Source: Micromonospora sp. NBC_01740
GTDB taxonomy: Bacteria > Actinomycetota > Actinomycetes > Mycobacteriales > Micromonosporaceae
Direction: 5' to 3'
DNA: 64,000 bases
NCBI RefSeq assembly: GCF_035920365.1
Contig: NZ_CP109150.1
Coordinates: 2,294,001 to 2,358,000, forward strand
Part shown: piece by piece, positions 1 through 64,000 of the stretch
How positions within the stretch are numbered: position 1 is the stretch's first letter
Layout of the letters: every line of letters starts with the position of its first letter
Notes under the pieces: model-generated
What the model saw: the letters and a program-made list of their open reading frames with translations, nothing else
Databases searched by the model: none
Told to the model about the DNA's origin: nothing
Position numbers and translations under genes: made by a program

Positions 1-1617
1 TGGTGGCGGGTGCCCGTCGAGGCCCGCAACCCGGTCAGCAACTACCGGTTCATGCTCACCGGCAGCCGCGGCAGCCGCTGGCTGAACGCCGCCGGCGTGG
101 TGGGCCACGACGTGCCCGACAACGGCGACTTCAAGCTGGTCACCCACGCCCCGCCGCCCGCCTGGGCCCGCGACGCGGTGATCTACCAGATCTTCCCGGA
201 CCGGTTCGCCCGCTCCGCCGCCGCCGCGGGCCGCGAGGTGCCGGACTGGGCGATCCCGTGCGACTGGGACACCCCGGTGATCGGGCGCGGGCCCGAGACG
301 CCCCGGCAGTTCTACGGCGGCGACCTGGACGGCGTCGCCGAGCGGCTGGACCACCTGGACCGCCTCGGCGTGAACACCGTCTACCTGACCCCGGTCTTCC
401 CGGCCCGCTCCAACCACCGCTACGACGCGGCCAGCTTCGACACCGTCGACCCGCTGCTCGGCGGGGACGCCGCCCTGGCCCGCCTCGCCGACGCCGTACG
501 CGCCCGGGGCTGGCGGCTGCTCGGCGACATCACCAGCAACCACACCGGCGACGCGCACGAGTGGTTCACCAGGGCCGCCTCCGACGTGTCCGCGCCCGAG
601 CGGGAGCTGTACTACTTCGACGAGGTCTCCGGTGACTACGAGTCCTGGAACGGGGTCAAGTCGCTGCCGAAGCTGAACTGGGGCAGCGCCCAGCTGCGCC
701 GGCGCTTCGCCACCGCCGACGACTCGCTGCTGCGCCGCTGGCTGCGCTCCCCGTACGGGCTGGACGGCTGGCGGGTGGACGTGGCGAACATGACCGGGCG
801 GCGGGGCGCGGACGCGTACACGCACGAGGTGGCGGCGCTGCTGCGCGAGGTGGTCGCCCGGACCCGGGCCGACGCCCTGCTGATGGCCGAGCACGGTCAC
901 GACCACACCGGCGACCTCGACCGCAACGGCTGGCACGGCACGATGAACTACGTCGGCTTCACCGACCCGGTCTGGTCCTGGCTGCGGCACGGCGACCAGC
1001 CCGTACCGAACTTCCTCGGCACGCCGGGCGGGGTGGTGCGCCGGGACGCGGACGCGGTGCTCGCCACCATGGACGCCTACCGCTCGCTGGTCTCCTGGCG
1101 GTCGTACACCCACTCGTGGCAGCTGCTCGGGTCGCACGACTCCGCCCGGATCCGCACGGTGGTCGGCGACGCCGCGCGGCAGGAGGTGGCCGCCGGCCTG
1201 CTCGCCACCATGCCCGGCACTCCGATGATCTTCGCGGGCGACGAGCTGGGCCTGACGGGCAGCAACGGCGAGGGCTCGCGTACGCCGATGCCGTGGCACC
1301 GGCCGGAGAGCTGGGACGCCGTGACGTTCGCCGCGTACCGTGCCCTGGTGGCGCTGCGTCGCGCGGAGCCCGCGCTGCGCCACGGCGGCCTGCGCTGGCT
1401 GCGCGCCGACGCGGACACCCTGGTCTTCCTGCGCGAGGCCCCGACCGGCACGGTGCTGGTGCTGGCCCGCCGTGCGGCTGGCGAGCCGCTGCGCCTGACC
1501 GGGCTGGGTCCGGCCGAGAACCTGTACGGCGGCGCCCCCGCCCTGCGCCCCGACGCCGACGGCGCGGTCACCCTCCCGGCGGACGGCCCCACCTTCCAGG
1601 CATGGCGGCTGCCCTGA
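1..1617 (+). CDS. GH13 alpha-amylase family glycosidase, 5' partial
   Basis: The reading frame is open from base 1, so the start lies outside the window; an internal GTG at 10 is probably not the true start. Residues before about base 150 look like the end of an N-terminal beta domain. The catalytic barrel opens with DAVIYQIFPDRF. The nucleophile Asp is in GWRVDVAN (codon at 778), the acid/base Glu in LLMAEHGHD (codon at 889), and the third carboxylate in LGSHD (codon at 1138). A short C-terminal beta domain follows. The family cleaves alpha-1,4-glucans or maltodextrins. The arrangement resembles cyclomaltodextrinase, neopullulanase or maltodextrin glucosidase, but exact substrate cannot be decided. 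No signal peptide can be assessed. Confidence 0.9.
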   Translation, partial: WWRVPVEARNPVSNYRFMLTGSRGSRWLNAAGVVGHDVPDNGDFKLVTHAPPPAWARDAVIYQIFPDRFARSAAAAGREVPDWAIPCDWDTPVIGRGPETPRQFYGGDLDGVAERLDHLDRLGVNTVYLTPVFPARSNHRYDAASFDTVDPLLGGDAALARLADAVRARGWRLLGDITSNHTGDAHEWFTRAASDVSAPERELYYFDEVSGDYESWNGVKSLPKLNWGSAQLRRRFATADDSLLRRWLRSPYGLDGWRVDVANMTGRRGADAYTHEVAALLREVVARTRADALLMAEHGHDHTGDLDRNGWHGTMNYVGFTDPVWSWLRHGDQPVPNFLGTPGGVVRRDADAVLATMDAYRSLVSWRSYTHSWQLLGSHDSARIRTVVGDAARQEVAAGLLATMPGTPMIFAGDELGLTGSNGEGSRTPMPWHRPESWDAVTFAAYRALVALRRAEPALRHGGLRWLRADADTLVFLREAPTGTVLVLARRAAGEPLRLTGLGPAENLYGGAPALRPDADGAVTLPADGPTFQAWRLP

Positions 1618-1661
1618 CCCCCTACCGCCCCGCTACTACAATCCGTCGTTGATGGGGGAGG

Positions 1662-2012
1662 ATGGTGGGCGTGGAAGCTCTGAGACTGATACTTCGCTAC
1701 GTCCATTTGATCGGTTTCGCCCTGCTGCTCGGCGGCGCGATCGTCCAGTACATCAGCGGGAAGCTGCGGATCAACCCGGCCATGCTCTGGGGGTCCGTGA
1801 TCATGCTGGCGACCGGGATCGGCCTCTCGGCGCCGCTGCGTGACGGCGACGAGCCGGCCCCCGCGAAACTTGTTACCAAGTTGGTGCTCGCCATACTGAT
1901 CTTTGTCATGGTCTTCTTTTCCCGGAAGCGCGACGTGGTCAACCGTGGGCACTTCCTGGCAATCGTCGGGTTGACCCTGGTCAACGCGGCGGTGGCCGTC
2001 TTCTGGCGGTAA
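1662..2012 (+). CDS. small conserved integral membrane protein
   Basis: This encodes 116 residues with about four hydrophobic segments (near residues 8-28, 38-56, 68-86 and 95-114) separated by short charged loops, so it is an inner-membrane protein. The ATG is preceded by a purine-rich stretch GGGGGAGG, a good ribosome binding site. A KLVTKL motif precedes the third helix. I do not recognise a named family. It follows the amylase by 44 bases but no functional link is evident. Third codon positions are less GC-rich than in its neighbours, common for small membrane proteins. Confidence 0.7.
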   Translation: MVGVEALRLILRYVHLIGFALLLGGAIVQYISGKLRINPAMLWGSVIMLATGIGLSAPLRDGDEPAPAKLVTKLVLAILIFVMVFFSRKRDVVNRGHFLAIVGLTLVNAAVAVFWR

Positions 2013-2130
2013 CGTCACCGGCAGGGGACGACGCGCAGAACCGGACGTTTCGCGACGCCCCGCCGCGCACCCACCAGCACTGAGAGTGATCTGCCCCACC
2101 TAAGGGTTACGTAGGGGTAACAGGCGCTCA

Positions 2131-2148
2131 ACAGTCGTGCACGATTGT
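2131..2148. promoter_or_regulatory. imperfect palindrome upstream of nucleoside operon
   Basis: ACAGTCGTG followed directly by CACGATTGT forms an 18-bp palindrome with a single mismatched pair. It lies 123 bp before the start of the lipoprotein gene, in a 259-bp intergenic stretch that also holds GTTAC-N6-GTAAC near 2106. It is a candidate operator for the nucleoside transport operon. No regulator gene lies next to it, so the ligand is unknown. Confidence 0.4.
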
Positions 2149-2271
2149 CGGCCGGTGGGTGGGCGCGGGCGTACGCTCCCGTCCGTAACGTGGGACGCCG
2201 GCGGCGCAGCGCAGGCCGGCTCAAAGGGCTGCCACCGTGCAGGACGCGGTGTGCAATGGGAAGGAGACGTC

Positions 2272-3354
2272 TTGCGCTCTGTGCGTGGGATGCGGATTGC
2301 CTCCGTCTTCGCGATGGGTGGGCTCGTGCTGAGTGCCGCCGCGTGTGGCGAGGCTCCCGAGGAGAACAACAACGCCGGCAGTGGCGACAAGAAGTACAGC
2401 GCCTGCATGGTGACCGACGTCGGCGGCATCGACGACAAGTCGTTCAACACCTCCGCCTGGAAGGGCCTGGAGGAGGCGAAGAAGGCCAACGACAAGATCG
2501 ACATCAAGTACGTCGCGTCGAAGGCCGAGGCGGACTACGAGGTCAACCTGACCCAGTACGTCAACCAGAAGTGCGACTTCATCCTGGCCGTCGGCGGCCT
2601 GATGGAGAACGCCACCAAGAAGGTCGCCCAGGCGAACCCGAACCAGCAGTTCGGCATCGTCGACTCCAAGCCGGGCGTGGACAACGTCTACCCGATGCAG
2701 TTCGACACCGCCCAGGCCGGCTTCCTCGCCGGTTACCTGGCCGCCGGCATGAGCAAGAGCGGCACGGTGGGCACCTACGGCGGCCTGCCGATCCCGCCGG
2801 TCACCATCTTCATGGACGGTTACGCCGACGGCGTCGCGCACTACAACAAGACCAAGAGCAAGAGCGTGAAGGTCGTCGGCTGGGACAAGGCCACCCAGAA
2901 GGGCTCCTTCACCAACGACTTCGTCAAGCAGGACGAGGGCAAGAAGGTCAGCGACGCGCTGGTCGCCCAGGGCGCCGACATCATCATGCCGGTCGCCGGC
3001 GGCGCGGGCCTCGGCACCACCGGCGCCGCGAAGGCGTCGGGCGGCAAGTACAACACCATCTGGGTGGACGTCGACGGCTGCGAGAGCACCCAGGACTGCG
3101 CGGCGATCATCACCACCGTCGAGAAGAACATCCCGGACGCCGTCAAGGAGGCCGTCGTCAAGGCCGCCGGCGGCGAGAAGCTGTCGGCCACCCCGGGCTA
3201 CCTCGGCAACCTGTCCAACAACGGCGTCGGGCTCGCCCCGTACCACGAGTTCGACGGCAAGGTCCCGGCCGAGCTGAAGGCCGAGATCGACAAGCTGAAG
3301 GCGGACATCGCCGCCGGCACCGTCACCGTCACCTCCGCGGCCCAGCCGAAGTGA
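2272..3354 (+). CDS. BMP-family nucleoside-binding lipoprotein
   Basis: The product (360 residues) is the substrate-binding protein of a nucleoside ABC importer of the Bmp/PnrA/NupN family. I chose the TTG at 2272 because AAGGAGA lies just upstream; an ATG at 2290 is the alternative. The N-terminus is a lipoprotein signal with Cys in LSAAACGE, an Ala-rich and slightly atypical lipobox. The BMP signature VTDVGGIDDKSFN follows the signal, and the rest matches a periplasmic-binding fold with motifs AVGGLM and GGLPIPPV. It heads an operon with an ATPase, two permeases, cytidine deaminase and thymidine phosphorylase, which supports nucleosides as ligand. Confidence 0.9.
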   Translation: MRSVRGMRIASVFAMGGLVLSAAACGEAPEENNNAGSGDKKYSACMVTDVGGIDDKSFNTSAWKGLEEAKKANDKIDIKYVASKAEADYEVNLTQYVNQKCDFILAVGGLMENATKKVAQANPNQQFGIVDSKPGVDNVYPMQFDTAQAGFLAGYLAAGMSKSGTVGTYGGLPIPPVTIFMDGYADGVAHYNKTKSKSVKVVGWDKATQKGSFTNDFVKQDEGKKVSDALVAQGADIIMPVAGGAGLGTTGAAKASGGKYNTIWVDVDGCESTQDCAAIITTVEKNIPDAVKEAVVKAAGGEKLSATPGYLGNLSNNGVGLAPYHEFDGKVPAELKAEIDKLKADIAAGTVTVTSAAQPK

Positions 3355-3561
3355 GGCTCCGCCGGCCGCCCGTGGTGAGACGATCACCCCGGTAGGCCGG
3401 CGGGCGGTACAGCACGACGATCCGGCCGCCCCGGCGTCGTGGGGGAATCCACCCCACGGCGCCGGGGCGGCCGATCCGCTCCAACCCGACGACGGCCCCG
3501 CGCCGCGAGCGGTCCACCGGCAGCTACGCTGCACCATCGCTTCGCACTCCAGGAGGTTGCG

Positions 3562-5160
3562 CTGAGACTCGAACTGCGCGGCATCACCAAGCGGTTCGGT
3601 GATCTGGTCGCCAACGATCACATCGACCTGACGGTGGAGCCTGGAGAGATCCACGCCCTGCTCGGCGAGAACGGCGCCGGCAAGTCGACCCTGATGAACG
3701 TGCTCTACGGGCTCTACCAGCCCGACGAGGGCGAGATCCTGGTCGACGGCGCGCCGCTGAAGCTGCGGGGACCGTCGGACGCGATCGGTGCCGGGATCGG
3801 CATGGTGCACCAGCACTTCATGCTGGTGCCCGTCTTCACCGTCACCGAGAACATCATGCTCGGCGCCGAGCAGGTCCGGGGCGGCATCGCCGGCTTCCTG
3901 GACCGGCGGCGGGCCCGACGCGAGGTCGCCGAGGTCTCCGAGCGGTACAACCTGCGGGTCGACCCGGACGCGGTGATCGAGGACCTGCCGGTCGGCATCC
4001 AGCAGCGGGTGGAGATCGTCAAGGCGCTCACCCGCGACGTCGACCTGCTCATCCTCGACGAGCCGACGGCCGTGCTCACGCCGCAGGAGACGGACGAGCT
4101 GCTCACCGTGATGCGGTCGCTCAAGGCCGCCGGCAAGTCGATCGTCTTCATCACCCACAAGCTTGGCGAGGTCAAGGCCATCGCCGACCGGATCACTGTG
4201 ATCAGGCGGGGGAAGACCGTCGGCACCGCCTCCCCCGAGGCGAGCCGCGACGAGCTGGCCGCGCTGATGGTCGGCCGCAGCGTCCGGCTCACCGTGGACA
4301 AGGAGACCGCCACCCCCGGCAAGCCGGTCCTGGAGCTCTCCGGCCTGGTCGTCGACGACGACCGGCAGATCCGCGCGGTCGACGGGGTGGACCTGACCGT
4401 ACGCGCGGGCGAGGTGCTCGGGATCGCGGGCGTGCAGGGCAACGGCCAGACCGAGCTGATCGAGGCGATCATGGGGCTGCGCCCGACGCTCGCCGGCACG
4501 GTCACCCTCGACGGGCAGCGGGTCAACGGCTGGTCGACCAAGAAGGTGCTGCGCGCCGGCGTCGGCTACGTGCCGGAGGACCGCAGCGTCGACGGCGTCG
4601 TCAAGGAGTTCTCCGTCGCGGAGAACCTGGTGCTCGACATCTACGACCGGCCGCCCTTCGGCAGGGGCCTGGCGCTCAAGCCGGACGCCATCGCCAAGTC
4701 GGCGAAGGAGCGGATCGCGCAGTTCGACGTGCGCACCTCCTCGGCCGACGCCCCCGTCGGCACCCTCTCCGGCGGCAACCAGCAGAAGGTGATCGTGGCG
4801 CGGGAGCTGTCCCGGCCGCTGAAGCTCTTCATCGCCGCCCAGCCGACCCGCGGCGTCGACGTCGGGTCGATCGAGTTCATCCACAGCCAGGTCATCCGGG
4901 AACGGGACGTCGGCACCGCCGTCATGGTGGTCTCCAGCGAGCTCGACGAGGTGATCGGCCTGGCCGACCGGATCGCGGTCATGTACCGCGGCCGGATCAT
5001 CGGCATCGTCGGCCCGGACACCCCCCGCGAGGAGATCGGCCTGCTGATGGCCGGCATCACCCCCGACGCGGCGCCCGCCGCCGCGACCGGCACGACCCCG
5101 GCCGACGGCGGTGCGGCGGCCCCCGCCGCCGAGGGCCCTGGTAGCAAGGACGAGGCATGA
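3562..5160 (+). CDS. nucleoside ABC transporter ATPase, two ABC domains
   Basis: This is a double ATPase of the NupO/RbsA-like type that powers nucleoside uptake. Domain 1 has Walker [10 protein letters not shown], Walker [12 protein letters not shown] and the H-loop FITHK. Domain 2 has the usual family degeneracy, with GVQGNGQTE in place of Walker A, signature LSGGNQQK, and [11 protein letters not shown] at Walker B. The start is uncertain: a CTG at 3562 has a perfect AGGAGG five bases upstream and begins at conserved sequence, while an in-frame GTG at 3439 would add 41 Arg/Pro-rich residues. The C-terminal 35 residues are Ala/Gly-rich. The stop overlaps the next start (ATGA). Confidence 0.9.
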
Positions 5161-6518
5161 CGAACCCGAACCCCGGGTCGGGCTCCCCGGGCAACCCGAA
5201 CCCCCCGTCGGGCTCCCCGGACAAGGAGCCGGCGACCGAGGCGCAGGCCGCGCAGACCGCGCTCGGCAACACCGAGCGCGCCGGTACGGCCACCTCCCCG
5301 AAGGTCCCGGCCCCGGAGGCGAAGCCCTCGCTGGGCCGGCTGTTCCTGGACAACCTCTGGGCGGCGAACACCTTCACGGTGACCCTGCTGTCGCTGGTGC
5401 TGGCGATGATCGTCGGCGCGATCCTGATGATCGTGTCCGATCCCGACGTGCTCGCCACCTACAGCTACATCACGGCCCGGCCGGCCGACGCGCTCAACGC
5501 GAGCTGGACGCTGGTCAGCGAGGCGTACGGCAACCTGTTCAAGGGCGCGGTCTTCGACCCGGACGCGGTCGGCTTCCAGGCGGTGATGAGCCCGATCTCG
5601 GAGACGCTCACCTACACCGCGCCGCTGGTCTTCACCGGCCTGTCGGTGGCGCTGGCCTTCCGGGGCGGCCTGTTCAACATCGGCGCCCAGGGCCAGGCCA
5701 CCATGGGCGTGATCCTGGCCGCGCTGGCGGGCTTCCTGCTGCCGCTGCCGCCCGGCCTGCACCTGCTCGTCGCGGTGCTCGCCGGCGCGCTCGGCGGGGC
5801 GATCTGGGGCTTCATCCCGGGCATCCTCAAGGCGCGCACCGGCGCCCACGAGGTGATCAACACGATCATGCTCAACTACGTCGCCACGTACTTCCTGACC
5901 TGGATCATCGTGCAGAACGGCGTCCAGGACCCGAACCGTACGGACGCGATCAGCCGGCCGGTCGACGGCTCGGCCCAGCTGCCCCGGCTGCTCGGCGACG
6001 GGCTGCGGGTGCACGCCGGCATCATCCTGGCGGTGCTGGCCACCTGGGCGGTCTGGTGGCTGCTCAACCGCTCCACGCTCGGCTTCGAGCTGCGCGCCGT
6101 CGGCGCCAACCCCGACGCCGCGCGGACCGCCGGCATCAGCGTCACCCGGACGTACGTCCTGATCATGGTCTTCGCCGGGATCCTGGCCGGCCTCGGCGGC
6201 TCCAACATGGTGCTCGGCTCCACCGCCAGCGCGCTGACCCCGCTGGTGGTCGCGCAGATCGGCTTCGACGGCATCCTGGTGGCGCTGCTCGGCCGCGTGA
6301 AGCCGTGGGGCGTCGCGCTGGCCGCGCTGCTCTTCGGCGCGCTCCAGGCCGGCGGCAACCGGATGCAGTCCTACTCGGGGATCTCGCTGGAGCTGGTCAC
6401 CGTGCTCCAGGCGCTGATCGTCATCTTCATCGCCGCGCCGGCCCTGGTGAAGGCGATCTTCCAGCTCCGGGCCGCCCGCGCCGCCCGGTTGCAGACGAGC
6501 CTGGCGAAGGGCTGGTAA
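5157..6518 (+). CDS. nucleoside ABC transporter permease 1
   Basis: This 453-residue membrane protein belongs to the branched-chain/BPD_transp_2 permease superfamily (NupP type). It overlaps the ATPase gene by four bases, so translation is coupled. Residues 1-55 are a hydrophilic, repetitive Pro/Gly/Ser tail ([11 protein letters not shown] and [10 protein letters not shown]) unlike a transmembrane domain. About nine to ten hydrophobic helices follow. The motif [12 protein letters not shown] and the [10 protein letters not shown] loop, which contacts the ATPase, are typical. It should pair with the second permease downstream to form the channel. Confidence 0.9.
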
Positions 6519-6521
6519 CTC

Positions 6522-7802
6522 ATGTCCACCATGGCTGTCGAAGACGTCGCGGTCGCCCCCGTCGACCAGGGATTCTGGACCCGTACCCGCAAGGTCGGCG
6601 CCGTGCTGCTCGCCCTCGGCCTGCTGGCGACGGTGCTGTTCGGGGCGCTCGCCACCGGCGAGCAGGCCCGCTTCACCCTCAGCGAGGACACCGCCGGCGC
6701 CGCGCTCGAGATCCACGGCACGGTCGGCGCGATCCTCTTCGGCCTCGTCGCGGTCGCCGCCGGCGTCGCGATGCTCGCCGGGCTGCCGAAGCGCTGGTTC
6801 ACCCTCGTGCTCGGCGTCGGCCTGGTCGGCTTCGTGCTGTCGTTCCTCTGCTGGCAGGTCTCCGACGCGCCGCCCGGGCAGAACTTCATGCCGCTGGTCA
6901 ACATCCTCCGGAACACCTTCATCCTGGCCCTGCCGCTGATCTTCGGCGCCCTGGCCGGCGTGCTCTGCGAGCGCTCCGGCGTGGTCAACGTCGCCATCGA
7001 GGGCCAGCTGCTGATGGGCGCCTTCAGCGGCGCGCTCTTCGGCAGCCTCTCCGGCAGCGTCTGGGTCGGCCTGGTCGCCGCGGCGATCGGCGGCGCGTTC
7101 ATCTCGCTGCTGCTGGCCGTCTTCTCGATCCGCTACCTGGTCGACCAGGTCGTCATCGGCATCGTGCTCAACCTGCTGGCCGTCGGCGTCACCGGCTTCC
7201 TCTACGAGCGGCTGATGCAGACCAACGCCCAGAAGTACAACAGCGCCCCCCGGTTCGGCAACTGGGAGATCCCGCTGCTGTCGGACATCCCGCTGCTCGG
7301 CCCGGCGCTGTTCCGGGGCAACATCTTCCTCTACCTCGGCCTGCTGCTGGTGCTGGTCATCCACATCGCGCTGTTCCGCACCCGCTGGGGCCTGCGCACC
7401 CGTTCGGTCGGCGAGCACCCGACCGCCGCCGACACGCTGGGCGTCAAGGTGCTCGGGCTGCGCTACCGCAACGTGCTGCTCGCCGGGGTGGTCGCCGGCA
7501 TTGGCGGCGCCTCCTACACGCTGGCGCTCTACTCGTTCACCAAGAACATGATCGGCGGCAAGGGCTTCATCGCCCTGGCCGCGCTCATCTTCGGCCGGTG
7601 GAGCCCGACGGGGGCGCTGCTCGCGGCGCTCTTCTTCGGCTTCGCCGACCAGCTCGCCACCTACCTGGGCGCCATCAACAGCGTGATCCCGAACCAGTTC
7701 CTGGCCATGCTGCCCTACCTGGCGACCATCCTGGCGGTGGCCGGGCTCGTCGGTCGGGTCCGGGCGCCGGCCGCCGACGGCAAGCCGTACATCAAGGGCT
7801 GA
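6522..7802 (+). CDS. nucleoside ABC transporter permease 2
   Basis: This 426-residue NupQ-type permease begins three bases after the previous stop. The first ~120 residues hold three extra hydrophobic helices before the family core. The core has VVNVAIEGQLLMGA and the coupling loop DQVVIGIVLNLL, then GFIALAALIFGRWSP near the end. It forms a heterodimer with the preceding permease, driven by the double ATPase. The gene is followed by cytidine deaminase after 14 bases with a GGGGGAG ribosome binding site. Confidence 0.9.
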   Translation: MSTMAVEDVAVAPVDQGFWTRTRKVGAVLLALGLLATVLFGALATGEQARFTLSEDTAGAALEIHGTVGAILFGLVAVAAGVAMLAGLPKRWFTLVLGVGLVGFVLSFLCWQVSDAPPGQNFMPLVNILRNTFILALPLIFGALAGVLCERSGVVNVAIEGQLLMGAFSGALFGSLSGSVWVGLVAAAIGGAFISLLLAVFSIRYLVDQVVIGIVLNLLAVGVTGFLYERLMQTNAQKYNSAPRFGNWEIPLLSDIPLLGPALFRGNIFLYLGLLLVLVIHIALFRTRWGLRTRSVGEHPTAADTLGVKVLGLRYRNVLLAGVVAGIGGASYTLALYSFTKNMIGGKGFIALAALIFGRWSPTGALLAALFFGFADQLATYLGAINSVIPNQFLAMLPYLATILAVAGLVGRVRAPAADGKPYIKG

Positions 7803-7816
7803 CGGGGGAGTACCAC

Positions 7817-8518
7817 ATGGAGATCGACTGGGAGCGGCTGCGGGCCGCCGCCACCGAGGTGATGCGGCACGCGTACGTGCCGTACTCGAAGTTCCCGGTC
7901 GGGGCGGCCGCGCTTGTCGACGACGGCCGGGTGGTGGTCGGCTGCAACGTGGAGAACGCCGCGTACGGCGTGGTGCTCTGCGCCGAGTGCGGCGTGGTCT
8001 CCTCGCTGCACGCCACCGGCGGCGGCCGGATCGTGGCCCTGTCCTGCGTCGACGCCACCGGCGAGCCGCTGATGCCGTGCGGCCGGTGCCGCCAGCTGCT
8101 CTGGGAGCAGGGCGGCCCGGAGTGCCTCATCGAGGCGAGGGGCGGGCCGCTGCGGATGGCCGAGCTGCTGCCGCACGCCTTCGACGTGACCGACCTGGAG
8201 GCCGTGACGGGGGAAGCCCCGGTGCCCGTGGTGCCGGAGCGGCTGGCCGCCTGGCGCGGGCGCGGCACGGTCTTCGTGCACCCCGACCTCTCCGCCGGCC
8301 AGCAGGTCTGGACCGGCTACTGGGAGCGGTCCGCGGGCGACGACGACGGCGCCGAGACCGGCGTGCTGGAGGAGGGCCCGAGCTGGGACGAGCCGGCTGA
8401 GGCGATCGCCTGGGGCCTCGCCCGTACGCCCCGGGTGGTGGTTGTGGACGCCTCGGGGGCGATCTTCTGGGCCGGCGAGGGTGAGCCGCCGATGGAGATC
8501 CCGGTCCGCTGGGGTTGA
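7817..8518 (+). CDS. cdd: cytidine deaminase with C-terminal extension
   Basis: The enzyme deaminates (deoxy)cytidine to (deoxy)uridine. The zinc site is complete: CAEC with Cys55 and proton shuttle Glu57, and PCGRC with Cys88 and Cys91. The substrate-binding NVENAAYG motif is present. Typical tetrameric cytidine deaminases stop near residue 130; this one has about 100 more residues, including VFVHPDLSAGQQVWTGYW and a WDEPAEAIAWG segment that look like a separate small domain. The ATG at 7817 has GGGGGAG upstream. Its place in the transporter operon implies salvage of imported pyrimidine nucleosides. Confidence 0.93.
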   Translation: MEIDWERLRAAATEVMRHAYVPYSKFPVGAAALVDDGRVVVGCNVENAAYGVVLCAECGVVSSLHATGGGRIVALSCVDATGEPLMPCGRCRQLLWEQGGPECLIEARGGPLRMAELLPHAFDVTDLEAVTGEAPVPVVPERLAAWRGRGTVFVHPDLSAGQQVWTGYWERSAGDDDGAETGVLEEGPSWDEPAEAIAWGLARTPRVVVVDASGAIFWAGEGEPPMEIPVRWG

Positions 8519-8524
8519 GCTTTG

Positions 8525-8598
8525 GGGCTCGGGCCGACCGTGCCCGGCTCCGGGCGGTCAGGCTTGATCCCTCCGCCGGGCACGGTCGGCCTGAGCCC
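8525..8598 (+). repeat. 74-nt hairpin with conserved loop, copy A
   Basis: A 24-nt arm (8525-8548) pairs with 8575-8598 with one mismatch, around a 26-nt loop (8549-8574) containing GGGCGGTCAGGCTTGATCCC. A second element at 33540-33613 has the same 24-26-24 geometry, a completely different stem, and a loop matching at 25 of 26 positions. Both sit just 3' of a gene and read the same way relative to it. Copy A begins 7 bases after the cdd stop. It could terminate transcription or act as an RNA element; there is no U-run. Confidence 0.8.
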
Positions 8599-8654
8599 TC
8601 GGTGGTCGCGGTCCGCGTGCCGGTATCTGCATACGACTAGGAAGATCTTTTCTG

Positions 8655-9935
8655 ATGAGTGCTTTCACGGCGGTTGACGTCATCCGGGTCAAGCGGGACG
8701 GGGGTGTGCTCTCCGACGCGCAGATCGACTGGGTGGTGGACGCGTACACCCGGGGGGTGGTCGCCGACGAGCAGATGTCGGCGCTGGCCATGGCGATCCT
8801 GCTGCGCGGCATGACCGGGCCGGAGATCGCCCGGTGGACCGCCGCGATGATCGCCAGCGGGGAGCGGCTCGACCTCTCCGCCGTCGACCGGCCGACCGTC
8901 GACAAGCACTCCACCGGCGGCGTCGGCGACAAGATCACCCTGCCGCTCACCCCGCTGGTCGCGGCCTGCGGTGCCGCCGTGCCGCAGCTCAGCGGCCGGG
9001 GCCTCGGGCACACCGGCGGCACGCTGGACAAGCTGGAGTCGATCCCGGGCTGGCGGGCGGCGCTGGGCAACGACGAGTTCACCGCCCAGCTCCGGGACGT
9101 CGGCGCGGCGATCTGCGCGGCCGGCGCGGGGCTCGCGCCCGCCGACCGCAAGCTGTACGCGCTGCGCGACGTGACCGGGACCGTCGAGGCCATCCCGCTG
9201 ATCGCCAGCTCGATCATGAGCAAGAAGATCGCCGAGGGCACCGGCGCGCTGGTGCTCGACGTGAAGGTCGGCTCCGGCGCGTTTATGAAGTCCGTCGAGC
9301 AGGCCCGCGAGCTGGCCCGGACGATGGTGGAGCTGGGTGGCGCGCACGGCGTACGGACCGTCGCCCTGCTCACCGAGATGTCCACCCCGCTGGGCCTGGC
9401 CATCGGCAACGCCGTCGAGGTGACCGAGTCCGTCGAGGTGCTCGCCGGGGGCGGTCCCGCCGACGTGGTCGAGCTGACCCTGGCGCTGGCCCGCGAGATG
9501 CTCGACGCGGCCGGGCTGCCGGACGTCGACCCGGCGGCGGCCCTGCGTGACGGCCGGGCGATGGACTCCTGGCGGGCGATGATCCGCGCCCAGGGCGGCG
9601 ACCCGGACGCCCCGATGCCGACCGCGAACGAGGTCGAGATGGTCCGCGCGGACACGGACGGCTTCGTCGCGGCGATCGACGCGTACGACATGGGGGTGGC
9701 GGCCTGGCGGCTCGGCGCCGGGCGGGCCCGCAAGGAGGACCCGGTCAGCGTGCCGGCGGGGGTCGTGCTGCATCGGCGTCCGGGCGACCCGGTGCGGGCG
9801 GGCGACGTCCTCTTCGAACTGCGGGCGGAGGACGCCGCCCGGATCCCGGCGGCCCGGGAGGACGCCGCGCGGGCGGTACGGATCGCGCCGACCGCACCCG
9901 CCGCGACGCCGCTGGTCATCGAGCGGATCGGCTGA
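8655..9935 (+). CDS. deoA: thymidine phosphorylase
   Basis: This 426-residue enzyme cleaves thymidine with phosphate to thymine and 2-deoxyribose-1-phosphate. Family marks include VIRVKRDGG near the start, the glycosyltransferase-family signature SGRGLGHTGGTLDK, the phosphate-loop DKHSTGGVGDK, and KVGSGAFMK. Length matches the family. AGGAAGA precedes the ATG. It follows cdd across the conserved-loop hairpin and continues the pathway: deaminated nucleosides are phosphorolysed here, and deoC and the aldehyde dehydrogenases at 33.6-36.8 kb can process the deoxyribose arm. Confidence 0.95.
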   Translation: MSAFTAVDVIRVKRDGGVLSDAQIDWVVDAYTRGVVADEQMSALAMAILLRGMTGPEIARWTAAMIASGERLDLSAVDRPTVDKHSTGGVGDKITLPLTPLVAACGAAVPQLSGRGLGHTGGTLDKLESIPGWRAALGNDEFTAQLRDVGAAICAAGAGLAPADRKLYALRDVTGTVEAIPLIASSIMSKKIAEGTGALVLDVKVGSGAFMKSVEQARELARTMVELGGAHGVRTVALLTEMSTPLGLAIGNAVEVTESVEVLAGGGPADVVELTLALAREMLDAAGLPDVDPAAALRDGRAMDSWRAMIRAQGGDPDAPMPTANEVEMVRADTDGFVAAIDAYDMGVAAWRLGAGRARKEDPVSVPAGVVLHRRPGDPVRAGDVLFELRAEDAARIPAAREDAARAVRIAPTAPAATPLVIERIG

Positions 9936-10045
9936 GCGCGGCGGTCACCGGGGCGGCATGGTGCCGGCCCGCTCGGACCGCTATCCTCCCTGGCCAGGGG
10001 GGACAACCGGCGCCGAGTCGTCGCGAGCAGACAGGAAATTTCGCC

Positions 10046-10726
10046 GTGACCGTACCTGCCCCCGATCCACGGGAGGTGCGTGAGGCGAGCCTGGACGAGC
10101 TGTCCCGGCTGGGCCTCCCGCTGCCGCCCGCCCAGTTCCCGCTCGTGTGGGAGCCCGGCGACCAGATCGAGCTCCGTCCCACCGTGGAGATCGAGGCCCG
10201 CATCGCGGTGCTGCACCTGATCCTGGCCCGCTGCTTCGGGATGCCGCCGCAGTCGGCGATGAGCTGGCTGCTCGCCTCGCACCTGGTCGAGATGGTCACG
10301 CCGCCGGAGTTCCAGTTCGTGACCGGAGGCAAGGGCGACCACCGGTCGTTCGTGCTGCACCACGACGCGCTCTTCGCGCTGGCCTGGGTGCTCGGCCTGA
10401 CCAAGCAGCTCGACCCGACGCTGCCGGTCGACGAGCGGCTGGTGGAGCGGATGCCGCACATCCACGACGGGGAGACCTTCGGCCACTGGCGGGCCCGGAT
10501 CCTCACCGCCCCGCAGCACCCCGCCGACGCGGCCGCCCTGCTGGACCTGCACTACTGCCTGGACTGGGCCTACCTGGAGACGGAACGGGCCGGCCGTACG
10601 CCGCCGGGGCTGGTGGACGCGAACGCCATCGGTCAGCGCCGGTGGGCCCTGGAGTGGGCGGTGATGCTGCGCGGGCCGTACCACGACGAGCCCCCCGGCT
10701 GGGAAGAGGTCGACCTCTCCACCTGA
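10046..10726 (+). CDS. DUF4272-like conserved protein
   Basis: The 226-residue soluble protein has no signal peptide or membrane segment. Conserved-looking stretches include RCFGMPPQSAMSWL, LFALAWVLGL and LDLHYCLDWAYLE, and I believe it belongs to the DUF4272 family, whose function is unknown to me. It starts at a GTG with AGGAAA upstream. It lies 110 bases after deoA on the same strand and ends 8 bases before a convergent methyltransferase gene. Link to nucleoside metabolism is only positional. Confidence 0.65.
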   Translation: MTVPAPDPREVREASLDELSRLGLPLPPAQFPLVWEPGDQIELRPTVEIEARIAVLHLILARCFGMPPQSAMSWLLASHLVEMVTPPEFQFVTGGKGDHRSFVLHHDALFALAWVLGLTKQLDPTLPVDERLVERMPHIHDGETFGHWRARILTAPQHPADAAALLDLHYCLDWAYLETERAGRTPPGLVDANAIGQRRWALEWAVMLRGPYHDEPPGWEEVDLST

Positions 10727-10734
10727 CCCGGCGT

Positions 10735-11613
10735 TCAGCGCGGTGCGGGGCGCCAGACGGTCAGGCGTACCGCGACGGTCACCCGGACCGGCTCGGCGAG
10801 GGCGGCGACCCGGGCGGCGAGCCCGGCCGGGTCGGTGTGCCAGGCGCTGGGGCCCATCCCGACCAGCGTCGCGACCTCCGGGCCGGTCAGCGCCAGCTCC
10901 CGCCGGTGCAGGGTGGACGCCGCCGGGGTGAAGTGCCCGCCCAGGCTCTCGGCGACCCGGTCCGCCTTGGCCGGGTCCACCCGCAGCAGGCCGAGGGCGC
11001 CGACCAGCTCGGTGAGGTGGTCCTCGGCCGGCGTGACCACCAGCAGGGCGCCGGCCGGGTCGAGGACCCGGTGGAACTCCGCGCCGTTGCGCGGCGCGAA
11101 GACGTTCAGCAGCACGGCCGCGCCGGCGTCGGCCAGGGGGAGTCGCTGCCAGGTGTCGGCGAGCGCCGCCGCCGCGCGCGGGTGCGCCCGGGCGGCCCGG
11201 CGCAGCGCCGGCTTCGACACGTCCAGGGCGAGACCCGCCGCGGCCGGCAGCGCCGCCAGCACCGCCGCGAGGTGCCGGCCGGTCCCCGCCCCGGCGTCCA
11301 CCACCAGGGGGTACGCCCCGTCGGCGCGCGCCTCGGCGACGTGCCGTACGGCCTGGGTCGCGGCGGCGGCGAGGGCGGCCGAGACGAGGTCGTAGTGGCC
11401 GGCGGCGAGGAAGTCGGCGCGGGCGGCCACCATCTCGGCGGTGTCCCCGGCGTGCGGGGCGCGGCCGGCGAGCAGGTTGACGTAGCCCTGGCGAGCCACG
11501 TCGAAGCTGTGCCGGCGCGGGCAGCGCAGCGCACGGGCGCCGCCGGTGGCGACCTCGGTCAGCGGCTCGGCGCAGACCGGGCAGCGGAGCCGGTCCACGA
11601 TGCGGGGGTCCAC
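10735..11613 (-). CDS. RlmA-type 23S rRNA (guanine-N1) methyltransferase
   Basis: The protein (292 residues) has an N-terminal zinc finger with Cys11, Cys14, Cys31 and His35 (CPVC ... CPRRH), then DVARQGYVNLL, and a class I SAM-binding fold with motif VVDAGAGTGRH. This is the layout of RlmA enzymes, which methylate G745 or G748 of 23S rRNA; actinobacterial G748 enzymes (TlrB, MyrA) contribute to resistance to tylosin-type macrolides. Which base is modified cannot be read here. The GTG start lies 4 bases after the marR stop, so the two genes form an operon, suggesting regulated rather than housekeeping expression. Confidence 0.85.
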   Translation of the reverse strand: MDPRIVDRLRCPVCAEPLTEVATGGARALRCPRRHSFDVARQGYVNLLAGRAPHAGDTAEMVAARADFLAAGHYDLVSAALAAAATQAVRHVAEARADGAYPLVVDAGAGTGRHLAAVLAALPAAAGLALDVSKPALRRAARAHPRAAAALADTWQRLPLADAGAAVLLNVFAPRNGAEFHRVLDPAGALLVVTPAEDHLTELVGALGLLRVDPAKADRVAESLGGHFTPAASTLHRRELALTGPEVATLVGMGPSAWHTDPAGLAARVAALAEPVRVTVAVRLTVWRPAPR

Positions 11614-11617
11614 CGGC

Positions 11618-12091
11618 TCATTCTCCGGGTCGGGTGAGGTGGTCGACCACCCGGTGGGTGAGCGCGTCCAGCGCGGCGACCTCGTCGGGGGTCAGCAGGT
11701 CGATGAGGTGTCGACGGACGGCCGCCACGTGACCGGGGGCGGCGGCCTCGATGGCGCGCCGGCCCTCGGCGGTGAGTACGACGACGGCGCCGCGCCCGTC
11801 CGAGGCGCACTCCTCGCGGGTGACGAGGCCGCGCTGCTGCATCCGGGTGAGGTGGTGGGAGAGCCGGCTGCGCGACCAGAGCATCCGGTCGGCCAGCTCG
11901 CTGAGCCGCAGCCGCTGGTCGGGTGTCTCCGAGAGGTCGGAGAGCACGTCGTAGTCGGGCTCGGAGAGCCCGGCGTCGCGCATCAGCTCGCGGGCCAGCT
12001 CCAGGTCGAGCAGGCGGCGCATCCGCCGGTAGCCCCGCCAGGCGTTCTGCTCGCGCTCGTCCAGCCAGCGTGGTTGTGCCATGCCGATCAT
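11618..12091 (-). CDS. MarR family transcriptional regulator
   Basis: This 157-residue winged-helix protein has the helical dimer region WRGYRRMRRLLDLELAR at its N-terminus and the DNA-binding unit LRLSELADRMLWSRSRLSHHLTRM with the wing REECASDGRGAVVVLTAEG. Two possible ATGs lie 9 bases apart (12091 and 12082). It is the first gene of a two-gene operon with the rRNA methyltransferase and is divergent from a PPOX-type reductase. A long inverted repeat between the divergent genes is its likely operator. Confidence 0.9.
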   Translation of the reverse strand: MIGMAQPRWLDEREQNAWRGYRRMRRLLDLELARELMRDAGLSEPDYDVLSDLSETPDQRLRLSELADRMLWSRSRLSHHLTRMQQRGLVTREECASDGRGAVVVLTAEGRRAIEAAAPGHVAAVRRHLIDLLTPDEVAALDALTHRVVDHLTRPGE

Positions 12092-12098
12092 CCTAGCT

Positions 12099-12154
12099 AT
12101 CTGGTTGACATGTCATCAACCTGCCTCCTACGGTGAGTGACATGTCAACCAGAT
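12099..12154. promoter_or_regulatory. inverted-repeat operator between marR and PPOX gene
   Basis: ATCTGGTTGACATGTCA at 12099-12115 is repeated exactly in inverse orientation at 12138-12154, with a 22-bp spacer. One arm contains the TTGACA of the rightward promoter; the other overlaps its predicted start of transcription. This is the expected place for the adjacent MarR repressor to bind. Confidence 0.75.
12105..12134 (+). promoter_or_regulatory. rightward promoter of PPOX operon
   Basis: TTGACA at 12105-12110 and TACGGT at 12129-12134 are separated by 18 bp. The predicted start of transcription (about 12141) coincides with the ATG of a short ORF at 12142, so the message is probably leaderless. 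Confidence 0.6.
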
Positions 12155-12213
12155 TGCCGGGCCGGCTGGCCCGACTCACCGCCGCCCTCGCCCCGCTGCG
12201 GGTGACGGCGTGA
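12142..12213 (+). CDS. putative 23-residue leaderless leader ORF
   Basis: An ATG at the predicted +1 opens a frame for MSTRLPGRLARLTAALAPL and four more residues, ending in TGA that overlaps the GTG start of the PPOX gene (GTGA). The downstream gene has no clear ribosome binding site, so translation of this peptide may deliver ribosomes to it. The peptide is Arg/Leu/Ala-rich and resembles nothing I know. It could instead be an untranslated leader. Confidence 0.4.
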   Translation: MSTRLPGRLARLTAALAPLRVTA

Positions 12214-12623
12214 CCGCCCGGCTGTGGGAGCTGTTCGGCGAGCGCGGCCGGGGCGTGCTGGTGACCCTGCGCCGCGACGGCCGGCCCCAGCTGTCCAACC
12301 TCGACTTCCTCGCCGAGCCCGGCCTGATCCGATGCTCCACCACCGACGGCCGGGCCAAGGTGCGCAACCTGCGCCGCGACCCGCGGGCCAGCCTGCACGT
12401 CACCACCGCCGACGGCGGGGCCTACGCGGTCGCGGAGGGCGTGGTCACGCTCACCCCGCCCGCGGCGGCGGCCGGTGACGCCACCGTCGAGGAGCTGGTC
12501 GAGGTCTACCGGCGCATCCGCGGCGAGCACCCCGACTGGGCGGACTACCGGGCGGCGATGGTCGCCGACGGCCGGCTGGTGCTCCGGCTCGCCGTCGAGC
12601 GGCTGTACGGCTGGCGTCCCTGA
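12210..12623 (+). CDS. PPOX-class (F420-dependent type) oxidoreductase
   Basis: This 137-residue protein has the split-barrel flavin/F420-binding fold, seen in RGVLVTLRRDGRPQLSNLDF, the central STTDGRAKVRNLRRDPRASLHV and a C-terminal VLRLAVERLYGW. Small actinobacterial members use F420H2 or flavin to reduce diverse substrates; the substrate here is unknown. It is divergent from a MarR gene across an inverted-repeat operator, so it is probably induced by a small molecule sensed by MarR. The GTG start overlaps the stop of a short upstream ORF. Confidence 0.85.
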   Translation: MTARLWELFGERGRGVLVTLRRDGRPQLSNLDFLAEPGLIRCSTTDGRAKVRNLRRDPRASLHVTTADGGAYAVAEGVVTLTPPAAAAGDATVEELVEVYRRIRGEHPDWADYRAAMVADGRLVLRLAVERLYGWRP

Positions 12624-12679
12624 CCGGATCCCGGCCGGTCCCGTCGGCCGCTTCCCGTGCGGCCGACTAGGGTCTGAGC

Positions 12680-13759
12680 ATGGTCGCGACAATCCGTTAC
12701 GAGGACATCGTCAAGGTCCCGAAGGCGCTGCTGCACGATCACCTCGACGGCGGCCTGCGGCCGGCGACGATCGTCGAACTGGCCGCCGAGGTGGGGCACG
12801 AACTGCCCACCACCGACCCCGAGGCGCTCGGCCGCTGGTTCGTCGAGGCGGCCGACTCCGGCTCCCTGGAGCGCTACCTCGAGACGTTCGCGCACACCGT
12901 CGCCGTCATGCAGACCGCGTCGGCGCTGCGTCGGGTGGCCCGGGAGTGCGCCCAGGACCTGGCCGCCGACGGGGTGGTCTACGCCGAGGTGCGGTTCGCC
13001 CCGGAGCAGCACCTGGAGCGGGACCTCACCCTGGACGAGGTGGTCGAGGCGGTGCTGGCCGGCTTCGTCGAGGGCACCGCGCTGGCCGCCGAGGAGGGCC
13101 GGCAGATCCGGGTCGGCACGCTGCTCACCGCGATGCGGCACGCCGCCCGGTCGCAGGAGATCGCCGAGCTGGCCGTCCGGCACCGGGACGCCGGGGTGGT
13201 CGGCTTCGACATCGCCGGTGCCGAGGCGGGCTTCCCGCCCACCCGGCACCTGGACGCCTTCGAGTACCTCCAGCGGGAGAACTTCCACTTCACCATCCAC
13301 GCCGGCGAGGCGTTCGGCCTGCCGTCGATCTGGCAGGCGATCCAGTGGTGCGGGGCGGACCGGCTCGGCCACGGGGTGCGGATCGTGGACGACATCACGC
13401 CCGGCCCGGAGCCGGTGCTCGGCCGGCTGGCCGCGTACGTGCGGGACAAGCGGATCCCGCTGGAGCTGTGCCCGTCCTCGAACGTGCAGACCGGCGCCGC
13501 CCCCTCGATCGCCGAGCACCCGATCGGGCTGCTACGGGACCTGCGGTTCCGGGCGACGGTGAACACCGACAACCGGCTGATGAGCGGCACGTCGATGTCC
13601 CGGGAGATGGCCCTGCTGGTGGACGCCTTCGGCTACGGCTGGAAGGAGCTCCAGTGGTTCACCATCAACGCCATGAAGAGCGCCTTCATCCCGTTCGACG
13701 AGCGGCTGAAGATCATCGACGAGGTGATCAAGCCCGCGTACGGCAAGCTGCTGGGCTGA
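12680..13759 (+). CDS. add: adenosine deaminase
   Basis: The enzyme (359 residues) converts adenosine and deoxyadenosine to inosine forms. Zinc ligands and catalytic residues are visible: HDHLDGG near residue 14, [14 protein letters not shown] and the SSNVQTG segment followed by [11 protein letters not shown] with the catalytic Asp. TAGGGT at 12668-12673 places transcription start close to the ATG, so the mRNA is probably leaderless. It extends the purine side of the salvage set around it and converges on a uridine-kinase-like gene. Confidence 0.95.
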
Positions 13760-13766
13760 CCACGGC

Positions 13767-13789
13767 GGGCCGCCGCGTTCCGGCGGTCC
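13767..13789. terminator. hairpin between convergent add and kinase genes
   Basis: GGGCCGCCG at 13767-13775 pairs with CGGCGGTCC at 13781-13789 (one G-T pair) around a 5-nt loop. It lies between convergent stops and fits a bidirectional, U-run-free actinobacterial terminator. Confidence 0.5.
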
Positions 13790-13791
13790 GG

Positions 13792-14397
13792 TCAGGTGCG
13801 GTGCGGGTGGCCGGCGAGCAGGCCGGCCACCGCGCGCAGCACCTCGCCCGCCCGGGCCGCCTCGGCACCCAGGCCGGTCTGCCGCCGCAGCACCGCCGGC
13901 TCGGCGCGCAGCAGCGCCAGGCCGCGGCGCACCAGCACCCCGGGCGCCTTGCGCTGCTCGGCGAGGTCGCGCGCCAGCCGGCGGACGAAGGTCGCCCCCC
14001 GGGGGCGCCGCAGGGCGTACGCCCCGGCCAGGACCCCTCTCCGGCGGCACTCCTCGACGATCTCGGCCGCGAAGATCCCTTCGGCCACGAAAAGTGGCGA
14101 ACCGGCGACCTCGAATGGCCGGGTGGACACCCGACGGTCCGCACCGATCGCATAAACCGGCACATCGGCCTTGCCCTCCCTGGCCAGTCGGGCAATCGTC
14201 TCCACGGCCGCTGCGGCGTCCCAGGAGCGCGGGGACTCCCAATCCACCAGGCCGTTTCGTCGCGGCAACGTAGGGTCGTCACCGTCCTTGTAGAAGTCGT
14301 CCAGACAGAGCACCGGAAGACCGGTTCGCTGCGCTATGTACGACTTTCCGGACCCGGATGGACCGGCGAGCAGGACAACGCGATGGGGCTGCTTCAT
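13792..14397 (-). CDS. uridine kinase-like P-loop kinase
   Basis: This 201-residue protein opens with Walker A GPSGSGKS and continues with LCLDDFYKDGD, VDWESPRSWD and FVAEGIFA, the layout of the uridine kinase/phosphoribulokinase superfamily. It lacks the long C-terminal region of classical Udk but keeps the core. Salvage genes on both sides (add, cdd, upp) make a nucleoside kinase role plausible. The N-terminus MKQPHRVVLLAG fits directly into the first beta strand, supporting the ATG. A noncoding stretch of ~190 bp, AT-richer than average, separates it from cvnA. Confidence 0.8.
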   Translation of the reverse strand: MKQPHRVVLLAGPSGSGKSYIAQRTGLPVLCLDDFYKDGDDPTLPRRNGLVDWESPRSWDAAAAVETIARLAREGKADVPVYAIGADRRVSTRPFEVAGSPLFVAEGIFAAEIVEECRRRGVLAGAYALRRPRGATFVRRLARDLAEQRKAPGVLVRRGLALLRAEPAVLRRQTGLGAEAARAGEVLRAVAGLLAGHPHRT

Positions 14398-14590
14398 TAC
14401 CTTCAGTGACTCCGGCCAGACGGATTGCTATCAAATTGCATCAACATCTCATCACACCGCTGGCTGCGGCCAACCTGGGCTTTCTCTTTCGCAGGTAGCG
14501 TGATGGAATCTCGGATGGTCCGGCCCGCAGGGTCGGCCGCTGGTCCTTGTCCAGGGGCAACGCGGATCCAGAAATCGCGAGGGCGGTGAC

Positions 14591-17500
14591 GTGAGCAAAC
14601 GGCCAAAGCCGGCGGGCTCCTTCCTGTCGCGTCTGCGCCGGCCGGCCGGTCGGTTCCGCGACATGCCGATCTGGTCCAAGCTCGGTCTCATCATGATCGT
14701 GCCGACCATCGCCACGGTGGTCGTGGGCACCAGTGGTCTGGTCGACCACCTGGAGACCCTCAACAACGCCAACCGGGCCGGCGACCTGGCCAACCTCGTC
14801 GGCTACTCGGGCGACCTGGTCGACACCCTCCAGGACGAGCGGACCAACGCGCTGCGCCTGCTGGGCGTCCCGCGCGGCCAGGACAACGCTCGCTACAAGC
14901 AGGCGTACGAGCGGGCCAACGCCGAGGTCGACGAGGCCAAGAAGTCGTACTCCCAGCAGCGGGCCGAGGTCGAGGACCTTCCGGCCAACCTCGACGGTCT
15001 GCTGGGCGAGATCGACCAGACGCTGACCGACCTGCCCGGCACCCGCAGCCAGGTCTTCAACGGCAAGCTCGGGCTCGTCCCGGCCATGCAGGCCTACGAC
15101 GGCCTGATCGACGACCTGATCAGCATCCGCGACTCGGCCACCCAGCTCGCCGGCGACAACGAGCTCAGCGACAAGATGCGCGCGTCGACCGCCACCGCCC
15201 GGAACAAGGAGTTCCTCTCCCGCCGCCGCGACGTGGTGCACCGGGCGTTCATCCAGCAGCGGCTCACCCCGAACCTGCGCAACGAGTACATCGCCACCAG
15301 CACCGGCTCCAGCCAGTGGCTGCAGAGCTTCCAGGTGGTGGCCAGCCAGCCCGAGCAGGAGTACTACGCCCAGGTGGTCGCCGGCCCCGACCTGCGCGAG
15401 GCGAACACCTACAACAGCTGGCTCAACGGCATCACCACCGCCGACAGCCTGACCGGCGCCCCGTTCGACGCCGACCAGTGGGACGCGGCGATGGTGGCCA
15501 ACGCCAAGCTGATCCGCACGGTCGAGACGAAGATCGACCGTGAGGTCGTCGCGGGCGCCGAGAACCTCCGCTCGGACGTGCAGCGCCAGGTGTTCCTGGA
15601 GACCGGCCTGCTGCTCAGCATGCTGCTCCTGGCGATCCTCTTCGCCTACCTGGTCGCCCGCTCGATGGCCCGCTCCCTGCGCGACCTGCGCCAGGGCGCC
15701 CTCTCCATCGCCCAGTACGGCCTGCCCCAGGCCGTGGCCCGGCTGCGCGACCCCAAGGTGACCGGTCAGCTCTCCCCGGTGCAGCTCGCCAACCAGATCG
15801 CCGAGCCGCTGCCGGTGCGCAGCAAGGACGAGTTCGGCCAGGTGACCGAGGCGTTCAACGCGGTCCACCTGGAGGCCGTCCGCACCGCCGCCGAACAGGC
15901 CGCGCTGCGCGCGTCCGTCGCGACGATGTTCGTCAACCTGGCCCGCCGCTCGCAGATCCTGGTCGACCGCCTGATCGGTCACCTCGACCGGCTGGAGCGC
16001 GGCGAGGAGGACCCGGACCGGCTGGCCGAGCTGTTCCAGCTCGACCACCTGGCCACCCGGATGCGCCGTAACGACGAGAACCTCCTGGTGCTCGCCGGCG
16101 CCGACTCCACCCGCGTGCAGCGGCAGCCGGCCGCGCTGATCGACGTGCTCCGGGCGGCCCAGTCCGAGGTCGAGCACTACACCCGGATCGAGTTCGGGGT
16201 GATCGACCGGGACATCGAGGTCGCGGCGCACGCCGTCAACGACCTGGTCCACCTGGTCGCCGAGCTGTTCGACAACGCCACCGCCTTCTCGCCGCCGGAC
16301 TCGCACGTCATGGTGGAGGCCCGGCGCGTCGGCGACCGCGCGTCGCTCTACGTGGAGGACCGGGGCATCGGGATCAGCCCCGACCAGCTCCACGACCTCA
16401 ACGAGCGGCTCGCCACGCCGCCGCAGGTCGACGTGGCCGTCTCGCGGATGATGGGCCTGGTCGTGGTCGCCCGGCTGGCGTCCCGGCACGGCGTCAAGGT
16501 CGAGCTGCGTCCGGGCACCGACCGGGGGACCGTCGCCGAGGTGGTCATGCCGACCTCGGTGCTCGTGCCCCGGGCGCTCTCCGGCCGCCCGCAGTCGTCG
16601 CCCGCGCTGCCGGCGCCCGGCCCGCAGTCGCACGGCCCGGCTCCCGCCTTCGGCGCGCTGCCGGCGCTCGGCAACGGCCCGGCCAACCCGATGCCCACGC
16701 AGCGCCCCGGCGAGTCCGGCAACCAGGTCACCCTGGGCGGCCGGCCGTTCGACCCGGCGCCGCGCAACGGGGCCGGCACGCCGACCGGCTCGACGCGGTC
16801 CATGCCGGCCTGGTCGGACCTGACCGGCGCCAGCGGCTTCAACGGCGGCGAGGCCTACCGGCCGCGCACGTCGAACGGCGAGCCGATCGACCCGCTGCCG
16901 CAGCGCCGGTTGACCGACGACCAGGACGCCACGGGCCAGCAGCAGGCCGTTCCCCGGCAGCTGCCCAGCAGCCCCGAGGCCCGGCCGTACTCCGTCCCGC
17001 CGGTCTCCGCGCCGCCCGTGCCCTACGCGGGCCCGCCGGTGTCGACCCCGCCGGTTCCCTACTCCGCGCCGCCGGTGTCCAGCCCGCCGGTCTCCGGCAT
17101 GCCGGTCTCGGCGTCACCCGTCTCCGGCCACCCGTACTCGGGCCCGCCGGTCTCGGCCGCGCCGTACTCCGGCCCGCCGTACTCGCCGCCGTCGACCGGC
17201 CCGCTGCCGCAGCGCCCGGCCCCCGGCATGCCGGGTCCGAGCACGCCGGCGCCGCCGGCCTGGCCGCCGGTCGCCGGTGCGGACCGGGACGTGGCGACCC
17301 CGCCGGTGCCCGAGCGGCTGGCCGCCGCGCTGGACATGACGACCGAACTGCCGCGGGTGCCGCGCTCCGGCGCGCCGACCCCGGCGGCCCAGGCTCCCGC
17401 GCCGGCGGAGCGGTCGGCACCGGCCGTCCCGCAGGCGCGACCGACCACGCCGCCAGCCCAGACCCCGCAGCGGTACGCGGACGAGACGATGGAGCTGCCG

Positions 17501-18133
17501 ATCTTCCGGGAGCTCGAGTCGGCCTGGTTCCGTACCCGCCGCCCGGGGCCGGAGGAGGCGGCACCGGCCGCCGAGAAGACGCCGACCAACGGTGCACCGA
17601 CCCAGCAGTTCGCCCGGGTCGACGCCGGCGGTCGGGCCGTGCAGCCGACACCACCCGGGACGACAGGTAACGCACCGATGGCAGACACTCCGGCGGCCGG
17701 AGGAGCGCCGCGCGAGAACGGACCGACGACCAACGGGGGTGCCCGCCCCGGCGTCGCCGACAGCTTCGGTCACCGCCGGTCCTCGCAACAGACCGGGGGT
17801 TGGCAGACCGCGGCCGACGACGGGTGGCGCGCCGCCTCGGCGGCGACCGAGGTGCCCGTCGCGGCGACCACCTCGACCGGTCTCCCCAAGCGCACCCCGA
17901 TGGCGCAGCTGGTGCCCGGCGCGGTGGAGAAGCCCACCACCTCGGTGCAGCGGCGTACGCCGGAGGCTGTCCGAGGCCTGCTTTCGGCCTACCATCGGGG
18001 CGTGCAGCGGGGGCGTACGAACCCGTCGGACAGCAACCCGACCAGCCCGGAGGCGACTCCGGGAGGGCAGCAATCCTCGCAGTCTGGCTCAGGCCCAATG
18101 GCCGGGAGCGGGCAGAAGGAGCAAGAACGATGA
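14591..18133 (+). CDS. cvnA: conservon sensor kinase CvnA, nitrate/nitrite-sensor type
   Basis: The 1180-residue membrane kinase heads a four-gene conservon. Helices near residues 30-50 and 337-357 bracket an extracytoplasmic helical sensor region of the NIT type. HAMP-like sequence follows, then an atypical dimerisation segment with [16 protein letters not shown] (His near 485) and an ATPase domain with N-box ELFDNATAF (~557) and VEDRGIGIS (~590). From ~650 on the protein is Pro/Ala/Ser-rich with PPVS and PPYS repeats. The last ~180 residues contain [13 protein letters not shown] and [14 protein letters not shown], motifs that reappear in the protein at 21034-23628. Start is GTG. Its stop overlaps cvnB. 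Confidence 0.92.
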
Positions 18134-18534
18134 CAACTACGCAGGATCTCGGTTGGCTGCTGGCCAACTTCGCCGACCGGGTACCCGGTGTCGCGCACGC
18201 GGTCGCCGTCTCCGCGGACGGACTGCTCCTCGCGTCGTCACGGGACCTCCCGCGGGACCGGGCCGATCAGCTGGCCGCGATCGCGTCCGGTCTGGTCAGC
18301 CTCACCCAGGGCGCGGCCCGCTGCTTCGAGGGAGGCGCGGTGCTGCAGACAGTGGTGGAGATGGACAATGGCTTCCTGTTCCTGATGTCCATCTCGGACG
18401 GATCGTCGTTCGCGGTGCTCGCCGCCCGCAGCAGCGACGTGGGACAGGTGGGCTACGAGATGGCCCTGCTGGTCGACCGGGTGGGCGACGCGTTGACCCC
18501 GCAGCCACGCGCGGCTGCGGGAATGCTGGGCTGA
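18130..18534 (+). CDS. cvnB: conservon roadblock/LC7 protein CvnB
   Basis: This 134-residue protein is a roadblock/LC7-domain protein, the second conserved conservon product. [20 protein letters not shown] leads into [14 protein letters not shown], and the domain ends in [19 protein letters not shown], typical of MglB-like partners of small GTPases. It probably docks to CvnA and to the GTPase CvnD. The ATG overlaps the cvnA stop (ATGA), so translation is coupled. A 98-bp gap follows before cvnC. Confidence 0.93.
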
Positions 18535-18632
18535 CGACACGTTGACCCGTGAGGTCGGCGGGGTGACAACGACAACGACGACGACGGCTCCATCCGGGGC
18601 CGGTGCCGGGTGCGAGGGAGGTGAGCGGCGAC

Positions 18633-19010
18633 ATGGTCGATCGTGACGAGCCGACCGGAGCGTTGGTCCGTCCATACGCCGTTACCCGTGGTCGTACCCG
18701 CCCCCGCCTCGACATCGCGCTGGAGGCGCTCGTCGAGACGACGGTGCGCGGCCGCGCCGCTGCCAATGGCAACGGCGCTCAGGGCCGCGAGCACCAGTAC
18801 ATCGCTGCGCTGTGTGATGGACGTGTGCAGTCGCTCGCCGAGATCGCGGCGCGGCTGCAGCTCCCGCTCGGTGTGGCACGGGTGCTCATCGCCGACATGG
18901 CGACGGACGGCCTGGTCGCGGTCCACGAGCCGACCATTCTGGACGACTCGGACGACGCGGTGGGCACTGAACTGCTGGAGAGGGTGCTGAGTGGACTTCG
19001 CAGGCTCTGA
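18633..19010 (+). CDS. cvnC: conservon DUF742 protein CvnC
   Basis: This is the DUF742 component of the conservon. Residues RPYAVTRGRTRP and the helix-turn-helix-like segment VQSLAEIAARLQLPLGVARVLIADMATDGLV are characteristic. I use the ATG at 18633, with GAGGGAGG upstream at workable spacing; an in-frame GTG at 18621 is also possible. It overlaps cvnD by 20 bases. In conservons this protein is part of the membrane-bound complex with the kinase and the GTPase. Confidence 0.9.
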   Translation: MVDRDEPTGALVRPYAVTRGRTRPRLDIALEALVETTVRGRAAANGNGAQGREHQYIAALCDGRVQSLAEIAARLQLPLGVARVLIADMATDGLVAVHEPTILDDSDDAVGTELLERVLSGLRRL

Positions 19011-19605
19011 CATGTCGCACCGCCCGCCGACCCCGAGTGGGCGCGTGACGTCGGCGAAGATCGTTATCGCCGGTGGATTCGGCGTCGGCAAGACGACGCT
19101 GGTCGGCTCGGTCTCGGAGATCACGCCGCTGACGACCGAGGCCATCATGACCTCCGCCGGCGTGGGCGTCGACGACACCCGGCAGGTGCCGGGCAAGACG
19201 ACGACCACGGTGGCGATGGACTTCGGCCGCATCTCGATCGACCGTGACCTGATCCTGTACCTGTTCGGTACGCCGGGGCAGACCCGGTTCTGGTTCATGT
19301 GGGACGAGTTGGTCCGCGGCGCGATCGGCGCGGTCGTGCTGGTGGACACCCGCCGGCTGGCCGACTGCTTCGCGGCGATCGACTTCTTCGAGCACCGGCG
19401 GCTGCCGTACCTGGTGGCCATCAACTGCTTCGACGGGATGCAGTACCACGACCCGCAGGACGTTCGGGACGCGCTCGCGATCCCCGGCGACGTGCCGGTG
19501 GTGGCCTGCGACGCCCGTAACCGGGAGTCGACGAAGCACGTGCTGATCTCGCTGGTCGAGTACGTGCTGACCATGCGGCGCTCGCGCGCCGTGGCGCCGG
19601 CCTGA
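18991..19605 (+). CDS. cvnD: conservon small GTPase CvnD
   Basis: This 204-residue Ras-like ATP/GTP-binding protein carries Walker A GGFGVGKTT, the switch-II region YLFGTPGQTRFWFMWDE with a Gln where Ras GTPases have theirs, and NCFD in place of the guanine-specific NKxD. The substituted NKxD is usual in this subfamily. It begins at a GTG inside the end of cvnC, so the four cvn genes form one coupled unit. An internal ATG (MSHRPPTP) at 19012 is an alternative start. Confidence 0.93.
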   Translation: MDFAGSDMSHRPPTPSGRVTSAKIVIAGGFGVGKTTLVGSVSEITPLTTEAIMTSAGVGVDDTRQVPGKTTTTVAMDFGRISIDRDLILYLFGTPGQTRFWFMWDELVRGAIGAVVLVDTRRLADCFAAIDFFEHRRLPYLVAINCFDGMQYHDPQDVRDALAIPGDVPVVACDARNRESTKHVLISLVEYVLTMRRSRAVAPA

Positions 19606-19615
19606 TCGCTGCGAC

Positions 19616-19649
19616 GCGCCCGGTGACGGCCTCGGCCGCCACCGGGCGC
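19616..19649. terminator. hairpin after conservon operon
   Basis: GCGCCCGGTG (19616-19625) pairs perfectly with CACCGGGCGC (19640-19649) around a 14-nt loop. It lies between the convergent stops of cvnD and the binding-protein gene and is a likely bidirectional terminator. Confidence 0.6.
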
Positions 19650-19680
19650 TCGTTGCTGCCCGCACCAGGGTGGCGCGGGG

Positions 19681-20904
19681 TCAGGACACCCGCGTCCAGG
19701 CACCCGCGTTGACGGTGTAGACGCCCAGTGAGCCCTGGTCCATGCCGCCGTGCCGGATGGGGGTGAAGGAGTACATCCCCGCCATCCCCTCGGTGACCTG
19801 GTTCTGCAGGAACGCCCGGATCCGTCCACGGTCGACGCTGGTGGACAGCCGCGCCGCGTCGGCGACCAACTGCACCGCGTCGGACGCGTACGGGGCGAAG
19901 CCGCTGAACCCGCCGTGCAGCTGGACGTAGCGGTAGACGAACTCCTTGCGGTCCAGCGCCGACATGGTGGTGTTGGCGAGCATCGCCCCGCCCAGCGAGG
20001 TCGGGTGGACGGCGTACGCGCCCTCCAGGAGGGCCGCGTTCCCGCCCTCCAGGGTCTGCTCGGCGACCCCGCCCGCGTCGAGGAACACCGGCCCGTCGTA
20101 GCCGGCCCGGCGCAGCGCCCCGACTGCGGCGGCCGAGTCCGGTGCGGTCGCCCACACCACCACCCCGTCGGGGCGCGAGCCCGTCGCCGCGCGGGCCGCC
20201 CGGCGGAGGTCCGTGCCGGTGCGGGGCAGCCGGGTGGCGGTGCTCAGCGCCACCCCCGCCGTCCGCAGGGCGCCTGTCATGGCCCGTACGCCGGAGTCGC
20301 CGTGCAGGCCGTCCGCGGCCAGCAGCGCCACCCGGGAGAGCCGCTGCGAGGCGATGAGCCGGGCGAGCCGTCGGGCCATGTCGCCGGCGTCCGGGGTCAT
20401 CTTGAAGACGTACGTCCGCTGCGCCAGCGGCAGCACGATCCCGTCGCCGAAGGCGAGTGAGAGGAACGGCACCCGCTCCTTCTGCGCCACCCCGGCCAGG
20501 GCCATCGAGGTCTCGGCCATGGTGCCGCCGACCAGGGCGTGTACGCCGCCCTCGCGGGCCAGTGCGGTGGCCTGCCGGGCCGCCAGCGCGGGGTTGCCGG
20601 CGTTGTCCCGCACCTCCAGCCGTACGGCGCGGCGGAGGTTGCCGATCGGCACGCCCTTGGCGTTGAGCGATTCGAGGGTGATCTCCAGCGCCCGCTGCTG
20701 GAGGACGCCGAGCGCGGCGCCGGGACCGGTCAGCTCCAGGCTGACCCCGACCAGCAGCTCCTGACCGCCCGGTGCGACGGCCGTGGCGCGACCGCCCTCG
20801 CCCGTCTCGCCGCGCCCGCAGGCGCCGAGCAGGAGCGTGCCGGCCGTCGCGGCCAGCAGGCCCCGACGGGTGAACACGGAGGGGCCGTTCGCCGATGTCG
20901 CCAT
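19681..20904 (-). CDS. ABC-type branched-chain amino-acid-like substrate-binding lipoprotein
   Basis: The product (407 residues) is a type 1 periplasmic-binding protein of the LivJ group. The signal FTRRGLLAATAGTLLLGACG combines a twin-arginine-like start with a clear lipobox (LGAC). VGVSLELTGPGAALG, DNAGNPALAARQATAL and LVGGTMAE are family marks. I use the ATG at 20904 with GAAGG upstream rather than longer Arg-rich extensions. No permease or ATPase gene is adjacent, so it may be an orphan receptor. Its convergent position after cvnABCD could be chance, but a ligand-sensing role with the conservon is possible. Confidence 0.85.
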   Translation of the reverse strand: MATSANGPSVFTRRGLLAATAGTLLLGACGRGETGEGGRATAVAPGGQELLVGVSLELTGPGAALGVLQQRALEITLESLNAKGVPIGNLRRAVRLEVRDNAGNPALAARQATALAREGGVHALVGGTMAETSMALAGVAQKERVPFLSLAFGDGIVLPLAQRTYVFKMTPDAGDMARRLARLIASQRLSRVALLAADGLHGDSGVRAMTGALRTAGVALSTATRLPRTGTDLRRAARAATGSRPDGVVVWATAPDSAAAVGALRRAGYDGPVFLDAGGVAEQTLEGGNAALLEGAYAVHPTSLGGAMLANTTMSALDRKEFVYRYVQLHGGFSGFAPYASDAVQLVADAARLSTSVDRGRIRAFLQNQVTEGMAGMYSFTPIRHGGMDQGSLGVYTVNAGAWTRVS

Positions 20905-21033
20905 GAGTCGCCTTCCCACCCGGCGACCCCTGCCGCCGGCTGTTCCGCCGGTATGCTCCCGGCCGCCGCGACATGGCGTCAAATTATCCGGGTGTGGGCA
21001 GGAACACGCAGGTGGGAGGCGGTTTCCCGGCGG

Positions 21034-23628
21034 TCAGGAACGGTAGCCGGCGGAGCGGTACTCGTATTCCCGGTCGTCGTCGCGGTCGCCCGTGTCGCGG
21101 GTGAAGTCCCAGCCGCCAGCGGCCTCCCGGCCGGGTCGGCCGCCGACCGCGAACCCGCCGATCTCCTGTCCACGGCGCCAGCCGCGGAAGTAGCCGGTGG
21201 TGTTCTCGGCGAGGCTCGCCGCGTCGCGGACGATCCGCAGGGGTCGCTCGTCCCGCAGCGGTGAGCCGGGGACGAGGTTGGCCTGGGGGACCCGCTTCGG
21301 CAGCCCTGCCGAGGTCTCGGCACCGACCGCCGGGCGGGCGGCCTGCTCGGCCGCCTGCCAGCCGGTGTCGGCCGTGGTCGACCATTCCATGTCGGACTCG
21401 TCGTCGTGCCCCACGAACCAGGCGGACTTGGCCTGGGCGAAGATCAGCAGGTCGCCGTCGCCCTCGTCGGACACGGGCGGCGGGCGGCGCTCCATCGGGG
21501 GCGCCGGGCGGTAGTCGGCCGCCGGTCGCTCGTCGCGGAGTGCGGGCCGCTCGTCGCGGAGTGCCGGCCGGTACTCGGCCGCCGGCCGCTCGTCGCGGGG
21601 TGCCGGTCGCTCGTCGCGGAGGGCAGGCCGCTCGTCGCGGAGTGCGGGCCGCTCGTCGCGGAGTGCCGGTCGGTAGTCGGCGGCCGGTCGCTCGTCACGA
21701 GGTGCCGGCCGGTACTCGGTCGGCGGTCGCTCCTCGCGGGGGGCGGGCCGGCCATTACGGGCGGCCTCCTCGCGGTCGACCAGCCGCAGCGGGGGCGTCT
21801 CGGGCTGGGCGTCGGCGGCCGGGCCCGTTCCGCCGCGCAGCGCGCGGTCCGCCAGCGGCGGCGGCTCGACCAGCCGCAGCACCGGAGGCTCCTGGGGCAG
21901 GTCGTCGGCCAGCCAGGGCGGGGTGACCCGGCGCTCCGCCCCCGGATCGGTCGGGGCGTCGACGCCGCGCCCGTCGCGGTCGCCGTAGGAGCCGACGACC
22001 GGGTTCTTGGCGGAACTGTCGGCCGGGTCCTCCGGGTTGTTGACCAGCGGCCAGTTCGCCCGGGACCCGGGGGGAGCGGACTCCGCCCGGTCGGCCGTGG
22101 GTTCCTGGCCGGGGCGTGGCGTGGGCACGGGAACGCTCAGGTCGGTGGCGCTGAAGCCACCCGTGGGCGTGGCCGGCTCGCCGTTGGTCTTCGGGCGGGG
22201 CGGGATCACGGTGCGCTGGCGCTCCGCGCGGGCGCTCTGGATCGCCGCCGTGGTCAGGGTGGGGCGGAACGGCTCTCCCGCCTCGGCCGGCGGCACCGTG
22301 CCCCGCTGCGCCGGAGCGATGGGGGTGATGCCCGGCGGCGGAGGTGGCGGCGCGGACACCGGGCGGTTGGTCGGGCCGTCGATTCGGCTCGGCAGCGACC
22401 CGGGGCGTGTGGGGGGCGCGGAGACCGGGGGACCGGCGACCGCTGCCGGCGTCACCGGCGTCGGCGCGACCGGCGGCGGGCTGACGGGGGCCGGTGCGAC
22501 CGGCGGCGGGCCGAGCGGCCGGGGGGCCGGGGGCGGCGTCGGGCCGGAGGCGGGCTCGGGCCGGCTGCGGCGGCCACCGCCCGGGGCGGGCTCGGGCTCG
22601 GCGGGCCGGAGGGCACGCAGGCCGTTGCCGGCGGGGGTGAGGCCGGGCAGAGCGCCGCCGGTGGGGGCGAGGCCGGGTGCGTCGCCGAGCGGTTCGCCGT
22701 GCCGGATCGCGGCGCGGCGGCCGGGGGCCGGGGTGGCGGGCGTGCCGACCCGGTCGTTGAGCGCGCCCACCAGCGCCTGGCAGCCGGCGTCGCAGGCCCG
22801 GACGGAGGCGACCGCCTGCCGCACGGTCTCCGCCACGGCGGAGGTGAGGGCGCGGTTGACGGTGGCGCGTCGGGGCGTCTCGCTGATGGCCACCCGCAGG
22901 GCGGTCACCGCTGAGGTGAGCTCGTCGGCGTCGGCGACCCCGTCGGCGGCGAGCCGCGCCGTGACCGCCTCGGCGGGGGCCGGGGCGTCGTCGCCGTGGC
23001 CCACGGTGCCGCTCAGCATGCCGGGCTCGGGCAGGGCGTCCAGCACGGCCAGCGAGACCGGCTCGGCCGGGTCCGGGTACGCCCGCAACGCGGCCGGGTA
23101 GAGCTCGCGGAGCACCTCCCGCAGCGCGACGGCGGCGGAGTGCCGGCCGCTGGCCAGGGCGGCGTGCGCGGCGAGGACCTGCTTGTAGCCGGCGAGGTCC
23201 CGGGGGGCCGGGAGGGTGACGGCGGAGAGGGCGCCGGCCTGCAGGGCGCGGGCCAGGCCGACGGCGCGCCGCTCGGCCGGGGGCGACTGCATCTCCTCCA
23301 GGGAGTCGTCGTCGGCGAAGCGCTCGGCGAAGTCGTCGACGGAGTCGTCGTCGGCGATCGCCAGTGGACGCCCGGCGGCGCTGAGCAGCGAGGTGACCGT
23401 GTGGTCGTCGCTGTCGGCGGCGATGGCCGCACCGCTCGGCCCGCCCGACCGCTCCACGAGCAGCGCGACCAGCTGGGCGTAGCCAGCGGGGTCGTCACCG
23501 ATCTCGCAGACATGCAGCAGACGGCCTGCGTCGTCGACCACAGCGGACGTCAGCGTCGAACCGGCCGAGACCGGTCGGTCGGCCGGATCCGCCGAGGCCA
23601 GACCGCAGTACACGCGCACGAGCGCCAC
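21034..23628 (-). CDS. IS110 transposase-like domain fused to CvnA-type tail
   Basis: This 864-residue protein begins at a GTG with GGGAGGAGG eight bases upstream. Residues ~1-250 resemble the RuvC-like N-terminus and helical part of IS110 transposases in pattern (VDDAGRLLHVCEIGDD, AGYKQVLAAHAAL, VALREVLRELYPAALRAY), but the first catalytic DxGK-type motif is replaced by GLASADP, so it is probably inactive. The middle is Pro-rich, then RDERPA repeats. The last ~150 residues carry SAWFVG, a GWQAAEQAA segment and GLPKRVPQANLVPG, matching the CvnA tail in order and spacing. No terminal inverted repeats were seen. It looks domesticated and possibly signalling-related. Confidence 0.7.
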   Translation of the reverse strand: MALVRVYCGLASADPADRPVSAGSTLTSAVVDDAGRLLHVCEIGDDPAGYAQLVALLVERSGGPSGAAIAADSDDHTVTSLLSAAGRPLAIADDDSVDDFAERFADDDSLEEMQSPPAERRAVGLARALQAGALSAVTLPAPRDLAGYKQVLAAHAALASGRHSAAVALREVLRELYPAALRAYPDPAEPVSLAVLDALPEPGMLSGTVGHGDDAPAPAEAVTARLAADGVADADELTSAVTALRVAISETPRRATVNRALTSAVAETVRQAVASVRACDAGCQALVGALNDRVGTPATPAPGRRAAIRHGEPLGDAPGLAPTGGALPGLTPAGNGLRALRPAEPEPAPGGGRRSRPEPASGPTPPPAPRPLGPPPVAPAPVSPPPVAPTPVTPAAVAGPPVSAPPTRPGSLPSRIDGPTNRPVSAPPPPPPGITPIAPAQRGTVPPAEAGEPFRPTLTTAAIQSARAERQRTVIPPRPKTNGEPATPTGGFSATDLSVPVPTPRPGQEPTADRAESAPPGSRANWPLVNNPEDPADSSAKNPVVGSYGDRDGRGVDAPTDPGAERRVTPPWLADDLPQEPPVLRLVEPPPLADRALRGGTGPAADAQPETPPLRLVDREEAARNGRPAPREERPPTEYRPAPRDERPAADYRPALRDERPALRDERPALRDERPAPRDERPAAEYRPALRDERPALRDERPAADYRPAPPMERRPPPVSDEGDGDLLIFAQAKSAWFVGHDDESDMEWSTTADTGWQAAEQAARPAVGAETSAGLPKRVPQANLVPGSPLRDERPLRIVRDAASLAENTTGYFRGWRRGQEIGGFAVGGRPGREAAGGWDFTRDTGDRDDDREYEYRSAGYRS
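21490..21745 (-). repeat. RDERPA-encoding tandem repeat region
   Basis: Within the preceding gene, a repeating unit encodes RPALRDE/RPAPRDE, with seven exact RDERPA hexapeptides interspersed with AAEYRP or AADYRP. It is a low-complexity, highly charged linker. Nucleotide repeats are near-identical, implying recent expansion by slippage or recombination. Confidence 0.8.
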
Positions 23629-23692
23629 GGCGTCGTCCTCCTCCCGGGACACAAGGCTTTCACTGCCAGAGACTGATGCTCCCCGTAAAGGG

Positions 23693-24613
23693 TCAGTCGC
23701 GCCAGTCCACCGTCGCAGAGATCTTCCCGACAATGGTGCGCCAACCCAGACTTGCGGTTTGTGCCCCGATTTTCCTCAGCCGGCGCCGACCGAAGAACCC
23801 GCCCACACCGCCGTCGACCGAGGCGCGCAGCGCCTCGTCCAGGTCGTCGAGGCTGGAGCCGGCGGAGAGCATGTCCAGCACCGCGGGCAGCCGCAGCGCG
23901 TACGCCAGGTCGCGGGCCACCTCACCGGCCTCGATGAGCAGCGTCCAGTCCCAGGTGTCGTGCCCGCCGCGGAGGTTCTCCACCACCAGGTCGAGCTCGT
24001 AGACGTCCTCGTCGAGCGGCGCGATGTCGGCCGGCTCCACCCGTTCGGACAGTTCATTCCAGCTGTCCAGTTGAGACAGGTCGTTCGGCGCCCCGGAGCG
24101 GATGAAGCTGACCAGCGACTCGGGCGTCTTGAAGAGCAGCAGCTTCCCACGGTGGGTGAGGAAGACCGGCACCTCCTCGTCGCCCGCCTCGTCCTCGTCG
24201 TCCTCGGCGGCGGTCTCGGCGTCCTCGTCGTCGGTCGCGTCGCGGCGGCGGCCCTTGGCCTCCTCGTCGTCGCTCTCGGCGAACTCCTGGGCGACCTCCT
24301 CGTCGAGGATGACGACGGCCTCGTCGTCGTCCTCCTCGTCCTCCTCCGTGACCTGGCGGCGGGCCAGGAACGGGTCGTCCTGGTCGCGCTCGGTGACGTC
24401 GGTCGGGGTCAGCTCCCGCGCCGGCCGGTAGGCCCGCAGGGTGTAGCCCGTGCCGGCGGGCAGCGCGATCTCCACCGGGTCGATCCGCAGCTCGTCCCAG
24501 AGGGCGCGGGCGGCCTCGGCCGAGACGGTTGCGGTGCCGGACTCGGCCGGGGCGTCGGCGTCGTCGAGCTCGGGCTCGTCGGCGTCGGGCCGTTGGGGCG
24601 ACTGGCGGGCCAC
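23693..24613 (-). CDS. conserved actinobacterial protein with acidic central region
   Basis: The protein has 306 residues. The GTG start has GGAGG five bases upstream. Residues ~20-170 include a run dominated by Asp and Glu (EEDEEDDDEAVVILDEE and ATDDEDAETAAEDDEDEAGDEE), followed by a compact C-terminal domain with FLTHRGKLLLFKTPESLVSFIRSG, LDSWNELSERV and FFGRRRLRKIGAQ. There is no signal peptide. I do not know a defined function; similar proteins are usually left as hypothetical. The neighbouring IS110-like gene begins 64 bases downstream on the same strand. Confidence 0.75.
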   Translation of the reverse strand: MARQSPQRPDADEPELDDADAPAESGTATVSAEAARALWDELRIDPVEIALPAGTGYTLRAYRPARELTPTDVTERDQDDPFLARRQVTEEDEEDDDEAVVILDEEVAQEFAESDDEEAKGRRRDATDDEDAETAAEDDEDEAGDEEVPVFLTHRGKLLLFKTPESLVSFIRSGAPNDLSQLDSWNELSERVEPADIAPLDEDVYELDLVVENLRGGHDTWDWTLLIEAGEVARDLAYALRLPAVLDMLSAGSSLDDLDEALRASVDGGVGGFFGRRRLRKIGAQTASLGWRTIVGKISATVDWRD

Positions 24614-24742
24614 GCTGACCTCCGTGTGCTTCGGGTTGCCCGCCGGCGTCCGCCGCCGGCGAGTGACTCTGGGCACATACCCTAGTGGGCGTCTCCGGGA
24701 GACCGGTGCCCGCACCCCGGTGGCGGAGCGGGCGGCCGACAA

Positions 24743-24755
24743 GTAGCGTTGCTAC
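24743..24755. promoter_or_regulatory. GTAGC-N3-GCTAC repeat overlapping padR promoter
   Basis: A perfect 5-bp inverted repeat with 3-bp spacer lies two bases before the padR ATG. It contains a TAGCGT -10-like hexamer at 24744-24749, so a bound repressor would block the padR promoter. Autoregulation by PadR is the simplest reading. Confidence 0.4.
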
Positions 24756-24757
24756 GC

Positions 24758-25099
24758 ATGAAGGCCCAGGCGCTGCACGGACACCTCGACGCGCTGCTGC
24801 TCGCGGTGCTCGAGCAGGGCCCGCTGCACGGCTACGCGATCATCGAGGCGCTGCGCAACCGCAGCGACGGGCAGCTCGACCTGCCGACCGGCACCATCTA
24901 TCCCGCGCTGCGCCGGCTGGAGCGGGCCGGCCACGTGGCCAGCACCTGGAGCACCGTCAACGGGCGGGAACGGCGGACGTACCAACTCACCGACGAGGGC
25001 CGGCGGGCGCTGGCCGGCGAGCGGTCCGGGTGGCGCGAGTTCCGCTCCACCGTCGGCCGGTTCCTCGACACCGACACCACGCCGGCGGCGCCGGCCTGA
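24758..25099 (+). CDS. PadR family transcriptional regulator
   Basis: This short (113 residue) PadR protein has the winged-helix core LDALLLAVLEQGPLHGYAIIEAL, LPTGTIYPALRRLERAGHV and RRTYQLTDEGRRAL, with a short C-terminal helix. The ATG at 24758 is preferred over a TTG three codons earlier because translation of the family starts at MKAQALHGHLD. PadR genes are often paired with membrane proteins that carry a permease-prefix domain; one lies convergently just downstream. Confidence 0.9.
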   Translation: MKAQALHGHLDALLLAVLEQGPLHGYAIIEALRNRSDGQLDLPTGTIYPALRRLERAGHVASTWSTVNGRERRTYQLTDEGRRALAGERSGWREFRSTVGRFLDTDTTPAAPA

Positions 25100-25204
25100 C
25101 GGGCACCGGCCAGCGCGACAGACCGGTGTCCCTCGTCCGTCCTCCGTCGTGCGGGACGGGCGGCAGCCCTCGACCCGGGCGAGGCGCCCGATCCGTGGCC
25201 GGGA

Positions 25205-25861
25205 TCAGCGGGCCGCGAGCAGCCAGGTGCGGGCGGCCCGGCCGAGCCAGAGGTAGCCGGCGGCGGCCACCGCCGCGCCGATGATCATGGGCGGCCAGGT
25301 GAGCGCGTCGTCCCAGAGGCCGATCGACCACGCGAAGAGTGCCGAGCCGGTCAGTACGCCGAGGGCGAGGACCCCGACGAGGGCCGCCCCCACCGCCCGG
25401 TCGGCGCCGCCGCGCAGCGCCGCCCGGCCGGCCCGCAGCAGCCCTGTCGCGGCCAGCGCGAACGCCGCCGCCCAGATCCAGCCCACCGACGCCGACAGCA
25501 GCTGGTAGGCGGCCGGCGGCGGGGAGCCGCCCCAGCTCGACCCCTGCCAGGTGAGGTCGCCGGCGACGAACGCGACAGTGGCGAGCGCGATGACCCGCAG
25601 CGACAGCCCGCGCAGCGCGCCCGCCGCCAGCTCCGCCTGGTAGGCCGGGGCGAGCTCCGCCGGCGAGCCGAAATCGGCCACCGCCCGGTGCTGCGCCTCC
25701 GTCGCCGGCAGCCCGTCCGCCCGGTACGCGTCGACGGCGTCCAGCAGCCCGTGCCGTGCCTCGGTCAGCAGGTCGGACTTGAGCCGGCGCGGCCCCCGCA
25801 GGTGCGCGCCCAGCTCCCGCAGCCGTTCCTCCACCGTCGTCGCGTCGTCCTCGCCCCGCAT
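25205..25861 (-). CDS. permease-prefix (HAAS-like) domain membrane protein
   Basis: The 218-residue protein has a cytoplasmic helical N-terminus (VEERLRELGAHLRGP, LLDAVDAYRADGLPATEAQHRAVADFGSP), typical of the permease-prefix/HAAS domain seen beside PadR regulators, followed by four hydrophobic helices between about residues 85 and 210. It converges on padR. Proteins of this type probably relay membrane signals to, or are regulated by, PadR; the substrate is unknown. Confidence 0.8.
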   Translation of the reverse strand: MRGEDDATTVEERLRELGAHLRGPRRLKSDLLTEARHGLLDAVDAYRADGLPATEAQHRAVADFGSPAELAPAYQAELAAGALRGLSLRVIALATVAFVAGDLTWQGSSWGGSPPPAAYQLLSASVGWIWAAAFALAATGLLRAGRAALRGGADRAVGAALVGVLALGVLTGSALFAWSIGLWDDALTWPPMIIGAAVAAAGYLWLGRAARTWLLAAR

Positions 25862-25952
25862 GGCCCCACCCTGTCACGGGTCGCCGCCGGACGTCGTCGG
25901 GGACAAACCCTGGCCCGACCCGGAGCCGACGGGCGGTCGGGCCGGGCGGAGA

Positions 25953-27821
25953 TCAGGGGCGCAGCGCCAGGTACCCGCGTTCGGCCGCCTCCTGGATCAG
26001 CCACTGGTCCCGGTACCAGCCGGGGGCGGCGACCAGTTCGGCGTGCCGGCCGCGCTGGGCCACCCGCCCGGCGTCCAGCACCACGATCTCGTCCAGCTCG
26101 GCGAGCCCGCTGAGCCGGTGGCTGATCAACAGCACGGAGTGCCCGGCCGGGGTGGCCGCCAGCGCGGAGGCGAGCACCGCGTCGGCGGCGGCGGGATCGA
26201 GCCCCTCGGTCGGCTCGTCGAGCACCAGCACACCCGGCGCCGCGAGCAGCGCCCGGGCCAGCGCGAGCCGCTGCCGCTGGCCGCCGGAGAGCTGGCCGCC
26301 CTCCTCGCCGACCACGGTGTCCCAGCCGTCGGGCTGCTCGTGCACCCAGTCCAGCAGCCCGGCCGCCGCGGTCGCCGCCGCCAGCTCCTCCTCGCCGGCC
26401 GCGGGCCGCCCGAGCAGCAGGTTCTCCCGCACGGAGGCGTGGAAGACGTACGCCTCGGCGAGCAGTCCGCCGACCGCGCGGGGCAGTTCCTCGGCCCGGT
26501 ACGCCGACAGCCCGCGCCCGTCGAGGGTGACCCGGCCGTGTGCGGGGCGCACCGCGCCGGTGAGGACGGCGGCCAGGGTGCTCTTGCCGGCGCCGCTGGG
26601 CCCGACCACCGCGACCCGGCGACCGGGCGGCAGGTCCAGGCTGAACCCGTCCAGGGCGGGCGGGGCGCCCTCCCGGTACCGGACGGTGACCTCCTCGAAC
26701 CGGACGTCGTACGGCCCGGGGCCGACCTCCGCGCCGTCGGAGGTGGCCGGACCGGCCGGGGCGTCCAGCAGGGCGGCGACCCGGGTCAGGCCGGTCCGCA
26801 GCTGGGTCCACTGCCGGGCGGCCCCGACCAGCGCCAGCGCGATCTCGACGGCGGCGAGCGTGCCGACCGCCAGGACGCCGACCAGCACCCCGTCCACGTC
26901 GTCGGCGAGTGCGGCGAGCACCACCGCGCCGGCGGTCAGCCCGGCCACGAGCACCCCCGTCGCGTCGACGGCGAAGCCCGTGGCGGCGAGCCGCCGCTCC
27001 AACCGGGCCAGCCGGTGGGTCCGTGCCCCGGCCGCCTCCAGCGCGTGCCCGGTGGCGCCGAACGCGGCCAGGTCGGCGGCGCCGTGGGTGAGGTCGACCG
27101 CGTCGGTGGCGAGGGCGCCGCGCAGCGGCGCCAGCTCGGCGGCGGCGCGCCGGGTCAGCGCGGTGGCCAGGGCGGGCAGCGCCACCCCGGCGACCAGCAG
27201 CCCGACCGCGAGCACCCCGGCGGCGGCCGGCGACATCAGCGCCGCCCCGCCGACCGCGAGCACGCTGACCAGCGCCGCCGCCGAGGCCGGCACCAGCACC
27301 CGCAGCAGCAGGTCCTGGACGGCCTCCACGTCGGAGACGAGCCGGCTCAGCGCGTCGCCGGAGCGCTGCCGGGCCGTCGGGCGGGCGGCGAGGGTGCCGA
27401 AGACCCGGGCCCGGACGTCGGTGATCAGCCGCAGCACGGCGTCGTGCCCGGCGAGCCGTTCGGTGTAGCGGAGCACGCCCCGGCTGATCGCCAGCGCCCG
27501 GACCGCCACGATCGCCACGGTGAGGCGGTCCAGCGGGGGCTGGCCGGCGGCGCTCATCAGCAGCCAGGTCGCGGTGGCCATCAGGGCGAGGCCGGCGAAC
27601 TCGGTGGCGGCGGCGAGCAGTCCCGCGCCGAGCAGCCGGTTCAGGTACGGCCTGGCCAGCCGCAGCACGGCCCGCTCGGCGGAGCCGGCCCGCCCCGGCC
27701 CGGTCCGGGCGTCGGCAGCGTCCCCGGGGGCGTGGGTGCTCTGCGTGCCGGGTCGGGCGTCGGCGGCGGCACCGGGCGCGTGGGTGGGTCGGGCGTCGGC
27801 GGGAGGACGGTCGTCGGTCAT
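25953..27821 (-). CDS. cydC: thiol reductant ABC exporter subunit CydC
   Basis: This 622-residue half-transporter works with CydD to export glutathione- or cysteine-type thiols needed to assemble cytochrome bd. After a disordered ~45-residue N-terminus with THAPG repeats come six helices and an ATPase domain with Walker A GPSGAGKST, signature LSGGQRQR and Walker B VLVLDEPTEGLD. The ATG overlaps the cydD stop (ATGA). Gene order cydA-cydB-cydD-cydC is that of actinobacteria and Bacillus. Confidence 0.93.
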   Translation of the reverse strand: MTDDRPPADARPTHAPGAAADARPGTQSTHAPGDAADARTGPGRAGSAERAVLRLARPYLNRLLGAGLLAAATEFAGLALMATATWLLMSAAGQPPLDRLTVAIVAVRALAISRGVLRYTERLAGHDAVLRLITDVRARVFGTLAARPTARQRSGDALSRLVSDVEAVQDLLLRVLVPASAAALVSVLAVGGAALMSPAAAGVLAVGLLVAGVALPALATALTRRAAAELAPLRGALATDAVDLTHGAADLAAFGATGHALEAAGARTHRLARLERRLAATGFAVDATGVLVAGLTAGAVVLAALADDVDGVLVGVLAVGTLAAVEIALALVGAARQWTQLRTGLTRVAALLDAPAGPATSDGAEVGPGPYDVRFEEVTVRYREGAPPALDGFSLDLPPGRRVAVVGPSGAGKSTLAAVLTGAVRPAHGRVTLDGRGLSAYRAEELPRAVGGLLAEAYVFHASVRENLLLGRPAAGEEELAAATAAAGLLDWVHEQPDGWDTVVGEEGGQLSGGQRQRLALARALLAAPGVLVLDEPTEGLDPAAADAVLASALAATPAGHSVLLISHRLSGLAELDEIVVLDAGRVAQRGRHAELVAAPGWYRDQWLIQEAAERGYLALRP

Positions 27822-29494
27822 CGGGTGGCCTCCCCGGCCGCCGTGGGCGTCAGCTCGGTGACCCGGCCGTCCTCGATGCGCAGGATCCGGTCCGCGTCGG
27901 CGAGCAGCGCCGGCCGGTGCGCCACCAGCAGCGCCGTCCGCCCGGCCACCAGCCGGCGGGTGGCGTCGAGGACGACGGCCTCGGCGGCGGTGTCCAGCCG
28001 GGCGGTCGGCTCGTCGAGCAGCACCACGGGCGCGTCCCGCAGGAACGCGCGGGCCAGCGCGACCCGTTGCCGCTGCCCGCTGGACAGGCCGTGCCCGCGT
28101 TCGCCGAGGACGGTGGCGAGCCCGTCGGGCAGCCCGGCGACCACGTCGTCCAGGGCGGCGTCGTGGACCGCCGTGGCGAGCGCCGCGTCGGGGGTGTCCG
28201 GCGCGCCGAGCCGGATGTTGTCGGCCAGCGGGGCGGCGAAGAGGTGGGCCCGCTGGGGCACCCAGGCCACCTGGCGGCGCCAGCCGTCGGCATCGGCGTC
28301 GGCTAGGTCGACCCCGCCCACGGTGACCTGGCCGGCGGTCGGGGTGACGAAGCCGAGCAGCAGGCCGAGCAGCGTGCTCTTGCCGGCGCCGCTGGGGCCG
28401 ATCACGGCGACGCGCTCGCCCGGCCGGATGGTCAGCGTGACGTCGCGCAGGGCGGTGGTCCGCTCGTACGCCACGGTCACCGCCTCGAACCGGATCTCGC
28501 CGCGGCCGTCGGGGACGGCCGCGCCCGCGCCGCGCGCCGGCGCGGGGGCGGCGGCCGACAGGGTCAGCGCCTCGTCCAGCGCGGTGAGCCCCTCCATGCT
28601 GGCGTGGAACCGGGCGCCGGCGGCCCGCAGCGGGAGGTACGCCTCCGGGGTGAGCAGCAGCACCAGCAGCGCGGTCTGGAGGGTCAGCCCGCCGCCGAGC
28701 AGCCGCACGCCGACCGGCACGGCGACCAGCGCCACCGAGAGGGTGGCCACCAGCTCCAGCACCAGGGCGGACAGGAACGCGATCCGCAGCGTCTTCATGG
28801 TCGCGACCCGGTGGCCGTCGGCCATCCGGCGGACCACGTCGGTCTGCGCCCGGGCCCGGCCGAACGCGCGCAGGGTGGGCAGGCCGGCGACCATGTCGAG
28901 GAAGTGCCCGCCGAGCAGGGAGAGCCGCCGCCACTGCCGCTCGGTGGCGGCCTGCGCCTGCCAGCCGAGCAGCGCGCCGAAGATCGGGATCAGTGGCAGG
29001 GTGACCGCGATGATCAGCGCCGAGCTCCAGTCGGCGAGGAAGATCCGGGCCAGTACGGCGACCGGCACGGTGACGCTGAGCACCAGCTGCGGCAGGTAGC
29101 CGGTGAAGTACGCGTCGAGCGCGTCCAGCCCGCGCCCGGTCAGCGTGGCGAGCTGCCCGGCGCGCTGTCCCGCGACCCAGCCGGGGCCGTGCCGCCCGAC
29201 CGCCCCGAGCAGGTCGGCCCGCAGCGTCGCCTTGACCGTCGCCGCGACCCGCGCCGACACCGTGCCCTGCGCCCAGAGCAGCAGTGAGCGGGCGGCCACC
29301 GCGGTGGCGAAGCCGGCCAGCGCGGGCCGGTCGAGCCGCCCTTCGAACGCGGTCGCCAGCAGCGCGGCCAGCGCCGTGGCCTGCGCGACGACCAGCCCCG
29401 CGGCCAGCACGCCGAGCAGCGCGAGCACGGCGAGGTCGCGCCGGGCCCCCGGGACCCGGCGCAGCAGACGCGGGTCGAAGGGACGGCGGTTCAC
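27818..29494 (-). CDS. cydD: thiol reductant ABC exporter subunit CydD
   Basis: The 558-residue CydD half-transporter has about six transmembrane helices (residues 20-300) and an ATPase domain with Walker A GPSGAGKST, LSSGQRQR and VVLLDEPTARLD. The GTG start at 29494 overlaps the cydB stop (GTGA), which fixes the start. The signature has Ser in place of the first Gly, as often seen. Heterodimer with CydC. Confidence 0.93.
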   Translation of the reverse strand: MNRRPFDPRLLRRVPGARRDLAVLALLGVLAAGLVVAQATALAALLATAFEGRLDRPALAGFATAVAARSLLLWAQGTVSARVAATVKATLRADLLGAVGRHGPGWVAGQRAGQLATLTGRGLDALDAYFTGYLPQLVLSVTVPVAVLARIFLADWSSALIIAVTLPLIPIFGALLGWQAQAATERQWRRLSLLGGHFLDMVAGLPTLRAFGRARAQTDVVRRMADGHRVATMKTLRIAFLSALVLELVATLSVALVAVPVGVRLLGGGLTLQTALLVLLLTPEAYLPLRAAGARFHASMEGLTALDEALTLSAAAPAPARGAGAAVPDGRGEIRFEAVTVAYERTTALRDVTLTIRPGERVAVIGPSGAGKSTLLGLLLGFVTPTAGQVTVGGVDLADADADGWRRQVAWVPQRAHLFAAPLADNIRLGAPDTPDAALATAVHDAALDDVVAGLPDGLATVLGERGHGLSSGQRQRVALARAFLRDAPVVLLDEPTARLDTAAEAVVLDATRRLVAGRTALLVAHRPALLADADRILRIEDGRVTELTPTAAGEATR

Positions 29495-30498
29495 CAGTAC
29501 ACCGGTGCCCTGCCGTCGGTCCGTCCCCGGAACACCCACCAGCACATCGCCTGAAAGCCTAGTAGGGCCGGCAGGAGCGGCAGCGTCAGCCAGCTCAGCA
29601 GCCGCAGCGTGGGGGTGCTCGCCGCCGCGTCGGCCACGGTCAGCGACGCGCCCGGGTCGACCGTGGAGACGAGCGCGTAGGGCCAGATGGTCGCACCGGC
29701 CAGCGCCACCGGCAGCGCCAGGGACGCGCATGTGGCGGCGAAGGCCAGCCCCGGCCGCCGCCGCGCGAGCGCCGCCCGGGCCGTCAGCAGCGCCGCGACC
29801 AGCAACGACAGCAGCAGTACGCCCACCACCGGCTGCCGTGCGGCGGCGCGTACGTCGGCGGAGAGCAGGCCGAGGACGGTGGCCGCGCCGACTGTGGTGA
29901 GCGCGACCGGGACGAGCCGGCCGGCCAGTCGCCCGACCGGCGCGGCGTCGGCGGCGGGCAGCCGGAGCGTGAGGAAGGTCGCACCGTGCAGCGCGACCAG
30001 CGCGACGACGGCGAGCCCGGCGGCGGCCACGAACGGGGTGAAGAGGTGGGTCACCCCGGCGACGTGGCCGTCGGCGTGCAGCGGTACGCCCTGGAGCAGC
30101 CCGGCCAGCACGGCACCCCAGCCGAGCGCGGCGAGCACGCTGCCGACGACCACGATCCGGTCCCACCAGGCGCGGGCCCGCTGCCCGTCGGGGCGGCTGC
30201 GCAGCTGCACGCCGGCGGTCACCAGGATGACCCCGGTCAACGCGGCGAGCACCGCCGGGTAGAAGCCGGAGAGCAGTTCCCCCTCCAACACGGGGAAGGC
30301 GCCGAACAGGATGCCGACGGCGGCCACCAGCCAGACCTCGTTGCCGAGGAAGAACGGGCCGACCGCGTTGAGCGCGGCGCGGCGGCGGGCAGGGTCGGTG
30401 CCCCGGGCGAGCAGCAGGCCGACGCCGTAGTCGTAGCCGCCGAGCACCAGGTAGACGGCGAAGAAGAGCCCGAGCAGGGCGTACCAGGCGAGTTCCAC
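29491..30498 (-). CDS. cydB: cytochrome bd oxidase subunit II
   Basis: This 335-residue membrane subunit starts MELAWYALLGLFFAVYLVLGGYDYGVG, the CydB signature, with GPFFLGNEVWLVAA following. About eight to nine helices are visible. With CydA it forms the high-affinity quinol oxidase used at low oxygen or under respiratory stress. It lies 10 bases after cydA and overlaps cydD by four, so the operon is tightly coupled. Confidence 0.94.
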   Translation of the reverse strand: MELAWYALLGLFFAVYLVLGGYDYGVGLLLARGTDPARRRAALNAVGPFFLGNEVWLVAAVGILFGAFPVLEGELLSGFYPAVLAALTGVILVTAGVQLRSRPDGQRARAWWDRIVVVGSVLAALGWGAVLAGLLQGVPLHADGHVAGVTHLFTPFVAAAGLAVVALVALHGATFLTLRLPAADAAPVGRLAGRLVPVALTTVGAATVLGLLSADVRAAARQPVVGVLLLSLLVAALLTARAALARRRPGLAFAATCASLALPVALAGATIWPYALVSTVDPGASLTVADAAASTPTLRLLSWLTLPLLPALLGFQAMCWWVFRGRTDGRAPVYW

Positions 30499-30508
30499 GG
30501 TCGTCTCC

Positions 30509-31759
30509 TCAGGCGAAGGCGGGCTCGGGGTGGGGGTCGGCCGGCGGCTGGTCCGGTTGCCGGCCCAGGGCCGGGTCGTGCGCGCCCCGGGCGGCGTGCC
30601 GGGCCAGCAGCACCCAGTTCGTGACGGCGAGCGCGCCGAGCAGCAGGCTGAAGCCGATCAGCGAGGTGAGCATCAGCCAGGGGCTGACCGGCGACACCGC
30701 CTGGTCCACGGGCAGGAGCCCGTACGCGGCCCAGGGCTGGCGGCCGACCTCGCGGGCGATCCAGCCGAGGATCATCGCGACGAACGGCAGCGGCAGGGCG
30801 AACTGGAGGATCCACAGCGGGACGCGCAGCCGGATCACCCAGTCCCGCCAGAGCAGCGGGAGCATCAGCCAGAGCAGGCCGAGGGTGAAACCGATCAGGA
30901 TCATGAAACCGAGGCCGACGTCGGCGAGGGCCGGCGGGGTGTAGTCGCCGGGGCCGAACCGGGCGGTCCAGTCGGCGATCAGCGGCGCGGCGGCGGCGTC
31001 GTCGCCGAACTTGGTGGGCTGCACGTCGCTGATCGCGAAGAACTGGGCGAAGCCGAAGCCCTGCACGAAGAAGATCGCCACCGCCGAGGTGATCAGGCCG
31101 ATGCGTAGCCCCTTGCGGTGCAGGGCGAAGTCGTCGGTGCGCCGGACCAGGTGCCACGCGCTGACCGCCGCCATCAGCATTCCGCCGACGAGCAGCGCCG
31201 CCGTGACGACGTGCCCGAAGGCCACGCGGAAGGTGGGGTTGTCCAGCAGCGCGGAGAAGTCGGTGAGGTGCGCGACCCCGTCGCGTACCTCGTAGCCGAC
31301 CGGGTTCTGCAACCAGGAGTTCGCCACCATGATCCAGAACGCCGAGGCGTACGCGGTGATCGCGACGCCCCAGAGCAGGGCGAGGTGGACGCCCCGACGC
31401 AGCCGGTGCCAGCCGAAGATCCACATGCCGAGGAACGTCGACTCCAGGAAGAACGCGACAAGCGTCTCGATGGCCAGCGGCGCGCCGAAGACGTTGCCGA
31501 CGTAGCGCGACAGTCCGCTCCAGTTCAGCCCGAACTGGAACTCCATCACGATGCCGGTGGCGATGCCGAGCACGTAGTTGATCACGTAGAGCTGGCCCCA
31601 GAAGCGGGTCAGCCGTTCGTAGACCGGCTTGTTGGTGATCACCCAGGCGGTCTGGAGACCGACCAGCAGGGTCACGAGGCCGAGGGTCACCGCCACGAAG
31701 AGGAAGTGGATCGAGGTGGTGGTCGCGAACTGCAGGCGGGCGAGGAGCAGGGTGTCCAT
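30509..31759 (-). CDS. cydA: cytochrome bd oxidase subunit I
   Basis: The 416-residue subunit carries the haems. LARLQFATTTSIHFLFV holds the haem ligand His near the N-terminus, GIVMEFQFGLNW and the Q-loop region WTARFGPGDYTPP are typical. The Q-loop is short, as in actinobacteria. I chose the ATG at 31759 (MDTLLLARL) with GGAGAG upstream; a start nine codons earlier is possible. A cluster of CTAC/GTAG inverted repeats overlaps the upstream promoter and links the operon to the BlaI-type repressor encoded beyond. Confidence 0.94.
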   Translation of the reverse strand: MDTLLLARLQFATTTSIHFLFVAVTLGLVTLLVGLQTAWVITNKPVYERLTRFWGQLYVINYVLGIATGIVMEFQFGLNWSGLSRYVGNVFGAPLAIETLVAFFLESTFLGMWIFGWHRLRRGVHLALLWGVAITAYASAFWIMVANSWLQNPVGYEVRDGVAHLTDFSALLDNPTFRVAFGHVVTAALLVGGMLMAAVSAWHLVRRTDDFALHRKGLRIGLITSAVAIFFVQGFGFAQFFAISDVQPTKFGDDAAAAPLIADWTARFGPGDYTPPALADVGLGFMILIGFTLGLLWLMLPLLWRDWVIRLRVPLWILQFALPLPFVAMILGWIAREVGRQPWAAYGLLPVDQAVSPVSPWLMLTSLIGFSLLLGALAVTNWVLLARHAARGAHDPALGRQPDQPPADPHPEPAFA

Positions 31760-31791
31760 GGCCGGCTCTCCGTACGGTTGGCTCACTTGTC

Positions 31792-31869
31792 GTAGCGAGC
31801 CTACACGTAGATTCCCTACGCATAACTACTATGGCCCGTCGTAGACGATGCTACGACGTTTTGTAGTAG
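31792..31869. promoter_or_regulatory. cluster of CTAC/GTAG inverted repeats before cydA
   Basis: GTAG-N5-CTAC occurs at 31792-31804 and 31807-31819, GTCGTAG-N6-CTACGAC at 31838-31857, and CTACGAC-N5-GTAGTAG at 31851-31869. On the minus strand a candidate promoter TTATGC (31825-31820), 16 bp, TAGGCT (31803-31798) lies under the first two. The fourth repeat has the same layout as the one before blaI, so BlaI is the likely repressor. Confidence 0.65.
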
Positions 31870-32029
31870 CCGTGGGGGAGGGTGGGGGCGCCGGGCGGTT
31901 CGCGTACGCGGGCGGTCCGGTCCCAGCATGTCCGGCGGCGATCCACGCGGCGGTAACTCCACCGGGCGCGGGAGCACGCCGGCGGTCCCCGAGTGCCGGC
32001 GGGCGGCACGGGGGCGGGCCGGCGCCCGG

Positions 32030-32935
32030 TCAGCTCAGGAAGAGGGAGACCGGCAGGGCGGCCACGTTGGTCGCCACGGTCAGCGCGGCGGCCCCGAGCA
32101 GCCGGGGCGGCCGGTCGGCGACCAGGAGCCGCTGCACCCGGACGTCGAGGTCCCGGTCGCCCAGGCCGAGCGTGCCGGCCGGAGTCACCCGGTTGCCGGC
32201 CGCGGCGAACCGGCGCAGCGCACCGGCCAGCGGGGCGTCGGCGTGCGCCTCCCGGGCCTTGTCGTCGGCCCGCATCTCGACCAGCAGGGCGACCCGGTCG
32301 TGCGCCTCGCGGACCCAGGCGAACCAGGGCAGCGCCCGGCTGAGCGCGGTGAACGGCAGCAGCACCAGGTCGTGCCGTTCCTGGGCGTGCGCCCGCTCGT
32401 GGGCGAGCACGGCCGCCAACTCGGCGCTGTCCAGCAGGTCGAGCGTGCCCGCGCTGACCACCACCCGGGGCTTCATCCCGGGCAGGCAGTACGCCGCCGC
32501 GCTCGGATGGTCCAGCACCAGCGCCCCGGGCACCGTCGGGTCCCGGCGGGCGACCAGGGCGAGCAGGTCCCGGTGCCGGCGCTGGGCGCGTACGGTGCCG
32601 TGGATGCTGCGGACGGTCGTCGTCAGCAGCACCGCGCCGATGCCGAAGCCCACCCCGACGGCGGCCAGGTGCGGCGCGCCCAGCCCGACGGGCAGGGTGC
32701 CGTGGGCGAGGTCGGTGGCGAGGGCGACCAGCGCGCTGCCGGTCGGGCGGTCGTAGGCGGACAGGCCCAGCGCCATCGGCACACCCATGGCGGAGAGCCC
32801 GAGGGCCAGCCCGACCGCCTGCCAGCAGACGATCGCGACCCGGGGACTGCGCCACGTCCAGGTGGAGCGGGACAGCACCTGCGCGGTCAGCCAGCAGGCC
32901 AGCATCGACGCGGCGAAGTGCAGGGCGTACGCCAC
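32030..32935 (-). CDS. BlaR-like M56 family membrane metallopeptidase
   Basis: The protein (301 residues) has hydrophobic helices near residues 5-20, 30-60, 90-105 and 285-300 and a zinc-protease motif HERAH (~177) with flanking LAAVLAHERAHAQERHD. This is the M56/BlaR1 protease unit, but there is no penicillin-binding sensor domain. It follows blaI by 10 bases. Such proteases inactivate their partner BlaI repressor when a membrane or cell-wall signal is perceived. The signal is unknown here. Confidence 0.87.
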   Translation of the reverse strand: MAYALHFAASMLACWLTAQVLSRSTWTWRSPRVAIVCWQAVGLALGLSAMGVPMALGLSAYDRPTGSALVALATDLAHGTLPVGLGAPHLAAVGVGFGIGAVLLTTTVRSIHGTVRAQRRHRDLLALVARRDPTVPGALVLDHPSAAAYCLPGMKPRVVVSAGTLDLLDSAELAAVLAHERAHAQERHDLVLLPFTALSRALPWFAWVREAHDRVALLVEMRADDKAREAHADAPLAGALRRFAAAGNRVTPAGTLGLGDRDLDVRVQRLLVADRPPRLLGAAALTVATNVAALPVSLFLS

Positions 32936-32945
32936 GACCGCCGCC

Positions 32946-33404
32946 CTACCTGTCCGCTGCCCTGTCGGCCCGGGGCGGTTGGCCGTCGACCGACGGCGCC
33001 TCGACCCGGTCGGTCAGCGCGTCCCCACCGTGCCCGGCCCCTTCGGCCTCGGCCCCGAGGGCGGCGCGCAGCACCTCGGCCTCGGTGCCGGTCACCGAGC
33101 GGGCGAAGCGCACCAGCGCGGCGTCCCGGCTGCCGCCGAGGTCGAGGGCGTCGAGCATGAGCTGGGCGATGTACGCCTCGCGGCTGGCGGCGGCCCGGTA
33201 TCGCCAGGCCCGCCCCTCCCGCTCGCGCTGCACCATGTCCTTGCCGGCGAGCCGGTCGAGCACGGTCATCACCGTCGTGTACGCCAGCTCGCGGCCGTCC
33301 AGCGCGTCGGCGACCTCGCGCACGGTGATCCCGTCCGACGTGCCCGGGACCGAGTCCCACAAGACGTCCATCACCGCACGTTCGAGATCACCAAGCCGAG
33401 TCAC
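32946..33404 (-). CDS. BlaI/MecI/CopY family repressor
   Basis: This 152-residue winged-helix repressor shows MTRLGDLERAVMDVLWDS, TVREVADALDGRELAYTTVMTVLDRL and the wing REREGRAWRYRA. TAGGAT at 33411-33416 (minus strand) ends six bases before the GTG, so the mRNA is probably leaderless. CTAC-N5-GTAGTAG overlaps that -10, indicating autorepression. The C-terminal ~30 residues are a longer, charged tail than usual. The same repeat type lies in front of cydA. Confidence 0.92.
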   Translation of the reverse strand: MTRLGDLERAVMDVLWDSVPGTSDGITVREVADALDGRELAYTTVMTVLDRLAGKDMVQREREGRAWRYRAAASREAYIAQLMLDALDLGGSRDAALVRFARSVTGTEAEVLRAALGAEAEGAGHGGDALTDRVEAPSVDGQPPRADRAADR

Positions 33405-33413
33405 GCCGCAATC

Positions 33414-33429
33414 CTACCCCCCGTAGTAG
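33414..33429. promoter_or_regulatory. BlaI-type operator and -10 before blaI
   Basis: CTAC, five C residues, GTAGTAG spans 33414-33429 and overlaps the TAGGAT -10 hexamer read on the minus strand (33416-33411). It matches the CTACGAC-N5-GTAGTAG site at 31851-31869. Confidence 0.65.
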
Positions 33430-33539
33430 ACCCGCCCCGCCCCGCACACCCGACCACCCCACCAAGGCAGCACCCCAGAGCCGACTCCTCCCGAGGCAGC
33501 ACACCTGAGCCGAGCTCTCCCACGAACCTGTCCACGAAC

Positions 33540-33613
33540 GGTTTTCCGGGGAGCCCCGCCCGCGCAGGGATCAAGCCTGACCGCCCGGAGCGGGCGGGGC
33601 TCCCCGGAAAACC
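33540..33613 (-). repeat. 74-nt hairpin with conserved loop, copy B
   Basis: Two perfectly complementary 24-nt arms (33540-33563 and 33590-33613) enclose a 26-nt loop (33564-33589). Read on the minus strand, the loop holds GGGCGGTCAGGCTTGATCCC, the same as copy A at 8525-8598, while the stem shares no sequence with copy A. It lies 13 bases beyond the stop of the minus-strand dehydrogenase gene, in the same relation to its upstream gene as copy A. Confidence 0.85.
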
Positions 33614-33626
33614 CAGGACAGAACAG

Positions 33627-34451
33627 TCACACCCCCTTGGGGTGCCAGACCGTCTTCGTCTCCAGCAGCGTGGTCATCCGGGTGATGCCGGGGTCGGCGG
33701 ACCAGTCGTGGTCGGCCGGGGCCGGCCGGAGCACCCGTTTGAGGTTCTGCGCCGCCTTGACCTCCAGTTCCGTCGCCAGCTCGGCGTCGGCCACCCCGGT
33801 CAGGTCGATGGCGTTGACGTCCATGTGGGCGGCCAGCGCCGGCACGGTCTCGGCGATCCGGCCGGTGAGCAGGTTCACCACCCCGCCGGGCAGGTCGGAG
33901 GTGGCGAGCACCTCCGCCAGGGTCACGGCCGCCAGGGGCTGCGTCGGCGAGGTCGCCACCACCACCGTGTTGCCGGTGACGATCGCCGGGGCGATCACGC
34001 TGACCAGGCCGAGCAGCGCCGGGGACTCCGGGGCCACCACGGCCACGACGCCGGTCGGCTCGGGCGCCGACAGGTTGAAGTACGGCCCGGCGACCGGGTT
34101 GGCGCCGCCGTAGACCTGGGGGAGCTTGTCGGACCAGCCGGCGTACCAGACCCAGCGGTCCACGGCCGCGTCGACCTCGTCGCCGGGCACGCCGAGGGCG
34201 ACGAACTGCTCGCGCCGGCCCTCCAGCATCTCGGCGACCCGGTAGAGGATCTGACCCCGGTTGTACGCCGTCGCCCCGGCCCAGCCCTTCACGGCGGCGC
34301 GGGCGGCGACCACGGCGTCCCGCGCGTCCTTGCGGGAGGCGAGGGAAACGTTGGCGTCCTGCACGAGATACGACCGTCCCGACTCGCTGCGCGGGAACTT
34401 CCCGCCGATGAAGAGCTTGTACGTCTTGCGTACCGCGACCCGCTCAGACAT
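33627..34451 (-). CDS. aldehyde dehydrogenase-like protein without catalytic cysteine
   Basis: At 274 residues this is about half the usual ALDH length. It keeps the NAD-binding half (LFIGGKFPRSESGRSY, YNRGQILYRVAEML, TGVVAVVAPESPALLGL, LPGGVVNLLTG) but ends before the catalytic Cys, and its NPE-type substrate region is absent. It overlaps the end of a full ALDH gene by 8 bases. The pair, one active and one catalytically dead, recalls the two-domain ALDH16 family split into two genes. It may be a structural partner; a decayed duplicate is less likely given intact coding character. Confidence 0.8.
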   Translation of the reverse strand: MSERVAVRKTYKLFIGGKFPRSESGRSYLVQDANVSLASRKDARDAVVAARAAVKGWAGATAYNRGQILYRVAEMLEGRREQFVALGVPGDEVDAAVDRWVWYAGWSDKLPQVYGGANPVAGPYFNLSAPEPTGVVAVVAPESPALLGLVSVIAPAIVTGNTVVVATSPTQPLAAVTLAEVLATSDLPGGVVNLLTGRIAETVPALAAHMDVNAIDLTGVADAELATELEVKAAQNLKRVLRPAPADHDWSADPGITRMTTLLETKTVWHPKGV

Positions 34452-35874
34452 TGAGGTAGCCCTCCAGCCCGTGCCGGCCGCCCTCGCGACCGTAGCCCGA
34501 CTCCTTGTAGCCGCCGAAGGGCGAGGTGGGGTCGAACTTGTTGAACGTGTTGGCCCAGACGACGCCGGCGCGCAGCCGGTCCGCCATCCACAGGATCCGG
34601 GAACCCTTGTCGGTCCAGATCCCGGCCGACAGCCCGTACGGCGTGTTGTTGGCCTTCTCGACGGCCTCGGCCGGGGTGCGGAACGTCAGCACGGAGAGCA
34701 CCGGGCCGAAGATCTCCTCGCGGGCGATCCGGTGCGCCTGGGTGACCCCGGTGAAGATCGTCGGCGCGAACCAGAAGCCGCGGTCCGGCAGCTCGCACGG
34801 CGGCGACCAGCGCTCCGCGCCCTCGGCGGACCCGGCGTCGGAGAGCTCCCGGATCCGCGCCAGCTGCGCGGCCGAGTTGATCGCGCCGATGTCGGTGTTC
34901 TTGTCCAGCGGGTCGCCGACGCGCAGCTGGGCCATCCGCCGCTTCAGCGACTCCAGCACCCGGTCGGCGACGTTCTCCTGGATCAGCAGCCGCGAGCCGG
35001 CGCAGCAGACGTGCCCCTGGTTGAAGAAGATCCCGTTGACGATCCCCTCGACGGCCTGGTCGACGGGGGCGTCGTCGAAGACGATGTTGGCGGCCTTGCC
35101 GCCCAGCTCCAGGGTGAGCTTCTTGCGGGTGCCGGCGACCGAGCGGGCGATGGCCCGGCCGACCTCGGTCGAACCGGTGAAGGCGACCTTGTCCACGCCC
35201 TGGTGCTCGACCAGCGCCCGGCCGGTCTCGCCGGCGCCCGTGACGATGTTGACCACGCCGGCGGGCAGATCGGCCTGCTGGCAGATCTCGGCGAAGAGCA
35301 GTGCCGTCAGCGGCGTCGTCTCGGCCGGCTTCAGCACCACCGTGTTGCCGGCGGCCAGCGCCGGGGCGATCTTCCACGCCAGCATCAGCAGCGGGAAGTT
35401 CCACGGGATGACCTGCGCGGCCACGCCGAGGGGGCGCGGGTTCGCGCCGAAGCCGGCGTGCTCCAGCTTGTCGGCCCAGCCGGCGTAGTAGAAGAAGTGC
35501 GCCGCGACCAGGGGCAGGTCGACGTCGCGCGACTCCTTGATCGGCTTGCCGTTGTCCAGGGACTCCAGCACGGCCAGCTCGCGGGAGCGCTCCTGGAGGA
35601 TCCGGGCGATCCGGAAGAGGTACTTCGCCCGGTCCCGGCCCGGCATCGGGCCCCAGACCTTCTCGTACGCCTGGCGGGCGGCGCGGACGGCGCGGTCCAC
35701 GTCCTGCGCGCCGGCCTCGGCGACCTCGGCGAGCACCTCCTCGGAGGCCGGGTTGACCGTCTTGAACGTGCCGCCGTCGGTGGGGTCCACGAACTCCCCG
35801 TCGACGAAGAGCCCGTAGGAGGCTTTCAGGTCCACCACCGAGCGGGACTCGGGGGCGGGTGCGTATTCGAACAT
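34444..35874 (-). CDS. NAD-dependent aldehyde dehydrogenase
   Basis: This full-length (476 residue) ALDH has LFVDGEFVDPTDGGTF, the cofactor region IPWNFPLLMLAWKIAPALAAGN, FTGSTEVG, the general base in LELGGKAANIVF and the catalytic Cys in GHVCCAGSR (~290). It lies 6 bases downstream of deoC and overlaps the short ALDH-like gene. The deoC product acetaldehyde is the natural candidate substrate, giving acetate, but the sequence alone does not fix the aldehyde. Confidence 0.93.
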   Translation of the reverse strand: MFEYAPAPESRSVVDLKASYGLFVDGEFVDPTDGGTFKTVNPASEEVLAEVAEAGAQDVDRAVRAARQAYEKVWGPMPGRDRAKYLFRIARILQERSRELAVLESLDNGKPIKESRDVDLPLVAAHFFYYAGWADKLEHAGFGANPRPLGVAAQVIPWNFPLLMLAWKIAPALAAGNTVVLKPAETTPLTALLFAEICQQADLPAGVVNIVTGAGETGRALVEHQGVDKVAFTGSTEVGRAIARSVAGTRKKLTLELGGKAANIVFDDAPVDQAVEGIVNGIFFNQGHVCCAGSRLLIQENVADRVLESLKRRMAQLRVGDPLDKNTDIGAINSAAQLARIRELSDAGSAEGAERWSPPCELPDRGFWFAPTIFTGVTQAHRIAREEIFGPVLSVLTFRTPAEAVEKANNTPYGLSAGIWTDKGSRILWMADRLRAGVVWANTFNKFDPTSPFGGYKESGYGREGGRHGLEGYLNV

Positions 35875-35880
35875 CGGCTC

Positions 35881-36840
35881 TCAGTCCAGGGTGAAGTAGT
35901 CGGGACCGGAGTAGGTGCCGGTCGTCAGCTTGGTGCGCTGCATGAGCAGGTCGTTGAGCAGGCTGGAGGCGCCGAACCGGAACCAGTCCGGGTCCAGCCA
36001 GTCCGCGCCGACGGTCTCGTTGACCATCACCAGGTACTTGATGGCGTCCTTGGTGGTCTTGATGCCGCCGGCCGGCTTCACGCCGACCTGCCGGCCGGTG
36101 GCGGCCCGGAAGTCGCGGACGGCCTCCAGCATCACCAGGGTCACCGGCGGGGTGGCCGCCACCGGGACCTTGCCGGTGGAGGTCTTGATGAAGTCGCCGC
36201 CGGCCAGCATCGCCAGCCAGGAGGCGCGCCGCACGTTGTCGTACGTGGCCAGCTCGCCGGTCTCCAGGATGACCTTGAGGTGCGCGTCGCCGCAGGCCTC
36301 CTTGGTGGCCACGATCTCGTCGTAGACCTCCTGGTAGCGGCCGGCGAGGAAGGCGCCCCGGTTGATCACCATGTCGATCTCGTCGGCGCCGGCCGTCACG
36401 GCGGCCCGGGTGTCGGCGAGCTTGACCTCCAGCGGGGCCTGGCCCGACGGGAAGGCGGTCGCCACGCTGGCCAGGTGCACGCCGGAGCCGCGCAGCACCT
36501 CGGCCACGTGCGGGACCATCGCCGGGTAGACGCAGACCGCGCCCACGTGCGGGCAGGACGGGTCGGCCGGGTCGGGGCGCAGCGCCTTGGCCGCGAGGGC
36601 CCGCACCTTGCCCGGGGTGTCCGCCCCTTCGAGGGTGGTCAGGTCGACCATCCGGATCGCCAGGTCGATGGCCTGGGCCTTGGCGGTGGTCTTGATGGAG
36701 CGGGTGCCGAGTTGTGCCGCCCGCTGCTCCGCGCCGACCTGGTCCACGCCGGGCAGGCCGTGCAGGAAGGTCCGCAGAGCGGTCTCGGATCGTCCCAACT
36801 CGGAGAGCTCCGACCGGGCCGACGTCGCTGTCGCCGTCAT
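35881..36840 (-). CDS. deoC: deoxyribose-phosphate aldolase
   Basis: The enzyme splits 2-deoxyribose-5-phosphate into glyceraldehyde-3-phosphate and acetaldehyde. HVGAVCVYPAMV, EIDMVINRGAFL, the Schiff-base region FIKTSTGK and VGVKPAGGIKT are all present. I use the ATG at 36840 (319 residues); an in-frame GTG six codons upstream is possible. It is longer than the E. coli type, as usual for the eukaryote/actinobacterial form. It heads an operon with two ALDH genes and is divergent from upp. Confidence 0.95.
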   Translation of the reverse strand: MTATATSARSELSELGRSETALRTFLHGLPGVDQVGAEQRAAQLGTRSIKTTAKAQAIDLAIRMVDLTTLEGADTPGKVRALAAKALRPDPADPSCPHVGAVCVYPAMVPHVAEVLRGSGVHLASVATAFPSGQAPLEVKLADTRAAVTAGADEIDMVINRGAFLAGRYQEVYDEIVATKEACGDAHLKVILETGELATYDNVRRASWLAMLAGGDFIKTSTGKVPVAATPPVTLVMLEAVRDFRAATGRQVGVKPAGGIKTTKDAIKYLVMVNETVGADWLDPDWFRFGASSLLNDLLMQRTKLTTGTYSGPDYFTLD

Positions 36841-36972
36841 GCCCCGAAGTCTACGCACCCGACCGGACAGTGATCTTGGTCACCGTGCTGTCGCCGGCGC
36901 GGTGGTGAGCGAGGTCGCCGGTCCGGCCGCACCCGCAGTGCCGGGACGGGTGGACCGGTAGGTTGAGCGATC

Positions 36973-37605
36973 GTGGACGTACACGTCATTGACCATCCGC
37001 TCGCCCAGTCGCGGCTGACCGCCATGCGGGACGCGCGCACCGACTCCTCCTCGTTCCGGGCGGCGCTGCACGAACTCACCACCATGCTGGTGTACGAGGC
37101 CGCGCGCTCCTTCCCCGTCGAGAAGTACCCGGTGCAGACCCCCGTCACCGGCACCGAGGGCACCCGGCTGGCAAACCCGCCGCTGCTCGTACCGGTGCTG
37201 CGGGCCGGCCTGGGCATGGCCGACGCCGCGCTCGGCCTGCTGCCGGAGTCCTCGATGGGCTTCGTCGGCCTGGCCCGGGACGAGGAGACGTACGAGCCGC
37301 GCGCCTACATGGAGTCGCTGCCGCGCGACCTGAGCGGCCTGCCGGTGCTGGTGCTCGACCCGATGCTCGCCACCGGCGGCTCGCTGGAGCACTGCTGCCG
37401 GCTGCTGGCCGACCGGGGCTGCACCGACATCACCGTGCTCTGCGTGCTCGCCGCGCCCGTCGGCATCGAGCGGCTGGAGCGCTCCGGCCTGCCGCTGCGC
37501 CTGGTCACCGCCTCGATCGACGAGGGGCTCAACGACCGCATGTTCATCGTGCCGGGGCTCGGCGACGCGGGCGACCGCCAGTTCGGTGGCATGCCCCGCT
37601 TCTGA
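36973..37605 (+). CDS. upp: uracil phosphoribosyltransferase
   Basis: This 210-residue enzyme makes UMP from uracil and [37 protein letters not shown], the PRPP-binding loop [11 protein letters not shown] and the C-terminal [12 protein letters not shown] are family signatures. TAGGTT at 36959-36964 lies 8 bases before the GTG start, so the message is leaderless or nearly so. Together with cdd and deoA it completes pyrimidine salvage in the window. Confidence 0.95.
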
Positions 37606-37615
37606 GGTCCGTCGC

Positions 37616-37668
37616 GCGGCTGCGCGTGAATCCGTGCGCGAGTCCGTGCGCGGGATGCGCGCAGCCGC
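37616..37668. terminator. inverted repeat between upp and GOLPH3-like gene
   Basis: GCGGCTGCGCG (37616-37626) and CGCGCAGCCGC (37658-37668) are perfect complements across a 31-nt loop that contains direct GTGCGCG repeats. It could terminate upp transcripts. A TACCGT -10-like hexamer follows at 37669-37674, suggesting the next gene has its own promoter. Confidence 0.45.
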
Positions 37669-37682
37669 TACCGTCTCCGGCC

Positions 37683-38360
37683 ATGACTGGTGTTGCGCTC
37701 GCCGAAGAGCTGCTTCTCCTCGCGTACGACGACGAGACCGGCAAGGCGACCATGCCGCGGATCAGCCTCGACCTGGGGATGGCCGCCGCGGTGCTGATCG
37801 AACTGGCCCTGGCCGGGCGGATCGTGTACTCCGAGGGGTCCCTGACGGTGGTCGACCCGACGCCCACCGGCGAGCCGCTCGTCGACGGGGTCCTCGCCCG
37901 CATGGCCGCCGACACGCCCCACAGCCCCTCGTCCTGGGTGCAGCGGCTGCGGCACGGCCTGCGCGACAAGATCCTGGGTGACCTGTGCGCCCAGGGCGTG
38001 GTGCGCGACGTCGACGAGACCGAGCTGGGCTTCATCCACGTGCACCGCTACCCGACGGTGGACCCGGCCGTCGAGGCGGACACCCGACGCCGGCTCGCCG
38101 AGGCGCTGGCCAGCGGCGAGCTGCCCGACGAGCGGACGGCGGCCCTGGCCACCCTGGTCGCGGTGCTGCGGATGGAGCCGGCGCTCGGCCTGAGCGGTGA
38201 CGCGGCCCGGGAGGCCCGGCAGCGGCTGGAGGAGATCGCCGGCGGCGCCGGCTTCTCCGGCACCGTCAGCCTGGACGACTCCGTGGTCCGCCCCTCCGTC
38301 GGCCTCGTCGTGGCCGCCCTGGGCAGCGCCGTGGACGCCGCCCTGGGCCCCCGCCGCTAA
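37683..38360 (+). CDS. GOLPH3/VPS74 (GPP34) family protein
   Basis: The 225-residue protein has LAEELLLLAYDDETGKA, LDLGMAAAVLIELALAGRI and a C-terminal helical domain with ERTAALATLVAVLRM, the GPP34 pattern. Eukaryotic members bind PI4P and Golgi enzymes; the role of the common actinobacterial members is unknown, though membrane association is plausible. TACCGT lies 9 bases before the ATG, so a short or absent leader is likely. Confidence 0.9.
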   Translation: MTGVALAEELLLLAYDDETGKATMPRISLDLGMAAAVLIELALAGRIVYSEGSLTVVDPTPTGEPLVDGVLARMAADTPHSPSSWVQRLRHGLRDKILGDLCAQGVVRDVDETELGFIHVHRYPTVDPAVEADTRRRLAEALASGELPDERTAALATLVAVLRMEPALGLSGDAAREARQRLEEIAGGAGFSGTVSLDDSVVRPSVGLVVAALGSAVDAALGPRR

Positions 38361-38450
38361 CCACCCGACCTGGACCACCCGCCCCGCCCCGCCCCGCCCC
38401 ACCCACCACCCACCACCCTCGACCGGCGGCCCCCGTCGCCGGCCCTTGTC

Positions 38451-38505
38451 GATCAAGAAGTTTGCGTCCTGGACAGGCGCGTTCCCTGACGCAAACTTCT
38501 TGATC
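38451..38505. terminator. perfect 18-bp hairpin between convergent genes
   Basis: GATCAAGAAGTTTGCGTC (38451-38468) is followed after 19 nt by its exact reverse complement (38488-38505). It lies between the convergent GOLPH3-like and phosphohexomutase genes and is much AT-richer than its surroundings, so it stands out as a separate element. A bidirectional terminator or a dispersed palindromic repeat is likely. Confidence 0.7.
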
Positions 38506-38572
38506 ACCGGGCCTCGCCCGGGGCGCCTGGCTGCGCGGCGGCGCGGTCCCGTGGGTGGGGGTGGGGGCAGCG

Positions 38573-40297
38573 TCAGAGGCCCAGGGTGGTGGCCATTTCC
38601 TTGCGGAGGGTGGCTACCGCGGCGGTGGCGCGGGCGCGGGCTGCGGCGACGTCGCCGTCCGCCACCGGCTCCACCACCTCCAGGTACGCCTTGAGCTTCG
38701 GCTCGGTGCCCGAGGGGCGGATCACCACCCGGGCGGTGCCGGTACGCAGGATCACCACGTCCGCCTCGGGGAGCAGGTCCTGCGCCTCGGTGACCGGCTG
38801 CCCGAGCAGCGTCGTCGGGGTGGGGGCCCGGATCCGGGCCATCGCGTCGGCGATCAGCCGTAGGTCGTCCACCCGTACGGAGAGTTGGTCCGTGTGGTGC
38901 ACGCCGAACTCGGCGGCCAGCTCGTCCAGCCGGTCGGTCAGGGTGCGCCCCTGCGCCTTGAGCCCGGCGGCCAGCTCCGCCACGGTCAGCGCGGCGGTGA
39001 TGCCGTCCTTGTCGCGTACGTGCTCCGGGGCGACGCAGTAGCCGAGCGCCTCCTCGTAGCCGAAGACCAGCGGCTGGGTCCCGCCGCCGGCCCGGACGAT
39101 CCACTTGAACCCGGTCAGCGTCTCGTCGTACGGCAGGCCCCGGGCGGCACACATCGCCCGCAGCAGCGACGACGACACGATCGTGGTGGCGTACAGGCCG
39201 GTCACGCCGCGCCGCATGAGGTGGTCGGCCAGCAGCACACCCACCTCGTCGCCGCGCAGCATCCGCCAGCCGGGCGGGTTCCCCACCGCCTGATCCGGGC
39301 CGGCGACCGCTGCCTGCGTGCTCACCGCGGGACCGGTGTCCCGGACGGCCACCGCGCAGCGGTCCGCGTCGGGGTCGTTGGCGATGGCGATGTCCGCGCC
39401 CGTCGCCTCGGCCAGCGCGACCAGCCGGTCCACCGCCCCCGGCTCCTCCGGGTTGGGGAAGGAGACGGTCGGGAACGCCGGATCGGGCTCGGCCTGCTCG
39501 GGCACCACACCGGGCACGGGGAAGCCCGCGCGGGCGAACGCCGCGGTGAGCACCGCCGCGCCCACCCCGTGCAGCGGCGTGTACGCCACCGCCAGGTCGC
39601 GCGACCCGTCCGGGTCGATGACGGCGGCGGCCCGCTCCACGTAGGAGGCCACCAGGTCGTCGCCGAGCACCTGACCGGCCGGCCCGAGGGGCACCTCGGC
39701 CAGCGACCCGACCGACCGGATCGCGGCCTCGATGCCGGCGTCGGCCGGGGGCACGATCTGGGCGCCGTCGCCGAGCGTCCCGCCCAGTTCCGCGCCGAGG
39801 TAGACCTTGTAGCCGTTGTCCTGCGGTGGGTTGTGGCTGGCGGTCACCATCACCCCGGCGACCGCCCCGAGGTGGCGCACCGCGTACGCGAGCACGGGGG
39901 TGGGCAGCGGGCGGGGCAGCAGTAGCGCCGGGCGTCCGACGCCGGTGGCGACCTGGGCGGTCCGCTCGGCGAACTCGCGGGAACCGTGCCGGGCGTCGTA
40001 CCCGATCACCAGCGGGCCGGAGCCGCCCTGGGCGGCGAGCCAGCCGACCAGCCCGGCGGCGGCCCGCGTGACCACCGCGAGGTTCATCCCGTTGGGGCCG
40101 GCGCGCAGCGGGCCGCGCAGCCCGGCGGTGCCGAAGGTCAGCGGGCCGGCGAAGCGGTCGGCCAGCTCCGGGGCGCTCGCCGGCAGGCGGTCGAGCACCG
40201 CCCGCAACTCCTCCCGGCTGGCCGGGTCGGGATCGTCGTCGAGCCAGCGCCGTGCTTGCTCGCGAATGTCGTCGATGTCAGTGGTTTCCGCCGGCAT
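38573..40297 (-). CDS. phospho-sugar mutase (phosphoglucomutase/phosphomannomutase)
   Basis: This 574-residue alpha-D-phosphohexomutase has FGTAGLRG, the phosphoserine loop GVMVTASHNPPQDNGYK, the metal loop NDPDADRCAV, the sugar-binding loop GYEEALGY and the phosphate-binding RPSGTEPK. I use the ATG at 40297 (MPAETTDIDD). Long actinobacterial forms of this type act on glucose-1-P, mannose-1-P or (deoxy)ribose-1-P; beside deoC and upp, a phosphopentomutase function linking deoA to deoC is attractive but unproven. Confidence 0.9.
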   Translation of the reverse strand: MPAETTDIDDIREQARRWLDDDPDPASREELRAVLDRLPASAPELADRFAGPLTFGTAGLRGPLRAGPNGMNLAVVTRAAAGLVGWLAAQGGSGPLVIGYDARHGSREFAERTAQVATGVGRPALLLPRPLPTPVLAYAVRHLGAVAGVMVTASHNPPQDNGYKVYLGAELGGTLGDGAQIVPPADAGIEAAIRSVGSLAEVPLGPAGQVLGDDLVASYVERAAAVIDPDGSRDLAVAYTPLHGVGAAVLTAAFARAGFPVPGVVPEQAEPDPAFPTVSFPNPEEPGAVDRLVALAEATGADIAIANDPDADRCAVAVRDTGPAVSTQAAVAGPDQAVGNPPGWRMLRGDEVGVLLADHLMRRGVTGLYATTIVSSSLLRAMCAARGLPYDETLTGFKWIVRAGGGTQPLVFGYEEALGYCVAPEHVRDKDGITAALTVAELAAGLKAQGRTLTDRLDELAAEFGVHHTDQLSVRVDDLRLIADAMARIRAPTPTTLLGQPVTEAQDLLPEADVVILRTGTARVVIRPSGTEPKLKAYLEVVEPVADGDVAAARARATAAVATLRKEMATTLGL

Positions 40298-40344
40298 GTC
40301 TCTTGATAGCACGCCGGCGGATCACCACCGCGCTTCCCCCGGGC

Positions 40345-42552
<2,208 letters not shown>

Positions 42553-42726
42553 AACCCCCCTATCTTGCTGGTTCCGACGCCCGATGCGAAACCCGACGCG
42601 GCGGACGTTTGTCGAACTGGACGGTACGTGTCCGAGCGTTCACCTCTCGTCGATGCCCGTCGACGTGTCGCCCGGTGTGCGGTATCCCTCACCCGCCGAC
42701 GCCGTCGCGCGTCCTACCATCCGCTA

Positions 42727-44310
<1,584 letters not shown>

Positions 44311-45017
44311 TCACGTCGGCCGACGGCCGTCCGACCTCCCGCCGCGTCGGGGGCGGGCGGCCGTCGGCGTCCGGTGCGGCACCGCTTCACCCGTGCGCCG
44401 TAACCGGCCGGTGCACGTCCGGGTAACGACCCGCCCACGGCGCGTTCCTGCTGGTCGCGGGCGTGCGGGGCGGAGCGCTACAGTCGGAGCAGACGCTGGC
44501 CGCCCATCGGCGGCGCGGGCGCGTGGAGCAGTCCCGGCGACGCCGCCGGAGGGCCGCGCGCGGTGCGGGGCGACGTGGCCGACCGGCCACGGCGTGTGCC
44601 GGACGGGTTCGGGGGTAACCCGACCGGGTGGACGTGGACGCACACGGTGTGCGGTTGGTCGGCGACGGGGTGTGTGACCGTCTCGGGTGCCCTCGCTCGG
44701 GCGATGGTCGGGTAATTGTCGGAGTGTCCGTCGGTGTGACCGACTAATGCGACAATTCGGAAAAGCGGCCTCTGCGATCGGCATCGATTTCGCGGCGGCC
44801 GGGCCGATTACGCGTTGTAGGAGGTGGGGGGCGGATGACGGCGTTCGACCGCGATCTACCTGCTGTCCCGCAGATCTACGAGCGCTCCGAGCAGGGCATA
44901 CGTGACGCTGTGCGGTCCGACGGCTACCGGAACGACGTTGCGCAGCGTCACCGTCGGAGGTCTAGGCTGTCTGCTGTTCCTGATGATCCATCCATCTCTA
45001 GCGAACGAGATTTCGAC
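44311..45017. other. 707-bp gene-poor stretch before M20 gene
   Basis: No convincing gene lies here. It contains a nested inverted repeat (44714-44757), AGGAGG at 44819-44824 followed by ATG at 44835 that opens into the M20 frame, and a candidate promoter TTGCGC (44938-44943), 19 bp, TAGGCT (44963-44968). Codon use between 44940 and 45017 in the M20 frame is unlike coding DNA of this genome. Confidence 0.6.
44714..44757. repeat. nested inverted repeat, possible RNA structure
   Basis: AATTGTCG (44714-44721) pairs with CGACAATT (44750-44757). Inside it GTCGGT (44730-44735) pairs with ACCGAC (44739-44744) over a 3-nt loop. The AT-rich outer arms are unusual in this sequence. It could be an operator pair or a structured leader. 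Confidence 0.5.
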
Positions 45018-46277
45018 GTGACGAGTGCGTTGACGCTGCCCACCGGCAACCAGCTGGCGTCGTCCTGGCCGGAGGCGCCGGCCGGCTCCCAGCCCCTGCC
45101 GTTCGAGCTGGACCACCTGCTCGCCCTCCGGGTGCCCGGGCTGATCGCCACCCGTCGCCACCTCCACTCCCACCCGGAGCTCTCCGGCGAGGAGTTCGAG
45201 ACGGCCGCCCTGATCGCCCGGGAGCTCACCCTGGCCGGGCTGAGGCCGCGGCTGCTGCCGAAGGGCAACGGGGTCATCTGCGACATCGACGGCCGCCCCG
45301 ACGGCCCGGTGGTCGCGCTGCGCGCCGACATCGACGCCCTGCCGCTGACCGACTCGAAGGACGTGCCGTACCGCTCCACGGTGGACGGCGTCTGCCACGC
45401 CTGCGGCCACGACGTGCACACCACCGTGATGCTCGGCGTCGGCATGCTGCTGGCCCAGCTCGCCGACCTCGGCGAGCTGCCCGGCCGGGTCCGGCTGATC
45501 TTCCAGCCCGCCGAGGAGATCCTGCCCTGCGGCTCGCTGGAGGTCATCGAGGCCGGCGGCCTGGACGACGTGGTGCAGATCTTCGCGCTGCACTGCGACC
45601 CCAACCTGCCGGTCGGGCAGATCGGCCTGCGGGTCGGCCCGATCACCGCCGCCGCCGACAACGTCACCGTCCGGCTCACCGGCCCGGGCGGGCACACCGC
45701 CCGCCCGCACCTGACCGTCGACCTGGTCGACGCGCTGGGCCGCCTGATCACCGAGGTGCCGGCCCTGGTCAGCCGCCGGGTGCCGGCCAACAGCGGGCTG
45801 CTGCTGGTCTTCGGCCACGCCTCGGCCGGCACCCGTTACAACGTCATCCCCTCCGAGGCGTGCGCCTCCGGCACCCTGCGGGTGATGGACCGCGACACCT
45901 GGGAGCTGGCCCCCAAGATCGTGGGTCAGGTGGTCCGCGACGTCGTCGCGCCGACCGGTGCCACCGTCGACCTGGAATACCTGCGGGGCCGCCCGCCCGT
46001 GTGCAACGACTCCCGGGCCATCCAGGTCCTGACCGGCGCCACCGTCGCCGCGCTCGGGCCGGAGGGCGTCGCCGAGACCCCGCAGAGCATGGGCGGCGAG
46101 GACTTCTCCTGGTACCTGGAGTACGTCCCTGGCGCGCTCGCCCGGCTGGGCGTCGGCCGCTCCGGCCCGAACGTGGACCTGCACCGGGCCTCGTTCGACG
46201 CGGACGAACGGGCCATCCCGGTCGGCGTACGACTCATGGTCCAGACCGCGCTGCGGGCACTGGCGGCGGCGCGGTAG
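45018..46277 (+). CDS. M20 family amidohydrolase/aminoacylase
   Basis: This metal-dependent amidohydrolase has RRHLHSHPELSGEE, ALRADIDALPL, the metal-binding CHACGHDVHTT, FQPAEEILPCGS and a late MGGEDFSWYLE. The family hydrolyses N-acyl amino acids or related amides. I prefer the GTG at 45018 (419 residues) because codon use upstream looks noncoding and a promoter lies at 44938-44968; an in-frame ATG at 44835 with AGGAGG is the alternative. The 3' end overlaps the convergent DUF4349 gene by 44 bases. Confidence 0.88.
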   Translation: MTSALTLPTGNQLASSWPEAPAGSQPLPFELDHLLALRVPGLIATRRHLHSHPELSGEEFETAALIARELTLAGLRPRLLPKGNGVICDIDGRPDGPVVALRADIDALPLTDSKDVPYRSTVDGVCHACGHDVHTTVMLGVGMLLAQLADLGELPGRVRLIFQPAEEILPCGSLEVIEAGGLDDVVQIFALHCDPNLPVGQIGLRVGPITAAADNVTVRLTGPGGHTARPHLTVDLVDALGRLITEVPALVSRRVPANSGLLLVFGHASAGTRYNVIPSEACASGTLRVMDRDTWELAPKIVGQVVRDVVAPTGATVDLEYLRGRPPVCNDSRAIQVLTGATVAALGPEGVAETPQSMGGEDFSWYLEYVPGALARLGVGRSGPNVDLHRASFDADERAIPVGVRLMVQTALRALAAAR

Positions 46278-47244
46278 GCGGCAGCGGCGCGGCCGGTCCG
46301 GTCGGCGTCATCGCCGGCGGGGCCGTACGCCGCCGCCGGCGCAGCACCACCAGCAGCACCGCCACCGGTACGCCGATCGCCAGCAGCCACGGCAGCACCG
46401 CGCCCAGCACCGTCAGCAGGATGGTCATCGAGGTCAGGAAGACCTTCCAGCCGCCCTTGAGCCCCACCAGGAAGCCGACCTCGGTCTCCTCGTCGGCGGT
46501 GCTCGCGTCGGGGCCGACCAGCGACACGGTGATCGTCGACAGGCTGGTCAGGTCCGCCAGCCGCTCCTTCTTCGCCTCCAGCGAGGCGAGGTCGGCCTCC
46601 CGGCGCGACAGCTCGTTCTCCAGCGACACCAGATCGCTGATCGAGGTGGCCCGGGCCAGCAGCTTGCGGGCGCTCTCCACCCGGGCGCGCTGCGTGGTGA
46701 TCCGCGCGTCCAGGTCGACCATCTGCTCGGTGACGTCCTCCGTGCGGATCTCCCGCCGCTGCTGCCGGCCGAGCTTCGCCAGCTCGTCGACGACGCCGTG
46801 GAACTTCGCCGCCGGCACCCGCAGCTCCAGCTCGGCCCGCGCGTCCGCGTCGGCGCTGCGCCGCTGGTCGCCGCCGATGAAACCGCCGGCCGCCGTGACC
46901 GTGGCGATCGCGCTCCGCGCCGCCTCGTCCACATCGTCCACCTGCACGCGCATCGTGCCCGTGTAGATGATGGAGCGCTGGTCGACCCGCAGGTCCGGTG
47001 CGCCGGCGCCGCTGCCCTGCTCGGCCTTGCCGCCGCCCCGCTCCGCCGCGCCACCCGCCGGGTCCGCAGCGCCACCGGCCTGGTCCGCCGCGCCACCGGC
47101 CCGGTCCCGCTCCGCTGGGGCCGCCGCCGGTCCGCTGTCGGCGTTGTCCCGCGCGTCGCTGCCGCAACCCGCGAGCGCGAACAGCGCCACCAGCGCGGCG
47201 GCCGTCAGCCGTACGCCTCGACGTCGCCGATCCCGTCCGTCCAT
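46234..47244 (-). CDS. DUF4349 lipoprotein with C-terminal membrane anchor
   Basis: The 336-residue protein has a lipoprotein signal ending LFALAGCGSD, a Gly/Ala-rich linker with repeats of GGAAD/AGGAA, then IIYTGTMRVQVDDVDEA and AKFHGVVDELAKLG, a coiled-coil stretch (DLDARITTQRARVESARKLLARA to EAKKERLADL) and a transmembrane helix near residues 277-300 with a basic cytoplasmic tail. This matches DUF4349 proteins, whose function is unknown. It probably spans the envelope near the membrane. Confidence 0.87.
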   Translation of the reverse strand: MDGRDRRRRGVRLTAAALVALFALAGCGSDARDNADSGPAAAPAERDRAGGAADQAGGAADPAGGAAERGGGKAEQGSGAGAPDLRVDQRSIIYTGTMRVQVDDVDEAARSAIATVTAAGGFIGGDQRRSADADARAELELRVPAAKFHGVVDELAKLGRQQRREIRTEDVTEQMVDLDARITTQRARVESARKLLARATSISDLVSLENELSRREADLASLEAKKERLADLTSLSTITVSLVGPDASTADEETEVGFLVGLKGGWKVFLTSMTILLTVLGAVLPWLLAIGVPVAVLLVVLRRRRRTAPPAMTPTGPAAPLPPTAPPPVPAARSGP

Positions 47245-47360
47245 TCCGCCTCCATCGTCCTCGCCCCCGTGCGGGGCGATACCTCAGACGTGACGCGTCC
47301 CCACGTCGGTTCCGGCAGACTGCGCTCAGGACATCACGATTCGATAATCTTGGAGTCACG

Positions 47361-47990
47361 ATGCAGCTCACCAAGTACGCCCACTCCTGCCTGCGGGTGG
47401 AACACGACGGGGGAGTGCTGGTCATCGACCCGGGCGTGTTCAGCGATCCGGCTGCGCTCGACGGGGCCGACGCGGTGCTCATCACCCACGAGCATCCCGA
47501 CCACCTCGACGTCGAGGCGGTCACCCGGCAGCTCGACCGACGGCGCTTCGTCATCCACGGGCCGGCGTCACTGGCCGACACCCTGGGCGACGCCGCCGAG
47601 GCGCTCGACGCGGTCCGGCCCGGACAGGCGTTCACGGCCGCCGGCGTGCCGGTACGCGCCCACGGCGGCCGGCACGCCGTGATCCACCCCGACATCCCGG
47701 TGATCGACAACCTGGCGTACCTGCTGAACGACACGGTGTACCACCCCGGGGACAGCCTGGTCGTCCCCGAGGACGCGCAGGTCGACACGCTCTTTCTGCC
47801 GATCCACGCGCCGTGGACGAAGTTCTCCGAGTCGCTGGACTTCCTCCGGGCGGTCGCCCCGCGCCGGGCGTACGCGCTGCACGACGGGCTGCTCAACGAC
47901 AACGGGCTCAACGTGCTCAACGGCAACTTCACCCGGCTGTCCGACGTGGAGTACCGCCGGCTCGAACCGGGCACCCGGATCGACGCCTGA
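47361..47990 (+). CDS. MBL-fold metal-dependent hydrolase
   Basis: The 209-residue protein starts MQLTKYAHSCLRVEHDGG and has the zinc motif THEHPDHLD and the later YHPGDS, typical of the UlaG-like/L-ascorbate-6-phosphate lactonase-like branch of the metallo-beta-lactamase fold. The substrate is unknown. GGAG precedes the ATG and GATAAT-like sequence lies ~20 bases upstream. It is followed after 5 bases by a coiled-coil protein gene. Confidence 0.9.
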   Translation: MQLTKYAHSCLRVEHDGGVLVIDPGVFSDPAALDGADAVLITHEHPDHLDVEAVTRQLDRRRFVIHGPASLADTLGDAAEALDAVRPGQAFTAAGVPVRAHGGRHAVIHPDIPVIDNLAYLLNDTVYHPGDSLVVPEDAQVDTLFLPIHAPWTKFSESLDFLRAVAPRRAYALHDGLLNDNGLNVLNGNFTRLSDVEYRRLEPGTRIDA

Positions 47991-47995
47991 CGGCG

Positions 47996-48946
47996 ATGCC
48001 CGGCCCGCCCCGAGAGCTGGTGCACCGGCTCTACACCACCCCGCCGGACCGGTTCGTCGCGATCCGCGACGAGGCCGTCGCCGAGGCCCGCCGCGCCGGC
48101 GACCCGAAGGCCGCCCGGGAGATCGCCCGGCTGCGCCGGCCCACCGTGGCCGCCTGGCTGGTCAACCTGCTCGCCATCCGCCGCCCCGAGCTGGTCGCCG
48201 ACCTGGCCCAGCTCGCCGAGGCCCTGCGCACCGCCCAACGCGAACTGCGCGGGCCCCGGCTGCGGGAACTCTCCACCCAGCGGCGGGCGGTGGTCGGCGC
48301 GCTCGTCGCCGAGGTACGCAAGCTGGCGGCCGGGGCGGAGGAGGCCCCGCCGGCCGGGAAGCTGCCGCTGGGCGAGGTGGAGGCCACCCTCAACGCCGCG
48401 CTGGCCGACACCGACGTCGCCGAACAGGTCCGCTCCGGCCGGCTGCTGCGGGCCGCCACGTACGCCGGCTTCGGCGAGGTGCCCCGCCCCCAGTTGCGGC
48501 TGGTGACCGGCGGGGAGGAGCCGGAGCCGGAGCCCCGGCCCGAGCCGACCGGGAAGCAGCGGGGCGGCGTCGACCGGGCCGCGCTCCGCGCCGAGCAGGC
48601 GGAACGGGCCGCCCGGGCGGAGCGGGCGCGCCGCCGACGGGCGCTGGAGAAGGAGCTGGCCAGGGCGCGTACCGACCAGGAACGCGCCGAGGCGGAGCTG
48701 GCCGGCGCGACGGCGGCCGAGCGCGACGGCGTCGGCGCGCTGGACGCGATCGAGGCGGAACTGGCCGAGCTGGAGCGGCGCCGGGCCGTCGCCGAGCAGG
48801 ACCTGAGCCGGGCGAGGCTGGCCCGGCGCGGGGCGGAACGCACGGTGACGGCCGCGCGCCGCCGCGCCGGCGAGGTCGAGGCGGCGGTGGAGGCACTCGA
48901 CGCCGAAGAGGGGGATGCCGAGTCGGGCGGCGGCGCGGCAGACTGA
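47996..48946 (+). CDS. conserved coiled-coil protein
   Basis: This 316-residue protein has an N-terminal helical domain (LVHRLYTTPPDRFVAIRDEAVAEAR, RRPTVAAWLVNLLAIRRP, LREL) conserved in actinobacteria, then an acidic Pro-rich hinge (EEPEPEPRPEP), and a long Arg/Glu/Ala-rich coiled coil to the C-terminus. No catalytic motif is seen. It starts 5 bases after the MBL-fold gene, so the two probably share a transcript. Function unknown. Confidence 0.8.
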   Translation: MPGPPRELVHRLYTTPPDRFVAIRDEAVAEARRAGDPKAAREIARLRRPTVAAWLVNLLAIRRPELVADLAQLAEALRTAQRELRGPRLRELSTQRRAVVGALVAEVRKLAAGAEEAPPAGKLPLGEVEATLNAALADTDVAEQVRSGRLLRAATYAGFGEVPRPQLRLVTGGEEPEPEPRPEPTGKQRGGVDRAALRAEQAERAARAERARRRRALEKELARARTDQERAEAELAGATAAERDGVGALDAIEAELAELERRRAVAEQDLSRARLARRGAERTVTAARRRAGEVEAAVEALDAEEGDAESGGGAAD

Positions 48947-48974
48947 CCCCTGTGGACGGACGGGGAGCGGGCGG

Positions 48975-49718
48975 ATGACGCCGGAACAGGTCGCCGCGGC
49001 CAGCAAGCCGATCGTGCTGGACCTCGGCGACGTCTTCACCCGCTGCCCGACCACCCTGCGTCGGGCCCGGCTGCTCGGCATCCCCGGCTGGGCGTTCTAC
49101 GTCACCGGGCGGGCCGGCGCCCTCGGGGACGTGCGCGCCGAGACGGTCGCCGCCGCCCTCGGCTTCCTGGCCCCCGAAGCGGTCGCCGACGGCTGGGACG
49201 CGGCCCGCCGGGTCGTCCCGCCGGTCGAGGTGGCCGCCGCCACCATGGTCGAGTGCTGCCGGTGGGGCGAGGAGCGGCTCGACGCCCTCGCCGGGGTGAG
49301 CCGGCTCGCCGCCCTGCTCAGCCGCGCGGTCGACGCCGCGGACGCCAGCGGCATGCCGCTCTTCGCGGCCTGGCGCGCCATGCCGGTGCCGGTCCGGACG
49401 GCCGGCGCCCGGGCGGCCGTCGGCCTGCGCCTGCTCCGGGAGCACTTCGCCGGGGCCCACCTGATCGCGGTCCGGGCCAGCGGGATGACCCCGCTGGAGG
49501 CCGTGCTCGCCGGCCCGGACGGGGAGGCGGGCGCGGTCGCCTGCGGCTGGCCGCCGCCGTACCCGCCGGTCGGGCCGTTGGTGCGCAGGCGGCTCTGGGC
49601 CGAGGCGGTGACCGACCGGCTGGCCTCACCGGCCTTCGCGGCGCTCGGCCCGGCCGACGGCACCGAACTGGTGGAGCTGCTCACCGCGACCCGGGCCCAC
49701 CTGACCGACCCGGGCTGA
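48975..49718 (+). CDS. SCO6745-like conserved protein
   Basis: The 247-residue helical protein contains PTTLRRARLLGIPGWAFYVTGRAGALGDV and AAALGFLAPEAVADGWDAA, which I associate with the SCO6745 (SalK-like) family of actinobacteria. Conserved GMPLFAAWRAMPVP and HLIAVRASGMTPLEA follow. No cofactor motif is obvious. The ATG has GGGGAGCGG upstream and lies 28 bases after the coiled-coil gene. Function unknown. Confidence 0.8.
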   Translation: MTPEQVAAASKPIVLDLGDVFTRCPTTLRRARLLGIPGWAFYVTGRAGALGDVRAETVAAALGFLAPEAVADGWDAARRVVPPVEVAAATMVECCRWGEERLDALAGVSRLAALLSRAVDAADASGMPLFAAWRAMPVPVRTAGARAAVGLRLLREHFAGAHLIAVRASGMTPLEAVLAGPDGEAGAVACGWPPPYPPVGPLVRRRLWAEAVTDRLASPAFAALGPADGTELVELLTATRAHLTDPG

Positions 49719-49724
49719 GCCGCC

Positions 49725-49791
49725 GCGCCGGACCCCGGCCCGCGCCGGACCCCGGCCCGCGCCGGACCCCGGCCCGCGCCGGACCCCGGCC
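49725..49791. repeat. four 17-bp tandem repeats
   Basis: GCGCCGGACCCCGGCCC occurs four times in a row, the last copy lacking its final base, immediately after the SCO6745-like stop. Each unit contains the near-palindrome CCGGACCCCGG. It looks like a minisatellite in a transcription-termination position. Confidence 0.85.
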
Positions 49792-49850
49792 GCCGGGGCG
49801 GGCCGGAAAATCGGCGGCGACCCGCCGGCCCGCCTGTCAGGATCGCCCCC

Positions 49851-50813
49851 GTGACTCTTCCCGCCGGCTGGCACGCCCGCCGACCCACCCTGGACGACGT
49901 ACCGGCGATCCTGGCGGTGGTGCACGCCGCCGACACCTTCGCCATCGGCTATCCGGACTTCGACGCCGACGACGTGCGCGACGCGCTCACCGCGCCGCAC
50001 GTCGACCCGGAGCGGGACTCCTGGGTGGTGACCGATCCGGAGGGCGCTCTGGTGGCCTGGGCGATCCTGCAGAACGAGACCGGGATGGGCCGGGAGTTCG
50101 TCGACGTGTTCGTCGACCCGGCCCGGGGCGCGGAGGTGCGGGGGCCGCTGCTGGCCCGGCAGCTGGACCGGGTGGCCGCGCGGGCCGCCGAGCGCGGCCT
50201 GCCGGACCTGACCGTGCGCTGCCCCGCCTGCGAGCCCGAGCGCCGGTGGGCAGCCGAGCTGACCGAGGCGGGGTTCGACTTCGTCAAGCGGTACCAGCTC
50301 CTGCGCCGTTCGTTGGCGGGGGTGCCCGGCGAGCCGCCGCCACCGCCGCCCGGGGTGACGGTCCGGCCGGTGCGTCCCGGCGACGAGTCGGAGCTGCGCG
50401 ACTTCCACCGGATCTTCGACACCGCCTTCCGCGACACCCCCGACTACGAGCCGTCGGGCTACGACCGGTGGCGGGCCCTCATCAGGCCCGGGACGGCCTG
50501 GGACGAGTGGTTCGTCGCCGAGGTGGACGGGCAGCCCGCCGGCGTACTCCGGTCGTCCGACCAGGCGCTCGACCGGAACGAGGGATGGGTCAGGAACCTC
50601 GCGGTGCTGCCCGGTCACCGGCGTCGCGGGGTGGGCGCGGCACTGCTGAACCACGCGTTCGCCCGGTACGCGGAGAAGGGCCGGGAGACCGTCGGCCTCG
50701 GGGTCGACCTGGCCAACCCGACCGCCCCGCTCTCGCTCTACCGGTCGGTGGGGCTGCGCGAGGTGCGCTGGGTCGACATGTACGAGCTGGTCGTGCCGGC
50801 CACCGGTGTGTGA
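49851..50813 (+). CDS. tandem GNAT acetyltransferase
   Basis: The 320-residue protein carries two GNAT folds. The N-terminal one has lost a clear acetyl-CoA loop; the C-terminal one has [18 protein letters not shown] (pattern RxxGxG) and VDLANPTAPLSLYRSVGL, so it is the active half. Actinobacterial double-GNAT proteins include mycothiol synthase, but motifs specific to MshD were not recognised, so the substrate is open. The GTG follows a CAGGAT -10-like hexamer closely, suggesting a leaderless message. Confidence 0.85.
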   Translation: MTLPAGWHARRPTLDDVPAILAVVHAADTFAIGYPDFDADDVRDALTAPHVDPERDSWVVTDPEGALVAWAILQNETGMGREFVDVFVDPARGAEVRGPLLARQLDRVAARAAERGLPDLTVRCPACEPERRWAAELTEAGFDFVKRYQLLRRSLAGVPGEPPPPPPGVTVRPVRPGDESELRDFHRIFDTAFRDTPDYEPSGYDRWRALIRPGTAWDEWFVAEVDGQPAGVLRSSDQALDRNEGWVRNLAVLPGHRRRGVGAALLNHAFARYAEKGRETVGLGVDLANPTAPLSLYRSVGLREVRWVDMYELVVPATGV

Positions 50814-50822
50814 TTGACGACG

Positions 50823-50853
50823 CCGGGCGGGGCCGGATGGGGGCCCCGCCCGG
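50823..50853. terminator. GC-rich hairpin between convergent genes
   Basis: CGGGCGGGGCC (50824-50834) pairs with GGCCCCGCCCG (50842-50852), extended by one outer C-G pair, around a 7-nt loop. It sits just after the GNAT gene and before the convergent cyclotransferase gene. Confidence 0.6.
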
Positions 50854-50904
50854 TGCCGGAGCAGACTGGGGGCCGTGGGATACGCGCGGGGCCGACCGTA
50901 CGGG

Positions 50905-51360
50905 CTAGGCCGACGCGGTGCCGGTGGGGCGGGACCGCAGCTCGGTGACGTAGTCGTCCGGCGCGCCCGCCTTCTCGGCGGCGTTCGCGATCTCCGAGAG
51001 GTACCACGCCGTGGGCAGCCCGCCCTCGTACCCGTCGAAGACGTAGATCCACGCGGTCACGTCGCCGTCGAGGGTGGAGATCCGCACGTGCAGCTTGCGG
51101 TACGTGCCGGCGGTCACCCCCTCCAGCTCGTCGAGCTGGGCGGCGTCGTAGGGGTGGATGTCGTAGATCGCCACGAAGACCCGGTCACCGGGCGACTCGA
51201 CGACCGTGCTGACCGCGCCCTCCCAGCCGATCACGTCCTCGCCCGCGAAGGTGAGCCGCCAGCCTTCCAGCCAGCCGGTGCCCACCATCGGCGAATGCGG
51301 ACAGTAGGCGCGCATGCGGGCAGGGTCGAGGTTAGAGCCGTAGGCGGCGTGATGACGCAC
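50905..51360 (-). CDS. gamma-glutamylcyclotransferase family protein
   Basis: This 151-residue GGCT-like protein begins MRHHAAYGSNLDPARM, with the substrate-binding YGSNL loop, and has the expected acidic region VYDIHPYDAAQLDELEGV with candidate catalytic Glu residues. A GTG start is used. It is divergent from the quinone reductase gene with 165 bp between them. The substrate could be gamma-glutamyl amines or peptides. Confidence 0.87.
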   Translation of the reverse strand: MRHHAAYGSNLDPARMRAYCPHSPMVGTGWLEGWRLTFAGEDVIGWEGAVSTVVESPGDRVFVAIYDIHPYDAAQLDELEGVTAGTYRKLHVRISTLDGDVTAWIYVFDGYEGGLPTAWYLSEIANAAEKAGAPDDYVTELRSRPTGTASA

Positions 51361-51525
51361 GGCGATGACGATAGCCCGCCCGCAGGGTGGGGGAGAATAC
51401 GACTGAGCGTGTCGGACGCGTTCGGGAAAAGAAAGTCACTGTGAGCATCGGTCGGGGGCGGGCACGGTGAGCGCGAGGAGTGCAGCGGAGCGGACCCCCG
51501 CAGCCGCGAACGAAAGGATGGCCCT

Positions 51526-52929
51526 GTGAGCCGGATCGTGATCATCGGCGGTGGACCGGCCGGCTACGAGGCGGCCCTGGTCGCCGCGCAGCTGGACGCT
51601 GATGTCACCGTCGTGGAGGCCGAGGGCGCCGGCGGGGCCTGCGTGCTGTCCGACTGCGTACCGTCGAAGACCTTCATCGCCAGCTCGGAGGTGGTGACCG
51701 GCTACCGGGACACCGAGGAGTTCGGGGTGGACTCCGACGGCCTGGAGGCGGTCACGGTCGACGCCGGCGCGGTGCACGAGCGGGTCAAGCGCCTCGCGCT
51801 CGCCCAGTCCGCCGACATCCACGCCAAGCTGGTCAAGGCCGGGGTGACCTTCGTGTCGGGCACCGCCCGGCTCGGCGAGGACACCCTCGGGCACACCCAC
51901 CGGGTGCTCGTCACCCCGACCGACGGCGGCGGCGAGCAGTCCATCGCCGCGTCGACCGTGCTGGTCGCCACCGGCGCCACGCCGCGCCAGCTGCCCACCG
52001 CCGTACCGGACGGCGAGCGCATCCTGACCTGGCGCCAGGTGTACGACCTGCCGGAGCTGCCCGAGCACCTGATCGTGGTCGGCTCCGGTGTCACCGGCGC
52101 GGAGTTCGCCAGCGCCTACCTGGCGATGGGCGTGCAGGTGACGCTGGTGTCGAGCCGCGACCGGGTGATGCCGCACGAGGACGCCGACGCGGCCATGGCC
52201 ATCGAGCGGGTCTTCCGCACCCGGGGCATGAGCATCCTCAACAACTCCCGGGCCGACGCGGTCCGGCGTACCGCCGACGGGGTGGAGGTCGAGCTCTCCG
52301 ACGGCCGGAAGGTGGCCGGCTCGCACGCGCTGATTGCGGTCGGCTCCATCCCCAACACCGCCGACCTGGGCCTCGCCGAGTACGGCGTCGCGCTGGCCCG
52401 GGGCGGCTACGTCACCGTCGACCGGGTCTCCCGGACCAACGTGCCCGGCATCTACGCGGCCGGCGACTGCACCGGGGTGCTGCCGCTGGCCAGCGTCGCC
52501 GCCATGCAGGGCCGGATCGCGATGTGGCACGCGCTCGGCGAGGCGGTCCGGCCGCTGCGGCTGCGTACCGTCGCGGCGAACGTGTTCACCGACCCGGAGC
52601 TGGCCACCGTGGGCGTCTCGCAGGACGAGGTCGACTCGGGCAAGGTGCCGGCCCGGCAGGTCATGCTGCCGCTGGACGGCAACGCCCGCGCGAAGATGGA
52701 TGGCCTCGCCGACGGCTTCGTCAAGCTCTTCTGCCGCCCGGCCAGCGGGCAGGTGATCGGCGGCGTGGTGGTGGCGCCGAAGGCGAGCGAGCTGATCCTG
52801 CCGATCACCATGGCGGTGGAGAACAACCTCACGGTCAACGAGCTGGCCCAGACGATCACGATCTACCCGAGCCTGTCCGGCTCCATCACCGAGGCCGCCC
52901 GCCAGCTCATGCTGCACGAGCTGGAGTGA
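51526..52929 (+). CDS. lpdA: NAD(P)H-quinone dehydrogenase, LpdA/Rv3303c type
   Basis: This 467-residue flavoprotein has the FAD motif IIGGGPAGYEAA, Cys39 and Cys44 in ACVLSDC, the NAD motif VVGSGVTGAEFASAY and AAGDCTGVLPLA. At the C-terminus the HPTxSE dyad region of dihydrolipoamide dehydrogenases reads YPSLSG, so the catalytic His-Glu is gone; this matches the mycobacterial LpdA quinone reductases. The GTG start has AAAGGA upstream. A 20-codon frame (51467-51529) overlaps the start. Confidence 0.88.
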   Translation: MSRIVIIGGGPAGYEAALVAAQLDADVTVVEAEGAGGACVLSDCVPSKTFIASSEVVTGYRDTEEFGVDSDGLEAVTVDAGAVHERVKRLALAQSADIHAKLVKAGVTFVSGTARLGEDTLGHTHRVLVTPTDGGGEQSIAASTVLVATGATPRQLPTAVPDGERILTWRQVYDLPELPEHLIVVGSGVTGAEFASAYLAMGVQVTLVSSRDRVMPHEDADAAMAIERVFRTRGMSILNNSRADAVRRTADGVEVELSDGRKVAGSHALIAVGSIPNTADLGLAEYGVALARGGYVTVDRVSRTNVPGIYAAGDCTGVLPLASVAAMQGRIAMWHALGEAVRPLRLRTVAANVFTDPELATVGVSQDEVDSGKVPARQVMLPLDGNARAKMDGLADGFVKLFCRPASGQVIGGVVVAPKASELILPITMAVENNLTVNELAQTITIYPSLSGSITEAARQLMLHELE

Positions 52930-53527
52930 TCCGCCGGAGCAGGGCGACCGCGACGACGACGAGCACGGCGACCTCGGTGAGGATCAGCAGGCGCTCGACC
53001 AGGCCGAGCAGCAGCCGGTCGCCGGGGTAGGCGGACCAGACCATCGCCGCCGCCAGGACCACGCTGGCCGTGGCGAGACCGCGTACCCGGCGGCCCGCGG
53101 CTGCCGGCAGGCGTCGGGCGAGCAGCCAACCGGCGGCCGGCAGCGCCAGGAAGGCGACCACCGAGGCGTACCGGTGGACGTAGGCGGCGGTGTCCATGGG
53201 CAGGCCGGGCTCGTTCGTCGGCACCACCGCGGCCAGCAGCAGCCCGCCGACCCAGGCGGCCAGGAACGCCTCCGCCGCCCGCCCCGCTCCGGCGGCGGCC
53301 GGCCGGTGGCCGCGCCACAGGGCGGGCAGGAGCACGGCGGTGGCCGCCGCGAGCACCAGCATGGCGACGTCGATGACGCCGCCCCGGTCGGAGACGGCGT
53401 AGTCGCTGACGGTCAGCGTCCACGGGTCCAGGTTCTCGCTCACCTCGACGTGGCCGATCACGGCGAGCAGCGTCGCCAGGGCGATCCCGCCGAGGGCCAG
53501 CAGTCCACTGTTCCGGGTTCCGCGCAT
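52907..53527 (-). CDS. DUF998 family membrane protein
   Basis: The 206-residue protein has about six hydrophobic helices and the DUF998 pattern: helix 1, SDYAVSDRGG in the first loop, LWRGHR after helix 2, and VPTNEPG / HRYASVVAF in the middle. Its 3' end overlaps the convergent lpdA gene by 23 bases. Function is unknown for the family. Confidence 0.82.
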   Translation of the reverse strand: MRGTRNSGLLALGGIALATLLAVIGHVEVSENLDPWTLTVSDYAVSDRGGVIDVAMLVLAAATAVLLPALWRGHRPAAAGAGRAAEAFLAAWVGGLLLAAVVPTNEPGLPMDTAAYVHRYASVVAFLALPAAGWLLARRLPAAAGRRVRGLATASVVLAAAMVWSAYPGDRLLLGLVERLLILTEVAVLVVVAVALLRRITPARAA

Positions 53528-53622
53528 GGCTCAGCCTGTCCCGCGAGGGACCCCAGACGGATCCGGGCCGCCCACCGAGATCGGTCCCCGGGACCACCCC
53601 TAGGCGGCGCCGGGGCGGCCGG

Positions 53623-54279
53623 TCACTCCGCCCCGGGCGCGTCCCGCCTCGCCGCGACGACGACCGGCACCGCGACCGACTCGGCCGCCCGCCGGGCCCC
53701 GACGGCGGTCATGGCCCAGCCCGCCGCCGCGAAGCCGGCCGCCGCGACCCCCGCGATCAGCGCCAGCCGCCACGCGGACTCGGTGAGGGCCGTCCCGCCG
53801 AGGTGCCCGACCAGCCCGCCGTACGTCGCCCAGGCCAGCGCCGCCAGGCCCTCGTAGAGCAGGAAGAGGCGGTACGGGTACCGGCTGCGGCCGGCCGAGA
53901 AGCAGGCGGCCATCCGTCCGCCGGGCACGAAGCGGCAGAGCAGGATCACGAGCGGCCCGGGTCGGCGCAGCCCCTGGGTGACCCGGCTGGCGACGCGCCG
54001 GGCCCGGCCCCGTTGGGCGTCGCGCGGCGCCCGGCGGTCCGGCGCGCCCCGCCCGAGCAGGTAGCAGGCCAGGTCCCCGACGAAGACGCCGAGCGCGCCG
54101 ACGGCGATGGTCACCGGCAGGTTCAGCCCGCCGTACACGGTGAGGGCGCCCCCGGTGATCATCACGACCTGGGTGGGGATCACGGGGACGAAGGCGTCGG
54201 CCACCAGCAGTGCGAGCAGTGCGAGGTACGCCCAGGCCGGCGTTGCGACCTCAGTGAGTAGTTCGGGCACGACTGCCAC
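53623..54279 (-). CDS. DedA family membrane protein
   Basis: This 218-residue DedA/SNARE-associated protein shows FVPVIPTQVVMITGG, GDLACYLLGRGAPD and the signature RFVPGGRMAACFSAG with the conserved Arg. Four to five hydrophobic segments are present. DedA proteins are now linked to lipid scrambling and envelope homeostasis. No direct operon partner is seen. Confidence 0.87.
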   Translation of the reverse strand: MAVVPELLTEVATPAWAYLALLALLVADAFVPVIPTQVVMITGGALTVYGGLNLPVTIAVGALGVFVGDLACYLLGRGAPDRRAPRDAQRGRARRVASRVTQGLRRPGPLVILLCRFVPGGRMAACFSAGRSRYPYRLFLLYEGLAALAWATYGGLVGHLGGTALTESAWRLALIAGVAAAGFAAAGWAMTAVGARRAAESVAVPVVVAARRDAPGAE

Positions 54280-54608
54280 CTCGCCGGACGGGGCCGATTG
54301 CGGGTACCGAGCCTGACGGGTCGCCCGGCGTCACGGGGCGGGACCCTGGCGCGTGGTGACCACCGACACGGCAGGGCCACCGGACACAACGAGCGGAGAC
54401 CGCCGCAGGTGACGGATGGGCGCGGCGGCGAGGGTCGGCGGACCGGGGCACCCCGGCGTACCGTTGTCGGGGCGCGGCCCCACGACCGTCGGGTCCCCCG
54501 TTCCTGACGGTGCGGCCGCCGCGGGCCGTCGGCAGGTCCCGTGCCGGCGGCCCGCCCCTGTGCCCGTCCGCGCTTCCGCCCCCGTGCCGGAGCGCCCGGA
54601 AAAACCGG
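54280..54608. other. noncoding stretch between dedA and thr attenuator
   Basis: I see no credible gene in this 329-bp stretch. It should hold the dedA promoter on the minus strand. A TACCGT hexamer at 54459-54464 and a weak ACCGTC/GACGGT inverted repeat are the only features noticed. Confidence 0.5.
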
Positions 54609-54638
54609 CTGCGGTCCCCGCGGGCAGGGCCGTACCGT
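54609..54638 (+). promoter_or_regulatory. promoter of the threonine leader
   Basis: CTGCGG (54609-54614) and TACCGT (54633-54638) are separated by 18 bp. The predicted +1 falls on the ATG at 54645, giving a leaderless leader-peptide message. Confidence 0.6.
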
Positions 54639-54644
54639 CGCGGC

Positions 54645-54698
54645 ATGCGCAGTGCGGTATCCACCACGACGCCGGGAGACCCCGGCGCGCCGTACTGA
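54645..54698 (+). CDS. threonine leader peptide
   Basis: A 17-codon frame encodes MRSAVSTTTPGDPGAPY and stops at TGA (54696). It contains three consecutive threonine codons (54663-54671). It starts at the predicted +1 and is followed by a strong terminator-like hairpin, then a threonyl-tRNA synthetase gene. This is the arrangement of ribosome-mediated attenuation: uncharged tRNA-Thr stalls the ribosome on the Thr codons and prevents termination. Confidence 0.75.
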   Translation: MRSAVSTTTPGDPGAPY

Positions 54699-54743
54699 CC
54701 TGACCGTCGACGAGGCCCCGGGGCGATCCGCCCCGGGGCCTCG
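54670..54743 (+). promoter_or_regulatory. attenuator: pause hairpin and terminator
   Basis: CGCCGGG (54670-54676) pairs with CCCGGCG (54681-54687), a pause hairpin directly on the Thr codons. A perfect 15-bp stem, CGAGGCCCCGGGGCG (54711-54725) with 54729-54743, is the terminator. CCCCGG at 54680-54685 can instead pair with CCGGGG at 54718-54723 as antiterminator when the first hairpin is masked. No U-run follows, as usual in actinobacteria. Confidence 0.7.
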
Positions 54744-54796
54744 CGGCGTCCGGTGACCGGGTCGACTCCGGGTCGTACCCGATCAAGGAGCGCGAC

Positions 54797-56014
54797 ATGA
54801 TCGACCACCGCAGGCTCGGCCGGGAGCTGGAGCTGTTCGCCTCCGACCCGCTGGCTGGCGCCGGGCTGCCGCTCTGGCTGCCGGCCGGTGCCGCCGCCCG
54901 GCACGCCGTCGAGGAGTACGTCCGCGAGCTGGAACGCCGCGCCGGCTACCGGCACGTGTCCACCCCGCCGCTGGGCAGGCGGGAACTCTTCGAGCTCTCC
55001 GGCCATCTCGGCTACTTCGCCGACGACATGTTCCCGCCGATGCGGCTCTCCGCCGACGACGAGTTCGTGCTGCGGCCGGCGCTCTGCCCGCACCACGCCC
55101 TGGTGTTCCGGGCCCGGGGCCGCTCCTACCGGGAGCTGCCGCTGCGGATCGCCGAGCTGGGCGGCATGTACCGCGCCGAGCGCTCGGGGGTGCTCGGCGG
55201 GCTGTCCCGGGTGCGCGCCATCTCGCTCAACGACGCGCACAACTTCTGCGCCCTGGAGCAGGTGGGCGAGGAGGTCGCCGAGATCCTCCGGCTGATCCGC
55301 GAGGCGCACGCCGCGCTCGGCGTACGGGCGGCGGGGTTCCGGCTGTCGCTGCGCGGGCCGGGGGAGAAGTACGTCGGGGACGACGCCCAGTGGGCGCGGG
55401 CGGAGGAACTGCTGCGCGCCGCGCTCGACGGGGTGGAGTTCACCGAGGCCCCGGGGGAGGCCGCGTTCTACGGCCCGAAGATCGACATCCAGGTGCGGGA
55501 CGCCGCCGGCCGGGAGTTCACCCTCTCCACCGTCCAGCTCGACTTCGACAAGCCGGAGCGGTTCGACCTGTCGTACACCGACGCGTCCGGGGCGCGGCGT
55601 CGACCGGTGATGGTGCACCGCAGCCTCGTGGGCAGCATGGAGCGGCTCTTCGCGTACCTGATCGAGGTGCACGAGGGCGCCTTCCCCGCCTGGTACGCCC
55701 CGGTGCAGCTGGTGGTGCTGCCCGTCGGCGACGACCAGGCCGGGGCGGCGGCCCGGCTCGCCCGCGACGCGCTGGCCGCCGGGCTGCGCGTCGAGGTCGA
55801 CGGGGCCGGTTCGCTGGGCTCCCGCATCCGCGACGCGGCCCGCGCCCGGGTCCCGTACGCCGCCGTCGTCGGACCCCGCGAGGCGGCCGAGGGCGCGGTC
55901 TCCCTGCGGTTGCGCGGCGGCCGGGCCCTGGACCCGATGCCCGCCGCCGACGCCCTGCGGCTGATCGGCGCGGTGGTGGCCGACCGCGGCCCGGCGCTGC
56001 TGCCGACCCGCTGA
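54797..56014 (+). CDS. threonyl-tRNA synthetase paralogue lacking TGS and editing domains
   Basis: At 405 residues this is only the catalytic and anticodon-binding part of ThrRS (usual length ~640-700). Motif 1 region GYRHVSTPPLGRREL, motif 2 YRAERSGVLGGLSRVR and motif 3 VHRSLVGSMERL are intact. Zinc ligands Cys97, His148 (NDAHNF) and His274 are conserved, so it should charge tRNA-Thr but cannot hydrolyse Ser-tRNA-Thr. The anticodon domain spans ~300-405. AAGGAG precedes the ATG. A Thr attenuator upstream implies induction when Thr-tRNA is short. It may serve as stress backup or resistance to a ThrRS inhibitor; a full thrS is presumably elsewhere. Confidence 0.9.
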   Translation: MIDHRRLGRELELFASDPLAGAGLPLWLPAGAAARHAVEEYVRELERRAGYRHVSTPPLGRRELFELSGHLGYFADDMFPPMRLSADDEFVLRPALCPHHALVFRARGRSYRELPLRIAELGGMYRAERSGVLGGLSRVRAISLNDAHNFCALEQVGEEVAEILRLIREAHAALGVRAAGFRLSLRGPGEKYVGDDAQWARAEELLRAALDGVEFTEAPGEAAFYGPKIDIQVRDAAGREFTLSTVQLDFDKPERFDLSYTDASGARRRPVMVHRSLVGSMERLFAYLIEVHEGAFPAWYAPVQLVVLPVGDDQAGAAARLARDALAAGLRVEVDGAGSLGSRIRDAARARVPYAAVVGPREAAEGAVSLRLRGGRALDPMPAADALRLIGAVVADRGPALLPTR

Positions 56015-56073
56015 GCCCCCGCCCGGCCCCGACCCCGTCGACCGCCCGCCCGTCGCCGCCGGCGGTCTCCCCG

Positions 56074-58179
56074 TCACCGGGACGACCCTTCGAGCGGCGC
56101 GGGCTCGGGGCCGGCCTGGAGGTCGAGGCCGGGCTGGGGGTCGGGGTCGGGGTCGGGCTGGAGGGCGGCGGTGAACTGCGACCGGTACAGGCGGTGGTAC
56201 GCGCCCCGCGCGGCGAGCAGTTCCTCGTGCGTGCCCTGCTCCACGATCCGGCCGTCCTCCATCATCAGGATCAGGTCGGCGTCGCGGATGGTGGAGAGCC
56301 GGTGCGCGATGACGAAGCTCGTCCGGTCCGACCGCAGCGCGGCCATCGCCCGCTGGAGCAGCACCTCGGTGCGGGTGTCCACCGAGCTGGTCGCCTCGTC
56401 CAGGATCAGCAGCGACGGCTCGGCGAGGAAGGCCCGGGCGATCGTGATGAGCTGCTTCTCGCCGGCGCTGACGTTGCTGCCCTCCTCGTCGATCACCGTG
56501 TCGTAGCCGTCGGGCAGGCTGCGCACGAACCGGTCCACGAACGTGGCCCGGGCCGCGGCCAGGATCTCCTCCTCGCTCGCCCCGGGGCGGCCGTACGCGA
56601 TGTTGTCGCGGATGGTGCCCCCGAAGAGCCAGGTCTCCTGGAGCACCATGCCGATCCGGCCGCGCAGGTCGTCGCGGCGCATCGTGGTCACGTCCACCCC
56701 GTCGAGCGTGATCCGGCCGGCGTCCAGCTCGTAGAAGCGCATGACCAGGTTGACCAGCGTGGTCTTGCCGGCCCCGGTCGGCCCGACGATGGCGACCGTG
56801 TGGCCGGGCTCGGCGACCAGGGAGAGGTCCTCGATCAGCGGCTTGTCGGGGGCGTACCGGAAGGAGACGTTCGCGAACTCGACCCGGCCGTGCGGGTCGC
56901 GTACCCGGGCCGGCTCGGCCGGGTCGGGGCTCTGCTCCTCGGCGTCGAGCACGGCGAAGACCCGTTCGGCGGAGGCCACCCCGGACTGGAGCAGGTTCGC
57001 CATCGAAGCGACCTGGGTGAGCGGCTGGGTGAACTGCCGCGAGTACTGGATGAACGCCTGCACGTCGCCGAGGCTCATCGACCCCGACGCCACCCGCAGG
57101 CCACCGACCACGGCGATCGCCACGTAGCTGAGGTTCCCGACGAACATCATCGCCGGCATGATGATCCCGCTGATGAACTGGGCGCCGAAGCTAGCCCGGA
57201 ACAGCTCGTCGTTCTTGGCGGTGAAGGCGGCCTCCACCTCGCGCTGCCGGCCGAAGACCTTCACCAGCTCGTGGCCGGTGAACGCCTCCTCGATCTGGCC
57301 GTTCAGCTCGCCGGTGTGCTCCCACTGGGCGATGAACTGCCGCTGCGACCGCTTGGCGATGGCGGTGGTGACGACCACCGAGACCGGGACCGCGACCAGG
57401 GCCACCAGGGCCAGCAGCGGCGAGATCCAGAACATCATGGCGAGCACGCCGACGACGGTGAGCAGCGAGGTGAGCAGCTGGCTCAGCGTCTGCTGGAGGC
57501 TCGTCGAGATGTTGTCGATGTCGTTGGTGACCCGGCTGAGCAGCTCGCCCCGGGGCTGCCGGTCGAAGTAGGGCAGCGGCAGCCGGTTCAGCTTCTCCTC
57601 CACCTCGGCGCGCAGCCGCAGCACGGTGCGCTGCACCACCCCGTTGAGCAGCCAGCCCTGCCACCACATCAGCAGGCTGGCCACCAGGTAGAGCCCGAGT
57701 GCCAGCAGCAGCACCCGCGCCAGCGCGGTGAAGTCGATGCCCTCGCCGGGCACCACGTCCATCCGGGCGAGCATGTCGGCGAAGTTGTCGTTGCCGGCCG
57801 CCCGCGCGGCGGCCACCGCCTGGTCGGCGGTGGTGCCCGCCGGCAGCTGCCGGCCGATCACCCCGGTGAAGATCAGGTCGGTGGCCCAGCCGAGCACCTT
57901 CGGCCCGACCACGCTGAGCCCGACGCTGAGCACGGCCAGCGCGATCACGGCGACGAGCTGGAGGCGCTGCGGGCGCAGCCGGCCCAGCAGCCGCCGGGCC
58001 GAGGGCCCGAAGTTCATCGACCGCTCGGCGGGCATCCCGACGCCCGCGTGCGGACCGCCGCGCTGCCCGCCGGGCGGCAGCCGCTTCGGCGTCGCGGCGT
58101 CGGCGGCCGGCTTCTGCTGCGGTACGGCGCTCGCGCCCGCGCTGCTGTGCCTGACGGTTGGCTCGCTCCGCTCGCTCAC
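56074..58179 (-). CDS. ABC multidrug-type exporter subunit 2
   Basis: The 701-residue half-transporter has a disordered ~60-residue N-terminus, six helices (~75-390) and an ATPase domain with Walker [10 protein letters not shown], Walker [13 protein letters not shown] and signature VSAGEKQL in place of LSGGQ. The GTG at 58179 has GGAGG eight bases upstream and overlaps the preceding stop (GTGA). [10 protein letters not shown] repeat closes the C-terminus. It forms a heterodimer with the preceding gene, as in LmrCD/Rv1272c-Rv1273c-like exporters; substrate unknown. Confidence 0.92.
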
Positions 58180-59909
58180 GCGACCACCTCCGTGGTGTTC
58201 TGCGACGCCACGATCTCGGCGTACGTCGGGCAGGTGAGTAGTAGCTCGTCGTGCCGGCCGATCCCGACCACGCCCCCGTTCTCGAGCACGACGATCTGGT
58301 CGGCGCCGACGATGGTGCTGACCCGCTGCGCCACGATCACCACGGCGGCGTCCGCGGTGACGGGGCGCAGCGCCGCCCGCAGCCGCGCGTCCGTGCCGAG
58401 GTCGAGCGCGGAGAACGAGTCGTCGAAGAGGTAGATCTCCGGCCGCCGGACCAGGGCGCGCGCGATGGCCAGCCGCTGCCGTTGCCCGCCCGAGACGTTC
58501 GTGCCGCCCTGCGCGATCGGCGCCGCCAGCCCCTCGGGCATCGCCTCGACGAAGTCCCGCGCCTGGGCGATCTCCAGCGCCCCCCAGAGTTCCGCGTCGG
58601 TCGCGTCCGGGTTGCCGTAGCGCAGGTTGCTCGCCACGGTCCCGGTGAACAGGTACGGCCGCTGCGGCACCAGCCCGATGCGGCGCCACAGCTCGTCCGG
58701 CGCCAGCTTCCGCACGTCGACGCCGTCGACCAGCACCGCGCCGGCGGTCGTGTCGACCAGCCGGGGTACGAGCGACAGCAGGGTGGTCTTGCCCGCGCCG
58801 GTGCTGCCGATGACCGCCGTGGTCGTCCCCGGTGTCACCCGGAACGACACGTCGCGCAGCACCGGCTCGGCCGCCCCCGGGTACTGGAACGCGACGTCGC
58901 GCAGTTCCAGCTCGCCGTGGCTCGTCACCTCGGTCACGGGGCGGGCGGCGGGCACCACGGAGGAGTCGGTGTCGAGCACCTCGACGATCCGTTCGGCGCA
59001 GACCGCCGCCCGCGGCACCATCATCAGCATGAAGGTGGCCATCATGACGGCCATCAGGATCTGCATCAGGTACTGGAGGAAGGCGGTGAGGGCGCCGACC
59101 TGGATCGCCCCGGCGTCCACCCGCTCGGCGCCGAACCAGAGCACCGCGACGCTGGAGACGTTGAGCACCAGCATCACCACCGGGAAGATCAACGCCATCA
59201 GGCGGCCGATCCGCAGGGCGGTCGCGGTGAGGTCGGCGTTCGCCGTGGCGAAGCGGTCCGTCTCGTACGGCTCCCGGACGAACGCCCGCACCACCCGGAT
59301 GCCGGTGATCTGCTCGCGCAGCACCCGGTTGACCGTGTCGATGCGGGTCTGCATGAGCCGGAAGCCCGGCACCATCCGCCGGATGATCAGCCACAGGGCG
59401 ACGGCCAGCACGGGCACGCTGACGAGCATCAGCCAGGAGAGCCCGACGTCCTCGCGCAGCGCCATCACCACGCCGCCGACGCTCATGATGGGCACGGCGA
59501 CGAGCATCGTGCAGCTCATCAGCACGAGCATCTGCACCTGCTGCACGTCGTTGGTGTTGCGGGTGATCAGCGAGGGCGCGCCGAACCGGGCGACCTCGCG
59601 GGCGGAGAAGCGGTTGACGTGCCCGAAGATTGACGACCGGACGTCCCGGCCGAAGGCCATCGCCGTGCGCGCGCCGAGGTAGACGGCCGCGACCGAGCAG
59701 ACGATCTGGATGAGGCTGACCGCGAGCATCCAGCCGCCGGTGCGCATGATGTAGCCGGTGTCGCCCCGGGCCACGCCCAGGTCGATGATGTCGGCGTTGA
59801 GGCTGGGCAGGTAGAGCGACGCCATGGTGCCGACGAACTGGAGCAGCACCACGGCGGCCAGCGGCCGGTGGTACGGGCGAAGGTGCGTACGCAGCAGCCG
59901 GGTCAGCAT
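58176..59909 (-). CDS. ABC multidrug-type exporter subunit 1
   Basis: This 577-residue half-transporter has six helices and an ATPase domain with Walker [10 protein letters not shown], signature VSGGQRQR and [11 protein letters not shown], where the catalytic Glu after Walker B is replaced by Ser. The partner keeps Glu, so this is an asymmetric heterodimer with one degenerate ATP site. It overlaps the MarR gene upstream by 7 bases, so the three genes form one operon under MarR control. Confidence 0.93.
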
Positions 59910-60367
59910 GCCGGGCTCCCTTCCGGGGTGCCGTGGTCGCCGTTGCCGATGACCTCGAGGAGGAACTCGCGGATCACCGCCGCCTTCGCCGGGTCGGCGT
60001 CGACCGAGGTCAGCGGCTGCCCGGAGCGGATCATGGCGGTCAGCGCGTCGATCCGGGCGCGGCCGGCCGGGGTGATCGCGATCTTGACGCTGCGCCGGTC
60101 GGCCTCGTCGCGCTGCCGCTCGACGAGGCCGTCACGTTCGAGGGTGTCGACGATGCCGGTCAGGGTGGCCGGCCGGACGAAACAGTGCTCGGCGACCGCG
60201 CGGTGCGCCAGTTCGCCGTGCTCGGCGAGAGTCATCAGAGCGACCATCCCGGCCTGGGTGAGGCCGTGCGCCTCGGCCAGGTAACGATTCCACCGCTGTC
60301 CGGTGACGTGCCCGGCGACCACGAGCAGTCGCGCTATCGGCACGTCCCGCAGCGTCAACAGTTCCAT
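59903..60367 (-). CDS. MarR family regulator of the ABC exporter
   Basis: The 154-residue protein has the MarR fold: [62 protein letters not shown] and the wing [20 protein letters not shown] use the ATG at 60367, just downstream of a TTGGGG-N17-TAATCT promoter on the minus strand (TAATCT at 60381-60376). CCTGA-N3-TCAGG (60385-60397) lies in that promoter and is a candidate autoregulatory operator. Loss of repression should induce the exporter. Confidence 0.9.
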
Positions 60368-60392
60368 GGACGGCAGATTAGCGCCCTGAACG

Positions 60393-60839
60393 TCAGGCCC
60401 CAAACGAAATAGCGACGGCCACTCCGACGAAGAGGATCTGCTCCGCCGTACGCGGGCCGAGGGGGGTCGCCGGGCGGCCGGCCAGGGTCAGGCCGCGCCG
60501 CACCGCCGAGACGTTCGCCGGGAACATGGCCAGCATCAGCAGGGCCAGCCCGGCCGCGGTCCAGCGGGCGGTCGCCGGCACCAGCAGCCCGACCGCGCCC
60601 ACCAGCTCCAGCACGCCGGTGACGGTGACCAGCAGGTCGGGCCGGGGCAGGCGCGGCGGCACCATCGCGATCATGTCGGCCCGGTAGGCGGGGGCGAAGT
60701 GCGCGACACCGGTCACCACGAACATCAGCGCCAGGCCCACCCGCAGCGCCGGATGCCAGCCGTCGAGGGCGGCCACTCCGGCCAGCCCGGCCAGCCGGGC
60801 GAGCGCGGTGCCGGCCACGAGTGCGATCAACGGAGCCAT
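60393..60839 (-). CDS. DoxX family membrane protein
   Basis: This 148-residue, four-helix protein has LALMFVVTGVAHFAP and VTVTGVLELVGAVGLLVPATAR, the DoxX pattern. It ends 25 bases before the MarR start and is divergent from a TetR gene. Two repeats matching CTTGTC-N3-G(A/G)CAAG lie between, so TetR probably controls it. DoxX proteins are membrane proteins tied to redox or thiol stress in some actinobacteria. Confidence 0.87.
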   Translation of the reverse strand: MAPLIALVAGTALARLAGLAGVAALDGWHPALRVGLALMFVVTGVAHFAPAYRADMIAMVPPRLPRPDLLVTVTGVLELVGAVGLLVPATARWTAAGLALLMLAMFPANVSAVRRGLTLAGRPATPLGPRTAEQILFVGVAVAISFGA

Positions 60840-60859
60840 CGGTACCTCCTCGGTAGCAA

Positions 60860-60911
60860 CTTGTCGCCGACAAGATTGCCGTCGGAGGTGTCATCTTGTC
60901 AATGGCAAGAT
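60860..60911. promoter_or_regulatory. two TetR-type operators between doxX and tetR
   Basis: CTTGTCGCCGACAAGAT (60860-60876) and CTTGTCAATGGCAAGAT (60895-60911) share the pattern CTTGTC-N3-G(A/G)CAAGAT. The second ends at the TATGAT -10 hexamer (60911-60916) of tetR; the first lies close to the doxX start. Both are expected binding sites for the adjacent TetR. Confidence 0.7.
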
Positions 60912-60922
60912 ATGATGGCGGC

Positions 60923-61492
60923 ATGACCGGAACGCGCGGCTACCACCACGGCGACCTGCGTCGCGCCCTGCTCGCGGCGGCGGTGCAGGTGATCGAGGAG
61001 TCGGGCCCGGCGGCGCTGAGCCTGCGCGACCTGGCCCGCCGGGCGGGCGTCTCGCACGCCGCCCCGGCCCACCACTTCGGCGACAAGGCCGGGCTGCTGA
61101 CCGCCCTCGCCACCGAGGGCTTCCACCTGCTGGCCGAGGCGCTGCACGGCGCCGGCGGCGAACTGCTCGACCGGGGCGTCGCGTACGTCGACTTCGCGGT
61201 CCGCCACCGCGCGCACTTCGAGGTGATGTTCCGTCCGGACCTCTACCGGGCCGACGCGACGGAGTTGGTGGCGGCCCGCCAGCGCGCCGGGGCCGCGCTG
61301 CACTCGGGCGTCGCGGGGCTGTCCGAGCGACGCCTGACGGCGGAGGATCCGCAGGGCGACGCGCTCGCGGCCTGGTCCATCGTGCACGGCTTCGCCACGC
61401 TCTGGATCTCGGGCGCGCTGCCGCCGCGCGTCGGCGACGACCCCCGGAAGGCGGCCCGCGAGGTGATCCACCGCCTCTTCCCGCAGCCCTGA
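60923..61492 (+). CDS. TetR/AcrR family regulator
   Basis: The 189-residue regulator has the helix-turn-helix LSLRDLARRAGVSHAAPAHHFGDKAGLLTALA and a C-terminal domain matching the TetR_C_33/WHG type (FEVMFRPDLY, VHGFATLWISGALP). TATGAT at 60911-60916 puts +1 on the ATG at 60923, so the mRNA is leaderless. It faces the doxX gene with two shared operators between. Confidence 0.9.
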   Translation: MTGTRGYHHGDLRRALLAAAVQVIEESGPAALSLRDLARRAGVSHAAPAHHFGDKAGLLTALATEGFHLLAEALHGAGGELLDRGVAYVDFAVRHRAHFEVMFRPDLYRADATELVAARQRAGAALHSGVAGLSERRLTAEDPQGDALAAWSIVHGFATLWISGALPPRVGDDPRKAAREVIHRLFPQP

Positions 61493-61562
61493 CGGGCGCG
61501 GGACGGCCAGGTGGCAGTGCTCGTGCCGGTCCTGTCGAGCTGATGTCGTAGCCGATTCAGCC

Positions 61563-61609
61563 CGACAGGCACCGCTCTCGACGGGCACCGCTCACCGACA
61601 GGCACCGCC
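61563..61609. repeat. three tandem ~16-bp repeats
   Basis: CGACAGGCACCGCTCT, CGACGGGCACCGCTCAC and CGACAGGCACCGCC follow one another between the convergent tetR and guaB1 genes. It is a small imperfect minisatellite. Confidence 0.6.
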
Positions 61610-61645
61610 AGCCGGCTGCGGCGCGGCCCGCTGGTGGCGGCGGTG

Positions 61646-63862
<2,217 letters not shown>

Positions 63863-63888
63863 TCATGGCGGATAAGCTCTGCTTCATC

Positions 63889-64000
63889 ATGCTGGACACC
63901 ACGCAGCTCCGGACCTTCGCCGCGGTGGTCCGCGAGGGCAGCTTCGAGGCGGCGGCGCGGTCCCTGCACGTCACCCCCTCGGCCGTCAGCCAGCGCCTCA
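63889..64000 (+). CDS. LysR-type regulator (LysG/ArgP-like), 3' truncated by window
   Basis: Only the first 37 codons are present: MLDTTQLRTFAAVVREGSFEAAARSL and VTPSAVSQRL give a clear LysR helix-turn-helix. TAAGCT at 63873-63878 supports the ATG at 63889; an in-frame ATG at 63865 is less likely. Its position opposite lysE suggests it activates the exporter in response to lysine or arginine. Confidence 0.88.
   Translation, partial: MLDTTQLRTFAAVVREGSFEAAARSLHVTPSAVSQRL

What the first reader, a model, noticed from the sequence alone, without database searches (positions are those of the whole stretch)
8525..8598. Hairpin copy A: variable 24-bp stem, conserved 26-nt loop
Copy A (8525-8598) and copy B (33540-33613) have the same 24-26-24 geometry. 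Their stems share no sequence, yet their loops match at 25 of 26 positions (core GGGCGGTCAGGCTTGATCCC). Both begin within 15 bases of an upstream stop codon and have the same orientation to that gene. A conserved loop on unrelated but fully paired stems suggests selection on structure, for example an RNA-protein or RNA-RNA recognition loop at mRNA 3' ends, a specialised terminator, or a mobile palindromic element that captures its arms.
Basis: seen in the sequence. Interest (0 to 1): 0.85.

Follow-up and report, generated by a model that had tools for sequence, protein, structure and literature searches.

The report
Hairpins with one constant crown
Scattered through these soil bacteria, usually just after the end of a gene, is a small DNA hairpin whose tip is nearly unchanged between distant relatives while its 23-step stem takes almost any sequence that still pairs, which suggests that an unknown cell factor reads the tip and needs only a stem of fixed length beneath it.

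Summary
The loop core GGGCGGTCAGGCTTGATCCC occurs 14 times in this genome (reversed control 0) and in 55 of 61 genus genomes; it recurs on unrelated stems in two other families of the order and in Trueperella bonasi (another order). In 331 copies chosen on the inner 10 pairs, pairs 11-22 are 94% Watson-Crick and pairing falls to background at pair 24. Stem covariation is overwhelming (0 of 500 shuffles). The loop can itself fold as a bulged hairpin; one copy shows a compensatory swap there, but at least as many variants break its pairs as keep them. In 201 of 225 scored copies the core is sense to the upstream gene, median 20 nt after its stop codon; some Actinoplanes-type copies follow 5S rRNA. 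Sites are inherited with compensatory stem changes; two copies lie in frame inside a methyltransferase gene. No U-tract, Rfam family, REP foot, Y1-transposase link, or phage or plasmid match was found. Best reading: a gene-3'-end RNA element whose crown is read by an unknown factor and which also spreads as a small palindrome. Function is inferred. Unexplained: inner-stem mismatches are mostly A.C, rarely G.T.

The parts
8525..8547 (+). copy A, 5' arm of the variable 23-bp stem
   Evidence: pairs with 8576-8598
8548..8575 (+). copy A, constant 28-nt crown CTCCGGGCGGTCAGGCTTGATCCCTCCG (outer C-G pair, internal loop, predicted apical hairpin with bulged C and GGCT tetraloop)
8576..8598 (+). copy A, 3' arm
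33591..33613 (-). copy B, 5' arm (reads 33613 to 33591)
33563..33590 (-). copy B, constant crown CTCCGGGCGGTCAGGCTTGATCCCTGCG
33540..33562 (-). copy B, 3' arm
7817..8518 (+). gene upstream of A: cytidine/deoxycytidylate deaminase domain; element starts 6 nt after its stop
8655..9935 (+). gene downstream of A: pyrimidine nucleoside phosphorylase domains
33627..34451 (-). gene upstream of B: aldehyde dehydrogenase domain (274 aa); element starts 13 nt after its stop
32946..33404 (-). gene downstream of B: penicillinase-repressor domain (longest ORF; my gene call starts at 33374, and that shorter frame was scanned)

Best explanation
The two hairpins belong to a dispersed family of about 74-nt elements of actinobacteria, working mainly in the RNA of the gene they follow. 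SHOWN: a 23-bp stem of nearly free sequence but fixed length carries an almost invariant crown; it is mostly sense to, and close behind, the stop codon or 5S rRNA of the upstream gene; sites are inherited vertically with compensatory stem changes, and some copies lie inside genes. PARTLY SHOWN: the crown is itself a small hairpin (C-bulge, G-U pairs, GGCU tetraloop). INFERRED: an unknown trans-acting factor (RNA-binding protein, RNA-polymerase factor or RNA) reads the crown in the nascent or finished transcript, and the stem serves as a rigid spacer and block, so that the element defines, terminates or protects the RNA 3' end. It has also multiplied as a small palindromic unit. Perfect pairing is probably helped by DNA-level arm-to-arm correction.
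For: Loop invariance with a free stem; 298 of 343 unique copies with a stem have the canonical 20-mer. Covariation in 34 aligned copies: 95.0% of cells paired against 70.8% shuffled, 258 double-change cells against 81, 0 of 500 shuffles. Fixed length: 331 copies chosen on the inner 10 pairs; WC 298 of 331 at pair 22, 248 at 23, 118 at 24 (106 expected). Apical helix: G62-C69 in place of C62-G69 in one Trueperella copy; G60.U71 also seen as A-U (3 copies) and G-C (2). Orientation: core strand equals the upstream gene's strand in 166 of 184, in 201 of 225 without the A and B ortholog sets, and in 56 of 64 in other genera. Behind 5S rRNA: 2 of 16 loci given to (L057, L066) and 6 of 20 given to (L060, L362, L364, L366, L381, L383). 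Vertical descent: A in 19 of 30 and B in 10 of 30 orthologous loci; loop differences 0.0038 (A) and 0.027 (B) per site against stem changes 0.247 and 0.181 per pair. Spread: two copies in frame inside a PF02636 gene; nine relatives aligned lack most of those segments.
Against: No transcript data were seen. No U-tract in either direction. A lies between two same-strand genes that may form one operon, where a strong terminator would be costly. Two copies lie inside an open coding sequence in opposite orientations. Stem mismatches in pairs 1-18 are A.C far more than G.T on the sense strand (101 against 19, 315 copies), the reverse of what selection on sense-RNA pairing predicts. At locus A one-sided stem differences (606) outnumber double ones (364) in pairwise comparison (at B 46 against 141). 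At least as many crown variants break an apical pair as keep one. In the own genome only 6 of 10 scored copies are sense to the upstream gene. No recognition factor was found.
Confidence: 0.45

Rival explanations
1. A strand-specific single-stranded-DNA mobile palindrome: a transposase or recombinase recognises the crown of the extruded DNA hairpin and copies the unit; placement after genes reflects where insertions are tolerated.
For: Stem subfamilies shared between unrelated sites, with similarity ending at the hairpin borders (L004 and L009 95.9% over 73 bp); copies inside genes; patchy distribution across families and in Trueperella; G.T is not favoured among stem mismatches.
Against: No target-site duplication (flank similarity 8.74 of 12 within copies against 8.57 across copies); no REP foot; Y1 transposase domain in 18 of 61 genus genomes and absent from several with many copies; old orthologous sites; the tight sense orientation to genes is not expected.
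Confidence: 0.22
2. The structured molecule is the opposite strand: an antisense RNA hairpin, for example stopping antisense transcription from entering the gene.
For: On that strand the mismatches of pairs 1-18 become G.U 101 against A.C 19, in Micromonospora-like (68:15) and other genera (33:4), and whatever the replication direction (15:4 and 11:3).
Against: The sense strand folds more stably on average (-64.8 against -63.2 kcal/mol over 315 copies) and so does its crown alone in the G-type loop (-9.3 against -5.3), though not in the C-type loop (-7.4 against -8.6); the apical G.U pairs exist only on the sense strand; in the outermost pairs 19-23 the mismatch bias is reversed (distinct contexts A.C 20, G.T 41); for co-directional sites no gene lies on that strand; its tail is C/A-rich with almost no U.
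Confidence: 0.13
3. Ordinary bidirectional hairpin terminators or 3' stabilisers whose loop is conserved only by common descent, the arms kept perfect by template-switch correction.
For: 3' position; few G.T intermediates; template switching is a published possible way to perfect inverted repeats (passage in PMC6649704).
Against: The loop is far more conserved than the stem at the same orthologous site and the same between families; fixed stem length; convergent genes can carry two copies, one per gene in its own sense (L309, L314, L316).
Confidence: 0.15

Closest known systems
REP sequences / REPtrons (TnpA-REP, RAYT)
   Same: Short palindromic repeats in many copies; strand-specific reading of loop or stem irregularities is published (passages of PMC8266576). 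Their frequent place at gene 3' ends is recalled.
   Different: No GTAG foot, 23-bp stem with free sequence, 20-nt constant crown, no link with Y1 transposase genes.
Intrinsic transcription terminators of actinobacteria
   Same: Very stable GC-rich hairpin just behind stop codons and 5S rRNA.
   Different: No U-tract; constant, oriented crown; fixed stem length.
RNA operators read by proteins at a bulged hairpin (phage coat-protein type; recalled)
   Same: Bulged base, short helix and tetraloop, nearly invariant.
   Different: Chromosomal, multi-copy, on a long variable stem; no binder known.
Integron attC sites (recalled)
   Same: Structure conserved while most arm sequence varies.
   Different: In attC the constant boxes lie in the arms and the variable part is the loop; here it is the opposite.
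Coding palindromes of nematomorph mitochondria (passages of PMC6649704)
   Same: Perfect inverted repeats inside translated genes, with template switching as a possible cause.
   Different: No constant loop or dispersed family appears in the passages seen.

Membership tests
REP / REPtron | GTAG tetranucleotide at the hairpin foot | tested here: not met
   A is 2-7% at the eight positions before the stem, which are G/T-rich (by base frequency on the core strand; the other strand was not tested for the word)
REP / REPtron | associated TnpA-REP (Y1 transposase) gene | tested here: not met
   18 of 61 genomes have PF01797 (own genome one partial match); element-rich G055, G042, G045 (17, 13, 16 cores) have none
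REP / REPtron | multi-copy palindrome at gene 3' ends | tested here: met
Intrinsic terminator | GC-rich hairpin behind a gene | tested here: met
Intrinsic terminator | U-tract directly after the hairpin | tested here: not met
   T 9-39% at +1 to +15 against 20% background; on the other strand T near the stem is 2-7%
Intrinsic terminator | transcript 3' end at the hairpin | not testable with these tools
   no RNA data held
Known Rfam family | score above a curated threshold | tested here: not met
   0 in the window; only sub-threshold matches at A and B, mostly microRNA precursors
MITE / IS-derived element | target-site duplication | tested here: not met
   flank similarity 8.74 of 12 within copies against 8.57 across copies (297 copies)
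Phage- or plasmid-borne element | copies in phage or plasmid records | tested here: not met
   viral contigs 0 exact; no match at E 0.1 with a 30-nt query

The most novel reading that the evidence does not exclude
A new class of genetic element: a factor-read RNA (or DNA) crown of about 20 nt mounted on a sequence-free ruler stem of 23 bp, placed in sense behind genes and rRNA operons in at least two orders of actinobacteria, both maintained for gene 3'-end function and spread as a palindromic unit, its arms rewritten by a strand-biased DNA correction that removes G.T but leaves A.C.
Probability: 0.35. Interest if true: 0.88.

Novelty: new variant of a known kind. Interest (0 to 1): 0.75.

Why it matters
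As I recall them, known bacterial palindromic repeats keep their stems or feet; here the stem sequence is free and the tip is fixed from Micromonospora to Trueperella. That predicts one conserved binding factor, findable by a single pull-down, and may reveal how these bacteria end or protect transcripts without U-tract terminators. The family also gives hundreds of natural replicates for asking whether paired arms are kept by RNA selection or by DNA template switching.

Tried and rejected
RAYT/Y1 transposase partner: tested, no association. Replication-strand hairpin repair as the cause of the A.C excess: tested in 109 copies from complete genomes with the origin placed by DnaA; the bias is the same for both directions, so rejected. 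Target-site duplications: none. A clean empty site was not found: at A, two relatives without the element look like deletions between short direct repeats with arm remnants (L101, L081; read by eye); the methyltransferase inserts lie in length-variable linkers. Rfam: nothing above threshold. Phages, plasmids and viral contigs: none. Phylum sample: 2 of 396 genomes with the core at up to 1 mismatch, both own genus; Trueperella shows that such a sample misses carriers. Literature: searches returned 0 papers for their terms, one of which was a 15-letter piece of the core; some searches listed 3, 2 and 4 papers, none on this element by title. No absence wider than those searches is claimed.

A printed mismatch table double-counted some classes; the recounts are used. 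Control hairpins (69 other 3' hairpins, G.T 26 against A.C 21) are few. Gene calls come from my own GC-frame script, not a standard annotator.

Full report
OBSERVATION. Copies A and B are present as described, with the same 24-26-24 geometry and loops differing at one base. Their cores are the only two in the 64-kb window at up to 3 mismatches, with 0.00 expected. An unguided search of the window for long stems with an 18-40 nt spacer found five, two of them A and B.

FAMILY. The own genome (7.32 Mb, one contig) holds 14 cores at up to 3 mismatches, 13 of them exact; the reversed control gives 0. One of the 14 (L005, minus strand) keeps the outer part of its stem but not the inner part. In the genus 55 of 61 genomes have the core at up to 2 mismatches, from 0 to 22 copies. 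In the family 93 of 200 genomes and 23 of 44 genera match a slightly shifted pattern at up to 2 mismatches. That is an upper bound: 11 of the 30 loci fetched there lack a stem of at least 16 of 20 pairs (one is a contig end, some are chance hits in genes), and the reversed control also rang once in a few genomes. A covariance model matched 49 of 298 genomes of the order, in 7 of 76 genera, four of them in two other families. Of the 18 hits in those families, 16 show the core (at most one change in its 12-nt centre), mostly on unrelated long stems; the other two, L181 and L182, have the core on decayed stems. In a phylum sample 2 of 396 genomes matched, both of the own genus. That genome has five exact cores and two of a variant; four of the five and one of the variants fold as the hairpin, on stems with more A and T, while L450 does so poorly.

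ARCHITECTURE. In 63 of 74 copies kept for having at least 17 of 24 pairs, each of 23 stem pairs is standard in 52-62 of 63 (56 at the outermost), with up to four WC types per position (the 11 dropped are listed there and include variant loops and chance sites). On 34 aligned copies 95.0% of cells pair against 70.8% after shuffling, with 258 double-change cells against 81.1; 0 of 500 shuffles reach either. To choose less on the answer, 331 of 392 unique contexts were taken on the inner 10 pairs: pairs 11-22 are WC in 296-323 of 331 (94% on average), pair 23 in 248, pair 24 in 118 (106 expected), further out at background. Stem length is therefore close to 23, sequence nearly free; copies of one other family extend further (L166, L168). 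The crown is predicted to fold as C-G, internal loop, C-G/G.U/G-C/G-C, bulged C, G-C/G.U/U-A/C-G/A-U and a GGCU tetraloop. Of 343 unique copies with a stem, 298 have the canonical 20-mer. Variants that keep or improve apical pairs: G62-C69 for C62-G69 (1), A60-U71 with U61.G70 (2), A60-U71 alone (1), G60-C71 (2), U61.G70 (3), A55 with U74 (4). Variants that break one: C59/A72 with A55 (9, several of them behind rRNA operons), A57 (2), C56 (2), U56 (1, with G60-C71), C68 (3), C63 (1), C70 (1), A73 (1), G74 (2), C57 (1). The apical helix is thus plausible and has one true double swap, but sequence seems to matter at least as much as pairing.

PLACE. Of 232 copies, 184 had a called gene on both sides (19 lay inside an ORF call); in 166 the upstream gene is on the core's strand, and in 123 its stop lies at most 40 nt before the stem. 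Leaving out the heavily sampled A and B orthologs: 201 of 225 scored of 305 copies, median 20 nt; other genera only: 56 of 64 scored of 84; own genome: 6 of 10 scored of 12. By the four own-genome exceptions are L010-L013, in long divergent intergenic regions. In Actinoplanes-type genomes some copies follow the 5S gene. Convergent genes can carry one copy each. In 109 copies from complete genomes, 52, 30, 17 and 10 fall in successive quarters from origin to terminus.

HISTORY. A is present in 19 of 30 orthologous loci and B in 10 of 30 (in each set one locus has a flank under 200 nt). Loop differences are 0.0038 and 0.027 per site, while 0.247 and 0.181 of stem pairs differ; over all pairwise comparisons there are 364 double WC-to-WC and 606 one-sided changes at A, 141 and 46 at B (comparisons are not independent). 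Sites without the element can keep arm remnants (L101, L081, by eye). Two copies lie in frame, in opposite orientation, inside one gene of the own genome (L005) and three relatives (L017, L214, L236); the protein of the three relatives was scanned and is PF02636. Nine family members aligned lack most of those segments.

STRAND PUZZLE. In pairs 1-18 of 315 copies the sense strand shows A.C 101 and G.T 19 (Micromonospora-like 68:15, other genera 33:4). By distinct contexts in the 262 copies it is 68:17, while in pairs 19-23 it turns round (20:41), mostly G.T at the last pair. Sixty-nine other 3' hairpins show no such bias (G.T 26, A.C 21). The bias does not depend on replication direction. Either the antisense hairpin is the selected molecule, or DNA hairpins of the sense strand are corrected in a way that removes G.T. 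The apical G.U pairs and the mean folding energy argue for the sense strand. I leave this open.

MECHANISM. Shown: family, stem architecture, place, descent. Partly shown: apical hairpin. Inferred: a trans-acting reader of the crown, 3'-end function, spread as a unit, DNA-level correction. A U-tract terminator is not supported; a REP is not supported. The two papers cited were seen as passages only.

Noticed in passing
L016, L147, L205, L218, L221: Another hairpin class with the opposite habit: conserved arms (GATCGACTCGGGTTTCTTGATGTCGGGG type) and variable spacers, scattered in Micromonospora.
   Followed up: no
L040, L158, L217, L012: A further recurring palindrome with arms like GTCGATCATGGAGTTGTGGTG.
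   Followed up: no
L006, L010, L011, L012, L013: Four copies sit 0.8-1 kb upstream of closely similar paralogous genes (no Pfam match for the partial L012 protein); L013 lies beside a C39-like peptidase gene. In four of them (L006, L010-L012) a second conserved hairpin or its start (GGAGATCTTGGCAAGAAAC type) follows; no Rfam match.
   Followed up: partly
L057, L362: ZMP/ZTP riboswitch match near the element behind a 5S gene in Actinoplanes-type genomes.
   Followed up: no
element flanks: The 20 nt before the stem are G/T-rich and poor in A; GGTTGC is enriched upstream (75 of 297 against 4 in a control stretch) and GTGGTC downstream (62 against 22).
   Followed up: partly
109 copies in complete genomes: Copies are concentrated near the replication origin (52, 30, 17, 10 by quarter).
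   Followed up: no
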